The translations under genes and the position numbers were made by a program. Below the pieces are notes generated by a model. That model saw nothing but the letters and a program-made list of their open reading frames with translations. It was not told where the DNA came from and did not search any database. This document shows, piece by piece, positions 1 to 64,000 of a stretch of DNA of 64,000 nucleotides; position 1 is the stretch's first letter; every line of letters begins with the position of its first letter. Source of the stretch: Runella sp. CRIBMP (GTDB lineage Bacteria > Bacteroidota > Bacteroidia > Cytophagales > Spirosomataceae); contig NZ_JAAAKZ010000002.1 of NCBI RefSeq assembly GCF_009905605.1, positions 496,001 to 560,000 on the forward strand, read 5' to 3'.

Positions 1-1
1 G

Positions 2-85
2 CCCTTAGATACGCTCCGTTGGTTGGTCATTTTGGTTATTGTTTATACTTCTGTGGTCATGATTAGGTCGGCATATTCAAAATAA
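2..85 (+). CDS. C-terminal fragment of an integral membrane protein (cut by window edge)
   Basis: An open frame runs from the first bases of the window to a TAA at 83-85. It encodes 27 residues, mostly one hydrophobic helix (WLVILVIVYTSVVMI) followed by a short polar tail RSAYSK. This is what the last transmembrane helix of a permease looks like. The pattern LRW-hydrophobic-YTS is compatible with the C-terminus of TauE/SafE-type exporters, but that is a guess from a very short piece. It converges with the S9 peptidase gene. Only about 28 bp separate the two stop codons and no clear terminator is visible there. Confidence 0.45.
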   Translation, partial: PLDTLRWLVILVIVYTSVVMIRSAYSK

Positions 86-112
86 TATATCGTCTTATTC
101 TTAGTGCATTTC

Positions 113-2347
113 TCACAAATTATCCTTCCAAAACTTTTCCATTGACCGTCTCATGTGCAACGTAGTATTTTCACGCTGATTGATACTGTGGTCGCGCATA
201 GGATAGGACAACATGCTGAAAAGCTTGTTGTGCTTGATTAATTCATTGGCCAGTAATTCAAAGTTTTGATAATGCACGTTGTCGTCGGCGGTGCCGTGTA
301 TAATCATCAAATTTCCTTTTAGTTTGCTGGCGTGCGTCACAGGAGAGCCTTCTCTGTATCCTTCCACATTGTCGGAAGGCAAGCCCATGTATCTTTCTTG
401 GTAAATATTATCATATAGGGTTTGAAGTGCCACAAAAGAAACCGCAATGCCCGTTTTATAGACATCGGAATGGCGAAACATACAATGAAGCGACATTTGC
501 CCTCCGCCACTCCATCCCCAAATACCAATGCGTTTGGCATCTACAAATGGATACATTGTTATGATTTTTTTGGCCGCTTTGGCTTGGTCATCAGCGGCCA
601 ATAGGCCAATTTGTCGGTAAATACACTTTCTAAAATCACGGCCTCTTGGCACTTTGGTTCCTCGGTTGTCGACGCTCATCACTACATAGCCTTGATTGGC
701 GAGGTATTGGTGCCAAAAATTATCACCCGTTCCCCAATTGTCTTGCACAGTTGAGCCGGCAGGCTCGCCATAAACATGAAAAATAACGGGGTATTTTTTC
801 TTTGGATCGAAAGACTTAGGTTTAATAATCCATGCATCTAAAACCGCCTCGCCAATGTCCACCTTAAAAAATTCTTTGGGACGCAGCGCCAGTTCTTTCA
901 TTTTGGTTTTTAAGTCCGCATTGTCTTGCAATAGCTTGATTTCTGTGTGGGTATTAAGATTGATAAGCGAAATTCTTCGCGGTGTGGTCGCATTTTCAAA
1001 AGTATGAATGGCATATTGGGCATCGTCAGAAATTTGATAGCTATGCTGACCTGCCAAGTTTTTGGGAGAAACTCGTTCTGCTTCGCCTTTCCCATCTATT
1101 CTACTGCGGTACAAGTAGCGTTGGGTAAAGTTTTCGGGCGAGGCGATGTAATACACATAGCCACCCTTGGGATCAATGCAGTTGATATTCACTACGTCAA
1201 AATTCCCCTTGGTGATTAGGCTTGATTGTTTGCCATCTCTCGATACTTTGTAAAGGTGCAGCCAACCATCTTTTTCGCTTGTCCACGTAAAGAATTGATT
1301 GTTTTCCAGCCAAACAATGTTGTCGTGTAAATCCAAATACGCCTCATCTTTATCGGTCAAAATGGTATTCAAAGCCATCGTTTTGGTATTTCCAATCCAG
1401 ACAGTATTAGTGTTTTGAAGACGGTTCAATTGCTGAATCATCACTTCGTCAGATGCAGGAATAAATTCCATGCGCGCCAAGTAATTATTTGTTGGGTCGC
1501 CGGGTACATTAAACCACTTGGTTTCACCCCCTGAGGCTGAAATCACTCCTATTTTTACGGCAGAATTGGCCGTTCCTACTTTGGGATAAGGCAACGGAAT
1601 GGGTTTTGAATAAATAGAGTCCACATTGTTAATCATGTAAAAAGTACCCACGTTTTTGGTGTCCGACTGCCAGTAGGCTATACTCTTTCCGTCGGGACTC
1701 CACCTAAATCCGTCTCGGCAATCAAGTTCTTCTTCATAGACCCAGTCAAAAGTACCATTGATGATATTGCCGCCGCCGTCGGTTGTCAATTTTGTAATTT
1801 TACCCGAAGTGAGGTCTTCTACATAAATATTGAGTTTACTTACGTAGGCAGCCCGTATGCCATCGGGCGAGAATTTAGCAAACATCAGCGTAGCTTCTTC
1901 CAATCCCTTGCCGAGTTGGCTCAATTTGTTGGTTTGGAGGTCTAAAACCCAATAATCTCCTCTCGAATTTTGTCGCCAAACTTTTCGTGTATTGGTAAAA
2001 ATCAAGAGTTTGGAGTTGTCTTCTGACCAAATATAATTGGCGATTACCAAAGGGGTGGATGTACCTGTGGGAGTGAGTTGGGCTGCACTCACGAGGGTCT
2101 TTTTTGCCCCCGAATTTACCTCGTATCTCACTATTTCATTTCCGTTGGTGGATGCGTTATTTTCAATTGTTGAATAGCCCGCATTGTCTTTCATCCATCG
2201 GATTGCTCCAAACCCCTTGGCGCTGTACAAGTTGTTTTTGTAGATGTCTTCTAAGGTTAGCACTTTGGTGTTTTTTTGACCAATTGTGCTGTTATTCAAG
2301 AAAATAGCTACGCCAACGAATAGCCAAAGAGATAAGTTCTTAGTCAT
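113..2347 (-). CDS. S9 family peptidase, DPP IV / prolyl tripeptidyl peptidase-like
   Basis: This is a secreted or periplasmic serine peptidase that should remove dipeptides or tripeptides after proline. The 744-residue product starts with a signal peptide (residues 1-24, ending TIGQ). A DPP IV-type beta-propeller follows, holding the DWVYEEE motif at 201-207 whose glutamates bind the substrate N-terminus in this family. The C-terminal alpha/beta-hydrolase domain carries GWSGGG with nucleophile Ser613, HGTADDN with Asp688, and His720 in the RDHS segment, so the whole catalytic triad is present. Length is normal for the family. It is the last gene of the minus-strand SusCD locus, 50 bp after the GH95 gene, and probably transcribed with it. 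A peptidase in a glycan locus suggests the target may be a glycoprotein, which is inference. Confidence 0.93.
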   Translation of the reverse strand: MTKNLSLWLFVGVAIFLNNSTIGQKNTKVLTLEDIYKNNLYSAKGFGAIRWMKDNAGYSTIENNASTNGNEIVRYEVNSGAKKTLVSAAQLTPTGTSTPLVIANYIWSEDNSKLLIFTNTRKVWRQNSRGDYWVLDLQTNKLSQLGKGLEEATLMFAKFSPDGIRAAYVSKLNIYVEDLTSGKITKLTTDGGGNIINGTFDWVYEEELDCRDGFRWSPDGKSIAYWQSDTKNVGTFYMINNVDSIYSKPIPLPYPKVGTANSAVKIGVISASGGETKWFNVPGDPTNNYLARMEFIPASDEVMIQQLNRLQNTNTVWIGNTKTMALNTILTDKDEAYLDLHDNIVWLENNQFFTWTSEKDGWLHLYKVSRDGKQSSLITKGNFDVVNINCIDPKGGYVYYIASPENFTQRYLYRSRIDGKGEAERVSPKNLAGQHSYQISDDAQYAIHTFENATTPRRISLINLNTHTEIKLLQDNADLKTKMKELALRPKEFFKVDIGEAVLDAWIIKPKSFDPKKKYPVIFHVYGEPAGSTVQDNWGTGDNFWHQYLANQGYVVMSVDNRGTKVPRGRDFRKCIYRQIGLLAADDQAKAAKKIITMYPFVDAKRIGIWGWSGGGQMSLHCMFRHSDVYKTGIAVSFVALQTLYDNIYQERYMGLPSDNVEGYREGSPVTHASKLKGNLMIIHGTADDNVHYQNFELLANELIKHNKLFSMLSYPMRDHSINQRENTTLHMRRSMEKFWKDNL

Positions 2348-2399
2348 TTTATTACTGTAAAAATGTTAAAAAGAAGGAAACAATCTCAAATTACAAAAT

Positions 2400-4859
2400 T
2401 CACTCAACAACATATACTTCACCTTTCACGGTTTTAATTTCGATGATTCCGTTGGGCAATTTTTGAAATGCTACCATTTTACCATTTTGGGTAACAACCT
2501 TTGCATTCGGCAAGGCTTCTAATCGGCAGATTCCACCTGCTTTTGACTTGATTTTCAATTGGGTAAGTTGCTTATTTTTCCAAACATAATCCAACTCAAA
2601 AGCCCCTCTGGCGCATACTCCTTTGAACGCTCCTGAACTCCAATCGTCGGGCAAGGCGGGTAGTAATTTGATAAAACCATCGTGCGATTGCATCAACATT
2701 TCGGTGATGGCGGCAGTTACACCAAATGTGCCATCCACCTGTGGGGCTCTTCCACACAAAGCAAACAGCGACGAGCAACTTTGTTCTCTGATGAAGCCTT
2801 TGTAAATCTTATTGGCCCTGTTGCCATCACCCAGCCTTGCCCACAGCGCCATTTTCCAGGCTCTGGACCAACCTGTGGAAGCATCACCACGCTCTTCCAA
2901 TACTTTTTTATAGGCCTCTATCAGCGCGGGAGTTCTTTTTTCGTACAACACCTTCCCTGGATATAGGCCATACATGTGCGAAAAATGTCGGTGATTTTTT
3001 TCCAACGATTTCCAGTCGTCTGCCCATTCCTGCAACGAACCATCCCAGCCGATTTGGGGCGGCACTAATTTTTCTCTTGCGGCTTTCACCTGCTGAACAA
3101 AAGCGCCATTGTCGCCCAAAATGGCAGAAGCTTCTACGAAATAGCCGAACAAATCATAGAGAATTTGCATGTCTATCGAAGAGCCTGCGCATATCGTTGT
3201 GCCTTCTCTAAAACTCGCCGTTACTTCATCAAAATAAGGCTTGTTACCACCTCCATCGGGGAAGTTTTCGGGCGAGGTAGAAGGATTGGTTACCAACCAT
3301 TTGCCATTGGGATGAGGCTTTAAGAAGTCCATAAAAAACTGCACTGAGCCTTTCATTAATGGATAGGTCTCTTTGAGAAATGCTGCGTCCATGGTGTATT
3401 GATAATGCTCCCAAAGGTGGGTGCATAGCCAAGCACCGCCTACGGTAAATGTCCCCCACGTAGGGCCATCCATGGGGGCAGCTACGCGCCATAGGTCTGT
3501 ATTCTGGTGAAAAACCCAGCCTTTTGCGCCATAATGCTCACGGGCTACTTGCGAACCTTGGTCTGTCAATTCTCTAATCATACGAACCAATGGCTCGGCA
3601 CATTCCGAAAGGTTGCTACTTTCCACAGGCCAATAATTCATTTGTGTATTGATATTGGTCGTGTATTTTGAATCCCAAGAAGGGTTCATGTCGTCGTTCC
3701 AAATGCCCTGTAAATTAGCGGGTTCGGTGCCAGGCCGAGAAGATGTAATCATCAAATACCGGCCAAAATTATAACTTAATGCCGACAGTGAGGGGTCAGG
3801 ACTCGTTTGTATTTTCTGAATTCGTTCGGGTAAAGGAAGAAAGGAGTTTTCAGTGATTGGCAATTGGAGAGAAACTCGGCCAAAATAGTGTTTATAATCG
3901 GCCAAAGCCGCCTCAAAAATGGCGGTATATGATTTGCCCTTTATCTTTGTAAAATAATCCTCTACCCTTTGGTGTGGGTTGGCACTCACGTCTTTGTAAT
4001 TCACAAAATTGGTGGCTGCTGCAAAATACAAGGTGACGACGTTGGCATTTTCGACGATTAAATCCACTCCATCGGTTTTCATAGTTCCACCTTCGGGAAC
4101 AGCTTTTATACGGGCTTCGTATTTTAGTTTGCCTGCAACCCCCATATAATCAGCCGATTTTCCAGTCAAAATCAAGCCGTCGGAGCCATATGGATCCATT
4201 CTGAAATAGTCGGTGGCGTAATTGGAATGGGCTTGGTTTCTTACGCCTCTGAGATTTGCTTTGAAAGAAATACTACCTGATTTATCGGCCGTTAGTCGAA
4301 TCACAATTACTTGGTCGGGGGCGGAGGCAAACACCTCTCGTTGGTAGGTGACGCCGTTTGATTTGTACGAAACCGAGGTAATTCCACTTTCTAAGTTCAG
4401 CCATCGTTGGTATTCGGTAGTTGAATCTTGGTTTTTGAAAAACAAATGGAGATTGGCAAGACTTTGGTATTTCTGTTGCTCAACAGGATAACCCATCAAA
4501 TTTCTCCCGAATAGATTATGAGCCGCTAAATATTTTTCTTCAAATACCAGTTTTTGGATTTCTGATAATACTTTATAGCCGCCTTTTACAACTGTAGAAT
4601 AGGGCCCGCCCGACCAGTAGGTTTCTTCGTTGAGTTGAATCCGTTCTTCTCCACTTCGCCCAAAAACCATCGCCCCCAATCTGCCATTGCCGACAGGCAG
4701 CGCTTCGTCCCATTTTTTGGCTGGTGTATTGTACCAACTTACCGTAGATGGGTTAAATGCCTTTGCATTGATTTTAATAGCAAAATCATCGTGCTGCGCA
4801 TTGGAATAAACCACTGACAACAAGTTAATAGACAAGAATAAAAGTGTGTTTAATTTCAT
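2400..4859 (-). CDS. Glycoside hydrolase family 95 (alpha-L-fucosidase type)
   Basis: Likely an inverting exo-glycosidase that removes alpha-1,2-linked L-fucose; some GH95 members act on L-galactose instead. The product is 819 residues from the ATG at 4859. A longer frame begins at a TTG (4895), but the ATG directly precedes a good signal peptide (MKLNTLLFLSINLL, ending SNAQ). The family signatures are present: IWNDDMNPSWDSKYTTNIN with the Asn-Ile-Asn pair at about 402-404, a TSPEN segment with Glu about 531, and QVDG with Asp about 708. These match by position the Asn/Asn/Glu/Asp active site known from bifidobacterial AfcA; the exact mapping is inferred. An N-terminal beta-sandwich, a helical (alpha/alpha)6 barrel and a small C-terminal beta domain fit the length. 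It lies between the DUF1080 and S9 genes of the SusCD locus. Confidence 0.92.
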   Translation of the reverse strand: MKLNTLLFLSINLLSVVYSNAQHDDFAIKINAKAFNPSTVSWYNTPAKKWDEALPVGNGRLGAMVFGRSGEERIQLNEETYWSGGPYSTVVKGGYKVLSEIQKLVFEEKYLAAHNLFGRNLMGYPVEQQKYQSLANLHLFFKNQDSTTEYQRWLNLESGITSVSYKSNGVTYQREVFASAPDQVIVIRLTADKSGSISFKANLRGVRNQAHSNYATDYFRMDPYGSDGLILTGKSADYMGVAGKLKYEARIKAVPEGGTMKTDGVDLIVENANVVTLYFAAATNFVNYKDVSANPHQRVEDYFTKIKGKSYTAIFEAALADYKHYFGRVSLQLPITENSFLPLPERIQKIQTSPDPSLSALSYNFGRYLMITSSRPGTEPANLQGIWNDDMNPSWDSKYTTNINTQMNYWPVESSNLSECAEPLVRMIRELTDQGSQVAREHYGAKGWVFHQNTDLWRVAAPMDGPTWGTFTVGGAWLCTHLWEHYQYTMDAAFLKETYPLMKGSVQFFMDFLKPHPNGKWLVTNPSTSPENFPDGGGNKPYFDEVTASFREGTTICAGSSIDMQILYDLFGYFVEASAILGDNGAFVQQVKAAREKLVPPQIGWDGSLQEWADDWKSLEKNHRHFSHMYGLYPGKVLYEKRTPALIEAYKKVLEERGDASTGWSRAWKMALWARLGDGNRANKIYKGFIREQSCSSLFALCGRAPQVDGTFGVTAAITEMLMQSHDGFIKLLPALPDDWSSGAFKGVCARGAFELDYVWKNKQLTQLKIKSKAGGICRLEALPNAKVVTQNGKMVAFQKLPNGIIEIKTVKGEVYVVE

Positions 4860-4923
4860 ACAATTTTGCAGCTTAATTACTTTCAAGCTAAACAAAAAAA
4901 GGCCAATCTCTTACTTCAAAAAA

Positions 4924-6294
4924 CTATAACTCCCTGATTTTAATGCTTCTAAAATGAACTTCGTCGCCGTGGTCCTGCAAAAGTATATGCCCTGCTACTG
5001 CCTGCGCAAAATTGGGGTAGGTGTTGTATTTACTTTTGGCCACTAGATTGCGAAAAATCTGCGAATAGCGGTCGTATTCTACCATTTTGAGGTTATTGAG
5101 CCAATGCTCGACGTGCCCATCCCTTACTACCAACCGTAATTTATTCCATTTACCCGGCGGATTCATCCGTTTTGCGGTACTGCCTTCCGACAAATTTTCG
5201 GCCGTGACAAGGTCATACAAAGAAGCTGTGGTACGATTGCCCCCCACACCTGCTTTGGCATCAGGATGCTCTTTGTCGTCGAGGATTTGAAACTCAGGCC
5301 CTAGGCCCGTACCCGCTCTTTTTTTGCGGTCTTCTACCACAAAATATTTCAGCCCGCTGTTGGCCCCCGTCGTGAGTTTAAAATCCATTTCGAGTTCAAA
5401 GTTTGAAAATTCTTTGTCGGTAATAATATCGCCGCTTTTGACCAACGTATCTTTTTTAGTGCCAAGCACTTTCAAAACTCCATCTTGAATAGCCCAGCCC
5501 ACCGCTGGAAACTTATCGTCATTGGCTAATCGCCAACCCTCGGTGGTTTTGCCATCCCACAGCAACCGCCATCCTTTTCTTTTTTCATTTTCCGACAGCT
5601 CGTTAAGCAAATAGCTGATTTCAGGTGCTTCTTCGCCTCCTTTAAAAATAACCTCTTTCAGATTATCCGTCGCAATTCTGATGTTTTTCCATTGAACCGT
5701 CAGTCCAACCTGTTCTTCTTTCTTGATTTGATGCACCTGCAACGCAATAAATCCGCGAGCGGTTTGAGGGTCGAGAAGATTGGTACATGGAATACCATTT
5801 ATCCATGTTTTAAGGCTATTGCCGATGGCTTCGATGTGGTATTTATTCCATTGGCCCAATTTAAAGGCGTTTTGACCTTTGGGATTTACTGACAAGGGAT
5901 ACAGCCAACCGTTGCGTCCTTCGTCGAAAATCCCTCCCGACCAAGCCCGGTCACCGGGGTCGATTTCGACCTGATAGCCGTGTACTTTTCCAGCCATAAC
6001 GGCAGGGTCGCTGATGCTTCTAATCTGAATGCCAGAGTTCAGGCCTGCCTCTACTTTTACATCAAGTTCCAACACAAAATCACCGTAAGTAGCTTCAGTA
6101 CACAGAAAACTATTGGGGGTATTAAGCTGAGAAACCCCGACAATTGTATTATTGACGATTTTGTATTCGGCGTTTCCATTCCGTTTTACCCAACCTTTTA
6201 AATCTTTTCCATTAAAAAGGTCTTTCCATTGGGCTTGGACAGAAGAATTGACAGAAAGAAGGGCAATTAAACCAATCGAAAAAATAGATTTCAT
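4924..6294 (-). CDS. Tandem DUF1080 (3-keto-disaccharide hydrolase-type) protein
   Basis: The product is a secreted protein of 456 residues with two concanavalin-like DUF1080 domains. Copy one covers about residues 22-207 (WKDLFNGKDLKGW at its start, QVHQIK near its end). Copy two covers about 240-456 (WRLLWDGKTTEGW at its start, LQDHGDEVHFRSIKIREL at its end). The family is linked to hydrolysis of 3-keto-glycosides and is common in Bacteroidota and Planctomycetes glycan loci; which copy is catalytic cannot be told here. Frames from a TTG (6327) or an ATG (6321) exist, but the ATG at 6294 starts directly at a typical signal peptide (MKSIFSIGLIALL, ending VQAQ). It lies downstream of susD, after a 150-bp gap that contains a hairpin. 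Confidence 0.88.
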   Translation of the reverse strand: MKSIFSIGLIALLSVNSSVQAQWKDLFNGKDLKGWVKRNGNAEYKIVNNTIVGVSQLNTPNSFLCTEATYGDFVLELDVKVEAGLNSGIQIRSISDPAVMAGKVHGYQVEIDPGDRAWSGGIFDEGRNGWLYPLSVNPKGQNAFKLGQWNKYHIEAIGNSLKTWINGIPCTNLLDPQTARGFIALQVHQIKKEEQVGLTVQWKNIRIATDNLKEVIFKGGEEAPEISYLLNELSENEKRKGWRLLWDGKTTEGWRLANDDKFPAVGWAIQDGVLKVLGTKKDTLVKSGDIITDKEFSNFELEMDFKLTTGANSGLKYFVVEDRKKRAGTGLGPEFQILDDKEHPDAKAGVGGNRTTASLYDLVTAENLSEGSTAKRMNPPGKWNKLRLVVRDGHVEHWLNNLKMVEYDRYSQIFRNLVAKSKYNTYPNFAQAVAGHILLQDHGDEVHFRSIKIREL

Positions 6295-6337
6295 CGTAAT
6301 TTTTGAGTAAGAGGTGGGCATGGTCAAAAGCGTTAAA

Positions 6338-6371
6338 AAAAGAGAAGAAAAACGGATTCTTCTTCTCTTTT
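6338..6371 (-). terminator. Hairpin between susD and the enzyme genes
   Basis: A 12-bp inverted repeat pairs 6338-6349 (AAAAGAGAAGAA) with 6360-6371. Read on the minus strand, the hairpin ends in a run of T. It lies inside the operon, 74 bp after the susD stop and 44 bp before the DUF1080 start. It could act as a partial terminator or an RNA stabilizer. Pairing is A/G-rich, so the stem is only moderately stable. Confidence 0.5.
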
Positions 6372-6444
6372 CATTTCAGGTAAAGTGTTTTTTCTTTAAA
6401 ATTTATGCTATTTCTTGCGTTTTTTTTTCACGCTCGCTTCCGGC

Positions 6445-8307
6445 TTAATATCCTTCATTTTGCTTGAGAGCAGGAAACGACAAATCAATTTCACTCTGCG
6501 GAATCGGTCGCAAGTTGTGTTTGGCCGCAATCGACTGTCCTTTCACCCAAGGGTTATATTTTTTGACGCGTTCCACCAATTTACCAGTACGTTTCAAATC
6601 AAACCATCGGCTGTATTCTCCCATCAATTCTCTGGCTCTTTCGTCCAAAATCAAGTCAATTGAGATATTGGCGGCGGTGGCTCGGTAGGAGGCAGTCGCC
6701 AATGATTTTTGATTTTCAGGGGCGGCGGCACATTTGGGGTCGGTTCCCTTTTTGGTCCCCAAGGCACGGTCCAACACTTTGTTGTAATAGACCTCTGCAC
6801 CGCCCAATTTACCATTTTTTGCTCCTTTGACAATCGCCTCTGCTGCAATTAGATAAGCCTCTGCCGCTCTGAACACACATTCATTAAACGTTCCAAAAGC
6901 ATCACCGTAAGGAATGCCCGGCTGCCAAAATTTCCACATCAACGGCGGCTGAATGTTTAGCCCCGAATTATCAATGGGATACCCACCGCCGTATTCATCG
7001 GCATTTACGACAGCATAGTTTTTCTTGCCACCCAAGTCCACGCCTCTTTCGGCCAAGGTAGTGGCAGGTTTATTCCAAGGTCTGGCAAACATCACAGTAT
7101 CGCCCACGTTGAAGTTTATTCTCAAAGAGGGGTTGCTCAATGGTAGCGGTCTATAATCTTTTACCGCGGTAAGAGCATATCCAACACTTACAAAATTGTG
7201 TGCATAACGGGTATCATTGTCTGGATCAAAAAAACGGTAGCCTGCAGGTGTAACCTGATGTATGCCCAAACATCGGTTATAGTCACTTGTTCGACCTTTG
7301 GTACCGACAAACCCCTCGCCACTTGGTCCAAATTTAGAATGCAAGTCATTGCCACCGGCAGGGTCTTGTGTAAAAGCCGCATCTGTTTTATTGGTTAGTA
7401 CTTCAGAGTTGTACTGAACCGCAAAAATAATTTCGGGATTTTTATCATTTTGAGCCCCCGTGTATTGGGTCAGGGGGTTGTTTGAACGTTTAGGAAATAA
7501 ATCGCTGTAGTTGGCCGCCAACGGATAGGCATCTATTACTTTATCGGCGTATTGAAGTGCCATGTCAAAGTCGGCTGTTGTTCCGCCTAAAGCGTTGTTA
7601 AAGTTCCAACCTCTTGTTAAATACACCCGTGACAGCAAAAACTGCGCTGCACCTTTGGTAATACGACCATAATTGGTGGCGGTAACGGGCAATTTTGCTT
7701 CACAATCCAACAAATCTGTGATAATTTGTTTATAAACATCTGCCGAAGGAGCCCTTGGAAAATCTTTGCTCGGTGAAGTGATTTCTGCCAGTGGCATAGG
7801 AATATCGCCCCATTGCTGCACGGCATAAAACAGACACAAAGCCCGTAAAAACTTTGCTTCCGACACCCTGGCATCTTTCAATGCGGGTGCCATTGTGGTA
7901 ATATCATTGGCGCGAGTGATGGCCGAATTGGTTCTGGCGATTTCGGCATACAGCAACTGCCAAAGGCGTTGAATATCCGCCAAGTTAGCGTTAAATTCAG
8001 CATTATAGACGTCAAACAAACTCGGAACATTCTCTTTCCCAGTAACTGACGAAGGATTCCAGCCGCTTTGCGCGGTAAAAATATCGGTTCCCTGCAACAC
8101 CAAGATCCTGTTTTGGTGGATGTTTCTCAAAAGAGGATAACACGCCCGAACCAAATCTTCAAACCCCGCTTCGGTTTTAAAATAAACGTCGGTAGTAAGT
8201 GTGGTAACGGGCTTTTCAACCAAAAAGTCTTTTTCACAACCCGTAGCAAAAACGCCAATAAAGGCGATTGCCACCGATGTCAGTCGTAATTTATAGTGAG
8301 ATTTCAT
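6445..8307 (-). CDS. SusD/RagB family glycan-binding lipoprotein
   Basis: This is the surface-exposed lid of a SusCD uptake complex, binding oligosaccharide and handing it to the SusC barrel. The 620-residue product has a lipoprotein signal peptide with lipobox ATGC (Cys24) followed by EKDFLVEKPVT, the typical SusD start. A helical TPR-like core follows (for example RLWQLLYAEIARTNSAI and EAKFLRALCLFYAVQQWGD), and the C-terminal region ILDERARELMGEYSRWFDLKRTG is diagnostic of the family. Length is normal. It is 23 bp downstream of the susC gene and surely co-transcribed with it. The ligand cannot be read from sequence; the GH95 neighbour suggests a fucosylated glycan. Confidence 0.95.
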   Translation of the reverse strand: MKSHYKLRLTSVAIAFIGVFATGCEKDFLVEKPVTTLTTDVYFKTEAGFEDLVRACYPLLRNIHQNRILVLQGTDIFTAQSGWNPSSVTGKENVPSLFDVYNAEFNANLADIQRLWQLLYAEIARTNSAITRANDITTMAPALKDARVSEAKFLRALCLFYAVQQWGDIPMPLAEITSPSKDFPRAPSADVYKQIITDLLDCEAKLPVTATNYGRITKGAAQFLLSRVYLTRGWNFNNALGGTTADFDMALQYADKVIDAYPLAANYSDLFPKRSNNPLTQYTGAQNDKNPEIIFAVQYNSEVLTNKTDAAFTQDPAGGNDLHSKFGPSGEGFVGTKGRTSDYNRCLGIHQVTPAGYRFFDPDNDTRYAHNFVSVGYALTAVKDYRPLPLSNPSLRINFNVGDTVMFARPWNKPATTLAERGVDLGGKKNYAVVNADEYGGGYPIDNSGLNIQPPLMWKFWQPGIPYGDAFGTFNECVFRAAEAYLIAAEAIVKGAKNGKLGGAEVYYNKVLDRALGTKKGTDPKCAAAPENQKSLATASYRATAANISIDLILDERARELMGEYSRWFDLKRTGKLVERVKKYNPWVKGQSIAAKHNLRPIPQSEIDLSFPALKQNEGY

Positions 8308-8330
8308 TGTTTTTCTGATTAAAGGAAAGG

Positions 8331-11300
8331 TTAGAAACTGATGTTTACGCCAAAAGAATACGTCGCCGACGGCACGTCATCCTGAAAAATAGCGGAATTG
8401 AATTCGGGGTCAAAACCAGTAAAGTTGCTGAACACAAACGGATTCAACACTTGCAGATAGAGCCGCGCATTCGACATTTTTACCTTATTTAGCGCCCTGT
8501 TACCCAAGGTATAGCCCAAGGTAATATCAGAGATTCTTAAGAAGCTAGCATCTTGATAAAAAATGGCATTGCGATAAGGATTGGCGGCTACAGTACCGAA
8601 AAAAGTGTTGGAAGGATTATCGCTTCTCCAATAATCCAAGCCTGCCAATTTGTTGTATCTCGTACTGCCAATCTCGCCAAAAGTCCCTGCCAGGGTATTG
8701 TTTCTGTATTGTACTCCATTGCGGTAATAAGTAAAGAACGAGAAATCAACATTCTTGTACTTAAAGCGATTGGTTATACCCAAAATCCAATTGGGAAGCT
8801 GCGTACCGAGATACATCCTGTCATCAATTGCATCGGTGGAAGAAATCTGACCGTCATTGTTTTGATCCACCACCCGCACAGAGCCAGGCACCTGCTTGTA
8901 TTTTGTAGCCAAGTCTTTGTCGGCTGTTTGCCAAATACCGTCAAATTTAAAATCAAAATTGGCTCTTATGGGATAACCCACAAAAAGGTTGTTTCCTTTG
9001 TCAACCGTCTGACCATTACCGTATAATTCAAGCAATTTGTTTTGGTTTCTGGTAAAGGCAAATGTAGTATTCCAATTAAAATTCTGTTTTGATATGTTAA
9101 CCGTATTGAGCGTTAACTCCACGCCTTTGTTCTCAATTTTACCCACGTTGGCTATTACTTGGGTAAAACCCGTCGTGGTGGGGAGTTTTTGGTTCAAAAT
9201 TAAATCATCTGTTTTGCGGTTGTAAATTTCAAGCGAAGCGGCAATTCGGTTTTTAAAGAATCCAAAATCAATACCTAAGTTGAGCTCTTTGCTCCGCTCC
9301 CATCTCAAATCTTTATTGGCCAAATTTAATGGAGCAAAGCCATAAGCCGCAGTGCCGTCAAAATCATAGCCAGTGTTCAATAAACCAGCCTGTGTACTGT
9401 ATGGATTGACGGTTGAGTTGCCTACCTGACCGTAACTAAGGCGCAGTTTTAGGTTTGAAAACACATTTAGATTATTGATAAATTGTTCATCGCCCAATCG
9501 CCACGCAAAAGCCACCGAAGGGAAAAACGCCCATTTGTTACCTTCGGCAAGTTGCGAAGCACCGTCTGAACGGCCCGTGAGGGTCAATAAATATTTATCA
9601 TTGTAGGAATAATTGATTCTTCCCATGTACGATAAAATAGAGCGCTCGACGAGCGAACTGTTAATTCCCGAAATGGTTGCTGCGGTATTCAAGGCATACC
9701 AATCTGAAGCGTACGGCAGGTCTCGTACCGCGATAGAATAGGCCTCATTTCTCTGATAAAAAGCACTTTGCAGCGCCGTAGCCGTAATTTTGTGCTTTCC
9801 TAAGTCTATGTTATAATTGAGAATATTGTCAATGGTATAATTCCCGATGGTTCGGTTGTCGTACTGCGCTCTTGGTTTTGCCCCAATCTGCGATTTTGAC
9901 CATTGCCCTCTAAAGTCGCCTAAACGCTGTGCCGTATATGAAGCCGACAGCGATGAACGAAACGTCAGTCCTTTGAGCAAAGTCACCTCTCCGTAGGCAT
10001 TGGCCATGGCGTTCATGGTAGTGGTCTGTAGTTTAGACGTTTTAGGGTCAATATCAAGCAATGGATTTCCTACCTGCTTGTCGTTGATTCCCATCCAAAA
10101 AGCGTAGCCATCAATATTCAAATCGCCATTTTCGGACGGATTAGCAAGGTCTGAATAATAAACAGTACCCGTAGGTCTGGCACGATAGGCATTTCTCAGC
10201 GATTCGCCCGAGCCTACATTTTGGTCGCTGTAGGTCAAATAGGAAGTAAACCCTACTTTAAAGCGTTCTCCCAATTTGCTGTCAAGCCCCGCGTTTAAGT
10301 TATACCTTTTAAATCCTGTATATAGCACGTTGCCATCTTCGTTCAAAAAGCCACCAGAAAAGCGGTAGGTGGTTTTCTCACTCCCCCCCGAGACACTGAT
10401 GTTATGACTCATCTGAATGCCTGGAGCGGTTACCAAATCCACCCAATCCGTTGTTTTACCAGCATTAATATTGGCGGTTTCGGCCGCTGTAAACGTTGCC
10501 CCTGTTGCCCCTTCCAACACTCTATCAGTAAAGGTCACTTTATAAAACTCCTCAGTATTCATCAACCGAGGCACGTGAGCGGGTGTTTTGATTCCTACGT
10601 AGCTATCATAACTCACCCTTGGCTTACCAGAAAGCCCTTTTTTAGTGGTAATGATAATCACTCCATTAGCACCCCGCGCCCCGTAAATAGCCGTCGAGGA
10701 AGCATCTTTCAAGACATCCATTGATTGAATATCGTTGGGATTCAGGTTGTTGATATCACCTCCCATTAGACCGTCAATGACCACCAAAGGCTCGGTAGAG
10801 TTGTTGACCGTATTTTCTCCTCTGATAGTAATGCTATAACCTGCGCCTGGCTTATTGCTTGATTTGGTGACAGTTGCGCCAGCTACTTGTCCCTGAATGG
10901 CTCTTGCTGCCACTACCGGATTGGCCCTAACAATGTCTTTTGTTTGTACCGACGCTACGGCTCCCGTTAGGTCTGTTTTTTTAATTTCACCATAACCCAC
11001 CACCACTACTTCATTTAGGGCCATGTCGTCGGCTTTTAGCGATACATTAAGCGTGGTTCGGGTGCCTACCAAAATTTCCTGTTTTATATAACCAATAAAA
11101 CTAAAAATCAATACGCTATTGTCATCAGCTACTTCTAAGCGAAAACTCCCGTTTTCATCAGTAGCGGTTCCGCGCTGGGTTCCTTTAATGACCACGTTTA
11201 CCCCCGGCAGGCGCTCACCTGACGCACTCGTTACTACTCCCGTTACCATTTTTTCAATGGTCTGATTGACGGGGAGGGAATTATTTAAAGTTGAAAGTTG

Positions 11301-11732
11301 AGCCACAAGGTTTGACGGGCGCTCTACAACCAATGGCCCCCCGGGCGACAGGGCTTCTTGCAATACCGCTTTGGGATTCGCTTTTGCAGAAACAATGACG
11401 AAGGTATCTTTACTCACCTTTTTTAACCGTAAGCCCAATGGGCGCAGCATCTGCGATAAATTCCGCTCCACATTGTTATTGCTACTCAACTGCCCAGTAG
11501 GGATAGAAATACCGTCAACGATTTTTTCTTCAAAAAGAATGTCGATTCCGTGCTGTTTTTTAAACTGCATCAGGGCATCCCTTAACGAAACTTTTCCTGC
11601 TGGTGCTTGCGGTTCCAATCGCGGTGTTGCCTGTTGGTTAAAGGCCAATAGTTGGGCCGAAAGCCGTGGTGCGGTGAGTAGCCACAAGACTACTCCTACC
11701 AAATAAACGGGAATACGGATAGGTCGAATCAT
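8331..11732 (-). CDS. SusC/RagA family TonB-dependent receptor with STN signalling domain
   Basis: This is an outer-membrane TonB-dependent transporter for oligosaccharides that also senses them. From the ATG at 11732 the product is 1133 residues; a TTG eight codons upstream (11756) overlaps the fecR stop and is the less likely start. Signal peptide: residues 1-27 (ending RLSAQ). An STN domain (about 35-100, with VSLRDALMQFKKQHGIDILF) can contact the FecR anti-sigma factor. A carboxypeptidase-regulatory-like domain (about 160-235) follows, then the SusC signature EVVVVGYG..KK.DLTGAV, a plug domain (AIYGARGANGVIIITTKKG) and a 22-strand-type barrel ending ATYSFGVNISF. The STN domain plus adjacent fecR and sigma genes indicate positive autoregulation by substrate. 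Confidence 0.95.
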   Translation of the reverse strand: MIRPIRIPVYLVGVVLWLLTAPRLSAQLLAFNQQATPRLEPQAPAGKVSLRDALMQFKKQHGIDILFEEKIVDGISIPTGQLSSNNNVERNLSQMLRPLGLRLKKVSKDTFVIVSAKANPKAVLQEALSPGGPLVVERPSNLVAQLSTLNNSLPVNQTIEKMVTGVVTSASGERLPGVNVVIKGTQRGTATDENGSFRLEVADDNSVLIFSFIGYIKQEILVGTRTTLNVSLKADDMALNEVVVVGYGEIKKTDLTGAVASVQTKDIVRANPVVAARAIQGQVAGATVTKSSNKPGAGYSITIRGENTVNNSTEPLVVIDGLMGGDINNLNPNDIQSMDVLKDASSTAIYGARGANGVIIITTKKGLSGKPRVSYDSYVGIKTPAHVPRLMNTEEFYKVTFTDRVLEGATGATFTAAETANINAGKTTDWVDLVTAPGIQMSHNISVSGGSEKTTYRFSGGFLNEDGNVLYTGFKRYNLNAGLDSKLGERFKVGFTSYLTYSDQNVGSGESLRNAYRARPTGTVYYSDLANPSENGDLNIDGYAFWMGINDKQVGNPLLDIDPKTSKLQTTTMNAMANAYGEVTLLKGLTFRSSLSASYTAQRLGDFRGQWSKSQIGAKPRAQYDNRTIGNYTIDNILNYNIDLGKHKITATALQSAFYQRNEAYSIAVRDLPYASDWYALNTAATISGINSSLVERSILSYMGRINYSYNDKYLLTLTGRSDGASQLAEGNKWAFFPSVAFAWRLGDEQFINNLNVFSNLKLRLSYGQVGNSTVNPYSTQAGLLNTGYDFDGTAAYGFAPLNLANKDLRWERSKELNLGIDFGFFKNRIAASLEIYNRKTDDLILNQKLPTTTGFTQVIANVGKIENKGVELTLNTVNISKQNFNWNTTFAFTRNQNKLLELYGNGQTVDKGNNLFVGYPIRANFDFKFDGIWQTADKDLATKYKQVPGSVRVVDQNNDGQISSTDAIDDRMYLGTQLPNWILGITNRFKYKNVDFSFFTYYRNGVQYRNNTLAGTFGEIGSTRYNKLAGLDYWRSDNPSNTFFGTVAANPYRNAIFYQDASFLRISDITLGYTLGNRALNKVKMSNARLYLQVLNPFVFSNFTGFDPEFNSAIFQDDVPSATYSFGVNISF

Positions 11733-11752
11733 TATCAATAGGGGTTTAATTT

Positions 11753-12751
11753 TCAATAAGTTAAGGTATAGGTTTGGGTAGCACCCGAAGGAGATTCGTT
11801 ACGGATAATTCTTATTTCAAGCATTTCGGCCAAGACCTGTAAAAAAGCATCGGCTGTTTCGGCTTTAAATGTCCCACCGATGGTTCGTTTGGCCAATGTT
11901 GAATCTGCAATCACAATTTGGACCCCAAATCGTTCGGTCAATTGGTAGGCTATTTCAGAAATGGAGGTATTTTCAAACATAAAACGGTGTTCTTTCCAAC
12001 CCAAATGTGGCGCAAGCGACTGATCGCGGCGCAAAGTGAGACGCCCCTTTGAAGAAATCGTAACCACATCGCCCGAGGTAATAATCAGGGGTTTCGTTTC
12101 CTTGGTTTTCAGGGAGCGCAACTGTACTTTGCCTTTATTAAGCACCACCTTACTTCCCCTTGAACGGCTGTAAACCATAAATTCAGTTCCCAAAACCTGC
12201 ACTTCCAGTTGATCGGGGGTGCGGACAATAAATTGGGCGTGATTGGGTAAATGCTTCACCGAAAATTCCGCTTCTCCCTTCAAAAAAACTTCTCTCGACG
12301 TTTCCCCAAATCCAAACCGTGGTACTTTAAGGGACGAATTAGCGTTTAGGGTCACACGACTGTCGTCGGGCAATTGAAGCGTCAGAAGCTCACCGTTGGT
12401 GGTTTCGTACTGTTGGAAAAGAATCACGTCCCGAAAAACGTAGGTGCATATCCCTGTCAATAGCAATACGGAAGCAGCTATCCCTAAAAAGAAATTGAGG
12501 CGTCGAGACAACGGGCGTACCGCCGCCGTTTTAGGATTATCAGCCTCGGCCTGATTTGACAATTGAAAAAAAGCCGCATCGGCATCTACTATCAATTGCG
12601 GGTTTTGTCGCTCCCACTCCTCCAACCACTGAAAATAGAGCTCCTGGTGACTCAGCTCCATCAACCATTCTTCAATTAATGATTTCTGCAAAGGTGTCGC
12701 TCGGCCTTCAAATAAGGCCAAAATGGCAGGTTTAAATATATTCTGGCTCAT
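11753..12751 (-). CDS. FecR family anti-sigma factor
   Basis: This is an inner-membrane regulator that holds the neighbouring ECF sigma factor and releases it when the SusC receptor signals. The product is 332 residues from the ATG at 12751 (MSQNIFKPAIL). A longer frame starting at a GTG (12823) overlaps the sigma gene and is rejected. A short cytoplasmic helical part (1-80) is followed by one transmembrane helix at about 86-106 (NFFLGIAASVLLLTGICTYV), then the periplasmic FecR domain (TTNGELLTLQLPDDSRVTLNANSSL and EVQVLGTEFMV). A C-terminal DUF4974-type secretin-like fold (FENTSISEIAYQLTERFGVQI) is expected to contact the STN domain. It begins 13 bp after the sigma gene. Confidence 0.94.
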   Translation of the reverse strand: MSQNIFKPAILALFEGRATPLQKSLIEEWLMELSHQELYFQWLEEWERQNPQLIVDADAAFFQLSNQAEADNPKTAAVRPLSRRLNFFLGIAASVLLLTGICTYVFRDVILFQQYETTNGELLTLQLPDDSRVTLNANSSLKVPRFGFGETSREVFLKGEAEFSVKHLPNHAQFIVRTPDQLEVQVLGTEFMVYSRSRGSKVVLNKGKVQLRSLKTKETKPLIITSGDVVTISSKGRLTLRRDQSLAPHLGWKEHRFMFENTSISEIAYQLTERFGVQIVIADSTLAKRTIGGTFKAETADAFLQVLAEMLEIRIIRNESPSGATQTYTLTY

Positions 12752-12764
12752 GAGTGTGAGTAAA

Positions 12765-13484
12765 TTACGACCATTGTGAGAGAAAAAAGAACATAACTTC
12801 TTTGCTTTGAGCCCATAAATCACTCATTATGAACAAGAAAAGTAACCCGTAATTTCGTAGGGATTGCCGCAATAACGAGAGGACTTTTGTAATGTGTCCT
12901 TCCACTGTTTTCGTAGAAAGGTTCAGTTCTTCGGCAATAGCCGCATTTTTCTTGCCTTCAAACCTACTCATTACAAATACCTTTTGACTTTGTGGGGAGG
13001 TAGAACGAAGAATTTCTTCAATTTTTACGTACAATTCATTGTATTGAAGAATTTGTTGAGGCGTAATGGGCTGGGTATCTGAGCTATCGTTTTCTGAATA
13101 ATCACTGGATTTTTCAACGCCTAACTCTGTCCGCAAATACGCGAAAGAAGCGTGTCGTACAGAAGTAAACAAATAGGCTCGGTAGGAAGACGTAACGGTC
13201 TGATGCAATTGTTTTTGCCAAAACTGACTGAATACCTCCATCACCAAGTCTTCGGCCACCTCTTTTGAATACACAAACCGAACGGCATGACTGCACAACG
13301 GCTGATAGTAGCGCTTAAAAAGCAGTTCGTAACCTTTGGTGGTATCTGCTTCAAAGGCACGTTTTATCCACAATTCAGAATCAACAATTCCAGCGGAATT
13401 GTCCTTTAGTTGAGGGGCAAAACGGTTACTCTCGTCCGGTTGATGAAATTCCGGCTCATTTGAGTCCATTGAAGGCAAGGGCAT
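12765..13484 (-). CDS. ECF RNA polymerase sigma-70 factor
   Basis: The product is an extracytoplasmic-function sigma factor, 239 residues from ATG 13484 (a second ATG at 13469 is possible). Region 2 lies at about 45-105 (LFKRYYQPLCSHAVRFVYSK, then EDLVMEVFSQFWQKQ). Region 4 lies at about 165-215 (KVFVMSRFEGKKNAAIAEEL, then STKTVEGHITKVLSLLRQSL, a helix-turn-helix of the LuxR-like ECF subgroup typical of Bacteroidota). There are about 35 extra N-terminal residues compared with the average. It heads the minus-strand operon sigma-fecR-susC-susD, so it most likely drives that operon under control of FecR. Confidence 0.94.
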   Translation of the reverse strand: MPLPSMDSNEPEFHQPDESNRFAPQLKDNSAGIVDSELWIKRAFEADTTKGYELLFKRYYQPLCSHAVRFVYSKEVAEDLVMEVFSQFWQKQLHQTVTSSYRAYLFTSVRHASFAYLRTELGVEKSSDYSENDSSDTQPITPQQILQYNELYVKIEEILRSTSPQSQKVFVMSRFEGKKNAAIAEELNLSTKTVEGHITKVLSLLRQSLRNYGLLFLFIMSDLWAQSKEVMFFFLSQWS

Positions 13485-13600
13485 AGGGGTAAGGGGATAA
13501 CAAACGGGTGTTTATCTACTAAGAGTATAAAAACCTTGCTTTACCCTTGCCTATTTTGTAAATATTTTTAAAATAATTCTTTGTATAATGATAATAAGGC

Positions 13601-13621
13601 AAAAAATAGGCTTTAAGCCTA
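13601..13621 (-). terminator. Short terminator overlapping the lptC stop
   Basis: The palindrome TAGGCTTTAAGCCTA (13607-13621) includes the lptC stop codon. On the minus strand it is followed by six T (13601-13606). The stem is only 5-6 bp. Its position between lptC and the separately regulated sigma gene makes a terminator plausible. Confidence 0.5.
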
Positions 13622-14170
13622 GTTGGGTGTGATTCCAGCAGGGGCATTGAAGAAGCCCGTAGGTTTGCGGATACTGTATTGGCTAAAATCCTGATTGGCG
13701 TCCAAGCCTACCCCATTCATGCGCTCTCCCGATTGTTGATTTTCGATGGTCACCTTTTTATCGGTAAATACTTTCTGCGTTTGTGGATTCCAAGTCAACT
13801 CATCCGAAAACAAGCGTTCCTTTTTTTGGGTAACCACCTTGACGTTCCCTTTTACTTTGTATAGGCCAGTTCGGTATTCATAACGACCAGAATCGGATTC
13901 CAAGGTGGTGATGACATCACCCGCAGGGCCGTAAAAATCTACAAAAACTTTTTTGGGAAATACTTTATCTTCGGTGGGGAGCTTAATTTGCTTTGCAGTT
14001 CTGACCCGCACTTTCAAAAAACCAAGCTCGCTAAACAGTACTTCAATATTTTCAGCCTCTTCGAGTGGGCCGTTGTAAGCAATAAATTTTTTTGAATTTT
14101 TGTCTTCCTCGCAGGCACCGAGAAACACCATTGACAAAATAAAGGGAGAGCACTTCATCAACCTTAACAT
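13619..14170 (-). CDS. lptC: LPS export periplasmic lipoprotein LptC-like
   Basis: Probable LptC, which receives lipopolysaccharide from the LptBFG transporter and passes it to LptA. From ATG 14170 (or 14158) the product is about 183 residues. It has a lipobox LGAC (Cys20), unlike E. coli LptC, which keeps a membrane helix; lipoprotein LptC is common in Bacteroidota. The body is beta-rich with the family pattern: DVITTLESDSGRYEYRTGLY, then KVKGNVKVVTQKKERLFSDE and LTWNPQTQKVFTDKKVTIEN. The frame stays open upstream to 14368, but that extension has no signal peptide and covers hairpins, so it is not accepted. Gene order coaX / outer-membrane barrel / lptC is one often seen in Bacteroidota. Confidence 0.82.
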   Translation of the reverse strand: MLRLMKCSPFILSMVFLGACEEDKNSKKFIAYNGPLEEAENIEVLFSELGFLKVRVRTAKQIKLPTEDKVFPKKVFVDFYGPAGDVITTLESDSGRYEYRTGLYKVKGNVKVVTQKKERLFSDELTWNPQTQKVFTDKKVTIENQQSGERMNGVGLDANQDFSQYSIRKPTGFFNAPAGITPN

Positions 14171-14204
14171 GTATCGAAAAGTTGACTGCTGTAAAAAACA
14201 AATA

Positions 14205-14224
14205 GGAGATAAAAGTTTATCTCC
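14205..14224 (-). promoter_or_regulatory. Perfect inverted repeat upstream of lptC
   Basis: GGAGATAAA (14205-14213) and TTTATCTCC (14216-14224) form a 9-bp perfect inverted repeat with a 2-bp centre. It lies about 35-65 bp upstream of the two possible lptC starts. A second palindrome, GTATGCTTGCATAC, lies at 14359-14372. Either could be an operator or a leader hairpin. No known factor is recognised. Confidence 0.4.
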
Positions 14225-14426
14225 CATTTGCATCCTTGCAGATGTTGTATTAACCCACCTTAACATCTTGAAGGCAAAATTAAGGTGTTCTAACGTCTTT
14301 TCCAAAAACAATTGATTTATAGAGGGATTTTTTTTCATTTTTTTTAGCAAAAAATCGTATGCTTGCATACAAATATGCTGAAAATAAACACCTTATTGTT
14401 TGTTTTTAACAATTTTTAAATCGCAA

Positions 14427-15710
14427 TTAATCCACTTTGAATTTCTGGAACCACGTATCTTTTAGCGAAATTCCAAGAACTACCCGTCCGTATCGCTCTC
14501 GAAATGTTTGGGAAGAAACAGTTCCTCGTTGCCCCGCCACAAAAGAGATGTTGATTAGGTTAACGAAGTTCCGTCCTACGGGCAGGGACATTCCCATCGA
14601 GATACTCATGTCATCCACGGGTTTGGTTCCGATAACCAACGGAGTTTGGTGATAGATAAAACCTAAACGATAAAAGACCAAATCCCAATATTTTGTCGAG
14701 TTGAATTTGGGAACGTATTCCATGCCAAAGTGAAAACTTTGTCCGTCGCGCATGTTTTCATTATTGCCCGATATTCCTTTGTATTGCGACCAGTTTTGGC
14801 GGTCGTAGTCAAAGCTAAGCAACAGCTTGAAGAATTTCTCATAGCTCAATCCCACGCGCCAGTTGGCGGGAAGATTCACGTTAAGATTAGCCTGCGTTAT
14901 GGTATCAGGATTGGTAATAGGCTGACCAGCGCTACTCAATACCTCCAGGGTAGTATTACGAATTGTATTTACCGAAGAAGCCAGATTATAGGTAGCCCCA
15001 AAATTCAGGTAGTGATCTTCTTTCAGTTTCTGGCGATAAGCGGCCCCTAATTTCAGGTTAACGTCACTCATATTCAGACGGTCATCCCGACTCACGATGT
15101 AGTCACGGCTATCGCCGATGCGTAATTGAGAAGTGACACTGCGGTTAAAATTCCCGAATAGATAGGTAAAATCAGCCCCAACGCTCAGATTTTTACCAAT
15201 TTGGAAGCCATTTGTCAGGTTAATTTGATTGAGCCCTCCTTTTCCAGAGTATACATACTGGGCTTCATAAATGGAAGTGCCGATACGTCCGTACGAATTC
15301 TGCTGGTAATTCACAAAGCTGTAAGGCTTTAGGCTCAATCCCAACGACCATTTGGGCGCAACTGGAAACGACAAGGCCAAATACCCGATATTTCCCCCAA
15401 AATCACGTTGATTTTGTTGAGAATCCTGAAGGCTTTTGTATTGACCGATTACCCCCACATCAAACATGGTGTATCGGTTCCGGACAAGCAAAGCTGGATT
15501 TAAAGAATTGATATATAGAGGATTAGAGGCACTAACCCCCACATCGCCCATGGCATTGCTTGGCGAATATCCTCTACTTAATAACTCTCCTATTCCGATG
15601 GCTGAATAAGGGGCGTTTCCTAACCCCTGAGCATGAACGTTTGTTTGTAAAAATAGGACTCCCAGTACCCAACTCCACTGAAGAAGCTTACGCGTTTTGT
15701 ACATTGACAT
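14427..15710 (-). CDS. Outer-membrane beta-barrel protein of unknown function
   Basis: The 427-residue protein has a signal peptide (about 1-28, ending VHAQ) and then a series of amphipathic beta strands typical of an outer-membrane barrel (for example WSLGLSLKPYSFVNYQ, YLNFGATYNLASSV, FHFGMEYVPKF). The last strand region ends in an aromatic-rich tail (DTWFQKFKVD). The N-terminal part GLGNAPYSAIGIGELLSRGY, then AMGDVGVS and NSLNPALL, resembles FadL-like Bacteroidota barrels but no exact family is claimed. An ATG at 15704 is an equally good start. The start overlaps the end of coaX by 23 bp, so translation is probably coupled. LptC lies downstream. An envelope-biogenesis role is guessed from context only. 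Confidence 0.75.
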   Translation of the reverse strand: MSMYKTRKLLQWSWVLGVLFLQTNVHAQGLGNAPYSAIGIGELLSRGYSPSNAMGDVGVSASNPLYINSLNPALLVRNRYTMFDVGVIGQYKSLQDSQQNQRDFGGNIGYLALSFPVAPKWSLGLSLKPYSFVNYQQNSYGRIGTSIYEAQYVYSGKGGLNQINLTNGFQIGKNLSVGADFTYLFGNFNRSVTSQLRIGDSRDYIVSRDDRLNMSDVNLKLGAAYRQKLKEDHYLNFGATYNLASSVNTIRNTTLEVLSSAGQPITNPDTITQANLNVNLPANWRVGLSYEKFFKLLLSFDYDRQNWSQYKGISGNNENMRDGQSFHFGMEYVPKFNSTKYWDLVFYRLGFIYHQTPLVIGTKPVDDMSISMGMSLPVGRNFVNLINISFVAGQRGTVSSQTFRERYGRVVLGISLKDTWFQKFKVD

Positions 15711-16434
15711 TGTATAATAAAATTCGATTCAGACCCATCAAAACCAGATTTGGCGCCGCAAAGATGCGATTTTTAAGCCGATTTTCAAAGAAAGGCGCGT
15801 CTCCCCCGCACAATAGTACGCGACATTCGCCGTATTCGTTGCGATACTGCTCCATAAAGCCTTCCACTTCTGCGAGCAGTCCATTGATGACTCCGCTTTC
15901 CATTGCTGTATGTGTACTTTTCCCGACCAAGGGCACGGACACCTTATTTTGTGTCTCTACCACGTCAATCAAAGGCAATCTCTTAGTAAACGTGTGCATG
16001 GCCTGAAATCGCATACGAAAGCCTGGAGAAATTATTCCGCCATGAAAAACAGCGTCTGCACTTACCCAATCGTAGGTGATGCAGGTCCCCATGTCAATGA
16101 CCAAGCAGTTTTCATTAGGAAATAAAACGGTAGCACCCACGGCCGCCGCCAAACGATCAGCGCCAAGGGTTTGCGGGGTGTCGTAATCTTTGCCAATCGG
16201 CACTGGAAGCGCGGGAGAAAGCTGTACAACCCAAACACCTTGTTGGCGCAGCAAATCAGCATATACTTGTGTATCTTGGCTAGTAGAAGACAAAATGGCG
16301 TGGGTCGGTAACTCATCCGACAATATTGCGGTTAACTCCTCAAACGGAATTTTATATTGCGCTTTTACAAGTTGCTCATTTTCAAACCAAGCGATTTTGG
16401 CAAAGGTATTTCCGAGGTCAATGGCTGCATTCAT
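15688..16434 (-). CDS. coaX: Type III pantothenate kinase
   Basis: It phosphorylates pantothenate, the first step of coenzyme A synthesis, in the cytoplasm. The 248-residue product matches CoaX in length. Motifs of the acetate-and-sugar-kinase fold are visible: DLGNT at residues 6-10 (phosphate loop), TLGADRLAAAVGA, the catalytic-region DMGTCITYDWV, GGIISPG and ESGVINGL. The enzyme needs a monovalent cation and is not feedback-inhibited by CoA, as known for this type. It is the first gene of a minus-strand run coaX / barrel protein / lptC and is divergent from the mscS-type gene, with a 122-bp shared upstream region. Confidence 0.95.
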   Translation of the reverse strand: MNAAIDLGNTFAKIAWFENEQLVKAQYKIPFEELTAILSDELPTHAILSSTSQDTQVYADLLRQQGVWVVQLSPALPVPIGKDYDTPQTLGADRLAAAVGATVLFPNENCLVIDMGTCITYDWVSADAVFHGGIISPGFRMRFQAMHTFTKRLPLIDVVETQNKVSVPLVGKSTHTAMESGVINGLLAEVEGFMEQYRNEYGECRVLLCGGDAPFFENRLKNRIFAAPNLVLMGLNRILLYNVNVQNA

Positions 16435-16556
16435 TGAAATAAACGAGTTGGTATTTTGGAGTTAAAAATTAATAATCTTTGTTATCTTAATAGCACATAA
16501 CCTTTTACTTTCACGACGCAAAATTGTTGTTTTGCAGTAAAAAACCGACAGTCACC

Positions 16557-17672
16557 ATGGAAATAGTATCAAAGTGGCTTAATTATACAATTTTAGACAA
16601 TCCCATCCGAGACTTGCTTTGGTTTGGGGGAATCATTGGTTTAAGTATACTCATCAGACGCGGACTATCATTTACAATCAGTCGTACCATTTACCGATTT
16701 ATCAAAAATGAATCGGGGGATATTCCCTTGGCCGAGTTTGTTCGGCTCACCCGCCGTCCCTTTGAATTGCTCATTACGCTGGGCATGATATATCTCGCCT
16801 TCAGTCACTTGGTCGTCCCTAAACAATGGGATTGGATGACTTCCAAAAAATTCGGCGGGTTGGTACTCATTCAGAACCTATTTTTCACCCTGCTAGGTGC
16901 CGCAATTGGCTGGTTGGGCATTCGTATCATTAAATTTGCCGCGTTGATATTTAAACAAAAAGCCGCCACAACACCTACCCCCCTTGATGACCAACTCGTT
17001 CCGTTTTTCAAAGATATTGCCATCATTCTGTGGACCTTGACCAGTTTTTTTGTCATTCTTCACAAAGTTTACGAAGTCAACGTCTGGGCGCTCATTACCA
17101 GTCTAGGAATCGGGGGATTGGTCATTGCGTTGGCCGCCCGCGAAACCCTCGAAAATTTGATTGCCTCTGTCGCGATTATGCTTGAACGGCCCTTTGTAAT
17201 TGGCGACTCCATCGTGTTGGACAAAATTTCGGGCGAGATTGAGCAGATTGGGTTTCGTAGTACCCGCGTCCGTTCCGATGATGGGAGTTTGATTACGGTT
17301 CCTAACCGACTCATGACCACCCAAGCCCTCGAAAACGTTACTCAACGAAGCTACCGCCGCGCCAAATACTACGTTCGTCTGTCGTTCAACACCCCTCCCG
17401 AAACCATCGCACAAATCGTGAAGGACATTCGTCTCTATTTAGAAAGCAATTATCTGACTAATTCAAAAATGCCGATGGTTCGCCTCGAAACCCTCGCCGA
17501 AAATTCGTTAGATATTTTGGTAATTTACCACGTCCATAGCTCTATTTGGCGGGTATTTATGGAAACCAGAGAGGAAATTAACTTCAAAATCATTGAAATA
17601 GTGCACGAACACGGTGCTACCTTTGCGTATCCAAGTCGCAATCTGTTTATCAAAGAATCTGTCGAAAATTAA
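16557..17672 (+). CDS. Mechanosensitive channel, MscS family
   Basis: This inner-membrane channel opens under membrane tension and protects against hypo-osmotic shock. From ATG 16557 the product is 371 residues (a TTG at 16524 gives an unneeded extension). Membrane helices fall at about 22-36, 78-92, 104-128 and 155-200. The pore-lining helix with small residues is LGIGGLVIALAARETLENL. It is followed by the beta-domain signature ERPFVIGDSIVLDKISGEIE and the motif VPNRLMTTQALENVTQRS, then the C-terminal alpha/beta domain. It resembles the YnaI/MscM-like mid-size group more than short MscS. The M28 peptidase gene follows after 41 bp with no visible terminator, so read-through is possible. Confidence 0.92.
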   Translation: MEIVSKWLNYTILDNPIRDLLWFGGIIGLSILIRRGLSFTISRTIYRFIKNESGDIPLAEFVRLTRRPFELLITLGMIYLAFSHLVVPKQWDWMTSKKFGGLVLIQNLFFTLLGAAIGWLGIRIIKFAALIFKQKAATTPTPLDDQLVPFFKDIAIILWTLTSFFVILHKVYEVNVWALITSLGIGGLVIALAARETLENLIASVAIMLERPFVIGDSIVLDKISGEIEQIGFRSTRVRSDDGSLITVPNRLMTTQALENVTQRSYRRAKYYVRLSFNTPPETIAQIVKDIRLYLESNYLTNSKMPMVRLETLAENSLDILVIYHVHSSIWRVFMETREEINFKIIEIVHEHGATFAYPSRNLFIKESVEN

Positions 17673-17713
17673 CACTAAAAACCTGATATCAAGCCTACTA
17701 AAACCAACATTAT

Positions 17714-18925
17714 ATGAAGCATTCCCTTCTTTTTCTTTTCGTCCTGATCAGTATTTATTCTTTTGGACAATCAATTACCATCAGTCCAACAAATGTTGAA
17801 AAACATATTTCCTACCTTGCATCCGATGAATTGAAAGGACGGGGAACGGGCACCAAAGACGAACAAAAAGCAGCGCAATACATTGCAACCTTCTTTAATG
17901 ACCTAGGCTTACAACCCAAAGGGACCAATGGTTTTGAACAACCCTTCAAGGCCAATCTTGACACAGTACATGTACTAGACGCCCGCAATGTAGTAGGCTA
18001 TCTGGACAACGGTGCTGAGCGCACCATTGTGATCGGGGCGCACTACGACCATTTGGGCGAAGGCTATCAGCGGGGTTCGCTCGACCAAGATGCCAAAGGA
18101 AAAATCCATAACGGAGCCGACGACAACGCCTCAGGAGTGGCAGGTGTGTTGGAATTGGCACGGTATTACGCTAAAAACGGCATCAAGGAAAGCCACAATT
18201 TTCTTTTTATTTGTTTTTCTGCCGAAGAATTAGGGCTGTTAGGCTCAAAATTCTACGCTAATAATCCTACCATTGACCTTACGAAGGTAAATTGTATGCT
18301 CAATTTTGACATGATTGGCCGTTTTGACCCCACCAAACCCATTACCGTTGGCGGATGGGGCACGAGCCCAACCTGGGGACAGGTGATTCCGCCAGTGATG
18401 CAGCGCGAAAAGATGGCGTTTAAAATTGACTCTTCGGGGGCAGGGGCTTCCGACCATACTTCGTTTTATACAAAAAAAATCCCCGTACTTTTTTTCTTTA
18501 CGGGCGTACATTCTGACTACCACCGCCCCAGCGACGACATCGCACTCATCAACTTTGCGGGCGAATCCCAAATTTTGAATGCCGTCACCGGAATCATTAA
18601 TGAATTGGATAAACTTCCCGGCCGCCTCGAATACCTCGAAACCGCGATGCCAATGGCTCGCAATGCCAGTTTTAAAGTAACGATGGGGTTGTTGTTGGAT
18701 TACTCATTCAACGGTCCCGGCATCAAAGTGGACGGCGTTTCTAAAAATCGGCCTGGCGAAGCGGCCGGCATCAAAGGGGGCGACCTTATTTTACGACTAG
18801 GCAACTATACACTCAATACAATTTATGATTACATGGGCGCGCTAGGAAAATACGAAAAGGGTCAAACTGTGGAAGCGGAAGTTCAACGGGGAGCGGAGAA
18901 ATTGATGATGAAAGTAACGTTTTGA
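17714..18925 (+). CDS. M28 family zinc aminopeptidase with PDZ domain
   Basis: The product is a secreted metallo-aminopeptidase of 403 residues. Signal peptide: residues 1-20 (MKHSLLFLFVLISIYSFG). The M28 fold carries the two-zinc ligand set: His110 (GAHYDHLG), bridging Asp136 (NGADDNASG), Glu171/Glu172 (FSAEELGLLGS; first catalytic, second a ligand), Asp199 (NFDMIGRF) and His270 (YHRPSDD). A protease-associated insertion is absent. A PDZ-like domain occupies about 320-403 (GVSKNRPGEAAGIKGGDLIL). Mature secreted enzymes of this type usually clear peptides outside the cell or in the periplasm. The TrpF-like gene begins 2 bp after its stop, suggesting one transcript. Confidence 0.93.
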   Translation: MKHSLLFLFVLISIYSFGQSITISPTNVEKHISYLASDELKGRGTGTKDEQKAAQYIATFFNDLGLQPKGTNGFEQPFKANLDTVHVLDARNVVGYLDNGAERTIVIGAHYDHLGEGYQRGSLDQDAKGKIHNGADDNASGVAGVLELARYYAKNGIKESHNFLFICFSAEELGLLGSKFYANNPTIDLTKVNCMLNFDMIGRFDPTKPITVGGWGTSPTWGQVIPPVMQREKMAFKIDSSGAGASDHTSFYTKKIPVLFFFTGVHSDYHRPSDDIALINFAGESQILNAVTGIINELDKLPGRLEYLETAMPMARNASFKVTMGLLLDYSFNGPGIKVDGVSKNRPGEAAGIKGGDLILRLGNYTLNTIYDYMGALGKYEKGQTVEAEVQRGAEKLMMKVTF

Positions 18926-18927
18926 CC

Positions 18928-19575
18928 ATGAAACCACGCGTAAAAATTTGCTGCATTAGCAGTCTGATGGAAGCCAAACTGGCCATTGAAGCAGGGGCTT
19001 CTGCCTTGGGTTTAGTGGGAAATATGCCCAGCGGGCCAGGAATAATATCAGACGAGCTAATTGCGCAGATTGCCAAGGCGGTGCCGCCGCCCGTTTCTAC
19101 TTTTTTGCTTACAAGCGAGACCAATCCAGAGGCCATCATTGCCCACCATCAGCGCGTTCATACGAGCACCATTCAGATTGTAGATGCGCTCTCTGAAGGC
19201 ACCTATCACCAAATCCGGGAGGCACTGCCGGGCGTTAAACTCGTGCAGGTTATCCACGTAATTGATGAAAAAACGGTGGAAGAAGCTCTTCAGACGGCCG
19301 AATTTGTGGATGCCATTTTATTGGATAGCGGAAATCCAAACCTAAAAATCAAGGAATTGGGGGGAACGGGAAGGGTCCACAATTGGGCCATCAGCCGCAA
19401 AATACGCGAAGCCATCCCTATTCCTCTCTTTTTAGCAGGAGGCATCAAAGCCGAAAACGTAAAAGAGGCGATTGAAACAGTACAGCCGTTTGGCTTAGAC
19501 CTTTGTAGCAGTGTACGTACCAATGGACAACTAGACCCCGAAAAATTAGAGGCTTTTTTTGCCGCGATTGGTTAA
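18928..19575 (+). CDS. Divergent phosphoribosylanthranilate isomerase (TrpF)-like protein
   Basis: The 215-residue product has the TrpF TIM-barrel pattern. It shows KICCIS at 6-11, where the catalytic Cys8 is kept but the usual following Gly is Cys. The barrel also has VDAILLDSG with the candidate catalytic Asp, GGTGRVHNW, and the phosphate-site LAGGIKAENVKEA. The normally conserved end GVDVSSGVE is replaced by GLDLCSSVRTNG, and the early FVF..SPR segment by LGLVGNMPSGPG. It is therefore a TrpF family member that may have lost or changed its substrate. It is not in a trp operon; it follows an M28 peptidase gene by 2 bp. The start is ATG 18928, not the in-frame TTG at 18922. Role in tryptophan synthesis is uncertain. 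Confidence 0.75.
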   Translation: MKPRVKICCISSLMEAKLAIEAGASALGLVGNMPSGPGIISDELIAQIAKAVPPPVSTFLLTSETNPEAIIAHHQRVHTSTIQIVDALSEGTYHQIREALPGVKLVQVIHVIDEKTVEEALQTAEFVDAILLDSGNPNLKIKELGGTGRVHNWAISRKIREAIPIPLFLAGGIKAENVKEAIETVQPFGLDLCSSVRTNGQLDPEKLEAFFAAIG

Positions 19576-19629
19576 ACAATCAAATTCCCCAATTTGAGAG
19601 ATGTGCTTCGGTCAAAAAAGTATTCCAGT

Positions 19630-20031
19630 TTACACCCCTTGAATGGCATCAATCATCCATTTGTTATTACTATTAATTAGCGTAACAACCGCTGCTTTTT
19701 GGCCAAACATCCAAAAATTAAATATTGCTTTTGTGGGTGATTGAGAGACTGGTTTCAATAAAAATTTCTCTTCGAAATCCTGCGCCTGAAGAATTGGATC
19801 ATAACCACCCTCGTTATCTTTTTCCATTTTCTTAAAAAAATTCGTTAAGCGTTTTCGGAAAGAAGGGGTTAAATCAGGGTGGTTTACCACCTTTCGCCAT
19901 CCCAAATTGACTCCTTTGGTCAAATACCACTTGTAGAAATCATTAGCAGCTTGAGCGGCAGTTGGGGTTTGAGCGTTCAGTGAATGTAGGCCAAACCCAA
20001 TAAAAATCATTAAAAAGAGAGAGCGTTTCAT
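19630..20031 (-). CDS. Secreted small protein, DUF3828-like
   Basis: The product has 133 residues with a signal peptide (residues 1-20, ending LNAQ). The mature part has a helix with FYKWYL, then a basic region, then YDPILQAQDF and a C-terminal beta section (KAAVVTLINSNNKWMIDAIQGV). This layout resembles DUF3828/NTF2-like periplasmic proteins, but the match is by eye. No catalytic residues are evident. It has its own promoter (-7 element at 20060-20067) and is convergent with the TrpF-like gene, so it is probably a single-gene unit. Confidence 0.6.
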   Translation of the reverse strand: MKRSLFLMIFIGFGLHSLNAQTPTAAQAANDFYKWYLTKGVNLGWRKVVNHPDLTPSFRKRLTNFFKKMEKDNEGGYDPILQAQDFEEKFLLKPVSQSPTKAIFNFWMFGQKAAVVTLINSNNKWMIDAIQGV

Positions 20032-20059
20032 TTTTTCAAAGTTAGGTTGAGGTTGTTTA

Positions 20060-20094
20060 CAAAAGTAACGATGGAAACATAATTTTTTAGCAAA
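20060..20094 (-). promoter_or_regulatory. Bacteroidota-type promoter for the DUF3828-like gene
   Basis: On the minus strand, TTTG (20094-20091) is followed after 23 bp by TACTTTTG (20067-20060). This fits the Bacteroidota -33/-7 consensus TTTG...TANNTTTG, with a slightly long spacer. The start codon at 20031 is 29 bp downstream of the -7 element. Confidence 0.55.
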
Positions 20095-20248
20095 AACCGC
20101 AGAATATGCCTAATAAAATCACTTACCTCAATCTAAAGCCCCATAATTTTTTGCAATCCCATAGTGGCAAATACTTTTTGAGTTGTCTTAGACAAAAAAG
20201 GCAGATAAAACGTTATATAAAAGTAGTACCATTAAACGCTGACAAGCT

Positions 20249-20518
20249 ATGAAATCGCGCATAACACTTTTTGTAACCGTATTGGCGCTCAGTGCAATCA
20301 TGAGCAGCTGTTTTTATTCAGGTGGTGGGTATCGAGGCGGATACGACCGAGGTTATTACGGCTCTCGTTACTACGCTCCTCGCCCTTACGTGCGGGTTGT
20401 GCCGCCACCGGTAGTGGTTCGCCCTCGTGTATACGTCAATCCGCCGCGTTATTCGCAACGCCCACGTTACGACAGCCGTAATTATGGTCATCGCGGGCGC
20501 GGACGGGGTCGTTGGTAG
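20249..20518 (+). CDS. Small Tyr/Arg/Gly-rich lipoprotein
   Basis: An 89-residue product with a lipoprotein signal peptide (lipobox MSSC, Cys21). The mature part is low-complexity: Gly/Tyr-rich first (GGGYRGGYDRGYYGSRYY), then a Pro/Val stretch (VRVVPPPVVVRPRVYV), then Arg/Tyr-rich and a basic tail GHRGRGRGRW. There is no known domain. The high positive charge and aromatic content suggest binding to polyanions such as LPS or exopolysaccharide, which is inference. It is followed 62 bp downstream by another small basic secreted protein, and the two may be co-transcribed. Confidence 0.65.
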   Translation: MKSRITLFVTVLALSAIMSSCFYSGGGYRGGYDRGYYGSRYYAPRPYVRVVPPPVVVRPRVYVNPPRYSQRPRYDSRNYGHRGRGRGRW

Positions 20519-20580
20519 AACATCGTTTTTTTTCATACTTTCGCCGCTTCCAACCGAATTCGTCCTTAAAATTCATACCC

Positions 20581-20793
20581 ATGAAAAAAAGTATTTTGCT
20601 GCTGTTGTGTATCAGCTTTTTGCAGTTTGAAGCCTCTGCGGCGGAAGTCAAAGTAGTTACAAACAAAAAAGCGACCGTTGAGGCCGCTTCTGAGCAATCG
20701 TCGTACCGAAAACGCAAGCGTAATCGGCAACGTAAAGGTTTTTTGGGGGGCATTTTCCGCAAACGCAACGCCTGCGACTGCCCGAAAAATTAA
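20581..20793 (+). CDS. Small basic secreted protein
   Basis: Seventy residues from ATG 20581; an in-frame GTG at 20512 would spoil the signal peptide. The signal peptide is clear (MKKSILLLLCISFLQFEASA). The mature part is about 50 residues, strongly basic in the middle (SSYRKRKRNRQRKGFLGGIF) and ends with two cysteines (NACDCPKN) that could form a disulfide or bind a metal. No family is recognised. It lies after another basic small protein. A large inverted repeat directly follows the stop codon. Confidence 0.6.
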   Translation: MKKSILLLLCISFLQFEASAAEVKVVTNKKATVEAASEQSSYRKRKRNRQRKGFLGGIFRKRNACDCPKN

Positions 20794-20794
20794 T

Positions 20795-20862
20795 AGTTTG
20801 CAGTAGGCAGTGGGCAGTAATTTCACAAAAAATTGTTGACTGCCTACTGCAAACTGCCCACT
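20795..20862. repeat. Long intergenic inverted repeat of GCAGT words
   Basis: The 17-bp arms 20795-20811 (AGTTTGCAGTAGGCAGT) and 20839-20855 are perfect reverse complements. Each arm runs into a further 7-10 bp of the same wording: GGGCAGT follows the first arm and GCCCACT follows the second. The second unit is thus a circular shift of the reverse complement of the first, not a plain extension. It sits between the stops of the small basic protein and typA, and probably ends transcription from both sides. Confidence 0.8.
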
Positions 20863-20864
20863 TT

Positions 20865-22679
20865 TTACGCCATTTCCATTTCTTTTGAATTGCGCTTGCG
20901 TTCGTTTTCGTCTAAGTATATTTTCCGAATACGAAGCGTTTGCGGCGTTACTTCCAAATATTCATCCTTTTGGATATATTCCATTGATTCTTCCAACGAA
21001 AAGTTGATTTTAGGCGCAATACGCACGTTGTCGTCCGTACCTGAAGCCCGCATGTTGGTCAACTTCTTGGTTTCCTGCAAGTTTACTACAATATCTCCTG
21101 GGCGGCTATGCTCACCGATTACCATTCCCATGTATAATTCTTCACCTGGATCCACAAAGAATCTTCCGCGCTCTTGCAAACGGTCTAAGGCGTAAGGGGT
21201 AGCTACTCCAGTTCCTTTAGAAATAATTGAACCGTTGATACGTCCCGGAATCGTGCCTTTGTGGGGCTCGTAGGCCTTAAAACGGTGCGACAATACGGCT
21301 TCACCCTGCGTGGCAGTCAAGACGTTGGAACGCAACCCAATCAAACCGCGTGAAGGAATATTGAACTCCAAGTGTTGCAAATCGCCGCGTGGCTCCATCA
21401 CGAGTAGGTCGCCTTTGCGTTGGGTAACCAATTCAATTACTTTACCAGCTGATTCTTCAGGAACATCTACCACGAGAATTTCGATTGGCTCAAGGCGTTC
21501 GCCTTTGTCGCCTTCTTTGAAAATCACCTGTGGCTGACCTACCTGCAATTCGTAACCTTCGCGACGCATGGTTTCAATCAACACCGACAAGTGAAGAATA
21601 CCACGGCCGAACACCATAAATTTATCCTCGCTACCCATTGATTCAACGCGTAAGGCAAGGTTTTTTTCCATTTCTTTAAACAAACGCTCACGCAAGTGGC
21701 GAGAAGTCACAAATTTGCCTTCTTTGCCAAAAAACGGTGAGTTATTGATGGTAAACAACATGTTCATCGTTGGCTCGTCTACCGAAATACGCGGTAGGGG
21801 TTCAGGATTTTCGAAAAGCGTGATGGTATCACCGATTTCGAAATCTTCCAAACCCGTTACGGCACAAATATCACCCGATGAAACTTCCGTTACTTTTTGT
21901 CTGCCCAAGCCTTCAAATACCTGCAATTCTTTGACACGAGCGCGTTTTACCGTGCCGTCTGACTTGCAAAGACCCAATTGAGCACCTTCTTTGAATGTAC
22001 CACGGTGTACGCGACCGATGGCAATACGTCCTACAAAAGAACTGTAATCCAATGAAGTAATCTGCATTTGCGGATCGCCTTCGTTGTTGGGAGCTGGTGG
22101 GATATGTTCAACGATTACGTCCAATAAATACGAAATATCGGTGGTTGGTTTTTGCCAATCAGGCCCCATCCATCCTTGTTTCGACGAGCCGAAAACGGTA
22201 GGAAAATCAAGTTGTACGTCGTTGGCTTCGAGGTTAAACATTAGGTCAAATACCGCTTCGTGTACTTCGTCGGGGCGGCAGTTGGGCTTATCTACTTTAT
22301 TGACCACCAAAACTACTTTCAATCCCAATTGTAAGGCTTTACCTAACACGAAACGGGTTTGCGGCATGGGCCCTTCAAAAGCATCTACCAGAATGACGAC
22401 ACCGTCAGCCATTTTAAGTACGCGCTCTACCTCTCCTCCAAAGTCGGAGTGGCCTGGGGTATCAATAATGTTGATTTTTACGTCTTTGTAGCGTACTGAT
22501 ACGTTTTTAGAGACAATTGTAATTCCTCGTTCACGTTCGAGGTCATTGTTGTCCAAAATGAGATCGTCAAACTGTTGATTCTCTCTAAACAGTTTTGAAT
22601 AGTGGATGAACTTGTCCACCAATGTGGTTTTACCGTGGTCAACGTGCGCAATGATGGCAATGTTGCGGATGCTTTGCAT
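20865..22679 (-). CDS. typA: Ribosome-associated translational GTPase TypA/BipA
   Basis: The 604-residue product is the usual TypA length. It has the GTPase motifs G1 AHVDHGKTTL (residues 10-19), the switch region RGITIVSKN, G3 DTPGHSDFGGEVERVL, G4 NKVDKP and G5 (GSSKQGWMG region), followed by beta-barrel domain II, EF-G-like domains III and V, and the TypA-specific C-terminal region (VTPQTLRIRKIYLDENERKR). It helps assemble the 50S subunit and supports growth in cold or stress, as known for BipA. It is a single-gene unit, with a -7 element at 22779-22786 and the GCAGT inverted repeat after its stop. Confidence 0.97.
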   Translation of the reverse strand: MQSIRNIAIIAHVDHGKTTLVDKFIHYSKLFRENQQFDDLILDNNDLERERGITIVSKNVSVRYKDVKINIIDTPGHSDFGGEVERVLKMADGVVILVDAFEGPMPQTRFVLGKALQLGLKVVLVVNKVDKPNCRPDEVHEAVFDLMFNLEANDVQLDFPTVFGSSKQGWMGPDWQKPTTDISYLLDVIVEHIPPAPNNEGDPQMQITSLDYSSFVGRIAIGRVHRGTFKEGAQLGLCKSDGTVKRARVKELQVFEGLGRQKVTEVSSGDICAVTGLEDFEIGDTITLFENPEPLPRISVDEPTMNMLFTINNSPFFGKEGKFVTSRHLRERLFKEMEKNLALRVESMGSEDKFMVFGRGILHLSVLIETMRREGYELQVGQPQVIFKEGDKGERLEPIEILVVDVPEESAGKVIELVTQRKGDLLVMEPRGDLQHLEFNIPSRGLIGLRSNVLTATQGEAVLSHRFKAYEPHKGTIPGRINGSIISKGTGVATPYALDRLQERGRFFVDPGEELYMGMVIGEHSRPGDIVVNLQETKKLTNMRASGTDDNVRIAPKINFSLEESMEYIQKDEYLEVTPQTLRIRKIYLDENERKRNSKEMEMA

Positions 22680-22778
22680 TTGAGTTGTTTGTTAACTGTT
22701 GATAGCTAATCGAATAGGTTGAAAGTGTTGTTACTAACGAAAAACTATTCACAATCAGCTTGTCTTCTAAAAGACCCG

Positions 22779-22786
22779 CAAAGGTA
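22779..22786 (-). promoter_or_regulatory. -7 element of the typA promoter
   Basis: TACCTTTG on the minus strand (22786-22779) matches TANNTTTG. A TTTG lies at 22804-22801, only 14 bp upstream, which is short for a -33 element. The start codon is 100 bp downstream. The rest of the 235-bp spacer between typA and the sugar isomerase gene shows nothing else recognisable. Confidence 0.45.
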
Positions 22787-22914
22787 CCATTATTTTATGA
22801 CAAAACACAGATGAATCCAATACTATATGCCAATATTAATGAAATATGGCAGTTTTTTATTAAATTAATACAATTATTTTCTCCTTTGTTTTGGGTTAGA
22901 AAGCCAAAGTAACA

Positions 22915-23808
22915 TTAAAGGTACTTTTTTACTTTCGCCAACAATGCCTCTACCTTCACTTTTGGGTCGCCCGCTCCGAGGGTTTCAATGGGTACATAGC
23001 CCTGATAATCGGACAGTTTGATGAGATTAATGACCCGTTCCAAATCCGTATCTATTTCTTTTCCTTCCACAAATATCTTCTCTTTCAACTGCCAGTTAAC
23101 GGCGTATTTGATGGTTCGTTCGATTTCCTTATAAGGGTCGCCAATGCGATAACTGCCCGTATCCAGAATCAGCCCAAACCACTCGGATTTAATCGTTTCA
23201 AAAAAAGGGATTACTTGGTCGGCCGTCTGAACGAAATCAAAATGGTTTTGTAAGCCAATGATTACACCATTTTGTTTGCCGTACTCAACACAGGCTTCAA
23301 TGTCTTTCAACATCCAATCAGTTATTTGCTCACGTGGAATTCCTTCGTTTTTTTGCGTTCCTGCAAAAATCCGCAGCACTGGAGCACCCAATTTGGCAGC
23401 TACTTCCACCCAATTTTTTACCAGTTGTACTTCTTTTTTACGTTTGTCTTTGTCGGCAATCGTAAAGTCATTTCTTACGCCGGTGCCGCTGATTTCCAAG
23501 CCTTTGCGAAAAGCTTGGCGTTTTACGTGATAAATGGTTTCATTGGATGGAACAGTGGGATAACCATCAAAATAGTAACCTGTTATATCCAGCCCATCAA
23601 AGCCAATGCGAGCGCAAAAGTCAATCAGCTCCTCCAAACTCATCGTTTTATTCATCAGCGGAGCATTGAATGAGTAGGCATTCAGGCTGGTTTTGAGTCG
23701 CTTGCTTATGGGTGCCAAAAGCGCGGCTTCACCCGTGTTTGGAATAGACGCGATTGAAGCACCGGCCAGTGCTTTTAGGAATGTTCGGCGGCGTGACTGT
23801 GCGTTCAT
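22915..23808 (-). CDS. Tat-exported sugar phosphate isomerase/epimerase-like TIM barrel
   Basis: The 297-residue product belongs to the xylose-isomerase-like TIM-barrel (AP endonuclease 2) superfamily. It starts with a twin-arginine signal (RRRTFLKALAGASIASIP, residues 6-23), so it is exported folded, probably with its metal. Barrel segments include IGFDGLDITGYYFDGYP, VLRIFAGTQKN, VIIGLQNHFDF, WFGLILDTGSYRIGDP and YVPIETLGAGDP; the Glu, His and Asp residues there are the expected metal ligands. Bacteroidota and Planctomycetes use this type in breakdown of unusual sugars such as 3-keto-glycosides or inositols; the substrate is unknown. It is divergent from the CocE-type gene. Confidence 0.85.
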   Translation of the reverse strand: MNAQSRRRTFLKALAGASIASIPNTGEAALLAPISKRLKTSLNAYSFNAPLMNKTMSLEELIDFCARIGFDGLDITGYYFDGYPTVPSNETIYHVKRQAFRKGLEISGTGVRNDFTIADKDKRKKEVQLVKNWVEVAAKLGAPVLRIFAGTQKNEGIPREQITDWMLKDIEACVEYGKQNGVIIGLQNHFDFVQTADQVIPFFETIKSEWFGLILDTGSYRIGDPYKEIERTIKYAVNWQLKEKIFVEGKEIDTDLERVINLIKLSDYQGYVPIETLGAGDPKVKVEALLAKVKKYL

Positions 23809-23851
23809 GGTTTTAAGATTAAATTCCTGTTCGAACCTTTTAATTTTATTC

Positions 23852-23859
23852 TACTTTTG
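23852..23859 (+). promoter_or_regulatory. -7 element of the CocE-type hydrolase promoter
   Basis: TACTTTTG (23852-23859) matches TANNTTTG and lies 31 bp before the ATG at 23891, in the 82-bp divergent spacer. A clear -33 TTTG is not seen. Confidence 0.5.
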
Positions 23860-23890
23860 TCAAAACATTAATAGTCATCGAAAATACTCT

Positions 23891-25750
23891 ATGAAAGCAC
23901 TCCTACCCCTTCTAGTTCTCCTCTTTTGTTCGTTTCAAAGCCACGCCCAAGCCCCCAATTTTGTCAAAGACAATTATGAGAAATGGGATCGCCAAATCAC
24001 CATGCGCGATGGCATTAAGCTTTACACCGTCATTTACATTCCAAAAGACAAGAGCCAAAACTATCCGATTCTGATGGAACGTACCCCCTACTCGGCAGGG
24101 CCATACGGCGAGGGTAATTATACTGGAAACGGCCCCGGACCGAGCAAACTGTTATCGGAAGAAAAGTACATCTTTGTCACCCAAGACGTACGCGGACGCT
24201 ACATGAGCGAAGGGAAATTTGAAGAAATGACCCCGCACAAATTTACCAAAAAAGCGCCACAGGATACCGACGAAAGCACCGATACCTACGACACCGTAGA
24301 ATGGTTACTAAAAAACATTCCGCAAAACAACGGTCGCGTCGGCATTACAGGCATCTCATATCCAGGATTTTATGCTTCGGCGGCTCTACCCGACGCTCAC
24401 CCCGCCATCAAGGCCGTTTCTCCGCAGGCCCCCGTTACGGACGAATTTGTGGGCGACGATGCCCGCCACAACGGCGCTTTTTTCTTGCTCGATAATTTTA
24501 ACTTTTTGAGTTATTTTGACGCTCAACCCAACAAACCCGTTCCGACGTACAACGGCATTTTCAGCAACCGCAGCAAGGACGCCTACGATTTTTTCCTGAA
24601 ATTGGGGCCACTCAAAAATGCCAACGGTGAAAAATACTTCAACAACAAAGGCCGAATCTGGAACGAATACCTCCAACACGAAACCTACGACGACTACTGG
24701 AAATCGCGCAACATTCGCCCAGCCCTCAAAAACATCAAACCTGCTACACTGGTGGTGGGCGGCTGGTTTGATGCCGAAGATTTATTTGGCGCATTACGCA
24801 CCTACGAAGCCATTGAAAAACAAACCCCCAACAACAAAAATAAACTGGTGATGGGCCCGTGGACGCACGGTGCTTGGTCTCGACCAGAATGGAACGAGTT
24901 TGGAACGCTGAATTTTGGCACCAACACGGCCAAGTTCTTTCAGGAAGAATTGGAACTTAAATTTTTCAATTTTTACCTTAAAGACAAGGGCCAATGGAAC
25001 GCCGCCGAAGCTACTATGTTTAACACCGCAACCAATGAATGGAAAACCTTTGAAACTTGGCCCCCAAAAGACAGCGAGAAAAAAGAGTTACATTTTCAGG
25101 CCAACGGAAAATTATCATGGAATGAAACCACCGAAAAAGACGGTTTTGACGAATACGTAAGCGACCCGGCCAAACCAGTGCCGTACACTGACGGTATTTT
25201 TGCCCGACGCAATAATCAATATATGATTGAAGATCAGCGCTTTGCATCGCGTCGCCCTGATGTTCTTACTTATGAAACAGATGCACTTACGGAAGATGTA
25301 ACCCTGGCTGGTCCGATGACAGCCCATTTTTTTGCTTCTACCACGGGCACAGATGCCGATTTTATCGTCAAACTCATTGATGTATTACCAGAAGATGCCC
25401 CAAATCCATCGCCCAACCCCAAAAACCTAACCATGGCGGGCTATCAGCGCTTAGTCCGAGCGGAAGTACTGCGCGGCAAATTCCGTAACAGCTTTGAAAA
25501 ACCAGAACCGTTTGTGCCCAACCAAGTTACCGATGTGAAAGTGCGGATGCCCGATGTGCTGCATACTTTCAAAAAAGGGCACAAAATCATGGTTCAAATT
25601 CAGAGTTCATGGTTTCCGTTGGTTGACCGTAACCCCCAGAAATTCATGGCTATTCCCGAAGCAGACGAGAAAGACTTTCAGAAAGCAACGATTCGCATTT
25701 ATCACAGCACCCAGCACGATTCACACTTACACGTCGGAACGGTGAAGTAG
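23891..25750 (+). CDS. CocE/NonD family hydrolase (S15-like acyl esterase/peptidase)
   Basis: A secreted alpha/beta-hydrolase of 619 residues. The start is ATG 23891 at a clear signal peptide (MKALLPLLVLLFCSFQSHAQ); the frame is open further upstream but has no signal there. The catalytic triad is readable: Ser156 in GISYPG, Asp294 in GGWFD and His326 in PWTHG. The C-terminal about 200 residues form the X-Pro dipeptidyl-peptidase C-terminal jelly-roll (DVTLAGPMTAHFFASTTGTD, then FIVKLIDVLPE). Relatives include cocaine esterase, glutaryl-7-ACA acylase and alpha-amino-acid ester hydrolase, so the substrate may be an acyl amino acid, ester or peptide. It is a single gene with its own promoter and terminator. 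Confidence 0.92.
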   Translation: MKALLPLLVLLFCSFQSHAQAPNFVKDNYEKWDRQITMRDGIKLYTVIYIPKDKSQNYPILMERTPYSAGPYGEGNYTGNGPGPSKLLSEEKYIFVTQDVRGRYMSEGKFEEMTPHKFTKKAPQDTDESTDTYDTVEWLLKNIPQNNGRVGITGISYPGFYASAALPDAHPAIKAVSPQAPVTDEFVGDDARHNGAFFLLDNFNFLSYFDAQPNKPVPTYNGIFSNRSKDAYDFFLKLGPLKNANGEKYFNNKGRIWNEYLQHETYDDYWKSRNIRPALKNIKPATLVVGGWFDAEDLFGALRTYEAIEKQTPNNKNKLVMGPWTHGAWSRPEWNEFGTLNFGTNTAKFFQEELELKFFNFYLKDKGQWNAAEATMFNTATNEWKTFETWPPKDSEKKELHFQANGKLSWNETTEKDGFDEYVSDPAKPVPYTDGIFARRNNQYMIEDQRFASRRPDVLTYETDALTEDVTLAGPMTAHFFASTTGTDADFIVKLIDVLPEDAPNPSPNPKNLTMAGYQRLVRAEVLRGKFRNSFEKPEPFVPNQVTDVKVRMPDVLHTFKKGHKIMVQIQSSWFPLVDRNPQKFMAIPEADEKDFQKATIRIYHSTQHDSHLHVGTVK

Positions 25751-25765
25751 TTATCGTTGATGCCT

Positions 25766-25793
25766 AACACGGGACATTGTCTCGTGTTTTTTT
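25766..25793 (+). terminator. Terminator of the CocE-type gene
   Basis: A 10-bp stem (AACACGGGAC at 25766-25775 with 25779-25788, one G-T pair) has a 3-base loop and is followed by a T run to 25793. It begins 16 bp after the stop codon. Confidence 0.85.
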
Positions 25794-25998
25794 GGGTTAA
25801 AATGTACAAAAGAAAAATAACAGGTATAATTGTCGGTTTTTGTTCCTACAAATACACCAAAATGTGCAATTTTTGAGTAGATTGACCACAAAGTGATAAT
25901 TTCTAATGATATATTTAAAGACACAATTAGGAAAATTACGCTTCTATTAAGTGCCTGTTTGAACCAACAACCTATTATGATAAACTGCTAAACCCGCT

Positions 25999-27546
25999 AT
26001 GACCAACGTAAACAATTCTCTCATTAATCACCTAGAAACCAACGTTTTCCCTAGATATTTCAATACTAGTCGCTGGTTTGCGGGGAAAGCTCGCTCACAA
26101 AAAGATTTCCGTGTTCAACATACGCTGACTTTTGGCGAATTTTTGATTTTGATTGTAGAAGTTTCGTACCATGACGGGCCTTCAGAGTTGTATCAATTGC
26201 CGTTCACCGAGGTTTCACTCGACATGGATATTCCCGAAAAAGGAGTCCTCGAAAAAACCGAGACGTCTCAATGGATAGACGCCATTTATGACGTTCAATT
26301 TAGGAAAGAGCTGTTTGCCAACATTTTCAATGCCACCACCCTTTCCTCCGCCTCCGACCCATCTTCGTTTCTTGCATCCATAAAAGGCAAAGGGCTATCA
26401 GATTCCGACACGCCAGAAAACATTGAAAGCCACGTTTTGCCCGTCGATTCGAGCAATTCTGCCATGTTGTTTGGCGGCAAATATTTTTTAAAACTCTACC
26501 GAAAACTCTTCGACCAAACCAACCCCGAAGTGGAAATGGTGAGTTTTTTGACCCAACATTCTGATTTTAAAAATATTCCAGCCTACGCAGGTAGCCTTAC
26601 TTGGCAACGGACTGGGCAGCCCGACATCACCTTGGGAATGATGCAACAAGCCATCCGCGCCGACAAAGACAATTGGATGTTGACGGGCGATTTTCTTAAT
26701 GATTTTATGTACGGTGTTCCAAATGGCATGTTTGGCATCAAAGAATGGGTATTTGAGCAAGTAACCCTACTCGGAAAACGTACCGGCGAAATGCACCTGG
26801 GGCTGTTTGCGCCTGGAGCTGACGATGCATTTGCACCTGAAGTCTTTGACGATACCTACCGCGCATTTTTACTGCACCGCCTTACCGACTTACTCGACCG
26901 CCGCTACGCGTTGCTGATTGACAATTATCAAAAACTCGACGAGCCTACGCAGCGCTTGGCGTGGATTTTTATGGAAGCCCGTGAATTAATTGATGATTTT
27001 GCCAAAGAAATGCTCACCCGTCCGTTGGACTCGCTGCGTATTCGGATTCACGGTGATTACCATTTGGGACAGGTTCTTACCCAAGACGGCGACTTTATCA
27101 TCATCGATTTTGAAGGAGAACCCGAAGCCACCATTGCCGAGCGTAAAATAAAGCATAGTCCATTTAAGGATGTTGCGGGTATGATACGCAGTTACCATTA
27201 TGCGGTCAGCGCAAAGTTGTTTGAGAGCCACGAAACCAGAGACATTTCGTCCGAAAAGCTCCAAATTGTATCCGACCGTTGGTACAAACTCATGCGCGAA
27301 ACCTATTTTGAAGCCTACTTGGAAGCATTTGGTTGGCCGCATCCACTTTTTAACAGTCAGCATGAAATAAACTTTTTACTGCTGTTTTTTTTGTTGGAAA
27401 AAGCCGTTTATGAATTAGGATATGAAATCAGTTATCGCCCCTCGTGGGTTAAGATACCCCTAAGGGGAATTGTGGAAGTAATCAGGGAAATTGAAAAATT
27501 AAAGGAGCCGTCGGTCCGAATCAGCCGTCTGGCCAACCCTAGCTAA
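25999..27546 (+). CDS. Maltokinase (Pep2/Mak-like)
   Basis: The product should phosphorylate maltose to maltose-1-phosphate using ATP, feeding GlgE for alpha-glucan synthesis. It is 515 residues. The N-terminal cap region contains the family start RYFNTSRWFAGKARSQKDF (residues 19-37). The kinase-like C-lobe has RIHGDYHLGQVL with the catalytic Asp and IIDFEGEPEATIAERKIK with the metal-binding DFE. The C-terminal helices (FLLLFFLLEKAVYELGYEIS) are typical. In many bacteria this gene is fused to or next to trehalose synthase treS, with glgE and glgB nearby. None of those is present within at least 15 kb on either side here. gmhA follows after 86 bp but has its own -7 element. Confidence 0.88.
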   Translation: MTNVNNSLINHLETNVFPRYFNTSRWFAGKARSQKDFRVQHTLTFGEFLILIVEVSYHDGPSELYQLPFTEVSLDMDIPEKGVLEKTETSQWIDAIYDVQFRKELFANIFNATTLSSASDPSSFLASIKGKGLSDSDTPENIESHVLPVDSSNSAMLFGGKYFLKLYRKLFDQTNPEVEMVSFLTQHSDFKNIPAYAGSLTWQRTGQPDITLGMMQQAIRADKDNWMLTGDFLNDFMYGVPNGMFGIKEWVFEQVTLLGKRTGEMHLGLFAPGADDAFAPEVFDDTYRAFLLHRLTDLLDRRYALLIDNYQKLDEPTQRLAWIFMEARELIDDFAKEMLTRPLDSLRIRIHGDYHLGQVLTQDGDFIIIDFEGEPEATIAERKIKHSPFKDVAGMIRSYHYAVSAKLFESHETRDISSEKLQIVSDRWYKLMRETYFEAYLEAFGWPHPLFNSQHEINFLLLFFLLEKAVYELGYEISYRPSWVKIPLRGIVEVIREIEKLKEPSVRISRLANPS

Positions 27547-27599
27547 GTTCAAAATCCCCTTGAAATTACCCGAATCCACCATACAACAACCTTTTTTAC

Positions 27600-27607
27600 T
27601 ATTTTTG
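27600..27607 (+). promoter_or_regulatory. -7 element of the gmhA promoter
   Basis: TATTTTTG (27600-27607) matches TANNTTTG and is 25 bp before the gmhA ATG. No clear -33 TTTG is seen. Confidence 0.45.
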
Positions 27608-27632
27608 TCCCCATGATTAAACAACCATTTTA

Positions 27633-28208
27633 ATGATTAACATTCAATCCATCGTACAAGCCTCTATTGATACCAAAAACCGTGTCCTTGCCGACCAAAC
27701 CCTCCTTGATACCGTTGGCTCTGTTGCCGAAGCCATGACAACGGCCTTTAAAAATGGCAAAAAAGTGCTTTTTTGCGGCAACGGCGGCAGTGCGGCCGAC
27801 GCCCAACACTTAGCCGCTGAGTTTAGCGGGCGTTTTTATTATGACCGTCCACCGTTGTATTCGGAAGCGCTCCACGTCAACTCTTCGTACGTAACGGCCG
27901 TCGGCAATGATTATAGCTATGATGTGATTTATTCAAGAATGATCGAAGCAATGGGGAAAGAAGGCGACGTTCTGGTCGGAATTTCAACTTCTGGCAATTC
28001 AACCAACGTCGTAAAAGCCCTTGAAACAGCCAATAAACTCGGCATGATAACGGTAGGGATGACGGGCGAAAGCGGCGGAAAAATGAAAGAAGTAAGTACT
28101 TTTTTGGTGAATATTCCTTCCAAAGATACACCGCGTATTCAGGAATGTCATATCTTGCTCGGCCACATTATGTGTGAGATTGTAGAAGCCAATGTATTTC
28201 CAAAATAG
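27633..28208 (+). CDS. gmhA: Phosphoheptose isomerase (sedoheptulose 7-phosphate isomerase), SIS domain
   Basis: It converts sedoheptulose 7-phosphate to D-glycero-manno-heptose 7-phosphate, the first step toward the ADP- or GDP-heptose used in LPS core or S-layer glycans. The 191-residue product is the normal GmhA length. The SIS-domain signatures are CGNGGSAADAQHLAAEFSGR (phosphate and zinc site) and VGISTSGNSTNVVKALETA; the C-terminal QECHILLGHIMCEIVE carries the zinc-site Glu/His. Other heptose genes (hldE, gmhB) are not in the window. fabG lies 93 bp downstream, with a repeat-rich spacer between. Confidence 0.92.
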   Translation: MINIQSIVQASIDTKNRVLADQTLLDTVGSVAEAMTTAFKNGKKVLFCGNGGSAADAQHLAAEFSGRFYYDRPPLYSEALHVNSSYVTAVGNDYSYDVIYSRMIEAMGKEGDVLVGISTSGNSTNVVKALETANKLGMITVGMTGESGGKMKEVSTFLVNIPSKDTPRIQECHILLGHIMCEIVEANVFPK

Positions 28209-28210
28209 AG

Positions 28211-28293
28211 GTTTGTGAGTGGTGTACAGTGATTCGTTTTACCAACCACTGCCCACTGATCACAAATCGCCAACCACTAATCACAAATCACCA
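28211..28293. repeat. Intergenic word repeats (CCAACCACT / ATCACAAATC)
   Basis: CCAACCACT occurs at 28242-28250 and 28270-28278. ATCACAAATC occurs at 28259-28268 and 28280-28289. The left part (28212-28234) reads as a degenerate reverse complement of the same wording. The block fills the gmhA-fabG spacer and shares the CACTGCCCACT wording with the inverted repeat at 20.8 kb. Function is unknown; transcript ending or mRNA protection is possible. Confidence 0.65.
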
Positions 28294-28301
28294 ATTTATA
28301 A

Positions 28302-29048
28302 ATGTCACTTTTACAAAACAAAGTAGCTATCGTAACGGGCGCATCCCGTGGAATCGGCAAAGCAATTGCCACTCGTTTTGCCCAGGAGGGTGCGCAGGTA
28401 GCATTTACGTACTTATCGAGCGTTGAAAAAGGTCAAGCGTTGGAGGAAGAACTCCAACAATTCGGCACCAAGATCAAAGGCTACCGCTCCGATGCGTCTG
28501 ATTTCAAATCGGCCGAAGACCTCATTACGCAGGTAGTAGCCGACTTCGGAACGGTTGACATTGTGGTAAATAACGCGGGCATCACGCGCGACGGTTTATT
28601 AATGCGCATGACCGAAGAACAATGGGATGAAGTAATTCGCGTTAACTTAAAGTCAGTTTTTAATTTGACCAAAGCCGTAACCCGCGTCATGATGAAAGCG
28701 CGCAGCGGTTCTATCATTAATCTTACGTCGGTGGTTGGTTTGACAGGAAACGCTGGGCAGGCCAATTACGCCGCGTCAAAAGCTGGTATCATTGGATTTA
28801 CAAAATCAGTAGCCAAAGAACTTGGTTCCCGAAATATTCGTTCTAACGCCATTGCCCCAGGTTTCATCGAAACTGAAATGACGGGAGAGTTGAACGAAAA
28901 AGCGATTGAGGAATGGAAACAAAATATTCCGCTCAAACGTGGCGGTCAACCCGAAGAAGTAGCCGACTGTGTCGTATTTTTGGCATCAGATTTGTCTAAA
29001 TACATTACTGGACAAGTATTGCAAGTTGACGGCGGTATGGTCATGTAA
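28302..29048 (+). CDS. fabG: 3-oxoacyl-[acyl-carrier-protein] reductase
   Basis: An NADPH-dependent reductase of fatty-acid elongation. The 248-residue product is a classical short-chain dehydrogenase. The cofactor motif is TGASRGIGKAIA (residues 12-23), followed by NNAGITRDGLLMRM, which is highly characteristic of FabG. The catalytic Ser is in INLTSVVG and the Tyr/Lys in YAASKAG, then IAPGFIETEMT. The end ITGQVLQVDGGMVM is also typical. No other fab gene is nearby. The next gene follows after 130 bp, across a spacer with an inverted repeat. Confidence 0.95.
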   Translation: MSLLQNKVAIVTGASRGIGKAIATRFAQEGAQVAFTYLSSVEKGQALEEELQQFGTKIKGYRSDASDFKSAEDLITQVVADFGTVDIVVNNAGITRDGLLMRMTEEQWDEVIRVNLKSVFNLTKAVTRVMMKARSGSIINLTSVVGLTGNAGQANYAASKAGIIGFTKSVAKELGSRNIRSNAIAPGFIETEMTGELNEKAIEEWKQNIPLKRGGQPEEVADCVVFLASDLSKYITGQVLQVDGGMVM

Positions 29049-29054
29049 GTTGGC

Positions 29055-29155
29055 GTCGTTAGTCAATCGTCGACTGTCAATGTAAAACACTGTAAATTAA
29101 GCTTTAATATAAATTACGGCCAATTACCGATGGCCCAAGACTTTTGACTGACGAC
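29055..29155. repeat. Spaced inverted repeat GTCGTTAGTCAA / TTGACTGACGAC
   Basis: The arms 29055-29066 and 29144-29155 pair over 12 bp with one mismatch and flank 77 bp. A smaller inverted repeat GGCCA...TGGCC lies between them at about 29118-29136. It fills the spacer between fabG and the VWA-domain gene. Confidence 0.6.
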
Positions 29156-29178
29156 CCCACCAGACAAACACCATACAA

Positions 29179-31263
29179 ATGCTTTTAACCGAGATTATCT
29201 TTCAAACTTCCCCGTGGTACATTGGATTTTGCTTGTTGTTGGGCGCAGCCTATGCGTTTTTTCTTTACCAACCCAAGCCTGTATGGAGTAAACTACTCAA
29301 CACTGGATTGGCCATTTTGCGGGGAGCACTTGTCAGTATCATTGCCTTTTTATTGTTGAATCCACTCCTGCGCAGCATCCAAACGCTCGTAGACAAGCCC
29401 AAAGTGGTGATTGCAATTGATAACTCAGAATCAATGGCAAACGACGGCCCCAAAACGCTATCGGCCTTGGCCACGCTGCGAGAAGCGTTGGCAGATGAGG
29501 GGCTGGAAGTCGCCGTTCAAACCCTCAACAGTGAAAATTATCAGGATGAACTTCCCAAACTGAAATTTGACCGAACTACCACCAATCTCTCTGATTTATT
29601 AAACAATGCCAAAACCAACTACGAAGGCCGCAATCTGACCGACGTGGTATTGCTGACCGACGGCATTAGTAATCAGGGACTTGCACCCACCTATGGTAAC
29701 TTTCCGTTTCGGATTCACAGCATTGGCGTGGGTGACACCCTCCCCAAGCGAGATGTAAGCATCAAAGCCGTTTCGGCCAATAAAATTGCGTATTTGGGCA
29801 ACCAATTCCCGATTCAGGCAGACATCGTGGCGAGTGGGTTTCAGGGACAAACGGCGACCGTCTCCTTGCGTCAAAACGGCAGTACCATTAGCACCCAACG
29901 CATTGCATTTGGCCAAAAAGAAGATTTCAAACAGGTTACGTTTCAAACCTCTTCTACCCAAAAAGGGGTACAGCACTATACCCTTGATATAGAACCACTT
30001 AAGGGCGAATTTACGACCCGAAACAATCACCGAGATGTTTATATTGACATCATCGACGGCAAAGAAAAAGTATTGATGCTTGCCTTGGCCACTCACCCAG
30101 ACATCAAAGCTATCCGTACAATTCTTGAAAAAAACTTAAATTACGAAGTCGATGTCAAAATTTTTGGGGTGAATCCTGCGGCTGAAACCTTTCCCGAAAA
30201 GAAATATGATTTGATTATCCTTCATCAATTGCCTGATTTGTTTAACATTGGCGGCGACATTGTACAACGTTATCTGCAACGTGACAACACCCCCGTTTTC
30301 TTCATTTTAGGCTCGCAATCCAACACGTCGAAAGTGAGTCAACTCAATTCTGCCGTTACGGTTGTCTCCAACCCAGGGCAGATTGACAAAGTATCTGGCC
30401 GTTTTAACCCCAATTTTAAACTGCTGAACTTAGATGCCGACAAACTCAGTATTTTAGAGAAAATGCCACCTTTGACGGTCCCTTTTGGAGAATACCGCCT
30501 GATGCCCGGCAGCGAAACGATTCTGTTTCAAAACGTTGGCAATCTGCGCACCAACAAACCTTTGTTGATTCTGAACACTGGGGGCGCTCGTAAATCGGCC
30601 GTATTGGCGGGCGAAGGAATCTGGCAATGGCGCCTCGAAGAATACGCCCTTACCGACAAGCAGGAGGCCGTGGATGAACTGCTGCAAAAAGTGATTCAAT
30701 TGATTTCGGTCAAGGAAGACAAACGCAAGTTCAGGGTTTATCCGCTGGCCAATGAATACAACGTGGGCGATAAAGTGACTTTTGAGACGGAAGTCTACAA
30801 CGATATTTACGAAAAAATCTACGGTCAAAGCATCCGCCTTGAAATCACGGACGAAAAAGGCAAAGTGCAGCCTTACACCTACACCAACGGGGAAGGAAAT
30901 TCGCGTTTTGAGTTAAGCGGCCTTCGGCAAGGAGTGCATCAATTCAAGGCAACTACGAGTCTAAACAACAAAATCGAAAGCGTAACGGGCCAGTTTATCG
31001 TGCGTGATTTGGCGTTGGAGTCATTAACCAACACCGCTGATTACGGAATGCTGCGCGCGCTTGCCCAACAGTCGGGGGGCCAATTTGTGAAAGCAAACCA
31101 GATTGAGCAATTGAAAGACTACCTGCTCAAAAATAAAGCCGTTGACCGCCTCGACAGTACCGAAGATTTGTCGGAATTGATTCAAAATAAGTGGTTGTTT
31201 TTCTTGTTATTATTTTTGGCGACGTTGGAATGGGGAACACGGAAATATCAGGGAAGTTATTAA
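29179..31263 (+). CDS. Membrane protein with von Willebrand factor A domain
   Basis: A 694-residue membrane protein. Two N-terminal helices (about 13-30 and 44-64) are followed by a VWA domain starting KPKVVIAIDNSESM, with the metal-site DxSxS at Asp81, Ser83 and Ser85, and VVLLTDGISN further on. Long beta-rich regions follow, with a glutamine-amidotransferase-like segment (YDLIILHQLPDLFNIGGDIV). One C-terminal helix (NKWLFFLLLFLATLEWGTRK) ends the protein. The layout matches the large BatA-like or amidotransferase-like VWA proteins of Bacteroidota, whose function is not established. The large soluble part should face the periplasm. The DUF2279 frame overlaps its end. Confidence 0.8.
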   Translation: MLLTEIIFQTSPWYIGFCLLLGAAYAFFLYQPKPVWSKLLNTGLAILRGALVSIIAFLLLNPLLRSIQTLVDKPKVVIAIDNSESMANDGPKTLSALATLREALADEGLEVAVQTLNSENYQDELPKLKFDRTTTNLSDLLNNAKTNYEGRNLTDVVLLTDGISNQGLAPTYGNFPFRIHSIGVGDTLPKRDVSIKAVSANKIAYLGNQFPIQADIVASGFQGQTATVSLRQNGSTISTQRIAFGQKEDFKQVTFQTSSTQKGVQHYTLDIEPLKGEFTTRNNHRDVYIDIIDGKEKVLMLALATHPDIKAIRTILEKNLNYEVDVKIFGVNPAAETFPEKKYDLIILHQLPDLFNIGGDIVQRYLQRDNTPVFFILGSQSNTSKVSQLNSAVTVVSNPGQIDKVSGRFNPNFKLLNLDADKLSILEKMPPLTVPFGEYRLMPGSETILFQNVGNLRTNKPLLILNTGGARKSAVLAGEGIWQWRLEEYALTDKQEAVDELLQKVIQLISVKEDKRKFRVYPLANEYNVGDKVTFETEVYNDIYEKIYGQSIRLEITDEKGKVQPYTYTNGEGNSRFELSGLRQGVHQFKATTSLNNKIESVTGQFIVRDLALESLTNTADYGMLRALAQQSGGQFVKANQIEQLKDYLLKNKAVDRLDSTEDLSELIQNKWLFFLLLFLATLEWGTRKYQGSY

Positions 31264-32222
31264 GTGATTTGTGCCACCCTGAAAGGGCCAATTCACCAAC
31301 TTCGCACAGTCGTGTTGGTGCTTTCTGCACGACAAAAGCTCTTTTTTTTTATTTAGCATTCATCATTCAGCATTCGTCATTCGTCACTTGCCATGCCCAA
31401 ACAGACACCCTCCGTCCAAACTATCGGGCGTTGCGGTGGCTTCTGGCGGGCGAATCGGTGGCCTATTCGGCGTCTATTTATGGATTGAGTAAAGCGTGGT
31501 ACAAAACGCCCTTTACGAATTTTAGCGTTAAAGACGACTTTCATGAGTGGAAACAATTTGATAAAGTAGGGCACTTTTTTACGGCCTACCAGATTTGCCG
31601 TCATACAGCAGCAGTTTACAAAAAAACGGGAATTACCAACCGCCAAGCGGCATTGTACGGGGCGCTTTCGGGCTTTTTATTCCTGACCCCCATCGAGCTT
31701 TTAGATGGTTTTCAATACCCCACTTACGGATTTTCGCCTAGCGATATGGTGGCCAATGTTATGGGCCCGTCTTTGTATTTGGGACAGTACGCCCTCTGGG
31801 GCGAAGAACGCATTACCCCAAAATTTTCTTTCTCTCCTACCCCCCTCGCCAAAGTTCGTCCAGAACTTTTAGGGCGCAATTTCAGTGAACAGTGGCTCAA
31901 AGATTACAATGGGCAAACCTATTGGTTTTCAGTCAATGTAGCCTCTTTTGCCCCACATTCAAAAATTCCAAAATGGCTCAGCGTGTCGCTCGGATACGGG
32001 ATTCACAACATGGTCGGGGCCGAGGTAGAGAAGAGTCAATCATTAGGTTATGACCCGTATCGGCAGTATTATCTCTCATTAGACATTGATTTTCGTCGTA
32101 TTCCTACCCGACATAAGGGCCTCAAAACGCTTTTTTTCCTGCTCAACACTCTCAAAGTTCCCGCCCCTGCCTTAGAATTTAACCGAAAACAGGGCTGGAA
32201 AGGGCACTGGTTGTATTTTTAA
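31230..32222 (+). CDS. DUF2279 (YfiM-like) predicted outer-membrane-associated protein
   Basis: The conserved part begins near QTDTLRPNYRALRWLLAG and contains the DUF2279 features: FDKVGHFFTAYQICRH, then LYGALSGFLFLTPIELLDGF and PSDMVANVMGPSLYLGQY. It ends with beta segments (YYLSLDIDF). The start is a problem. The only ATG in frame before the conserved part is 31230, inside the end of the VWA gene (34-bp overlap). It gives 330 residues whose first 57 are encoded by non-conserved, repeat-like DNA. Within that stretch, LFFYLAFIIQHSS (up to CHAQ) can serve as a signal peptide. A rare non-ATG start cannot be excluded. Function unknown; co-transcription with the VWA gene is likely. Confidence 0.7.
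   Translation: MGNTEISGKLLSDLCHPERANSPTSHSRVGAFCTTKALFFYLAFIIQHSSFVTCHAQTDTLRPNYRALRWLLAGESVAYSASIYGLSKAWYKTPFTNFSVKDDFHEWKQFDKVGHFFTAYQICRHTAAVYKKTGITNRQAALYGALSGFLFLTPIELLDGFQYPTYGFSPSDMVANVMGPSLYLGQYALWGEERITPKFSFSPTPLAKVRPELLGRNFSEQWLKDYNGQTYWFSVNVASFAPHSKIPKWLSVSLGYGIHNMVGAEVEKSQSLGYDPYRQYYLSLDIDFRRIPTRHKGLKTLFFLLNTLKVPAPALEFNRKQGWKGHWLYF
31294..31351 (+). terminator. Hairpin pair with T run after the VWA gene
   Basis: CACCAAC (31294-31300) pairs with GTTGGTG (31314-31320). GTCGTG (31309-31314) can instead pair with CACGAC (31328-31333). The two stems share a base, so they exclude each other. A long T run follows at 31341-31351. This looks like a terminator, possibly an attenuator, 30-90 bp after the VWA stop, yet it lies inside the DUF2279 reading frame. 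Confidence 0.4.
31355..31390 (+). repeat. Tandem CATTCRT-type words
   Basis: About five tandem 7-8-base words of the type CATTCAT / CATTCAG / CATTCGT / CATTCGT / CACTTGC follow each other. They are translated in frame as part of the putative signal peptide of the DUF2279 protein. Confidence 0.65.
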
Positions 32223-32529
32223 ATGGAAATTTCGTATCACTGGATTGCCGAACATCCACCTAAAATGAGATAAGTAAATATGCAAAATTAATTTACACTT
32301 CACGCAGAGGCGCTAAGTTTTAGACAATCAACCTTTTATACTCTTTGCTCCACTGCGACTTTGCGTGAATAAATTTGCTTAATTACTTAAAATCAAAACA
32401 ACTGCGATTTTCAAGGTCTACGAAAACCAATTTCTCAATATCGCCTATATACAATGGTAAGATTGGCTTTTTTGTGAGTATTTGAAGAAAAAACATAACT
32501 TTACTTTTCTAAAAACCTTTGCAAAAATC
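32223..32529. other. Intergenic region with degenerate inverted repeat
   Basis: This 307-bp spacer separates the DUF2279 gene from the acyl-CoA ligase. It contains TTCACGCA (32299-32306) and TGCGTGAA (32362-32369) as 8-bp perfect outer arms, flanked and filled by GCAGAGGCGCTAAG / CTTTGCTCCACTGCG wording. Similar ACGCARAGRCGC words are widespread intergenic repeats in bacteria. A continuous frame from a TTG at 32482 precedes the ligase ATG, but no start signal supports it. No promoter could be fixed. Confidence 0.55.
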
Positions 32530-34209
32530 ATGGCTAAAACCAAGTTGATTCCCCGTACGCCATCGGCCTACGACCCTCCTTTGTTAATCAAAACCCTCTT
32601 TGCCCAAGCCGTTCGTTACAATCCCCAACGCGAAATTGTATACAGGGATTTGTTCAGAATGAATTATACCACCTTCGACAAACGCGTGCGCCAGCTTGCC
32701 AATGTCCTCACCAACGCAGGCGTGGAGGCGGGCGATACCGTAGCCGTGATGGACTGGGATAGCCATCGGTATTTGGAATGTTTTTTCTGCATTCCCTGTC
32801 TAGGAGCTATCTTGCATACCATCAATGTACGTCTTTCGCCAGCGCAGATTCTGTACACCATGAACCACGCCGAAGATAAAGTAGTGATTGTTCATGAAGA
32901 TTTTGTACCGATTCTGGAAGCCATCAAAGGGCAACTCACCACCGTTGAAAAATACATCATCATTAGCGACAAGGTGTACACAAACCCTGAAGCTGAAATC
33001 ATGTCCACCACATTTGCTTTAGAGGGTGAATACGAGCGGTTGGTCAACGACGCCAACGACCAATTTGAATTTTCTGATTTTGAGGAAGACTCCATTGCCA
33101 CAACTTTTTATACGACTGGTACCACGGGCAACCCCAAAGGCGTATACTTCTCGCACCGTCAATTGGTGATGCACACCTTTTGTTTGCTGGCCTATTTTCC
33201 AGGCTACCGCGCCCTTCCATTGGACAATCGTGACGTGTACATGCCCATCACTCCGTTGTTTCACGTTCACGGTTGGGGCTTTCCGCTGTTGGCTACTATG
33301 CTCAATTTCAAGCAGGTATACCCTGGTCGCTATGAGCCAGAAATGTTGCTAAAACTCTTGTTAAAAGAAAAAGTAACCTTCTCACATTGCGTACCAACCA
33401 TCCTCAACATGCTGGTCAACAGCCCCGTAGCAAAGCAGGTGGATCTAAGTAAATGGAACGTACTGATAGGTGGCTCGGCCTTGACGCGCGGCTTGGCCAA
33501 GGCTGCTTTAGAGCTTGGTATCAACGTAACCCAAGGCTATGGAATGTCAGAAACGGCGCCCATCATGTCGGTTGTTCACTTAAATGAAGAACAGGAAAAA
33601 CTCCCTATCGAAGAGCAACTTGAGTTTAGAACCAAAGCGGGCAAAATTGCTCCGTTTGTAGAATTGAAACTCATGGACGAAGAGGGCAACTTTCTGCCCC
33701 ACGACGGCGAAACCGTTGGCGAATTGGTGGCTCGCGGCCCGTGGATGACGCAGGGATATTACAAAGAAAAGGAGGCTTCCGAAAAACTGTGGGCGGGCGG
33801 ATGGCTCCATACCGGCGACGTGGCTACCATCGGCCCCGATTATTACGTCACCATTGCCGACCGCGTCAAAGATGTCATTAAGACAGGTGGCGAGTGGGTT
33901 TCTTCGTTAGACATTGAGAATCTGCTCTCTCAGATAGAAGGCATTGCCGAATCGGCCGTGGTGGGCTTTCCCGATACCAAATGGGGCGAACGCCCACACG
34001 CCATTCTGGTCATCAAACCCGATTATCATGAAAAACTAACGCCCGAAAGCATCAAATCGACCTTACAAGCCAAAGTAGACTGCGGCGAAATAAACCGTTG
34101 GTACGTGCCCGACCAAATCAAATTTGTATCCGAAATCCCCAAAACGTCCGTAGGAAAGATTGATAAAAAACGGATTCGCTCGGAGATGAAGGAGATGATT
34201 TTGGGGTAA
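32530..34209 (+). CDS. Acyl-CoA synthetase (long/medium-chain fatty-acid-CoA ligase)
   Basis: An ATP-dependent ligase that activates fatty acids as CoA thioesters through an acyl-AMP. From ATG 32530 (MAKTKLIPRTPSAYDP) the product is 559 residues. ANL-superfamily motifs are complete: the P-loop TTFYTTGTTGNPKGVYFSHR, the A5 motif TQGYGMSETAP, the A7/A8 segments WLHTGDVATIGPDYYVTIAD and RVKDVIKTGGEWVSSLDIEN, and the catalytic Lys in PKTSVGKIDKKRI near the C-terminus. GGEWVS rather than GGENI is typical of the AlkK/medium-chain-like group. No beta-oxidation genes are adjacent. The gene stands alone between two spacers of about 160-300 bp. Confidence 0.93.
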   Translation: MAKTKLIPRTPSAYDPPLLIKTLFAQAVRYNPQREIVYRDLFRMNYTTFDKRVRQLANVLTNAGVEAGDTVAVMDWDSHRYLECFFCIPCLGAILHTINVRLSPAQILYTMNHAEDKVVIVHEDFVPILEAIKGQLTTVEKYIIISDKVYTNPEAEIMSTTFALEGEYERLVNDANDQFEFSDFEEDSIATTFYTTGTTGNPKGVYFSHRQLVMHTFCLLAYFPGYRALPLDNRDVYMPITPLFHVHGWGFPLLATMLNFKQVYPGRYEPEMLLKLLLKEKVTFSHCVPTILNMLVNSPVAKQVDLSKWNVLIGGSALTRGLAKAALELGINVTQGYGMSETAPIMSVVHLNEEQEKLPIEEQLEFRTKAGKIAPFVELKLMDEEGNFLPHDGETVGELVARGPWMTQGYYKEKEASEKLWAGGWLHTGDVATIGPDYYVTIADRVKDVIKTGGEWVSSLDIENLLSQIEGIAESAVVGFPDTKWGERPHAILVIKPDYHEKLTPESIKSTLQAKVDCGEINRWYVPDQIKFVSEIPKTSVGKIDKKRIRSEMKEMILG

Positions 34210-34369
34210 TGAGTATAGATAATGTAAGATTGCCCAAAAGCCGTTTTGTCATACCGAAGGTATCTAAAACTTTTTTTAAAGGGTATAAAAGAGACTTGTC
34301 GGTGTGGCAACACGCGCTTATTTACCAAAAAATCGCCATTATTGTAATCCGTTTTTAACGCTTTACAAA

Positions 34370-35554
34370 ATGCCCTCCCCAAGAAATAATAACCAAACCA
34401 CCACCAATACCCTTCTCGGTGCCGCTTTTTTGATGGCTACCTCCGCCGTTGGGCCAGGCTTTTTGACGCAGACCACCGTTTTTACGCAGCAACTACTGGC
34501 CAATTTCGGCTTTGTCATTTTGTTATCAATTCTTTTAGATTTGGGCGCTCAACTGAACATCTGGCGCATCATTGCCGTTACCGAAAAACGCGCCCAAGAC
34601 ATTGCCAACGATTTGTTTTTTGGGTTGGGCTATGTTCTTTCGGCCCTAATTGTCATCGGAGGATTTGCTTTCAACATTGGCAACGTGGCTGGGGCAGGGC
34701 TCGGTATCGAAGTCATGAGCGGCATAGACGTCAAAATCGGGGCCGCACTTAGCGCATTGATTGCCATCGGGCTTTTCTTATTGCCCGAAGCGGGAAAAGC
34801 CATGGACAATTTTGCCAAATGGCTGGGACTCCTGATGCTTTTGTTGATTGCTTACGTAGTTATTTCGGCCAACCCTCCCGTTGGCGAAGCCCTCGTCCGA
34901 ACGGTTTTGCCACAGCAATTTGACCCCATTGCCACCATTACCCTCGTAGGCGGCACGGTGGGAGGCTACATTACTTTTGCGGGCGGACATCGACTTTTGG
35001 AAGCAGGAATTAAAGGCGCGGATGCACTTCCCTTGGTCAATCGCAGCGCTACGACGGGTATCTTAGTCACGTCATTTATTCGGTATTTTTTGTTTTTGGC
35101 CACGTTGGGCGTTGTCGCGGCGGGACTTACGTTAAACAAAGACAATCCTCCCGCTTCGGTATTTCAATTGGCTGCTGGCGAGACTGGCTACCGGCTGTTT
35201 GGGGTTTTGATGTGGAGTGCGGCCATTACATCTGTCATCGGCTCGGCCTATACTTCGGTGTCGTTCTTGCGAACTTTCCATTCGAGCTTAGAAAAAAATC
35301 ATCGCTATCTCACGATTGGTTTTATCTCCATTTCAACGATTTTGTTTTTGTGGATTGGCAAACCTGTACAGATTTTGGTGTTTGTGGGTACGTTGAATGG
35401 TTTTATCTTACCCATAGCCTTGGCGGTGATGCTTATTGCCGCGCGCAATAAACGATTGGTTGGCGCCTATCAACACCCTATTTGGCTACAAATGGCGGGT
35501 TGGCTCGTGGTATTGATGATGAGCGGGATGGCTTTTTATACCCTTACAAAGTAA
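34370..35554 (+). CDS. Nramp-related transporter, atypical (YcsG-like) subgroup
   Basis: A 394-residue inner-membrane protein with about 11 helices, from ATG 34370 (the frame is open back to 34304 without support). The first helix begins GPGFLTQTTVF, matching the Nramp start GPGFL, but the metal-binding DPGN that should follow is absent. The sixth helix reads TVGGYITFAGGHRLLEAG instead of the usual MPH-containing metal motif. It resembles the B. subtilis YcsG-like group, recalled from general knowledge of that family. It may therefore not carry Mn/Fe, and its substrate is open. A YfcE-like phosphoesterase gene follows after 37 bp, and co-transcription is possible. Confidence 0.8.
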   Translation: MPSPRNNNQTTTNTLLGAAFLMATSAVGPGFLTQTTVFTQQLLANFGFVILLSILLDLGAQLNIWRIIAVTEKRAQDIANDLFFGLGYVLSALIVIGGFAFNIGNVAGAGLGIEVMSGIDVKIGAALSALIAIGLFLLPEAGKAMDNFAKWLGLLMLLLIAYVVISANPPVGEALVRTVLPQQFDPIATITLVGGTVGGYITFAGGHRLLEAGIKGADALPLVNRSATTGILVTSFIRYFLFLATLGVVAAGLTLNKDNPPASVFQLAAGETGYRLFGVLMWSAAITSVIGSAYTSVSFLRTFHSSLEKNHRYLTIGFISISTILFLWIGKPVQILVFVGTLNGFILPIALAVMLIAARNKRLVGAYQHPIWLQMAGWLVVLMMSGMAFYTLTK

Positions 35555-35591
35555 TTTTATCAAACCAACATTCGGAAATCTGCCCTAAAAC

Positions 35592-36098
35592 ATGACCCGC
35601 ATCGGCCTCTTATCTGACACTCATTCTTACCTAGATGAAACCATTTTTGACTACTTCAAAGACTGCGACGAAATTTGGCATGCTGGCGACGTAGGCAGGG
35701 TTGATATTTTGGAAAAACTAGAAAAATTTAAGCCCTTACGTGCCGTGTATGGCAACATCGACGCCAAAGAGATTCAGTGGAAAGCCCCCGAGCATCAACG
35801 CTTTGAACTCGAAGGCTTCCGCATCTGGATGACCCACATCGGCGGCGCACCACCCAATTATAACCCCCAAGTCAGGCCCGAATTAAAAAATAACACACCC
35901 GATATTTTCATCTGCGGCCACTCACACATCCTGCGCGTACTACGCGACCCTAAACTTCAAAATATGCTCTACATCAACCCCGGAGCGGCAGGCAATGAAG
36001 GATTCCATAAGATTCGAACCATGCTTCGATTTACGCTTGATGACGGAAAAATCCCTCAATTAGAGGCCATTGAGTTGGGAAAGCGGGGCGCTTCGTAG
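35592..36098 (+). CDS. Metallophosphoesterase, YfcE family
   Basis: A cytoplasmic calcineurin-like phosphodiesterase of 168 residues. All metal-ligand motifs are visible in order: LLSDTHSY (Asp9, His11), HAGDVGR, VYGNIDAKE, MTHIGGAPPNY, and CGHSHILRV, followed by INPGAAGNEGFHK. The family hydrolyses phosphodiester model substrates with two metal ions; the natural substrate is not known. Length is normal. It starts 37 bp after the Nramp-like gene, so the two probably share a transcript. Confidence 0.92.
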   Translation: MTRIGLLSDTHSYLDETIFDYFKDCDEIWHAGDVGRVDILEKLEKFKPLRAVYGNIDAKEIQWKAPEHQRFELEGFRIWMTHIGGAPPNYNPQVRPELKNNTPDIFICGHSHILRVLRDPKLQNMLYINPGAAGNEGFHKIRTMLRFTLDDGKIPQLEAIELGKRGAS

Positions 36099-36255
36099 TA
36101 TTTTTTTATATATTTCCCTTTTAAATACCCCCATTCTATGTTTTATTTGTATTTTAAACTTACTCAGTGCTAATACCTGGTTTTTCCCCTACTTTGATAG
36201 TTGCTTTTCGTTAAGGTACTCACAAAATTCATTTTTGAGTTTACAATCATGCACT

Positions 36256-36567
36256 ATGCCTAAGCTAACTATTCAAAAAAGTTTATTTTCAAAAGACGAA
36301 GAGGTTCGTTTGCTCACTACGCTTACTGAGTTTGAGTTACACACACCACACATTGATGCCCCTTCTAACGAAGTACTACCCAAAAGCTACATCAAAAGTG
36401 TAGAAACCTGCCAAACCCGTATTGGTGAAACACTCAACCAAACGGGCCAAGGGGCCTTAGTACCATTTGCGCTCAAATACCACACCCTACTGGAGCCCCT
36501 CAATTTTAGGAAGAATAACCTTTTAGGTTTACAACCAATCCATTTGGAGAATGTATGCTTAAATTGA
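36256..36567 (+). CDS. Small orphan ORF
   Basis: A 103-residue frame from ATG 36256 (MPKLTIQKSLFSKDEEV). The frame is also open back to 36070, but that part overlaps the phosphoesterase gene and encodes a hydrophobic, Cys-rich stretch unlike a real N-terminus. The 103 residues are soluble, with two predicted helices and no known motif. It lies at the left edge of a visibly AT-richer stretch running to about 38.5 kb. It is reported because it is the only open frame in this spacer; coding status is uncertain. Confidence 0.35.
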   Translation: MPKLTIQKSLFSKDEEVRLLTTLTEFELHTPHIDAPSNEVLPKSYIKSVETCQTRIGETLNQTGQGALVPFALKYHTLLEPLNFRKNNLLGLQPIHLENVCLN

Positions 36568-36631
36568 GTTTGCTTTCAAAAAAGTTGAGGGATAGCAGCC
36601 ACATGTGTTTAGACTGAACTCCAGTACTACT

Positions 36632-36670
36632 TCTAATGCTATTCTAATCTTAGCCTAATCCTGCTCTAAG
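36632..36670 (+). repeat. Four direct repeats with exact 11-bp period
   Basis: The hexamers TCTAAT (36632), TCTAAT (36643), CCTAAT (36654) and TCTAAG (36665) start exactly 11 bases apart. This is one helical turn, so all face the same side of the DNA. The array lies 117-155 bp upstream of the Crp/Fnr-type gene and could be a cooperative binding site. Confidence 0.55.
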
Positions 36671-36786
36671 ACCAAGACCTTTTCTTTATAAAATCAAATG
36701 ACTGGCAAAGTTGTCGTTAATCACCAATAACGAACTATAACACGCTTTCAAGCAGCCTAATCAGTTAGTATATTACCAGCATAGCC

Positions 36787-37362
36787 ATGATACTTTACAA
36801 CGCGCTCTCTCAAATCAGTCCTCTGTCTGAAAAATGTCAAGCGGCTTTATGCCACAGTTCTCACATCGAGAATCATAAAGCAGGAAGATTCCTGCTCATG
36901 TCAGGTCAAATCAACAATAAACTTTACTATCTTGAATCGGGCCTTGCCAGAATTTTCTACGATATTGAAGAAAGCCGAGAAATCACGGCTTGGTTTAGGG
37001 GGGAAGGGGAATTTGTGTCTTCAGTAAAGAGTTTTTTGCTTCAGCAGCCCACTAATGAACACATTGAACTACTGGAAGATAGCCGGGTATGTGTTATCTC
37101 TTACAATGACCTACAACAAATGTTTATAGAATATCCCGAACTTAATCACCCATTCAGGCTACTCTATGAGCGATACATGGTTGTTTACGAAAAGCGGATG
37201 GATCTAATTTTTGAACGCGATTTGGTAAAACGCTACCAAACGTTTTGTGAAATATATGCCCACATTACCCCTCGCCTACAGGTAAAACACATAGCCCAAT
37301 ACCTCAACATCAGCCAATCTGAACTAAGCCGTGTTCGTAAACGACTGATGATGAATTTTTAA
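36787..37362 (+). CDS. Crp/Fnr family transcriptional regulator
   Basis: A 191-residue protein with an N-terminal cyclic-nucleotide-binding-type beta-roll (HKAGRFLLMSGQINNKLYYLESGLARIFYD, split here as consecutive strands) and a C-terminal winged helix. The recognition region is VKHIAQYLNISQSELSRVRKRL. The usual CRP cAMP-binding residues (RAA-type) are not evident and there are no clustered cysteines for an Fe-S cluster. It belongs to the large Bacteroidota group of Crp-like regulators of unknown effector. A strong terminator overlaps its stop codon, so it is its own unit. Its targets may include the neighbouring lipoprotein/TonB genes, which is a guess from position. Confidence 0.9.
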   Translation: MILYNALSQISPLSEKCQAALCHSSHIENHKAGRFLLMSGQINNKLYYLESGLARIFYDIEESREITAWFRGEGEFVSSVKSFLLQQPTNEHIELLEDSRVCVISYNDLQQMFIEYPELNHPFRLLYERYMVVYEKRMDLIFERDLVKRYQTFCEIYAHITPRLQVKHIAQYLNISQSELSRVRKRLMMNF

Positions 37363-37409
37363 TCATTGCTTTGGCACGATACACAAATTGCGCTAAAGCA
37401 ATGATTTTT
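37361..37409 (+). terminator. Terminator of the Crp/Fnr-type gene
   Basis: AATCATTGCTTTGGC (37361-37375) pairs with 37392-37406 over 15 bp with one G-T pair, followed by a T run. The stem starts inside the TAA stop codon of the regulator gene. Confidence 0.85.
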
Positions 37410-37548
37410 GTGTTTGAACGCAATTCTCGCCTCCTTATTTTTTATCACCTTTGTAAAAGAAAAAGCCCCGCGTCTGTTTGGCGACCGAGCGGGACTTCTT
37501 CTGATAGTTCAAACAATTTTTCAATCATTTAAAACTAAGCACAAAATT

Positions 37549-38265
37549 ATGAAAAAAATTGCTGCAATTGCATTATTCTGTACGGCTTTTATCTTTGGGT
37601 GTACCGATAGAGAGGAGTTTCACCCAAATGAAGCACCAAAACAAGAGTTTAATTCGAGGATAGAAGAACTTGAAGCAAATGGGTTAAAATTATTTAAAAA
37701 GACGATAACAGTAACAGATTTTAGTGGAAAGAATAGTGTTACACTTTTATAAGCCTGTACAGACGATGAGTATCTAAAGTTCTATTTAGAAAATACCAAA
37801 ATCACCTTGAATGTTACAACTGCGATAAAAGAAAAAAGTACATTTACCGGTTTTCAAAGCAAAACGACAGACGCAACCGAAACATCTCCTGACGAGTCTG
37901 CTTTATATGAATACGTCGTTTCCAAAAACTTAGAAGACAAAGTTAAAAGTTATACACTTTCCTACACTACCAACCCTCTAATGGCTAAACAGGCAAGAAT
38001 AGCATGGGAAGACAGGACATGGCATGAATCAGAGAGATTCGATGATTGGGCTTCTGTAACTTGGAGAGAATCCGGGAATTCCAATCAGGGCATATTTGTT
38101 GAATGGAGACATCTAAATTGTGCTTTATGTTCTTGGTCAAACGGATTCACAGTTAATCTATACGCTGGCACTGAATTCAGTATTTATAATCCAGATGCAA
38201 GACGTTTAGGATGCTATGTATCAAATAATTGGGGAAATTATAGTTTTGATAGAGGAAATTACTAA
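37549..38265 (+). pseudogene. Lipoprotein gene interrupted by an in-frame stop
   Basis: From ATG 37549 a lipoprotein signal peptide (lipobox IFGC, Cys18) is followed by a soluble domain up to codon 67, then TAA at 37750-37752. The same frame continues without another stop to 38265, and the codons just after the TAA read ACTDDEYLKFYLENTKITL. That looks like ordinary coding sequence. Without the stop the product would be 238 residues. One C-to-T change (CAA to TAA) would explain it. The second part is rich in Trp and Cys (WRESGNSNQGIFVEWRHLN, then CALCSW). No family is recognised. Loss of function is likely unless the second half re-starts at ATG-less codons or the stop is a sequencing error. 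An imperfect GC-rich hairpin lies upstream at about 37463-37490. Confidence 0.7.
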
Positions 38266-38495
38266 TAAAGAGACATGCTCTAATTTATAACCCGAAAGCA
38301 TTTGAGGTTTTGATATGTGCACTAAAAATTCTTCTTTTTGATGCATTTATCAAAACCCCATATCCTTTTCCCAAAAATTAAAAAACTGTACAAAATTGAT
38401 TATCAATATTTTAAACAATTATTCTTTGCTTACTGACCATCAGTTAAGTAAGTACAACTGGTCCCGTGAAAACAAATCAACTTATTTCTTTCACA

Positions 38496-38960
38496 ATGAG
38501 AACAATAGCCTATTTATCCGCAGTTTGTATTTTCTTGACTTCCTGTTTGAGTGAAGATGCAAAATTTGTCAATAATGCCTTGGGAGATATGAAAGGCACT
38601 TGGAAAGCTACTGAATTTAAAGAGCTTAAGTTTCCAAACTCTCCGCCGAATGGTATCCCACCAAAATTCCCTTCAATACAAACCGTAACGTTTGAAGCCT
38701 GCGACTATATTAAATCCGGCAACAAGTGCTTTGGCAGTATAAAATTACAGGATAGGCCTCTGTTTAAGGTTCAGTACTATATTTCAAGTCAGGCAAAAGC
38801 CTTGACGTTTATATATCCTTCAACTATTCAACTGAGCAAAGAAGACAGCCTGCTTTTATCAAAATCATGGTGGTTAAACCGCACTAAGCTTGATCAAATG
38901 GTCGTAGAGCAAGCCAATTCATATCCTTACTATTCTATCACCTACACCAAAGAGTTATAA
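38496..38960 (+). CDS. Small lipoprotein upstream of a TonB receptor
   Basis: A 154-residue product from ATG 38496 (a GTG at 38466 adds ten residues). The signal peptide MRTIAYLSAVCIFLTSC has a lipobox LTSC (Cys17). The mature part begins LSEDAKFVNNALGDMKGTWK, where GTWKATEF resembles the start of lipocalin-like or DUF5004-type Bacteroidota lipoproteins, although the similarity is weak. Four further cysteines and a beta-rich pattern follow. The TonB receptor gene begins 18 bp after its stop, so the two are surely one operon, and a role in ligand capture for that receptor is plausible. Confidence 0.7.
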   Translation: MRTIAYLSAVCIFLTSCLSEDAKFVNNALGDMKGTWKATEFKELKFPNSPPNGIPPKFPSIQTVTFEACDYIKSGNKCFGSIKLQDRPLFKVQYYISSQAKALTFIYPSTIQLSKEDSLLLSKSWWLNRTKLDQMVVEQANSYPYYSITYTKEL

Positions 38961-38978
38961 GTTAATCCTGTTTTTTAG

Positions 38979-41315
38979 ATGTTTCATTTCCTGAAAATTG
39001 TCTTGTTGGTTTTTATCATGGGAAAATTGCAAGGGCAAGAAATATGCAACGGCTATGTATATGAAGTTAATACAAAAGAAACACTCGCAGGCGTTTCGGT
39101 AACCATCTTAGGATCTCAAATAGGCACTGCGACCAACGCTTACGGATTCTTCTCCATCAAAATTCCCTCGGGGCAGCCTATAAAACTGCTGTTCAGTTCT
39201 TTGGGTTATCAAAAATTCGAGCAACCGCTAACCGCGTCCCAACAAACGCCACTCCAAGTTTTTCTTCAACCCGAAACGCTGCAATTACAAGAGGTAACAA
39301 TCTCAGACAAAGCGCAACAGGCAGCCCCTGCCGAAATGAGTGTAGTGAGGCTACCCATAGCTCAAATCAAACAAATCCCGACCTTACTTGGAGAGAAAGA
39401 TGTCATTAAAGCCCTACAATTGCTGCCGGGCGTACAAAAAAGCACCGAAGGGAGCACCGCGCTGTATGTGCGCGGTGGTGGTCCCGACCAAAACCTCATC
39501 TTGCTCGACGAAGCCCAAGTGTATAACGCCAACCACCTGTTTGGGTTTTTCTCAGTGTTCAATGGCGATGCCATCAAGAATGTAAGTTTTTGGAAAGGGG
39601 GCTTTCCGGCGAGGTATGGCGGGCGGCTGTCGTCGGTGGTAGATTTGCAGATGAAAGACGGCGGCAAAGATAAATTGCGCGGCGAAGGGGGGATCGGGCT
39701 GCTTTCCAGCCGTTTATCATTGGACGGCCCTATCCAAAAGGGCAAATCATCGTTTCTGTTGTCAGGTCGCCGAAGCTACATAGATGTATTGACCGAGCCT
39801 TTTTTACCTGCCGACCAAAAGTTTGGGTATCGTTTCTACGACCTCAACGCCAAACTTCATTTTGATTTATCAGCCAAAGATAAATTGTATTTGAGTGGTT
39901 ATTTCGGCAATGACCGCCTGCGTCTTAGCGAGCAGGTGGAACGAAGCACTTCTACCATTACTTCCCAAACCCGCATGGGTTGGGGCAATGCCACTGCTAC
40001 CCTGCGTTGGAATCATCTGTTCAGTCAGAAATTATTTTTGAATACAACGCTGCTGATGACCGATTTTAAGTTTCGCCTTTCAGATGATTTTGAACAAATC
40101 CGCAATAACGGCAATAATACCGGCACCTACACCGAGTACAGTTCTGGCGTAAGAGATTATACGCTGAAAGCAGACTTCGATTATTTTCCCATTAACGCTC
40201 ATGTTATAAAATTTGGTGGTCTGGTGACTTTTCACCGTTTTCGTCCACGCGCTTTTATCGACGAAGATCGCATAAAAAGCCAAACAGAACAGGAAACACA
40301 AAAATTTGACAATCAGGAGTTTGCCGTCTACATAGAGGATACTTATACCAAAGGGCGGCTATCGGCCAATATAGGCTTGCGACTCAACGGCCTTCGTGTT
40401 CCGGAGCGTACTTATCTTTTTGCCGAACCACGCCTGTCTGCCGGATACAAACTGAACAATACGCTTGAACTAAAAGCATCTTACGCTCGCAACAATCAGT
40501 TTGTACACCTTCTTTCCAATACAGGCACGGGTCTTTCCACCGACTTATGGGTGCCTGTTACAGAGCGTGTCCCACCCCAACAAGCCGATCAAATTGCCTT
40601 TGGATTTGTCAAAACATTCCCCATTCTTGGGCTGAATCTTACCTTAGAAAGCTATCGAAAATGGATGCGAAATAGTGCCGCTTACCGCGAAGGAGCCACT
40701 TTTTTGGTTTTGAATGACGGGGCCAAGGCCCTCAATTGGGAAGACAACGTGGCGTTTGGCAACGGCTTATCGTATGGAACAGAGGTTTTATTGCAAAAAA
40801 ACAAAGGACGTTTCACTGGTTGGGTGGGCTATACCCTTTCCTGGACCATTCATCAGTTTGCTGATTTGAACAACGGGAAACCTTTTTATCCCCGTAATGA
40901 CCGCCGACACGATGCGTCGGTGGTGACCACCTACAAACTAACCCCTAAAGTAACCCTCTCGGCCAATTGGGTCCATGCTACGGGCAATGCCCTTACGGTT
41001 TCGCAAGGGTATTATTTTGTTGCTACGGAAATTGATAATCAGTTCATCAATAATGTAGACTATTTGGGTTCTCGCAACAGTTTCCGAGCTGAATCTTTTC
41101 ACCGACTGGATATTGCGATTCAGTTTCACAAGCAAAAACGATGGGGAGAGCGTACATGGGAAGTTGGGCTATATAATGCCTACAATCGAAAGAACCCATT
41201 GTACTATTATTTAAAATCCGAGAATGACCCTTTAGAAAAAGGCCAAAGGATTACATTGCAAAAAAGGGCGCTGTTTCCTGTCATACCATCCGTTACGTAC
41301 AATTTTAAGTTTTGA
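38979..41315 (+). CDS. TonB-dependent outer-membrane receptor (DUF4249-partnered type)
   Basis: A 778-residue receptor. A signal peptide (about 1-19, ending LQGQ) is followed by a carboxypeptidase-regulatory-like domain (about 20-108: NGYVYEVNTKETLAGVSVTI, then GTATNAYGFFSI). The plug domain is at about 115-230 (EKDVIKALQLLPGVQKSTEG, then LYVRGGGPDQNLILLDE and GGFPARYGGRLSSVVDLQMKDG). The rest is a beta-barrel ending SVTYNFKF, with a C-terminal aromatic residue. It has no STN domain, unlike the SusC protein in this window. It is followed after 4 bp by a DUF4249 gene, a pairing common in Bacteroidota. The transported substrate is unknown. Confidence 0.92.
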   Translation: MFHFLKIVLLVFIMGKLQGQEICNGYVYEVNTKETLAGVSVTILGSQIGTATNAYGFFSIKIPSGQPIKLLFSSLGYQKFEQPLTASQQTPLQVFLQPETLQLQEVTISDKAQQAAPAEMSVVRLPIAQIKQIPTLLGEKDVIKALQLLPGVQKSTEGSTALYVRGGGPDQNLILLDEAQVYNANHLFGFFSVFNGDAIKNVSFWKGGFPARYGGRLSSVVDLQMKDGGKDKLRGEGGIGLLSSRLSLDGPIQKGKSSFLLSGRRSYIDVLTEPFLPADQKFGYRFYDLNAKLHFDLSAKDKLYLSGYFGNDRLRLSEQVERSTSTITSQTRMGWGNATATLRWNHLFSQKLFLNTTLLMTDFKFRLSDDFEQIRNNGNNTGTYTEYSSGVRDYTLKADFDYFPINAHVIKFGGLVTFHRFRPRAFIDEDRIKSQTEQETQKFDNQEFAVYIEDTYTKGRLSANIGLRLNGLRVPERTYLFAEPRLSAGYKLNNTLELKASYARNNQFVHLLSNTGTGLSTDLWVPVTERVPPQQADQIAFGFVKTFPILGLNLTLESYRKWMRNSAAYREGATFLVLNDGAKALNWEDNVAFGNGLSYGTEVLLQKNKGRFTGWVGYTLSWTIHQFADLNNGKPFYPRNDRRHDASVVTTYKLTPKVTLSANWVHATGNALTVSQGYYFVATEIDNQFINNVDYLGSRNSFRAESFHRLDIAIQFHKQKRWGERTWEVGLYNAYNRKNPLYYYLKSENDPLEKGQRITLQKRALFPVIPSVTYNFKF

Positions 41316-41319
41316 AACT

Positions 41320-42156
41320 ATGCGCTGTATCATATTCATAACATTACTGGCCGGGGTATTAAGTTCTTGTGAAAGCGGGGTAGAAATTGAAAGAATCACA
41401 TTGAATAAGCTTATCGCGATCAGCTCTTTTATTTCGCCACAAGACTCCGTTTTATGCGTTCATGTTTACAGAGGTCAGGAAATGGGCAGCATTTTACGGC
41501 CTGATTCGGCAGTAATCCGTGAGGCTCAAGTCACTATATCAGATGGCCTACGCATGACTGCGCTTACTTACAATACTTCAAGGCAGTGCTATACGGTATC
41601 CAATCAAATCGCGAATATACAACCAGAAAAAGAATACAGGCTACAAGTCAAAGTGGGTGATGTTGTTTGTAATGCTTCCTGCCGAATTCCTCCCAACCCG
41701 GTTGCCCCGATTGTCAATAAATCGAAAGTAAACGATGATTTTATTGCCCTGTTCAACTGGCCGAGCAGCGAAAAAAACCAGTATTATATTTTCAATTATT
41801 CACTTAGAGATATCCTTTTCAGGTCTCACATCGGCAATCCTACAGGACCCTATGTACGTACTCCAACAAACACTCTGTTTGACCGTCAAGATAAAGATGC
41901 CAATGAATTGGAAATCAGAGTCTTCAATGCGTTCAAAGCAGATAGAGTTTCGCTTGCAGTTTTTTATCAGGCAGTAGATGAAAATACGTACAAGTATCTC
42001 AAAACCTACCAAGATTTCAGCAATTGGCAAAACAACAGTGATCGCTTAATTCCCAACCTGCGCGAACCCCAGCCCGTATTTGACAATATAGAAGGGGGAA
42101 TAGGGATTTTTGGCGGGTACAATCGGTTAGACACATTATTCAAAATAAAAGAGTGA
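41320..42156 (+). CDS. DUF4249 lipoprotein
   Basis: A 278-residue lipoprotein with lipobox LSSC (Cys17). The mature part has the DUF4249 pattern: a first beta domain (LIAISSFISPQDSVLCVHVY, DSAVIREAQVTISDGL) and QIANIQPEKEYRLQVKVGDV, then a second domain ending in NIEGGIGIFGGYNRLDTLF. These proteins are thought to sit on the outer membrane as partners of the preceding TonB receptor, much like SusD with SusC, but this is not proven. It is the last gene of a three-gene operon (38496-42156) and is followed by a strong bidirectional terminator. Confidence 0.88.
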   Translation: MRCIIFITLLAGVLSSCESGVEIERITLNKLIAISSFISPQDSVLCVHVYRGQEMGSILRPDSAVIREAQVTISDGLRMTALTYNTSRQCYTVSNQIANIQPEKEYRLQVKVGDVVCNASCRIPPNPVAPIVNKSKVNDDFIALFNWPSSEKNQYYIFNYSLRDILFRSHIGNPTGPYVRTPTNTLFDRQDKDANELEIRVFNAFKADRVSLAVFYQAVDENTYKYLKTYQDFSNWQNNSDRLIPNLREPQPVFDNIEGGIGIFGGYNRLDTLFKIKE

Positions 42157-42206
42157 TACATAAATGAATACAGACCCTTACAGAAACAAAGTTTTAATCC
42201 AAACAT

Positions 42207-42239
42207 AAAACCCCGAAAGCGTCGAACTTTCGGGGTTTT
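42207..42239. terminator. Bidirectional terminator
   Basis: AAAACCCCGAAAG (42207-42219) pairs perfectly with 42227-42239 over 13 bp, with a 7-base loop. The A run on one side and T run on the other let it serve both the DUF4249 gene (+) and the convergent coiled-coil membrane protein gene (-). Confidence 0.92.
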
Positions 42240-42264
42240 GATTTTATTCTATTTCTATTCAAAA

Positions 42265-43686
42265 CTACTCCTTCTCCCCATCCAAGCCATCCGTAATCAT
42301 CTTCCGAATCATCTGGTGCGGGCGCAGGCCGTTGGTGCGTTTTGTGCCGTTTCCATTGCCGTAATTCATGCTCCGGTCGGCGGAAGAAGAGGCTTTTACG
42401 GCCAAATTATGGGTATTGAGCATTGAGTTGCGAAATTGGGTAAACTCCTCCTCGTTCATCATTTCGCGGGCTATTTCTCCTTTGGCGTAGCCATCGTTGA
42501 AAGACGCGATGCGGCTGTCGGTCTGCGCCAAACGCGTAGATTCGATGAGCTGATCCAAATCATTGCGCATTTTGGTACGCTCAGCGCGCAAATCATCCAA
42601 GGTCTGAAACTGTTGAAGCTCATGCTCCAAAATATCTTTTTGTGTGGTTTGCTCGGCCAACTCTCTGTCGGCTTCCTCCAACTGTTTGTTTAATTTACGA
42701 CGACGACGGCTCAAACGCCACAGTCGTGGGTCGATTTGCAGCCACCGGTACCAAAAATTCTGCAACACAGGCAGCGCCATTCCGAGCGAAACCGCCCCCG
42801 CCAAAGCAAACAAAATACCACTCAACACAAACGACGCCAACGCCCAAGGGCTGTTGACAAGGCCCAGATTGAGTTCATCAGAACGCAAAAGCTGTTGTTC
42901 AATTTTTTGCAATAAAACCTGTTGTTCTTGTGGCGTAATCGTACTGTTGGGGTCGAGCGGCGTAGCGCCCAATTGAAGATTTTTGACCGATTTATTGATG
43001 GCTTCTTTCATTTTATCGGTACGGTAGGCCTCGTATCGAAACCATCCCAAAATCCCCAACGTGATAATGGCAAAACCCGCCAAGCCCACTTTAAACCAAG
43101 CATAACGCGTACGTGCTTTTTGGGTATGCTCATCCACATACGGCTTCTCAATCAGGCGGTCGTAGGCGGGTTTGAGCAAAATAGAAATCATGGCCAAACC
43201 AATGGCAAACGCCCACGCCTCATTGTTGTTGCGAATGTTGAGGGCGTAGGCAACAATTTCGTGCGATATAATAAGGTCACCAAACACAAATGCCGCCCCC
43301 GCAAAAAAGAAAAAGAAGCCTGCCAAGAGCGAATACTCCGATTGTGTTTGTTTACGCCGTGCCCGCAGGGCTTCGGTTTCGGCATCAACGGCATCCCGCT
43401 GCGCCGTCAGTTCTGTTACACGCTTGGTGGCTTTGATTACCCGTTGCACAAACTCTTGCAAACGGTCGTAAGCAGTTTTACGCTTTACGGCCGTTTCTTC
43501 AATCTCTTTATCAACCCGTTGGATTTCATTTCGACGGTCCTCAATCCGTTGGGCCAACCAATTATAATGTATCTGGCTTGAAAGATAACTTTCATATGGA
43601 TTACGATTTTCCGAGCCTTCAATACCGCTGTGGTAGCCGTGTTGAAAATCGGGTTCGTCTGTATGGTCTTTTGTTGGTTCCTGCAT
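42265..43686 (-). CDS. Large coiled-coil membrane protein of unknown function (second gene of pair)
   Basis: A 473-residue protein without recognised domains. An acidic N-terminal tail (1-30) is followed by a long charged coiled coil at about 43-115 (IEDRRNEIQRVDKEIEETAV). Membrane helices are at about 119-140 (LLAGFFFFFAGAAFVFGDLI), 157-172, 195-215 and 280-308. A second coiled coil covers about 322-385 (RRRRKLNKQLEEADRELAEQ). The tail is Asn/Gly-rich and basic. It lacks a signal peptide, so both coiled coils are probably cytoplasmic. The fourth helix follows a hydrophilic loop of about 65 residues. It starts 45 bp after the similarly built upstream gene. The coil-membrane-coil layout suggests a scaffold or membrane-shaping role, but no function is known. 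Confidence 0.75.
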   Translation of the reverse strand: MQEPTKDHTDEPDFQHGYHSGIEGSENRNPYESYLSSQIHYNWLAQRIEDRRNEIQRVDKEIEETAVKRKTAYDRLQEFVQRVIKATKRVTELTAQRDAVDAETEALRARRKQTQSEYSLLAGFFFFFAGAAFVFGDLIISHEIVAYALNIRNNNEAWAFAIGLAMISILLKPAYDRLIEKPYVDEHTQKARTRYAWFKVGLAGFAIITLGILGWFRYEAYRTDKMKEAINKSVKNLQLGATPLDPNSTITPQEQQVLLQKIEQQLLRSDELNLGLVNSPWALASFVLSGILFALAGAVSLGMALPVLQNFWYRWLQIDPRLWRLSRRRRKLNKQLEEADRELAEQTTQKDILEHELQQFQTLDDLRAERTKMRNDLDQLIESTRLAQTDSRIASFNDGYAKGEIAREMMNEEEFTQFRNSMLNTHNLAVKASSSADRSMNYGNGNGTKRTNGLRPHQMIRKMITDGLDGEKE

Positions 43687-43731
43687 GGCTTTCTTTTTTT
43701 AAAATCGTGCTACTTATTTTTTACCAAGTGC

Positions 43732-44904
43732 TTACTGCTGATTTTGGGCGGTTGATTGAATCGCCCTCATTTGTCGGTCTGTCAAACGGTCGCGCAGTTG
43801 GCGGGCCAGGTAAAATTCACTTTCAAACAGTTTGATGAGGGCATCACGTCGGGCATTCACGCGCGCAAGTTCGGCCTCTACCCGATTCAATTGCGGCACA
43901 ATCTGCCATTTTTGAATGCGTAATTCATCAATTTCGGCGTTCAAGCGGTTGGTTTCCTCGTCCCAAGTCTCTGTTTTGCTCGTTTTTTCTTTTTTCATGT
44001 TAGCACCCGTCAGCCAAATCCGTAAATCATTGCGAAGTACGGTGATATTGCTCAACAGCAATTTGCCCGCAAAAAGAAACAGAAAAAACACAAAGACAAA
44101 CAACGCCACCGCCCGCCAAACGGTCTGATTTTGCAATGCTTGTACAAACACAAACATGGCTGCTGCAAAAGGCATACCAACCTCCTCTAACAACCTGCGC
44201 CATGACACACTGCTGTCGGTATCGTGAAAAAGTGAAACCCGACCGAACAAATTAAACATCCCTGCCAAAAACACCCCAACGGCTATCCACTGACTATTAG
44301 GATATAAAGGGCGCAAAGTATCATCAATCAAAAAGAAATTTCCTATGCACATCGCCATCGAAAACACCAAGCCTACGATAGTTCGCGGCAACTGATGTTC
44401 TCCTTCATTTTGGCGGGCATCCAGCTCGGCAGCTTTATCTTTAAATTCGTTGATTCTGGTTTCTTTTTGCCCAATAAACAAATTTAATTCCTGAATTTTT
44501 TCACCATAACGCTCCACATCTAACTCTAAATCAGCGGTTTGATGCACGAAATAACTGCGAATGATGGCTACTTTCTCTTCAGGCTTTGACTCTGAAAGTC
44601 CAAAAATAACTCCTTCATCCCGTAGCAAAGTTTCATCTTCCAACCACGATGGCAACTCAATGGGAATTGAAGTTTGTGTGGGTTGAGGCGGTGTTAAATC
44701 CCACGTATGGGTAGAGGCGGGAGTCTCTTCGGTCATGACCCGCGTTTGTGGAACGATTCCAGGCAAGGCAGGCACAGAAACATCGGCCGTTACCTTCTTG
44801 GTTTCGACTTGTGGTGGGTCTAACTCCGCAAAAGACACCAATTCGGGGTCTTTGCTGAAGTTATCGGGGCTAAAATAGGCTTTGATTCGATCAAAGAGGC
44901 TCAT
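43732..44904 (-). CDS. Coiled-coil membrane protein of unknown function (first gene of pair)
   Basis: A 390-residue protein, not recognised. The N-terminal about 90 residues are Pro/Thr/Val-rich and likely disordered, ending in the conserved-looking IELPSWLEDETLL. A coiled coil lies at about 124-165 (LDVERYGEKIQELNLFIGQK). Membrane helices follow at about 174-193, 205-223, 243-258 and 262-286 (VWRAVALFVFVFFLFLFAGK). A second coiled coil covers about 312-358 (TNRLNAEIDELRIQKWQIVP) and ends near a Gln-rich tail. The layout mirrors the downstream protein although the sequences differ. The two genes form a closed unit between the aspS terminator and the bidirectional terminator at 42.2 kb. Confidence 0.75.
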   Translation of the reverse strand: MSLFDRIKAYFSPDNFSKDPELVSFAELDPPQVETKKVTADVSVPALPGIVPQTRVMTEETPASTHTWDLTPPQPTQTSIPIELPSWLEDETLLRDEGVIFGLSESKPEEKVAIIRSYFVHQTADLELDVERYGEKIQELNLFIGQKETRINEFKDKAAELDARQNEGEHQLPRTIVGLVFSMAMCIGNFFLIDDTLRPLYPNSQWIAVGVFLAGMFNLFGRVSLFHDTDSSVSWRRLLEEVGMPFAAAMFVFVQALQNQTVWRAVALFVFVFFLFLFAGKLLLSNITVLRNDLRIWLTGANMKKEKTSKTETWDEETNRLNAEIDELRIQKWQIVPQLNRVEAELARVNARRDALIKLFESEFYLARQLRDRLTDRQMRAIQSTAQNQQ

Positions 44905-45035
44905 AGTAGGTGCATTTGGGCTGTTAAAACGAACGTTTTATAAACTTGAAGTTCAACAAAATTATTGTACTTCTCCCCAAAAATGGGACGAAAGGTGCAA
45001 TTTATGACGCAGAGTATCATTTTTAATCTTTAAAT

Positions 45036-45069
45036 AAAAAAACTCCACACCAAAAATGTGGAGTTTTTT
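45036..45069 (-). terminator. aspS terminator
   Basis: AACTCCACA (45041-45049) pairs with TGTGGAGTT (45057-45065), with A/T runs on both sides that extend the stem. It lies 25 bp after the aspS stop on the minus strand. Confidence 0.9.
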
Positions 45070-45094
45070 CTACAATCTTATAAAACTCAAAAAA

Positions 45095-46852
45095 TTATGC
45101 TTTCGTCGCAATTTTCAATTCATCCAGTTGTTTTTGGTCAATGGTCGACGGAGAATCAATCATTACATCACGGCCTGAATTGTTTTTGGGGAACGCAATG
45201 AAATCTCGAATGGAATCCACCCCACCAAAAATAGAACATAGGCGGTCAAATCCAAAGGCGATTCCAGCGTGTGGCGGCGCTCCAAATTCAAACGCTTCCA
45301 TTAAGAACCCGAATTGCGCTTTGGCTTCTTCGGGGGTAAAGCCCAAAATCTCAAACATCTGCATCTGCAACGGCCGTTGGAAAATCCGTACGGAGCCTCC
45401 TCCTACTTCGGTTCCGTTGATGACCATATCATAGGCATTGGCCCGAACAGCGCCCAAATCCGTCGTCAATAAAGGAATATCTTCGGGCTTAGGACTGGTA
45501 AACGGATGGTGCATGGCAAACCAACGGTTTTCTTCTTCGCCATATTCCAACAACGGAAAATCAACCACCCACAGCACTTTATAATCGTCGGGATTGCGTA
45601 ATCCTAAACGGCTGCCCATTTCTAGGCGGAGTTCATTGAGTTGCTTACGGGTTTTGTTGGCTTCTCCCGCCATGATAAGCATTAAGTCACCGGGCTGTGC
45701 GCCGAATGCATCCGCCCATTGCTTCAAATCTTCTTCACTGTAAAACTTATCAACCGACGATTTGATGGTTCCGTCGGCATTGTAACGCGCATAAATCAAC
45801 CCTTTTGCGCCAATTTGGGGGCGTTTTACCCATTCCGTCAATTCGTCCATTTGCTTGCGCGTGTATTCTGTACAGCCTTTGGCACAAACCCCCACCACTA
45901 ATTCGGCAGAGTCAAATAAACCGAAATTTTTACCTGAAACGAAGTCATTATCGCCTTTCAACTCCACAAATTCCATCCCAAAACGAATGTCGGGTTTGTC
46001 GGAGCCGTATTTTTTCATGGCCGTAGCGTAGGTCATGCGTGGTACTTCAGGCAAATCCAGTCCTTTTACGGCTTTAAATAAATGACGAATCAGACCTTCA
46101 AACATTTGCAGAATGTCTTCCTGCGTTACAAACGACATTTCACAGTCAATCTGCGTAAACTCAGGCTGACGGTCGGCGCGTAGATCTTCGTCGCGGAAAC
46201 ACTTTACAATCTGATAATAACGGTCAAATCCCGACACCATCAACAATTGTTTAAACGTCTGCGGTGACTGCGGCAACGCATAAAACTCCCCCGGATTCAT
46301 GCGGCTAGGTACCACAAAGTCGCGAGCTCCTTCTGGCGTTGATTTGATTAAAACGGGCGTTTCAACCTCAATAAAATTCTGGGCGTCCATAAAAAGACGC
46401 GTTTGCTGGGCTACTTTATGGCGCAGTTCTAAGTTTTTGCGCACTATGTCACGACGCAAGTCTAGGTAGCGGTATTTCAGGCGGAGCTCATCTCCCCCGT
46501 CGGTTTTATCTTCAATCTGAAAAGGCGGCAGCTTGGCCGAGTTCAGGACCGTCAGCCCCGTCAATTTAATTTCAATTTCACCCGTTGCCATTTTATCATT
46601 TTTGGCAAAGCGCTCAGTAACCACCCCCGTAGCTTGAACCACAAACTCACGGCCTAAATTCCGGGCCTGGGCGATGATTTCTGGGGCGGTTTTACCTTCT
46701 TCAAGCATTAGCTGGGTGATACCGTAGCGGTCGCGCAGGTCAATCCAAATCATACCGCCTTTATCACGTGTACGTTGTACCCAACCGCTGAGGATTACTT
46801 CTTTACTGACATCTGAAATACGGAGTTCTCCGCAAGTGTGCGTTCTAAGCAT
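45095..46852 (-). CDS. aspS: Aspartyl-tRNA synthetase
   Basis: A class II synthetase charging tRNA-Asp, 585 residues, the bacterial length including the GAD insertion. The N-terminal anticodon-binding OB fold includes [20 protein letters not shown]. The catalytic core has [20 protein letters not shown], motif 2 [20 protein letters not shown], and motif 3 near the end in [13 protein letters not shown]. Whether it is discriminating or non-discriminating (able to make Asp-tRNA-Asn) cannot be decided from this window. A TANNTTTG element lies 38 bp upstream of the start and a strong hairpin after the stop, so it is a single-gene unit. Confidence 0.97.
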
Positions 46853-47163
46853 ACAAAAGTCTATTTCTTAATTTCTTTAAAAAGTGCCGCAAAAGTACGG
46901 AATAAATGGGAGTTCGTTATAAATAGTACAAAGCATACCTCAATTTTTTACAAGTATTTTCCAATTATAATCTTCTTGCCCTAACCCTTTTATCCACTTT
47001 TACACCCCAATTCCTCCTCACTCACCGTTATTTTTGAGTGAAGTGCATATCTCTTTCCTTCCTCTAAACTTGTTTGATAACATTTTCGTTATTTACTTTG
47101 AAAAAGAACGGTTTTGTGCAAACTGCTCCTTTTTTGGTCAACTGTAACTAATCATCCAATCCC
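46853..47163. other. Divergent spacer aspS / moaA
   Basis: In this 311-bp spacer the minus-strand -7 element TACTTTTG (46897-46890) fits the aspS promoter. No clear -33 partner is seen. On the moaA side no TANNTTTG match and no molybdenum-cofactor riboswitch-like folding could be recognised. The rest is AT-rich and featureless. Confidence 0.5.
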
Positions 47164-48156
47164 TTGAACCGCGTAATAGACAACCACGGACGTCCTATCA
47201 GCTACCTGCGGCTTGCCGTCACGGACCGTTGCAATCTTCGCTGCTTTTATTGCATGCCCGAAGAAGGTATCAAATACGTACCCAAACCACACTTGTTGAC
47301 GTGGGAAGAAATGGAGCGTACCATTAGGATATTGGTCAATATGGGCGTCGACAAGGTGCGTCTTACGGGAGGCGAGCCGTTTGTTCGGCGCGGAATCATG
47401 GATTTTCTGGAAGAATTGAATAAAATCGACGGTCTTCGTCAAATCAACATCACAACAAACGGCGTATTGACGGCTCCGCTAATACCTGAATTTCAGCGAT
47501 TGGGCATTAAATCGGTCAATCTCAGCTTAGATACCCTTGACCGTCAACGCTTTTTTGACATTACCCGTCGCGATGAATTTCAAAATGTATGGCAAACATT
47601 TGAAGCATTGCAGGAATACAATATCCCTACAAAATTGAATTCGGTCGTCATGTCAGGAAAAAATACGGACGATATTATTCCCATGGCCGACCTGACGCGT
47701 ACGCACAATGTCAGTGTTCGTTTCATTGAAGAAATGCCTTTCAACGGCGACGGCGCCCACGAATACCAAGAGTTTTGGAACTACCGCAAGATTTTGGAAG
47801 AACTAAGAAAAACATATCCTGGGATTTATAAACTGCCTGACCCACCCGCCTCGACTTCGTATAATTATCAGATTCCGGGCCACAAAGGCACCATTGGAAT
47901 CATCGCGGCGTTTAGCCGAACCTTCTGCGGCACATGTAATAGATTGAGAATCACGCCTCAAGGTCAATTCAAAACCTGCCTGTATGACGACGGAGTGTTC
48001 AATATCAAAGATTTACTTCGACAAGGATTGGATGATGCCAATATAACACAACGTATATTTGAAGCACTTCAGCACCGGGCCAAAGATGGGTTTGAAGCAG
48101 AAGCCCGACGCACGGTAGGTTCAGTATCCGAGTCTATGTCAACAATCGGGGGATAA
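47164..48156 (+). CDS. moaA: GTP 3',8-cyclase MoaA (molybdenum cofactor synthesis)
   Basis: A radical-SAM enzyme converting GTP to 3',8-cyclo-GTP, the first step of molybdopterin synthesis. The product is 330 residues. The N-terminal SAM cluster is CNLRCFYC (Cys23, Cys27, Cys30), preceded by the family start NHGRPISYLRLAVTDR. The second cluster is FCGTCNRLRITPQGQFKTC, and the required C-terminal Gly-Gly is present (STIGG). There is no ATG before the conserved region, so the TTG at 47164 is the apparent start. No other moa/moe gene is in the window. Its stop is 7 bp from the stop of an HNH endonuclease gene on the other strand. Confidence 0.94.
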   Translation: MNRVIDNHGRPISYLRLAVTDRCNLRCFYCMPEEGIKYVPKPHLLTWEEMERTIRILVNMGVDKVRLTGGEPFVRRGIMDFLEELNKIDGLRQINITTNGVLTAPLIPEFQRLGIKSVNLSLDTLDRQRFFDITRRDEFQNVWQTFEALQEYNIPTKLNSVVMSGKNTDDIIPMADLTRTHNVSVRFIEEMPFNGDGAHEYQEFWNYRKILEELRKTYPGIYKLPDPPASTSYNYQIPGHKGTIGIIAAFSRTFCGTCNRLRITPQGQFKTCLYDDGVFNIKDLLRQGLDDANITQRIFEALQHRAKDGFEAEARRTVGSVSESMSTIGG

Positions 48157-48163
48157 AAGACTA

Positions 48164-48736
48164 TTATTCATCATCCACTTTTACATGTTTCCAGTTTTCG
48201 CCAGAACGGATACGGTTGAGTTGTGTGTGCGTTATCCCAAACTGTTTGGCAATCATCTTCAATCTGCTCTTGTCACTTTTGAGCATTTTTTTGATCATTC
48301 TGACTTTGATTTCGGTCAGCTTGTAGTTGCGGGTACGAGCAGGAAGCTTACGATTTATAACGGCTGGGTTTTCACGGTTATGTTCCACCATTTCTGTCTT
48401 GGTTACCCATTTCAGATTGTCGGCACGGTTGTTTTGTTTATCAAAATCAAGGTGAATGACGTATTTATGCAATTCACTTTCGCGTTTTAGGAACAATTCA
48501 GCCACCAATTTATGAACATATCTATTGATGGTTTTTCCACCTGTGATACGAATATTGAGCGAACGATACCCCTGAATCACCGATCCTTTAATAATAACCG
48601 CTTTTTTCTCCTCGTTTTGAAAACTTCTCAGGCGTCCATAGTTAGAGACATCATACCGAGGTGGGTTTTCCACTCCCTCAAACTCGACAGGCACCCACTT
48701 TTCGTTCCAATAACTAAGCACTTTTTTGTCGCTCAT
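48164..48736 (-). CDS. NUMOD4-HNH homing-type endonuclease
   Basis: A 190-residue free-standing endonuclease-like protein. NUMOD4 DNA-binding motif at about 13-38 (EKWVPVEFEGVENPPRYDVS, then NYGRLRSF). The HNH_3 nuclease core follows at about 70-110: the VHKLVAELFL helix, the catalytic-position His in YVIHLDFDKQNN, then RADNLKWVTKTEM with the Asn. A C-terminal helix-turn-helix is at about 140-185 (KMIAKQFGITHTQLNRIRSG). These are the building blocks of phage and intron homing endonucleases. Here it is not inside an intron; it sits between moaA and a CoA-binding protein gene. It may be a selfish element or a domesticated nuclease. No flanking direct repeats were recognised. Confidence 0.88.
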   Translation of the reverse strand: MSDKKVLSYWNEKWVPVEFEGVENPPRYDVSNYGRLRSFQNEEKKAVIIKGSVIQGYRSLNIRITGGKTINRYVHKLVAELFLKRESELHKYVIHLDFDKQNNRADNLKWVTKTEMVEHNRENPAVINRKLPARTRNYKLTEIKVRMIKKMLKSDKSRLKMIAKQFGITHTQLNRIRSGENWKHVKVDDE

Positions 48737-48854
48737 GGCCCCTATTTATTGATTGAAAATTTAGTTTACAAAATAAAAAAGTACATTTTACAGGATGTGA
48801 GTAGAACAAGTTTCAAAAACATTTGTTTAGAAAAAAGAAGTAATTATTAAAAAA

Positions 48855-49214
48855 ATGAAAAAAACACTCATTATTGGCGCTTCCACCAATCCAGCTCGTT
48901 ATTCATTTCTAGCCGCCAATCGATTGGTGAATCATGGGCATCCGGTCGTGTTGCTTGGATTGAAAGCAGGACAGATAGCTGGCAATGACATTTTAACCAG
49001 CAAACCCGACCTAAAAGACATTGATACCGTAACACTCTACATTGGGCCGCAGCACCAAGCCGAATGGTATGATTATATTATTGCACTTCATCCAAAACGA
49101 GTGATTTTCAATCCTGGTACAGAAAACCCTGAATTTGAACAATTATTAACCCAAAACGGAATCGTTGCGGAAGAAGCCTGCACATTGGTACTGCTTTCGA
49201 TAAACAGTTACTAA
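48855..49214 (+). CDS. CoA-binding domain protein (YccU-like)
   Basis: A 119-residue single-domain Rossmann-fold protein of the CoA_binding_2 family. Motifs: TLIIGASTNPARYSFLAANR at the start (nucleotide loop), VTLYIGPQHQ, RVIFNPGTENPEFEQLL and the final EEACTLVLL. The family resembles the CoA-binding part of succinyl-CoA synthetase, but the cellular role is unknown. It converges with mtaB, and the spacer between them is a bidirectional terminator. The upstream region is shared with the HNH gene, which diverges from it. Confidence 0.88.
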   Translation: MKKTLIIGASTNPARYSFLAANRLVNHGHPVVLLGLKAGQIAGNDILTSKPDLKDIDTVTLYIGPQHQAEWYDYIIALHPKRVIFNPGTENPEFEQLLTQNGIVAEEACTLVLLSINSY

Positions 49215-49219
49215 AAATT

Positions 49220-49250
49220 ATTAAAGAAGGGGAATACCCCCTTCTTTAAT
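49220..49250. terminator. Bidirectional terminator overlapping the mtaB stop
   Basis: ATTAAAGAAGGGG (49220-49232) pairs with CCCCTTCTTTAAT (49238-49250) over 13 bp with a 5-base loop. The mtaB stop codon (49246-49248) lies inside the right arm. It serves the converging genes on both strands. Confidence 0.88.
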
Positions 49251-50580
49251 TGTGAACGAACATGGGTATACTTTCCGACTCTTCGGCCTCTACGTTACCC
49301 TCGGCATTGATATTTGTCAGGCGTACGGTTTTCATTTCATTCATCAGCAAAGGGTCATATTGTACGCTTACCCGCACGTAATTTTCGGTAAAGCCTTGCA
49401 TATACCCATTGACTACATCCTCTTCAAACAAAACCGTTCGCTCCAAGCCTAATTGACTTTCATAGAATGCCCGGCGTTTTTTATCAGAAAGGATGTGCAA
49501 CATCTTAGAACGCTCCGCCCGCTGCGACTGAGGCACAACGGGCTTGATGTCAACTGCTAAGGTATTCGGGCGTTCTGAATACGTAAATACGTGTAAATAC
49601 GAAATATCCAACTCGTTCAGGAATTGGTAGGTTTCCAGAAAATCATCGTTGGTCTCACCCGGGTGCCCTACAATAACATCCACCCCAATACAACAATGAG
49701 GCATTAACTCCTTGATTTTGGTTACTCTATCAACATATAATTCGCGGCGATAACGTCGGCGCATCAACCCCAATATTTTATTTGAGCCCGACTGCAACGG
49801 AATATGAAAATGCGGCACAAAGCGTTTTGATTGAGCCACAAAAGCAATAATTTCATCCGTCAACAAATTGGGTTCAATCGACGAAATCCGAAATCGCTCT
49901 ATGCCTTCAACCTCATCCAAGGCTTTCACCAAACCCAAAAACGTCTCCACACGTTGACCATTTTGTAGGCCAAAGTCACCAATATTTACGCCCGTCAGTA
50001 CGATTTCTTTGACACCCCGAGCCGCAATTTCGCGGGCCGATTTAACCACATTTTCAATGGTATCAGACCGGCTTTTCCCCCTTGCCAACGGAATAGTACA
50101 ATAAGCGCAAGGATAATCACAGCCATCTTGCACTTTAAGAAACGTTCGGGTGCGGTCATTGAGTGAGTATGCTACGTGATAATCTACCGCGTCTTCAATC
50201 GGCGAAGCAAAAACTTTGCCCTGCTGCTGCGAAGGCTCTTTGACAAATCCATCTAATAAATCAATGAGTCGAAATTTTTCAGCCGCCCCCAAAACAGCAT
50301 CTACGCCGGGAATTTCCGAAATTTCTTGGGGTTTGAGTTGAGCGTAGCAACCGATGATAGCCACATAACCGTTTGGATTAATCGCTTGGGCTTCGCGTAC
50401 AATCTTGCGGCATTTCTTATCGGCATTTTCGGTAACTGAACACGTATTTACGATAAATATATCGGGTTGGTCATTAAACGCCACTTTCTTATACCCCCGT
50501 TGCTCAAACATCCGTGATATACCTGATGTTTCTGAATAATTGAGTTTACAGCCTAATGTATAAAATGCTACTTTTTTCAT
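49246..50580 (-). CDS. mtaB: tRNA t6A37 methylthiotransferase MtaB
   Basis: A radical-SAM enzyme that adds a methylthio group to t6A at position 37 of tRNAs reading ANN codons. The 444-residue product has the three MTTase domains. The N-terminal UPF0004 domain has cluster cysteines in TLGCKLNYSE, NTCSVTENADKKC and IIGCYAQLKP. The radical-SAM domain has CDYPCAYCTIPLARG (CxxxCxxC). A C-terminal TRAM-like region follows (VNGYMQGFTENYVRV). GCKLNYSE and TCSVT favour MtaB over MiaB or RimO. A TAATTTTG element lies only 5 bp before the start codon, so the transcript may be nearly leaderless. Confidence 0.93.
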   Translation of the reverse strand: MKKVAFYTLGCKLNYSETSGISRMFEQRGYKKVAFNDQPDIFIVNTCSVTENADKKCRKIVREAQAINPNGYVAIIGCYAQLKPQEISEIPGVDAVLGAAEKFRLIDLLDGFVKEPSQQQGKVFASPIEDAVDYHVAYSLNDRTRTFLKVQDGCDYPCAYCTIPLARGKSRSDTIENVVKSAREIAARGVKEIVLTGVNIGDFGLQNGQRVETFLGLVKALDEVEGIERFRISSIEPNLLTDEIIAFVAQSKRFVPHFHIPLQSGSNKILGLMRRRYRRELYVDRVTKIKELMPHCCIGVDVIVGHPGETNDDFLETYQFLNELDISYLHVFTYSERPNTLAVDIKPVVPQSQRAERSKMLHILSDKKRRAFYESQLGLERTVLFEEDVVNGYMQGFTENYVRVSVQYDPLLMNEMKTVRLTNINAEGNVEAEESESIPMFVHN

Positions 50581-50710
50581 CCTGCAAAATTAGTGATAAT
50601 CAGGCTGATTGAGAAAATGAGCGATTGAAGTTTTTAGTATTTTCAATAAATAGGCCTAATTTAGGCCATAAACAAAAAGAAGCTAGTTCATTTCTTCAAA
50701 TTGCTTTCAT

Positions 50711-50718
50711 TACTTTTG
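50711..50718 (+). promoter_or_regulatory. -7 element of the glutamine synthetase promoter
   Basis: TACTTTTG (50711-50718) matches TANNTTTG, 78 bp before the ATG at 50796. No clear -33 TTTG is seen, which would fit an activator-dependent promoter for nitrogen control (inference). Confidence 0.45.
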
Positions 50719-50795
50719 TCAGTCAAACAAAAAAAATATATGTTTGATGTGTATTCCCAAAACAGTTAAATTATTCCAAAATCTAATCATATAGC

Positions 50796-52985
50796 ATGGC
50801 AAATATGCGATTTAAGGCCATCGAAACGGCCTACAACCGTTCTACAATCAGCGTACCCGCTCCCAGCGAAAAAGTAGCCGATTACTACGGTTCTTACACA
50901 TTCAATGACGACGTAATGAAAACGTTGTTGACACCAGAAGCCTATCTTAAAGTATCCAACGCCATTAAATCGGGCTCCCGAATTGACCGCGAGATTGCCG
51001 ACGAGGTAGCCGCCGCCATGAAAGCCTGGGCCACTTCCAAAGGGGCCACCCATTATACACATTGGTTTCAGCCCCTTACGGGTGGCACAGCCGAAAAGCA
51101 CGATGCCTTTTTTGACGTTACTCCGTCGGGCAAAGCCATCGAGAAGTTTAAAGGAAGCGCACTAGTACAGCAAGAACCCGACGCATCCTCTTTTCCAAGC
51201 GGCGGCCTGCGTGCTACGTTTGAGGCACGGGGTTATACAGGCTGGGATCCCAGCTCGCCCGCATTCTTAATGGACAATGGGGCAGGCGGCAAAACGCTTT
51301 GTATCCCTTCTGTTTTTATTTCTTACACTGGCGAAGCGCTCGACTACAAAACCCCGATTTTGCGCGCCCTACACGTACTCGACAAAGCCGCCACTGCTGT
51401 AATGTATTATTTTGACCGCAATGTCGAAAAAGTAACGGCTACGTTGGGGGCTGAGCAGGAGTATTTTTTGGTCGATAAAGCCCTTTTTTACGCTCGGCCT
51501 GACTTAGTGATGGCGGGTCGGACGGTATTTGGGCACTCTCCCGCCAAAGGGCAACAGTTGGAAGACCATTATTTCGGGTCGATTCCTCCGCGCGTCAATG
51601 CCTTTATGGTTGATTTTGAATATGAAGCTTGGAAACTCGGTATTCCCGTTCGGACGCGTCACAACGAAGTGGCGCCCGGTCAATTTGAATGCGCTCCTAC
51701 TTTCGAAGAACTCAATCTCGCCATTGACCACAACGCGTTGTTGATGGATTTGATGAATAAAGTCGCCGAACGTCACAATTACAAGGTTCTTTTTCACGAA
51801 AAACCTTTTGCGGGCATCAATGGAAGCGGCAAGCACAACAACTGGTCCATGATGACCGATACGGGCGTCAACCTTTTGGCCCCAAGTACCAAACCCAAAG
51901 AAACATTGCGGTTCTTAACTTTTTTGATGAACGTCGTCAAAGCCGTACATGACCACGCAGATTTGCTACGGGCGTCTATTGCTTCGGCGGGCAATGAGTA
52001 CCGTTTGGGCGCCAATGAAGCGCCGCCAGCCATTGTTTCTATTTTTCTTGGGGATGAACTCATTCGACTGTTGGAAACCCTCGAAAATCGCGGCGAAGTC
52101 CAGCTCGAAAAAGGAGACAACGTCTTTTATAAATTAGGGATTACGCGTACTCCACCTTTAATGCGCGATAATACCGACCGGAATCGCACATCACCCTTTG
52201 CGTTTACAGGCAATAAATTTGAGTACCGCGCCGTGGGCGGAAGTGCCAACAGCGCCTCGCCAATGATTATCCTCAATACCATTGTGGCCAACCAGCTTCA
52301 GGAATTCAGAAAAGAACTCGAAGCAAGGCTTGAATTGGGCGAAAAGAAAGAATTGGCAATCGTTGATATTCTAAAAGACTACTACCGCGAGTCCAAGCGT
52401 ATTTTGTTTCAGGGCAATGGCTATTCGGACGACTGGGTGCAGGAAGCAGCCAATCGCGGCCTTACCAACATTGCCTCTACACCGCTGGCATTGGGCAAAT
52501 ACATTGAACCTTCGGCCGTTCAGGTACTCGAAAAAATGGGCGTTCTGAATGAGCGTGAGGTTCATGCCCGTTACGAAATCGAACTCGAAAATTACATCAA
52601 GAAAGTGCAGATTGAATCGAGGGTTATTGGCGATTTGGCCTTGAATCACGTAGTTTCGACGGCCGTTAAGTACCAGCATCAGTTGGCTCAAACCGCCAAA
52701 TCGTTGATGGAACTTGAATTGGTGGAAGAAGCACAACCCCTCAAAGAACTCATCAAAGAAATCTCGCAGCGGGTATATATTATTAAACAGGCGGTAGAAG
52801 CGATGACTGAAGCCCGTAAAAAAGCCAATAATACGGATGATATTCCCACCAGGGCCGAGTTATACGGTTCAGAAGTGAAAGATTACTTTGAAAAAATCCG
52901 CTATGAAGTGGACAAACTTGAGCTCTTGATTGACGATGAAGATTGGCCTTTGGTCAAATATCGTGAAATGTTGTTCGTAAAATAA
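50796..52985 (+). CDS. glnN: Glutamine synthetase type III
   Basis: It makes glutamine from glutamate, ammonia and ATP in the cytoplasm. The 729-residue product fits type III (GSIII), which is much longer than GSI or GSII. Type III features: the N-terminal [18 protein letters not shown] region, the latch/catalytic segments [57 protein letters not shown] and [20 protein letters not shown], and a C-terminal helical extension absent from GSI. GSIII forms double-ring dodecamers and is not adenylylated. No glnB/amtB or GOGAT genes are adjacent. A hairpin terminator follows. Confidence 0.96.
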
Positions 52986-53007
52986 ACTCATTTCTTGACT
53001 TATTTCT

Positions 53008-53038
53008 AAAAAAAGCCGCCGATGAAGCGGTTTTTTTT
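53008..53038 (+). terminator. Terminator of the glutamine synthetase gene
   Basis: An A run and CCGC (53016-53019) pair with GCGG (53027-53030) and an eight-T run. The A/T tracts extend the stem. It lies 23 bp after the stop codon. Confidence 0.8.
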
Positions 53039-53062
53039 AGAAGGGTTAATAAAATGATTAGC

Positions 53063-53070
53063 TATTTTTG
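53063..53070 (+). promoter_or_regulatory. -7 element of the nuoA promoter
   Basis: TATTTTTG (53063-53070) matches TANNTTTG, 40 bp before the nuoA ATG at 53111. It overlaps an open frame from 53054 that would otherwise add 19 residues to NuoA, which argues for the downstream start. Confidence 0.5.
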
Positions 53071-53110
53071 CGCGCTAATCTTTTTAGTTCAGCGCATTTT
53101 CAAGACAAAT

Positions 53111-53596
53111 ATGGTTTCCGAATTCGGCACTATTTTCTTATTCATCGTTACGGCTATCGTCCTCATCGTTTCTATGCTGATGTTGGCCAAGTTGCTGAGG
53201 CCTCATAAACCTAACGTAGAAAAACTCACCACTTATGAGTCGGGGGAAGACCCCATTGGCAACGCCAACGTTCAATTCAACGTGCGTTTTTACGTGGTGG
53301 CGCTGGTTTTCCTTTTGTTTGAAGTAGAGCTGGTTTTCCTCTTTCCTTGGGCCGTTGTGTTTGGTCAAGCTACGCTCATCCAACAAACCGATGGGTTGTG
53401 GGGATGGTTCTCACTAATCGAAATGCTGATTTTTGTAGGAATTCTCGTTCTTGGGCTCGCTTATGCCTGGGCAAAAGGATATCTGGACTGGGTACGGCCA
53501 CAACCCAAAGTGCCAATAATAGAAACGAAAGTCCCCGCCAATCTCTACCATAAAGTCAACGAAAAGTACGGACGACCTCCTGTAAATGAAAAATAG
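53111..53596 (+). CDS. nuoA: NADH-quinone oxidoreductase subunit A
   Basis: A small membrane subunit of respiratory complex I next to the quinone site. From ATG 53111 the product is 161 residues. Helix 1 (about 5-25) is followed by the conserved loop [20 protein letters not shown] and [20 protein letters not shown], with acidic residues in helix 2, and helix 3 (about 85-105). The C-terminal about 35-residue tail ([20 protein letters not shown] onward) is longer than in E. coli. No other nuo gene is adjacent: upstream is glutamine synthetase and downstream a convergent FKBP gene, so nuoA is transcribed alone. Confidence 0.93.
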
Positions 53597-53632
53597 ACGT
53601 TAAGATGAATTAATCACCCCAACGTCTATTTT
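53590..53632. terminator. Bidirectional terminator nuoA / FKBP
   Basis: AAAATAGACGTT (53590-53601) pairs perfectly with 53621-53632 over 12 bp around a 19-base loop. The nuoA stop codon is inside the left arm. It separates two convergent genes. Confidence 0.8.
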
Positions 53633-53663
53633 AAATAAAGGCTTACGCTCAAAGGAGCATTAG

Positions 53664-54095
53664 CTATTTTACGCCTACTAATTCTACTTCAAAAATCAAC
53701 GCCTGTCCCGCCAGTGGGTGGTTGGCATCTACCAGAATCTGCGCATCTGTTACTTCAACAACCGTTACAGGTACAGGTTGCGGGTTTCCGTCTTGGTGCA
53801 TATTCAATTGCATTCCTACCTCAAACGGAATATCGTCGGGCAGTTCAGAACGGTTAAATGGAAAAACCAACTCCGCCTGCGATGGACCATAGGCCTCTTC
53901 TACAGGAATATCAATCTTTTTTTTATCTCCAATGGCCATTCCCTGAATTCCGTTGTCGAAACCTGGAATCACCATTCCTGAGCCGAGTTCAAACTCCAAT
54001 GGCTCACGTCCTTCCGACGAATCAAAAACAGTACCGTCGGTCAAGGTCCCTTTGTAATGTACCTTTACGGTATCTCCTGATTTTGCTACACTCAT
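53664..54095 (-). CDS. SlyD-like FKBP peptidyl-prolyl isomerase
   Basis: A 143-residue cytoplasmic FKBP with a SlyD-type layout. The FKBP part is DTVKVHYKGTLTDGTVFDSS, then LEFELGSGMVIPGFDNGIQG and MAIGDKKKIDIPVEEAYG. The insert-in-flap domain follows at about 70-125 (IPFEVGMQLNMHQDGNPQPV), then DANHPLAGQALIFEVEL. The metal-binding His/Cys tail of E. coli SlyD is absent, so a nickel-delivery role is unlikely; folding or chaperone activity is expected. It lies upstream of nothing on its strand except a spacer, and may be read with proS (108-bp gap). Confidence 0.92.
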   Translation of the reverse strand: MSVAKSGDTVKVHYKGTLTDGTVFDSSEGREPLEFELGSGMVIPGFDNGIQGMAIGDKKKIDIPVEEAYGPSQAELVFPFNRSELPDDIPFEVGMQLNMHQDGNPQPVPVTVVEVTDAQILVDANHPLAGQALIFEVELVGVK

Positions 54096-54202
54096 TTTGT
54101 TGTTGTTTTGAATGAATTGATTTTATTGACTGATCTAATTTAAGTTGCACTCGCTGAAATCAAATCCTAAAATCAACTTCAACCCAACCTAAAAAAGTTT
54201 TA

Positions 54203-55678
54203 CTAATAAGCCCGCGCAAATAATACCCGCCGACTTGATGGACGCCCCGTCAGAATACACTTGCCTTCTTCTTCGGGAGCATTGTATGGTATACAACGAA
54301 TCGTTGCTTTTGTTTCTTCTTTGATGCGCTCTTCGGTTTCGGGTGTGCCATCCCAGTGCGCCAAAATAAATCCTCCTTTTTCGTCCAAGACTTGTTTAAA
54401 CTCGGCATAATCATCTACCTGGTGCGTATTGGCGGTTCTAAATGCCAGTGCTTTATCGTAAATATTTTGTTGAATTTCTTCCAACAAGGTCTCGATTCTG
54501 TCCACAATTCCTTCCAGTTGAACCGTCATTTTTTCTTTCGTATCGCGTCGGGCCACCTCTACTGTACCATTTTCAAGATCACGTGCACCCATTGCCAATC
54601 GTACTGGCACGCCTCTTAACTCGTACTCGGCAAACTTCCAGCCAGGCTTATTGGCGTCAGAGTCATCAAATTTTACACTGATGCCCTTTTTACGAAGACC
54701 CGCCGAGATTTCTTTTACTTTTTCGGTAATCTGAGCAAGTTGTTCTTCACTGCGATAAATAGGCACAATCACCACCTGAATTGGGGCCAATTTAGGCGGC
54801 AACACCAACCCAGAATCATCAGAATGTGCCATCACGAGTGCGCCCATGAGGCGCGTACTTACGCCCCAAGAAGTTCCCCAAACGTACTCAAGTGTACCTG
54901 CCTTGCTCTGAAATTTAACGTCAAATGCTTTGGCAAAGTTCTGACCTAGATAGTGAGAAGTTCCAGCCTGCAATGCTTTGCCATCCTGCATCATGGCCTC
55001 AATACAAAGTGTTTCTTCAGCCCCCGCAAAACGCTCATTGGCCGTTTTATAGCCTTTAATGACGGGAATAGCGGCCCATTCTTCCGCAAAACGCGCATAC
55101 ACTTCGAGCATCTGACGCGTTTCGGCCATGGCTTCGTCAGACGTAGAGTGGGCTGTGTGGCCTTCCTGCCACAAAAATTCAGTGGTGCGTAGAAACAAGC
55201 GGGTGCGCATTTCCCAGCGCACAACGTTGGCCCATTGGTTTATCAACAAAGGCAAATCGCGGTACGATTGAATCCAGTTTTTATAAGTACTCCAAATAAC
55301 AGTTTCTGAAGTGGGACGAACAATCAATTCTTCCTCCAGTTTGGCATCGGGATCTACGATTACTCCGCTTCCATCGGGCGCGTTTTTGAGTCGATAGTGC
55401 GTAACTACCGCACACTCCTTAGCAAAGCCTTCCACGTGGCTCGCTTCTTTGCTCAAAAATGATTTGGGAATAAATAAAGGGAAATAAGCGTTCATGTGAC
55501 CTGTTTCCTTAAACATATCATCCAATGCCCGCTGCATTTTTTCCCAAATTGAAAAGCCGTACGGTTTGATGACCATACATCCTCTCACGGCTGAATTTTC
55601 GGCCAGATCAGCCCTTTTCACTAATTCATTGTACCACTCAGAGTAATTTTCACTACGGCTAGGTATCGCGTTTGCCAT
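54203..55678 (-). CDS. proS: Prolyl-tRNA synthetase (archaeal/eukaryotic-like type)
   Basis: A class II synthetase charging tRNA-Pro, 491 residues. It is the short type without the bacterial editing insertion and with a C-terminal zinc-like extension ending in a tyrosine (VLFARAY). Motifs: [20 protein letters not shown] (motif 1), [40 protein letters not shown] (motif 2) and [20 protein letters not shown] (motif 3), then the anticodon-binding domain ([19 protein letters not shown]). This type is normal in Bacteroidota. It has the 411-bp spacer upstream. Confidence 0.96.
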
Positions 55679-56089
55679 TGCTTTTATTTAGGTAAATTTT
55701 TGTTTTAAATTTTTAAACTATTCTTTCTTCGATTGCGTCTACATTTAGAGCAGGTACTTTCGCTAACACCTTAATTAATAACCCCTTAAATCTCACTAAA
55801 AATAATTACTAACATAAAAAAGGCGTAAAATCTACACTTAAACTATACTAGTCGTTCGCAATCAGCACTTTGCAGGATTTAGTGTAGCATCGACATTTAT
55901 AATTATTTGATTATCAGGAGCTTTTATCGTAAATCTCCTCCTTGTTTTTTAGAAAAAACTCTTGCAAAGATACTTTTTTATCTTAAATTTGTGACGAAAC
56001 TGAATCAATATCAGCCAAATTGACGTTTATAGTAAATAATGACCCTGATTTTCTTTTTAAATCGTAGGAACAAAAACTTTTAAATAACC
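55679..56089. other. Long divergent spacer proS / Ser-Tyr-rich lipoprotein
   Basis: This 411-bp AT-rich region contains no open frame of note. An inverted repeat CTACACT / AGTGTAG spans about 55832-55888. A good promoter for the plus-strand lipoprotein lies at 55962-55991, giving an RNA leader of about 90 bases. No riboswitch or tRNA was recognised. Confidence 0.5.
55962..55991 (+). promoter_or_regulatory. Complete Bacteroidota-type promoter
   Basis: TTGC (55962-55965), 18 bp, then TAAATTTG (55984-55991) match the -33 TTG and -7 TANNTTTG elements with normal spacing. Transcription would start near 55998, about 90 bases upstream of the lipoprotein ATG. Confidence 0.65.
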
Positions 56090-57349
56090 ATGAAAACCTT
56101 TCGTTCACTCACCCTTTGGTCGGCAGTAGGCTTGGTTGGTTTATGGGGGTGTAACTCTAACCAGTACACAACCGCAAACGACGCCGAATACGACGACCTA
56201 TATGGTAACTCATCCAGTGTAGCAGTAGCAGCAAAGTCGGGAAATCAGGATGAGGAAAAGAGAAGCCTTCGTAACTACAACCCTGACTACCGTACGGGCC
56301 AACAACAGCCCAATACCACCTCAGAAGACTATGACTACTACGACGAATCTTATTTGAGTTCGCGGGGTATTCAGCGGAATGTTGGCCCTAATGCTGGCTA
56401 TAATTCAGGTTTTTCTGATGGCTATCAAACTGCTATGAATAATAATTGGGGAAGTTATTGGAACAACCCTTATCGTTACAACTCGTTTGGATGGAACAGC
56501 TTCGGCAGTTCGGCCATGATGTTTGGCCTTGGATATGGCTATGGTTCTGCCTTTGGAAATCCTTATCGTTTTGGCAGTCCTTTCGGCTGGAATTCGGCCT
56601 TCGCTTATGGCTACGGTGACCCATTCTTTTCACCGTATTCATATTATTCACCTTATTCTGCTTGGGGTGGTTATTCAAGCTTTGGTTGGGGAAATCCGTG
56701 GGGCTTTAATTCGTTCTACTCTCCATACAGTTTTTATGGAAGCGGTTTCTATGGCAATAACTTTTATGGGAATAATAACTTTTGGTATAACGGCCCCAAC
56801 AACAACATTCAGATTGTTGACGCGCGCCGCCGTCCAGGCTCTGATTATTACAACCGCGTAGATCGTTCTGCCAATTCGTATAACCGTAACAATGACAACA
56901 GTCCTCGTTATACCAACGATGGCCGCCGTCAAAGTTATGACCCATCTTCCAGGGCTAACAGTAGCTCCACCGCCACAAGCAGTGATACCTACTACTCACG
57001 TCCTCGTGGTGGTGCCGACCGTTCATACAATGGCTATTCGTCCAATTCAGGCAGCCGTACTGGCAGCACCAGCACCTACAGCGCTCCTTCTACCCAAAGT
57101 TCGGGGTACTCTTCGGGTACTCGCGGTGGAGCAACCCGCTCTTATGGTGAAAGTAGCACGTACAGCAACCAGCGTAGCAGCTCTTACAGCAACAACAATT
57201 CTTCCAACTCTAGCAGTTGGAACAACAATAGCAGCAACAGCAGTGGCAGAAGCAGCTACAGCAGCCCAAGTCCCAGCTATAGCAGCCCAAGTTCAAGCAG
57301 TAGTGGTTCGAGCTCAAGCAGCAGCGGCTCCTCACGCGGACCACGCTAA
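56090..57349 (+). CDS. Low-complexity Ser/Asn/Tyr/Gly-rich lipoprotein
   Basis: A 419-residue protein with lipobox LWGC (Cys21). The mature part has an acidic Tyr-rich start (NDAEYDDLYGNSS, then EDYDYYDESYLSS). A Gly/Phe/Tyr/Trp/Asn-rich middle covers about 110-245, with many FG, YG and NP pairs (SFYGSGFYGNNFYGNNNFWY). A Ser/Asn/Arg/Tyr-rich tail of about 170 residues ends in almost pure Ser/Gly. No domain is recognised. The composition resembles prion-like or adhesive surface proteins. In this group of bacteria a role in cell-surface adhesion or sheath is conceivable but not shown. It has its own promoter and terminator. A Thr/Ala-rich alternate frame inside it is an artefact of the repeats. 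Confidence 0.8.
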   Translation: MKTFRSLTLWSAVGLVGLWGCNSNQYTTANDAEYDDLYGNSSSVAVAAKSGNQDEEKRSLRNYNPDYRTGQQQPNTTSEDYDYYDESYLSSRGIQRNVGPNAGYNSGFSDGYQTAMNNNWGSYWNNPYRYNSFGWNSFGSSAMMFGLGYGYGSAFGNPYRFGSPFGWNSAFAYGYGDPFFSPYSYYSPYSAWGGYSSFGWGNPWGFNSFYSPYSFYGSGFYGNNFYGNNNFWYNGPNNNIQIVDARRRPGSDYYNRVDRSANSYNRNNDNSPRYTNDGRRQSYDPSSRANSSSTATSSDTYYSRPRGGADRSYNGYSSNSGSRTGSTSTYSAPSTQSSGYSSGTRGGATRSYGESSTYSNQRSSSYSNNNSSNSSSWNNNSSNSSGRSSYSSPSPSYSSPSSSSSGSSSSSSGSSRGPR

Positions 57350-57434
57350 ATGGTTAGAATAACGGAAAAGTAAACAAAGACTTTTCCAAGAAAGACTTAC
57401 CGTTTAAAAAATAAATGACAAAATTCGCTTTCAT

Positions 57435-57470
57435 AAAAAACCTCGCTATTTTTGAATGGCGAGGTTTTTT
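57435..57470 (+). terminator. Terminator of the Ser/Tyr-rich lipoprotein gene
   Basis: AAAAAACCTCGC (57435-57446) pairs perfectly with GCGAGGTTTTTT (57459-57470) over 12 bp with a 12-base loop. Confidence 0.9.
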
Positions 57471-57547
57471 CTTGCTTATAAATGTACTTTTAACAATAAA
57501 TAAGGCTCCACATATTATTTTAACAGGGAAATCGTTTTAACTCTGCC

Positions 57548-59122
57548 ATGAGAACACGTCACATTTTAGTGGGAATTGTCGTCGGAATGACCACAACTCA
57601 CGTTTTTTCCCAAAGCCGTCTTTATTCCAATGCGGCTTCTCAATTATCCCAGATTACCCAAAACGGAACCGCTCGTTTTCAGGGTGTTGGTGGCAATCAT
57701 GCGGCACTTGGGGGTGATGCCAGCAACATTTTTGGAAACCCCGCAGGCATTGCTTTTTTCAATCGCTCAGAGATAAGCCTTAGCCCGACTTTTTACTCCA
57801 TCAACAACAAGGCCGACTATATTGGCAACACCACTACCGACCAAAAGGTCAATCCGAACCTATCGCAATTTTCGTTGATTTTGGCAGGAAATCCCCAAAG
57901 TTATAACCGCGAATGGCGTCGTACTTCCTTCGGAATCAGTTATTCTCGGCAGGTGAACGCGGGCACCCAGTTTTCTTACGGTGGCACCAACAACCGCAGT
58001 TCAATGATTGACGACATCGCAGAACTAGCCAACGGAGTTCCAGTTACAACCCTCGAAAATGACTACAACAATGGCCGCCCTTACTCAATTGAATCGGCTT
58101 TTTATAATCTTTATCAAATAGATGCCCTTTCGGCCAACGGCCCCTATCGCCGCCCCATTCCTTTATCACGTTCATCTTTTGAGCAAACTGGTAGTATCGA
58201 GCTTTCTGGTGGCTCATCGCAATGGACTTTTGCGTATGCGGGAAATTACGCCGACAAGCTTTACATTGGGGTGTCGGGAGGATTTGCGCGACACACCTAT
58301 ATTCGCCAACAAAACTATGCCGAACGTTTCGTCAACGGTGGAGCATTTCGTGGATTAGATTATCGTGAGGATATAAATATCAACGGAACGGGTATATTTC
58401 TATCAGCGGGGGTTATTTACAAAGCCACCGAATTTTTACAGTTAGGGGCCTCACTGCACAGCCCCACGTGGAGTAATATGCAAATGACGTACGAAGAGGA
58501 AGTAGGGGTAGACGTCTTAAACAACCGAGTTCCAATTTATGACTCTAATGGTAACCCCGTTACGAATGGGCAAGGGCAACAGGCTTTTGACCAACTGCCC
58601 ACCAATCGGGTAACGATTGAACCTTATGATTTTGAGTACAGTATGCGTACTCCTCTACGGGCCACGGGTGGCGCAACTTTTTTCTTTGGCAAAAAAGGCT
58701 TCCTCACCGCCAGTGCCGAATACGTGGGTTACAAAAGCATGGGCATCAGTACCCCAGACGACAACCAGTTTCGTAGCAACAATCGCCGTTTAATTCAATC
58801 TACTTTTAACAATGTCGTTAATCTTCGTGCTGGTGGCGAAGCCCGTCTCAATACCTTCAGGGTACGGGCGGGAGTCGGTTATATGCCCAATATTTATAGC
58901 CAAAACTACAACGTAGAGGGAAAACTCGACCGCGCAAAGCTTTCATTTTCGGGCGGTTTAGGGTATCGCAACGAGCGTTTTTACATTGATTTGGCGGGCA
59001 CGTATCTAATCACGAAGGATGCTTTTGCCCCTTATCAACTCAACGACCCAAACAACTACTTTTCGGCGCAGTTGAACGTCAGCAGCATCAATGTTGTGAG
59101 TACCATTGGCTTGTTCTTCTAA
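57548..59122 (+). CDS. FadL/OmpP1/TodX family outer-membrane transport protein
   Basis: A 524-residue outer-membrane barrel with a signal peptide (about 1-22, ending VFSQ). The N-terminal hatch region has the family pattern ARFQGVGGNHAALGGDASNI followed by FGNPAGIAFF. Alternating beta strands fill the rest (WTFAYAGNYADKLYIGVSGG, LTASAEYVGYKSMGI) and the last strand ends in Phe-Phe, a barrel-insertion signal. E. coli FadL carries long-chain fatty acids; here the ligand is only known to be likely hydrophobic. It is a single gene flanked by a terminator on each side. Confidence 0.88.
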   Translation: MRTRHILVGIVVGMTTTHVFSQSRLYSNAASQLSQITQNGTARFQGVGGNHAALGGDASNIFGNPAGIAFFNRSEISLSPTFYSINNKADYIGNTTTDQKVNPNLSQFSLILAGNPQSYNREWRRTSFGISYSRQVNAGTQFSYGGTNNRSSMIDDIAELANGVPVTTLENDYNNGRPYSIESAFYNLYQIDALSANGPYRRPIPLSRSSFEQTGSIELSGGSSQWTFAYAGNYADKLYIGVSGGFARHTYIRQQNYAERFVNGGAFRGLDYREDININGTGIFLSAGVIYKATEFLQLGASLHSPTWSNMQMTYEEEVGVDVLNNRVPIYDSNGNPVTNGQGQQAFDQLPTNRVTIEPYDFEYSMRTPLRATGGATFFFGKKGFLTASAEYVGYKSMGISTPDDNQFRSNNRRLIQSTFNNVVNLRAGGEARLNTFRVRAGVGYMPNIYSQNYNVEGKLDRAKLSFSGGLGYRNERFYIDLAGTYLITKDAFAPYQLNDPNNYFSAQLNVSSINVVSTIGLFF

Positions 59123-59141
59123 TTCGTACTCTCTTCAAATA

Positions 59142-59177
59142 CAAAAATCCCCGTCAGGCTCCTGACGGGGATTTTTG
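59142..59177. terminator. Strong bidirectional terminator
   Basis: CAAAAATCCCCGTCAGG (59142-59158) is the exact reverse complement of 59161-59177, giving about 16 bp of stem with a very small loop. It separates the convergent FadL-type and GWxTD genes. Confidence 0.93.
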
Positions 59178-59230
59178 TTGTATTGTTATCTTATTTCGTT
59201 AAATATTAATCAAAAATAAGTAACAGATAA

Positions 59231-60517
59231 TCAATCCCTTATCGCGCCTGTGCGCCATGCTTCCACCATTGGATACCAAATGGGCTGGTATTCTACATAG
59301 CGTTGAAGCTCATAGTGGTCTTCAACAAATTGGTTGGCCCTACGATTGAAAGTGAAGTTAATTTCAGAAAAATTGGCCCGCTGCGAATACACCCACACCT
59401 CGCGGTCTTTGCTACGCTGCACGCGGTCGGGCGGTCCCATCACAATAAAAATCATTCCTTTATCCGTTTTCCAACCCTCTTTGTACGTAGTAAAAAGTCG
59501 ATTGGCTTCTTCCACGCGGTTATAAAATACGCTTATGGTACGCTTAGCCAAATCGGTGTTGCCATTCATCAACGAAAGCCAATACCGATCTAGTGATTTT
59601 TTAGCGTCTTTTGTCCCTAGGAGTTCGTTTATTTCCTGATTCTGACTCATATACATCACAGGCCGAACCAACTCAGCAGGGCGGGTCATTTTAGGAAAAC
59701 GTTTGTTGCTTACCACCAATCCGATACCCGTGGCGTCGGTGGTGTCTTCGGTCATATAATACAAGCCTTCCTCTTTAAAAGTAAGCGGCGTACTGGTATT
59801 AATCATGAAAGTTGTATCAACCCCCAATGTACGAGGTGCGTTGCGCGGCGTAGTATTCATCGGCGACGAGGCCGCCTCGAAATCATGCTTGTAGCGCATG
59901 ACGTACAGCGGCTTCACGGTCTTTTTGATGTCTTTGATGAGCAAGGTGTCGTTTACGTTGACATAATTTTGGAGCATCACGACTTGTCCTGTTCGCTCAA
60001 ATAACGCAAAGCGGTCACTGAGTTTTGGGGCGTTGAACCGAACCGCCAAATCGTTGAGCACTTTTTTGGTCGTTCCAATCTCCGATATTTCGGCCAACAT
60101 AACGGCCGTAGCGTGATTTACTGGCCTTTTTACGTCAAACCGAATCATAAATTTGGTCGCACTGAGCTGCACCACATTCTGCTCATTGAGAGGGATATTG
60201 CCGTAACCTAGTCGCTCGCGAGAGGCAAAATCAGGATAGACCACGTAGTTGAGGGTAAATTTATCCGTAAAATCTTTCCAACGCACGGGGATATTATTGG
60301 GTTTGCTCAAATCAACCCGCATAAAAATAGCGACCGAGTTGGTATCCCTGCTCAAAAATTTACTTTTAATCCCTAAGATGGTCACGTCGTCTACCCCACT
60401 AGCGGCGGCCGTCGTTTGAGCATCTCCTTTGCGTTTTTTGGTTTTAGAAGTTTGCTGTGCCTCACTAAAAGTGCCGACAGCAATTAAAAAAAATAAAATC
60501 AGGCCAATGCGATTCAT
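59231..60517 (-). CDS. GWxTD domain-containing secreted protein
   Basis: A 428-residue protein with a signal peptide (1-20, ending SEAQ), a basic linker (TKKRKGDAQ) and a large beta-rich middle. The C-terminal GWxTD domain includes RLFTTYKEGWKTDKGMIFIV, then MGPPDRVQR and WYPMVEAWR. The domain is named after this motif and is widespread in Bacteroidota, Acidobacteria and related phyla; no biochemical role is established. Here it lies between a terminator and nuoK (95-bp gap, same strand), so it may be transcribed with nuoK. Confidence 0.9.
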   Translation of the reverse strand: MNRIGLILFFLIAVGTFSEAQQTSKTKKRKGDAQTTAAASGVDDVTILGIKSKFLSRDTNSVAIFMRVDLSKPNNIPVRWKDFTDKFTLNYVVYPDFASRERLGYGNIPLNEQNVVQLSATKFMIRFDVKRPVNHATAVMLAEISEIGTTKKVLNDLAVRFNAPKLSDRFALFERTGQVVMLQNYVNVNDTLLIKDIKKTVKPLYVMRYKHDFEAASSPMNTTPRNAPRTLGVDTTFMINTSTPLTFKEEGLYYMTEDTTDATGIGLVVSNKRFPKMTRPAELVRPVMYMSQNQEINELLGTKDAKKSLDRYWLSLMNGNTDLAKRTISVFYNRVEEANRLFTTYKEGWKTDKGMIFIVMGPPDRVQRSKDREVWVYSQRANFSEINFTFNRRANQFVEDHYELQRYVEYQPIWYPMVEAWRTGAIRD

Positions 60518-60612
60518 CCTGTTAGTGTGTTAAACCACTTGAATTGATAAAGAAGCGGTATAGGTTTACTTACCTAAAAACGTAAAAATCCACGTAATAG
60601 CGTACAATCCGT

Positions 60613-60927
60613 TTATTTTTTCATCGAACTGATTTTATCTAAATCAGTAGTTTGATAATGTCGGTACACTTTCAGAATAATAGCCAAAGCAACGGCCGAT
60701 TCGGCGGCGGCAACGACCATTACAAACAAGGCAAAGAGTTGGCCTTCAAGCCGTAAAGGGTCATATTGCGAAAAAGCCACTAAATTGAGATTAACCGCAT
60801 TTAAAATTAATTCAACGCCAATCAACACCGCAATGGCATTACGTTTGGTAATCATGACCGCAAGTCCAATGCTGAACAATGCCGCCGCAACGATAAGAAA
60901 ATAGTGTATCGGAACAATTGGTTGCAT
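60613..60927 (-). CDS. nuoK: NADH-quinone oxidoreductase subunit K
   Basis: A small antiporter-like membrane subunit of complex I, 104 residues, three helices. The family pattern is clear: FLIVAAALFSIGLAVMITKR, NAIAVLIGVELILNAVNLNL with the conserved glutamate, then FVMVVAAAESAVALAIILKV with the second glutamate and the YRHYQTTDLDKI tail. It is encoded alone, without nuoJ or nuoL next to it. A 13-bp palindrome TTGCATGATGCAA (60922-60934) covers the start codon. Confidence 0.95.
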   Translation of the reverse strand: MQPIVPIHYFLIVAAALFSIGLAVMITKRNAIAVLIGVELILNAVNLNLVAFSQYDPLRLEGQLFALFVMVVAAAESAVALAIILKVYRHYQTTDLDKISSMKK

Positions 60928-60964
60928 GATGCAATGTTAAGAAAAATATTCAAAAAAGAGGCGC

Positions 60965-60972
60965 TATTTTTG
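60965..60972 (+). promoter_or_regulatory. -7 element of the GntR-type gene promoter
   Basis: TATTTTTG (60965-60972) matches TANNTTTG, 23 bp before the ATG at 60996, in the 68-bp spacer shared with nuoK. The leader would be about 17 bases. Confidence 0.5.
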
Positions 60973-60995
60973 CCTTATTAAAAAACCATCCATCA

Positions 60996-61724
60996 ATGTC
61001 TGAAGTACCTGCCCGCCTTCCCCATTATCAACATTTGTACGAAACCTTACGCCAACAGCTCATTAAAGGCGTCTATGAAATCGGGAGTTTGTTGCCTTCT
61101 GAAAAAGAACTACAACAAACCTATAACCTTACCCAACCCACTATCCGTCAGGCGCTTTCGATGTTGGCCGAAGAAGGATTTATCAAGAAATACCAAGGAA
61201 AAGGAAGCATCGTTCAACCGCTTCCCGTGGGTTTGGGGATGCTTTCGATACAGGCGCATTATCCAAACCCGTTACGTGAAGAACTCAAAGAGGAAGACAT
61301 CAGAACCGAAATTCTGAAAAAACCTCAGTTGATGCCTTTTCCTAGCGATTTTCTGTTTGCGCCCACCCATCCAAATGAGCCTTTTTATTACTTTGAACGC
61401 TTACGATTGGTCAACAAAGAAGTGATTTTTTTTGAAAGGTTGGCTTTTCCAGCGGCGGATGTTCCCGATTTTCATAAACAAAAATTAGAAAATCGCTCCC
61501 TTTTTGGCGTTTTTCGGAGTCGGTACAATATTATCGTAAAAGGCGGAGAAGAAAAAGTGTGGGCTACCGCTGCCCACGCGCCCTTAACGGATATAATGCG
61601 CGTGGCCGAGCATACCCCTGTGCTTCGTCTCGAAAAATGCATCGAGACCAACCGCCCCCATTTTACCATCTATTCCTCTTTATATGCATGTACGGATACT
61701 TATTTGTTGAAAGGAAGATTTTGA
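60996..61724 (+). CDS. GntR family transcriptional regulator with UTRA domain
   Basis: A 242-residue HutC-subfamily regulator. The winged helix at about 10-72 has YETLRQQLIKGVYEIGSLLP, then SEKELQQTYNLTQPTIRQAL and the wing YQGKGSIV. A UTRA ligand domain follows at about 95-240 (FYYFERLRLVNKEVIFFERL, then LRLEKCIETNRPHFTIYSSL). HutC-type proteins usually bind a sugar phosphate, amino-acid derivative or similar small effector. The downstream PhyH-type gene, 57 bp away, has its own promoter and may be its target; nuoK diverges from it. Confidence 0.93.
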   Translation: MSEVPARLPHYQHLYETLRQQLIKGVYEIGSLLPSEKELQQTYNLTQPTIRQALSMLAEEGFIKKYQGKGSIVQPLPVGLGMLSIQAHYPNPLREELKEEDIRTEILKKPQLMPFPSDFLFAPTHPNEPFYYFERLRLVNKEVIFFERLAFPAADVPDFHKQKLENRSLFGVFRSRYNIIVKGGEEKVWATAAHAPLTDIMRVAEHTPVLRLEKCIETNRPHFTIYSSLYACTDTYLLKGRF

Positions 61725-61751
61725 TAATCCCTTTGAATCCTGATATATTTG
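61720..61751 (+). promoter_or_regulatory. Complete Bacteroidota-type promoter for the PhyH-type gene
   Basis: TTTG (61720-61723), 20 bp, then TATATTTG (61744-61751) match the -33/-7 consensus, 30 bp before the ATG at 61782. It overlaps the stop codon of the GntR-type gene, so the dioxygenase gene can be controlled separately. Confidence 0.65.
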
Positions 61752-61781
61752 GGAAACAATCATTTAACTTTCCTCTTTGCC

Positions 61782-62816
61782 ATGGGATTATTAACTACGC
61801 TAAAACAAAAGGTAATTGCTACCAAAGAACAATTATTTCCGCAAACAGAATTCGATGAAGCAACCCTTCCATGGATTGATCGGCCTGATGCAGACGTCGA
61901 TGAATTTGTAAAAAAATATCAACCCAAATTTGACGTATCCTACAATCTGGCCGAAAAGCTGAAGTTTTGGCAAAAAAATGGGTACGTTATTTTAGAACAA
62001 TCGATTCAGTCTGAATTATTGGATTTGTTTTGGTCAGACGTTGAAGAATTGGTAGAGCACCCCGAAAAATACAAAATGTGGGCGCGCATCGACCTTCCAA
62101 AGTTTGACCCTGTCCGCGAACGCCACATCAAAGATTTCCCAAAAGAAGATCTCCAGGGAAAATACGTGAAGTTAAATGACTTTCATAACCTATCGGTGGC
62201 GGGCAAAAAACTCATGACTCACCCCGCCATTGTTAACTTTTTGGATGCGATTTTCCAACAAAATACGGTGGTAATGCAAAGCCTAACGTTTATGTATGGC
62301 AGTCAGCAGCCTACCCACCAGGATTATCCGTGGGTAACGGCCAAAATTCCTAGTCATTTGGCCGCCGCATGGATTCCGTTGGAAGACATCAAAATTGATT
62401 CTGGTCCGTTGTATTATTATATCGGCTCTCATAAAATGCCTAAGTTCAATTTTGGCAACGGAATTCTGTACAATAACCGCTCGACCAAAACAGCCCTCGA
62501 ATTTGCGGATTATCTTGACACAAAATGTGCAGAATTAAAGCTTCCCAAAGATACCCTTCTTATCAAACGCGGCGATGTCTTAATCTGGCACGCAGCCTTG
62601 GCCCACGGCGGTGGTCTGATTACGAATCCAGACCAAACCCGCAAATCATACGTATGCCACTATTCTACCGAAGAAGCTCTTCCTTTTCACCGTCATCGGT
62701 TTGGCCAAACGCCAGTCACCGAATATCATAATGGTGTTGCGATTTATCAAAACCCTGATTTTGGTGACCAAGAAAATGTTTTGAATGCTGGCGAAAAATG
62801 GGATTCAAAAAAGTAA
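61782..62816 (+). CDS. Phytanoyl-CoA dioxygenase (PhyH) family protein
   Basis: A probable Fe(II)/2-oxoglutarate-dependent oxygenase, 344 residues from ATG 61782 (a TTG at 61749 overlaps the promoter). The jelly-roll core carries the iron ligands: HxD in QPTHQDYPWV and the distal His in DVLIWHAALAHGGG, followed by the 2-oxoglutarate-binding Arg in RKSYVCHYS. The N-terminal about 60 residues are an extension. PhyH-family enzymes hydroxylate lipids, small molecules or natural products; the substrate is not predictable. The gene ends 2 bp from the convergent DUF1361 gene, with no room for a terminator. Confidence 0.9.
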   Translation: MGLLTTLKQKVIATKEQLFPQTEFDEATLPWIDRPDADVDEFVKKYQPKFDVSYNLAEKLKFWQKNGYVILEQSIQSELLDLFWSDVEELVEHPEKYKMWARIDLPKFDPVRERHIKDFPKEDLQGKYVKLNDFHNLSVAGKKLMTHPAIVNFLDAIFQQNTVVMQSLTFMYGSQQPTHQDYPWVTAKIPSHLAAAWIPLEDIKIDSGPLYYYIGSHKMPKFNFGNGILYNNRSTKTALEFADYLDTKCAELKLPKDTLLIKRGDVLIWHAALAHGGGLITNPDQTRKSYVCHYSTEEALPFHRHRFGQTPVTEYHNGVAIYQNPDFGDQENVLNAGEKWDSKK

Positions 62817-62817
62817 A

Positions 62818-63468
62818 TTATTCATTGATATGTCGGACGCGAAAGCGCAACAACACCCATAAAACCAGATAAAGCATACTCAAAAGTAGGCCAAATTCTA
62901 GGCTAAGAACCAACGCAGTGCGGTCGGTGAGGCTTTGCCAGACCGCACTTAAAAGTTCTTTGGGGTTATGAATAATGTCCCAACTGTTCCAGCGGCGAAT
63001 CCGGCCTAGATAAATACCAAAGCCCGCCATCGGCAAGCTGATGGCCAACAAGACGTTGCCAGTGGTATTTGTGAAGGTTTTTTGCCAACAACGGTGCATC
63101 CAATACAAAGAAACAAGCCCGTTGAAAAGACTGACTTCGGCGTAATAAAAAAGCATGATGATATCATGCCAAGTCAAATCGCTGCCCATATTGACCGATA
63201 TGTGCAGTAAATCGGTAATCATGTAAGGAGCATTGGGAAAAAACAATAACCAGATGAGGCTCCAAAACCCTACCCATTTGGGCAATTTTCCGAATCGTTT
63301 TACGGTTACATCCACCAAAAAAGCAACTAACAAAGGAATCCAACTTAAGAATAAATTCCAATCCATCGAAAAATCTACCGCTTCTTTAAATTGAATACGT
63401 ATCATGTGATAGGTAAGCGCCACCATACTTAGCAGCAAAAGAAGCAAAAGTGGGTACAACCCTTCCAT
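62818..63468 (-). CDS. DUF1361 integral membrane protein
   Basis: A 216-residue membrane protein with about six helices, from ATG 63468 (MEGLYPLLLLLLLSMVALTY), which places the first helix at the N-terminus. A TTG at 63537 would add a polar extension. The family signature is WLLFFPNAPYMITDLLHI in the middle, preceded by WNLFLSWIPLLVAFLVDV and followed by DIIMLFYYAEVSLFNGLVSL. A basic C-terminal tail (RFRVRHINE) is cytoplasmic. Function unknown; no partner gene is seen. Confidence 0.88.
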   Translation of the reverse strand: MEGLYPLLLLLLLSMVALTYHMIRIQFKEAVDFSMDWNLFLSWIPLLVAFLVDVTVKRFGKLPKWVGFWSLIWLLFFPNAPYMITDLLHISVNMGSDLTWHDIIMLFYYAEVSLFNGLVSLYWMHRCWQKTFTNTTGNVLLAISLPMAGFGIYLGRIRRWNSWDIIHNPKELLSAVWQSLTDRTALVLSLEFGLLLSMLYLVLWVLLRFRVRHINE

Positions 63469-63850
63469 CGTAATGATAGGAGGATCTGACACGTAGAAGC
63501 GATACTTCCAAAACCTATTGAATAAACTTTTGAGCAAGATTTACGATGATTTGTTTCCTAAAGAACGTCTAAATCCCGGTCACCGTTTATGAATTTACTG
63601 AAAAGTTTTAGATTTCGGCATTAAATGGTTACTTATTTCTATTTTATCTATGCTTATTACAATTTATTCCAGTTAGGCAGTAATCGTATAAGAATGAAAA
63701 ATTGCCTGAAGGGTGCCTATTCACCAACATTCTGCACATTATCCAGCCCCATTCGGCTAAAACCAGAGAAATCCTGTTTCTCATTCAGTTATTTTCCGTA
63801 ATTTGGCACGGTAAAACAAAAAATTACAAACACTCACCGGAATATATAAT
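63469..63850. other. Divergent spacer DUF1361 / sucC
   Basis: In this 382-bp spacer a small hairpin GAGAAA (63766-63771) / TTTCTC (63777-63782) lies about 70 bp before sucC. A 35-codon frame at 63694-63801 is not supported by any signal. No perfect TANNTTTG element was found, although TAATTTGG at 63799-63806 is close. Confidence 0.4.
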
Positions 63851-64000
63851 ATGAACATTCACGAGTACCAAGGAAAAGAAATACTCAAGAAATACGGTGT
63901 TCGCATTCAAGACGGTATCGTCGTTGATACCCCAGAGCGCGCCGTAGAAGCCTACCGTTCGATTGCCGAGCGTACGGGTTCAAAATTTGTCGTCGTAAAA
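63851..64000 (+). CDS. sucC: Succinyl-CoA synthetase beta subunit (start only)
   Basis: The frame from ATG 63851 runs off the window end with 50 codons. It begins [20 protein letters not shown], the highly conserved ATP-grasp start of SucC, and continues [20 protein letters not shown], then KFVVVK, the first ATP-contact strand. The enzyme makes succinate and ATP or GTP from succinyl-CoA in the TCA cycle. The rest of the gene, and the usual partner sucD, are outside the window. Confidence 0.95.

What the first reader, a model, noticed from the sequence alone, without database searches (positions are those of the whole stretch)
42265..44904. Closed two-gene unit of mirrored coiled-coil membrane proteins of unknown function
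Both proteins have the same rare layout: charged coiled coil, four membrane helices, second charged coiled coil, no signal peptide. They share no obvious sequence with each other and match no family I recognise. The genes lie 45 bp apart, bounded by a terminator on each side, so they form a self-contained module. The symmetry suggests a heteromeric membrane scaffold, with the coils possibly joining it to cytoplasmic partners. This is the best candidate in the window for an undescribed system.
Basis: partly seen in the sequence, partly recalled or inferred. Interest (0 to 1): 0.68.

Follow-up and report, generated by a model that had tools for sequence, protein, structure and literature searches.

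The report
Three-part bacterial membrane protein system
Two unstudied membrane genes in a Runella bacterium turn out to be two thirds of a conserved three-gene set whose third member, a lipoprotein gene elsewhere in the genome, points to an undescribed complex spanning the cell membrane.

Summary
In detail: two adjacent minus-strand genes, A (43732-44904, 390 aa) and B (42265-43686, 473 aa), 45 bp apart, terminators on both sides, each helix / four TM / helix, no curated family. The reading as a closed two-gene module does not hold. B is the core: of 150 family genomes B is in 127, A in 116, never without B. In Rhodothermia and other Cytophagales families B is followed by a lipoprotein gene with a von Willebrand A-like (MIDAS) motif: 5 of 5 Rhodothermia loci (as A-B-VWA), 13 of 15 other Cytophagales loci (one as A-B-VWA). 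In Spirosomataceae that gene has moved away but goes with B: 87 both, 2 B only, 0 VWA only, 12 neither of 101; one further genome contradicts. Best reading: an envelope complex of B, the lipoprotein outside and, often, A, with cytoplasmic helical stalks and conserved tips. In two Rhodothermia genera the trio sits between a CRISPR array and type III cas genes; the own genome has no Cas10 match, so CRISPR is not required. The physical complex is inferred; AlphaFold models were too poor to test it. Function is open.

The parts
43732..44904 (-). Gene A, 390 aa: N-terminal helix and linker, conserved motif, helix, 4 TM, helix, conserved tip
44587..44658 (-). A residues 83-106, motif PxWLxDExLLRDEGVxFGL, most conserved part of A
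   Evidence: (0.75), invariant columns
44389..44586 (-). A first long helix (107-172)
   Evidence: segment bounds as
44047..44382 (-). A four TM segments (175-286)
   Evidence: bounds as
43834..44046 (-). A second long helix (287-357)
   Evidence: bounds as
43789..43833 (-). A C-terminal tip motif FESEFxLAR (358-372)
   Evidence: (0.71)
42265..43686 (-). Gene B, 473 aa: core protein of the system
43582..43650 (-). B N-terminal tip motif (13-35), [FY]xxG[YF]xxG in most members
   Evidence: G17 and G21 invariant in 25 sequences
43336..43581 (-). B first coiled coil (36-117)
43162..43335 (-). B TM1, extracytoplasmic loop 1, TM2 (118-175)
   Evidence: bounds as
43219..43278 (-). B loop 1 (137-156) DLIISHEIVAYALNIRN, proposed docking site for the VWA-like lipoprotein (inference)
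   Evidence: (0.80), D137 and V145 invariant
43039..43095 (-). B TM3 (198-216)
42847..43038 (-). B loop 3 (217-280), predicted extracytoplasmic
42769..42846 (-). B TM4 (281-306)
42517..42768 (-). B second coiled coil (307-390)
42457..42516 (-). B C-terminal tip motif (391-410), DGYxxG type, echo of the N-terminal tip
   Evidence: G399 invariant, G403 at least 90%
42289..42330 (-). B C-terminal motif RPHQxIRK (453-466)
42206..42240 (.). Terminator hairpin downstream of B, with T-runs on both strands
45036..45069 (-). Hairpin with T-run after aspS, upstream boundary of the A-B unit
44957..44964 (-). Possible Bacteroidota -7 element TAnnTTTG upstream of A (weak: seen in 3 of 6 Runella loci, the three closest; consensus recalled)

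Best explanation
A and B are two parts of a three-protein envelope complex; the third part is a VWA-like lipoprotein (in this genome at G000:C1 about 471423-472124, outside the window). B is the core: four TM helices, a highly conserved extracytoplasmic loop (GDLIISHEIVAYALNI) and two cytoplasmic coiled coils of similar length that probably run side by side as a stalk, ending in a repeated GYxxG-type tip motif. The lipoprotein, anchored outside, probably binds B through its MIDAS-like site and an acidic residue of B's conserved loop. A, of the same layout, is a frequent but dispensable addition that probably joins B in the membrane and presents its own conserved cytoplasmic tips. The complex would couple an extracytoplasmic state to a cytoplasmic partner held at the tips. 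Shown: genes, helix layout, conservation, co-occurrence and linkage. Inferred: the physical complex, topology, docking site, and a sensing or tethering role.
For: Linkage: A-B-VWA in 5 of 5 Rhodothermia loci and in one locus of another Cytophagales family; B-VWA adjacent in 13 of 15 B-positive genomes of other Cytophagales families. Co-occurrence in the own family: 87 both, 2 B only, 0 VWA only, 12 neither of 101; by genus 29, 1, 0, 6. VWA in 15 of 15 B-positive and 0 of 12 B-negative same-order genomes (the 12 were taken from the head of the B-negative list, not at random). Invariant cysteine and MIDAS-type columns. Loop 1, TM2 and TM4 are B's most conserved parts. Tip motifs at both ends. 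A never occurs without B in 150 genomes.
Against: Co-occurrence counts are not phylogenetically independent: 7 of the 12 double absences are one genus (g13), and 10 of 12 are genomes of 2.2-3.2 Mb. G128, the only family genome outside the 101 that I tested for VWA, has VWA but no B match, in a 90% complete assembly; G033 and G067 have B but no VWA (87% and 71% complete). In the own family the gene is not linked to B except loosely in 2 of 87 genomes. The VWA label rests on motif columns: 1 of 23 members hits a Pfam VWA model, below cut-off (E=0.032), and no credible PDB match. AlphaFold2 models of A and B have mean pLDDT 57 and 58 with the TM regions unresolved. If the lipoprotein is exported to the outer membrane it could not touch B. 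No functional data.
Confidence: 0.55

Rival explanations
1. One reading: A and B alone form a closed heteromeric membrane scaffold, with coils joining it to cytoplasmic partners.
For: A directly upstream of B in 24 of 26 loci, matched layout, weak profile similarity over TM4 and the second helix.
Against: B persists without A in 11 of 127 family genomes and without adjacent A in 14 of 15 other Cytophagales loci, while the VWA-like gene accompanies B in 87 of 89 family genomes, 15 of 15 other Cytophagales and 5 of 5 Rhodothermia.
Confidence: 0.12
2. A membrane effector of type III CRISPR immunity: a second messenger or Cas10 signal opens or damages the membrane through A-B-VWA.
For: In two R. 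marinus plasmids the trio lies between csm1-5 with a ring nuclease and csx2/csm6/cas6/cas1/cas2, just after a CRISPR array (same plasmid as L100); in G456 it lies between an array and a Cas10-RAMP operon. Known type III membrane effectors exist (PMC11229360, passages read).
Against: Cas10 model matches in only 22 of 150 family genomes and not in the own genome, and the same model also rings in the E. coli control, so 22 may be an overcount, against B in 127; among the ORFs listed for two other Rhodothermia loci (G207, G245) I recognised no cas gene by eye (not scanned); no CARF, SAVED or other nucleotide sensor in Pfam scans of the window proteins and of the G456 trio.
Confidence: 0.12
3. An ion-conducting channel or stator-like motor (MotA/ExbB/ZorA- or MCU-like) with the conserved GDLIISHE loop as pore or ion site.
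For: Conserved acidic and basic residues beside TM1-TM2 and in TM regions; coil-TM-coil layout recalls MCU (recalled).
Against: No MotA/ExbB or channel family among the hits of the window proteins, nor among the 25 of 63 families shown for 25 B members (weak hits there include AGTRAP in 10 members, best E=0.0055, and single hits to Sulf_transp); no solved relative beyond coil-type hits; fold unresolved.
Confidence: 0.1
4. Shared retention only: A-B and the VWA gene do separate jobs that larger genomes of these lineages tend to keep.
For: 10 of the 12 double absences are small genomes of 2.2-3.2 Mb; in the own family the genes are mostly unlinked.
Against: B-VWA adjacency in six other families of two classes (f60, f71, f75; f14, f32, f36); G021 lacks both in a one-contig 5.4 Mb genome, while five f75 genomes of 2.6-3.1 Mb keep both.
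Confidence: 0.1

Closest known systems
Type III CRISPR membrane effectors (Cam1, Csx23, CorA-type, Cam2, Cam3)
   Same: Membrane proteins found beside type III cas genes; the trios of two Rhodothermia genera lie in such loci
   Different: Most of those are described in PMC11229360 as having a messenger-binding part or a known or predicted messenger (passages); here Pfam shows no such domain, there is a lipoprotein partner, and most carriers show no Cas10 match
VWA-based envelope systems such as Bat/MoxR-VWA and Ter (recalled)
   Same: A VWA-type protein at the envelope; in 3 genomes of one genus a TerD gene and in 2 of them a BatD-like gene flank B-VWA
   Different: No MoxR ATPase among the neighbours scanned; TerD and BatD-like genes were not seen at the other loci laid out; the lipoprotein misses Pfam VWA cut-offs
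Stator or channel families MotA/ExbB/ZorA, MCU (recalled)
   Same: TM bundle with cytoplasmic helices
   Different: No match of A or B to such families in Pfam, NCBIfam, PADLOC or PDB profile searches

Membership tests
Type III CRISPR ancillary membrane effector | encoded with, or in a genome with, Cas10 | tested here: not met
   own genome has no PF22335 match; 22 of 150 family genomes do. Met in 2 Rhodothermia genera
Type III CRISPR ancillary membrane effector | CARF, SAVED or other second-messenger sensor domain | tested here: not met
   no such Pfam hit in A or B of the window or in A, B and lipoprotein of G456
Type III CRISPR ancillary membrane effector | activated by cOA or SAM-AMP, contributes to immunity | not testable with these tools
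   bench work
VWA domain (third component) | MIDAS residues DxSxS, T, D | tested here: met
   columns in 23 sequences: D 23, S or T 23, S 22 and T 1, T 22 and S 1, D 23; which column is which MIDAS position is my assignment
VWA domain (third component) | Pfam VWA model above curated cut-off | tested here: not met
   1 of 23 members, E=0.032, 15.3 of 27 bits
VWA domain (third component) | Rossmann-like VWA fold | not tested
Bacterial lipoprotein (third component) | signal peptide ending in a lipobox cysteine | tested here: met
   Cys invariant in 23 of 23 after a hydrophobic N-terminus (read by eye); 2 of 23 hit the Pfam lipoprotein site model weakly, best E=0.12
MotA/ExbB/ZorA stators | family profile match | tested here: not met
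   no match of A or B in Pfam, NCBIfam or PADLOC at E up to 1
Ter / MoxR-VWA stress systems | TerD, TerC or MoxR partners | tested here: inconclusive
   TerD in 3 genomes of one genus only; no MoxR among the neighbours scanned, and not all neighbours were scanned

The most novel reading that the evidence does not exclude
A previously undescribed transmembrane signalling or tethering machine, B plus a MIDAS lipoprotein with optional A, that is near-core in Spirosomataceae and has been captured by type III CRISPR loci in Rhodothermia as a membrane-acting arm of immunity.
Probability: 0.25. Interest if true: 0.8.

Novelty: categorically new. Interest (0 to 1): 0.6.

Why it matters
It turns two orphan genes into a defined three-gene system with a predictable partner in another part of the genome, kept through most of a bacterial family and found at type III CRISPR loci in two genera of another class. 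That gives direct, cheap tests (do B and the lipoprotein bind; do they share a phenotype; does the Rhodothermus trio affect type III immunity) of what an otherwise invisible envelope complex does.

Tried and rejected
CRISPR as the general function: rejected for Runella because Cas10 has no match in the own genome and matches in only 22 of 150 family genomes; where B and a Cas10 match share a contig the nearest pair in the tables is about 0.22 Mb apart (G095). Plasmid or phage cargo: B matches only two Rhodothermus marinus plasmids, the lipoprotein the same two; B has no match in phages and a two-pattern scan of viral contigs found no relative. Rv2743c-, SMC-, UvrB- and AGTRAP-type hits: below cut-offs or coil noise. 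Neighbouring genes as fixed partners: in the own family a psi-like (HolD-type) gene family occurs at 13 of 26 laid-out loci, directly upstream of A in 7, and not at the six Runella loci; beyond B-VWA the neighbours vary. Fold searches were not run because both models have unresolved TM regions. Literature: ten full-text searches listed no paper that I could recognise as describing these genes; I read passages of PMC12419801, PMC7854544 and PMC11229360 (12 of 20 places shown) and saw the rest, Csx23 (PMC11014256) included, only in search listings. Phyla outside Bacteroidota (with Rhodothermia as grouped there by the genome collection) were not surveyed by profile; the one scan of 84,980 species finds close relatives only and gave five loci, all Runella.
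Full report
WHAT IS THERE. The window lies in a 7.13 Mb genome whose close relatives are Runella, family Spirosomataceae, order Cytophagales. Two minus-strand genes stand alone between aspS and a convergent gene: A (44904-43732, 390 aa) and B (43686-42265, 473 aa), 45 bp apart, with hairpin terminators on both sides. Each has a long helix, four TM segments and a second long helix. With no signal peptide and the helices taken as cytoplasmic, B has two extracytoplasmic loops: loop 1 (about 137-156) and loop 3 (about 217-280) (topology inferred). Heptad periodicity is clear for B and not significant for A. Neither protein reaches a curated cut-off in Pfam or NCBIfam, and PADLOC, PHROGs and PDB profile searches give only coil-type noise. 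A and B compared as profiles align over TM4 and the second helix with 82% probability, so a distant common origin is possible but coil bias could explain it.

DISTRIBUTION OF A AND B. In 150 genomes sampled from the family, B is in 127 (115 of 134 good genomes) and A in 116 (105 of 134). Comparing the two lists, no genome has A without B and 11 have B without A; five of these (G043, G046, G079, G106, G108) were re-searched with the A profile and none has A. Both are single copy in the own genome. In the 26 loci first laid out (the window, five Runella loci and 20 chosen to cover genera) A is directly upstream of B in 24, separated by one gene in one, and missing in one; two g36 loci fetched later also have a gene between. 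In a phylum-wide sample B is in 9 of 395 genomes, all in this family or in the class of G152, where it is in 5 of 117. That class is Rhodothermia: contig 2 of G157, from the same genus as G152, has the length of R. marinus plasmid pRMAR01 (125133 bp) and its lipoprotein is 100% identical. The genome collection counts this class in the same phylum as the window; NCBI puts it in its own phylum Rhodothermota. An order-wide sample gives 59 of 311, including 15 genomes of four other families (f60, f64, f71, f75). B is thus patchy outside Spirosomataceae.

THE THIRD GENE. In all five Rhodothermia loci the order is A, B, then a lipoprotein gene. Its alignment shows an invariant lipobox-type cysteine and the residues of a MIDAS site: D-x-[ST]-x-[ST] with D in 23 of 23 sequences, T in 22 of 23 and the third-loop D in 23 of 23. 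Pfam VWA models do not reach cut-off (one of 23 members at E=0.032), so 'VWA-like' is a motif-level assignment. A profile of it finds a homologue in 87 of 101 family genomes (one each, two fragments in G097). In the own genome it lies on contig 1, 471423-472124, while A-B is on contig 12. Going through the tables, in 85 of the 87 it is on another contig than B or about 0.1 Mb or more away; in two g36 genomes (G052, G065) it is within about 6 kb on the same strand with other genes between. No A or B lies within the 20 loci of up to 20 kb fetched around it. Against the B list for the same 101 genomes: both 87, B only 2 (G033 and G067, 87% and 71% complete), VWA only 0, neither 12 (Fisher p 7.6e-14 by genome, 3.6e-6 by genus for 29, 1, 0, 6; not corrected for relatedness; 7 of the 12 are genus g13). 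One family genome outside the 101 was tested, G128, chosen because it lacks B: it has VWA, which goes against the rule. In the 15 B-positive genomes of other Cytophagales families the VWA-like gene is present in 15 and directly downstream of B in 13; one exception is unlinked (G567) and in the other B lies near a contig end (G664). It is absent from 12 B-negative same-order genomes, taken from the head of the list. In one of the 15 loci (f71, L154) A is also present, giving A-B-VWA; in the other 14 no A is seen beside B, though L165 has under 1 kb of upstream sequence. Whether A lies elsewhere in those 14 genomes was not searched. In Rhodothermia a sixth genome matches the VWA profile only at E=0.0035, probably chance.

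ANATOMY AND MECHANISM. Conservation across 25 B sequences peaks at TM2 (0.84), loop 1 (0.80) and TM4 (0.80), against 0.39 and 0.46 for the coils. GDLIISHEIVAYALNI is exact in 16 of 25; D137 and V145 are invariant in the 25, E143 in the 22 of alignment A3, while two of the 25 have D there. Both ends of B carry a motif of the kind [FY]xxG[YF]xxG just outside the coils; a strict form occurs twice in 16 of 25, and G17, G21 and G399 are invariant. Since the N-terminal coil runs towards the membrane and the C-terminal coil away from it, and they have similar length, I infer a side-by-side stalk with both motifs at its distal tip. A has an equivalent pair of conserved ends (PxWLxDExLLRDEGVxFGL and FESEFxLAR). 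The lipoprotein is the natural extracytoplasmic partner, and MIDAS sites bind acidic ligands (established knowledge), which makes loop 1 of B the likeliest docking site. This gives a membrane-crossing complex that could report or hold an envelope state to a cytoplasmic partner. The partner, the signal and the direction are unknown. AlphaFold2 with the permitted six Runella sequences gave mean pLDDT 58 (B) and 57 (A), confident coils and unresolved TM regions, so neither stalk packing nor any interface is shown.

CRISPR CONTEXT. In R. marinus plasmids pRMAR01 and pRHOM17201 the trio lies between csm1-5 plus a ring nuclease on one side and csx2, csm6, csx2, cas6, cas2 and cas1 on the other, with 3 bp between the lipoprotein gene and csx2. 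L100 (pRMAR01) has an array of at least 11 repeats just upstream of A, and L099 (a relative, on a large contig) one of 8. In G456 (another family) an array of 7 repeats lies upstream of A, and a Cas10 (PF22335) followed by RAMP genes comes after the lipoprotein gene. Two genera thus place the trio at a type III locus; at the other two Rhodothermia loci (G207, G245) I recognised no cas gene by eye among the ORFs listed (not scanned). In the own family the Cas10 model matches in 22 of 150 genomes and not in the own one; it also rings in the E. coli control, so some of the 22 may be false. The system therefore does not depend on type III CRISPR; capture by, or occasional use in, such loci is the cautious reading. 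The frequency of Cas10 in Rhodothermia at large was not measured. PMC11229360, which catalogues type III effectors, has no occurrence of 'Rhodothermus', 'coiled' or 'Willebrand' in its main text.

OTHER NEIGHBOURS. In three genomes of one f75 genus B-VWA is followed by a GDSL/LysM protein and a TerD gene, and in two of them preceded by a BatD-like gene (Pfam on L162, the others by similarity); a fourth genome of that genus (L163) has other neighbours. In G567 B is followed by a response regulator with a PglZ domain. These hint at envelope stress but do not repeat across lineages.

VERDICT. Observation confirmed; interpretation partly supported. The pair is real and undescribed in the libraries and papers searched, but it is best described as part of a three-component B-VWA(-A) envelope system. 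I rate system membership of the lipoprotein as likely (about 0.85), direct B-lipoprotein contact as plausible (about 0.6), and a specific role (stress sensing, tethering or defence) as open.

Noticed in passing
L073:10722-11336, L079:8806-9402 and others: A small gene with a DNA polymerase III psi (HolD)-like C-terminus (Pfam PF03603, E=9e-7 in L079; no hit in L073) occurs at 13 of 26 family loci, directly upstream of A in 7; in L073 it lies in a relA-fur-purA context that is not at the Runella loci.
   Followed up: partly
L184 (G065) and L185 (G052), genus g36: The VWA-like gene lies about 5-6 kb from A-B on the same strand, downstream in one and upstream in the other, and a gene separates A and B: loose linkage, perhaps a stage of dispersal.
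   Followed up: partly
L083:9533-10108: In G094 (genus g28) a gene of about 190 aa with pentapeptide-repeat look (by eye) lies between A and B.
   Followed up: no
G063:C1:220814-220897 and G095:C4:4808808-4808960: Short second matches to the last 29-53 residues of B about 3 and 6 kb downstream of B, one with stops: perhaps remnants of a partial duplication.
   Followed up: no
L162, L164, L165: B-VWA followed by GDSL/LysM lipase and TerD; BatD-like gene upstream in L162 and L164.
   Followed up: partly
L153:10867-12432: Response regulator with PglZ domain (PorX-like, name recalled) directly after B in G567; a similar protein also lies within L066.
   Followed up: partly
L072:8381-9112 and other g9 genomes: A is shortened (open frames of about 230-280 aa) and lacks part of the TM region, while B and the VWA-like gene are kept.
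   Followed up: partly
L158 (G640): B copy with an in-frame stop in a fragmented assembly with 7% contamination; VWA-like gene follows.
   Followed up: no
window 48164-48736: 190 aa ORF that looks like a NUMOD4/HNH homing endonuclease beside a radical-SAM-like gene (both recalled from the sequence, no call beyond the ORF list).
   Followed up: no
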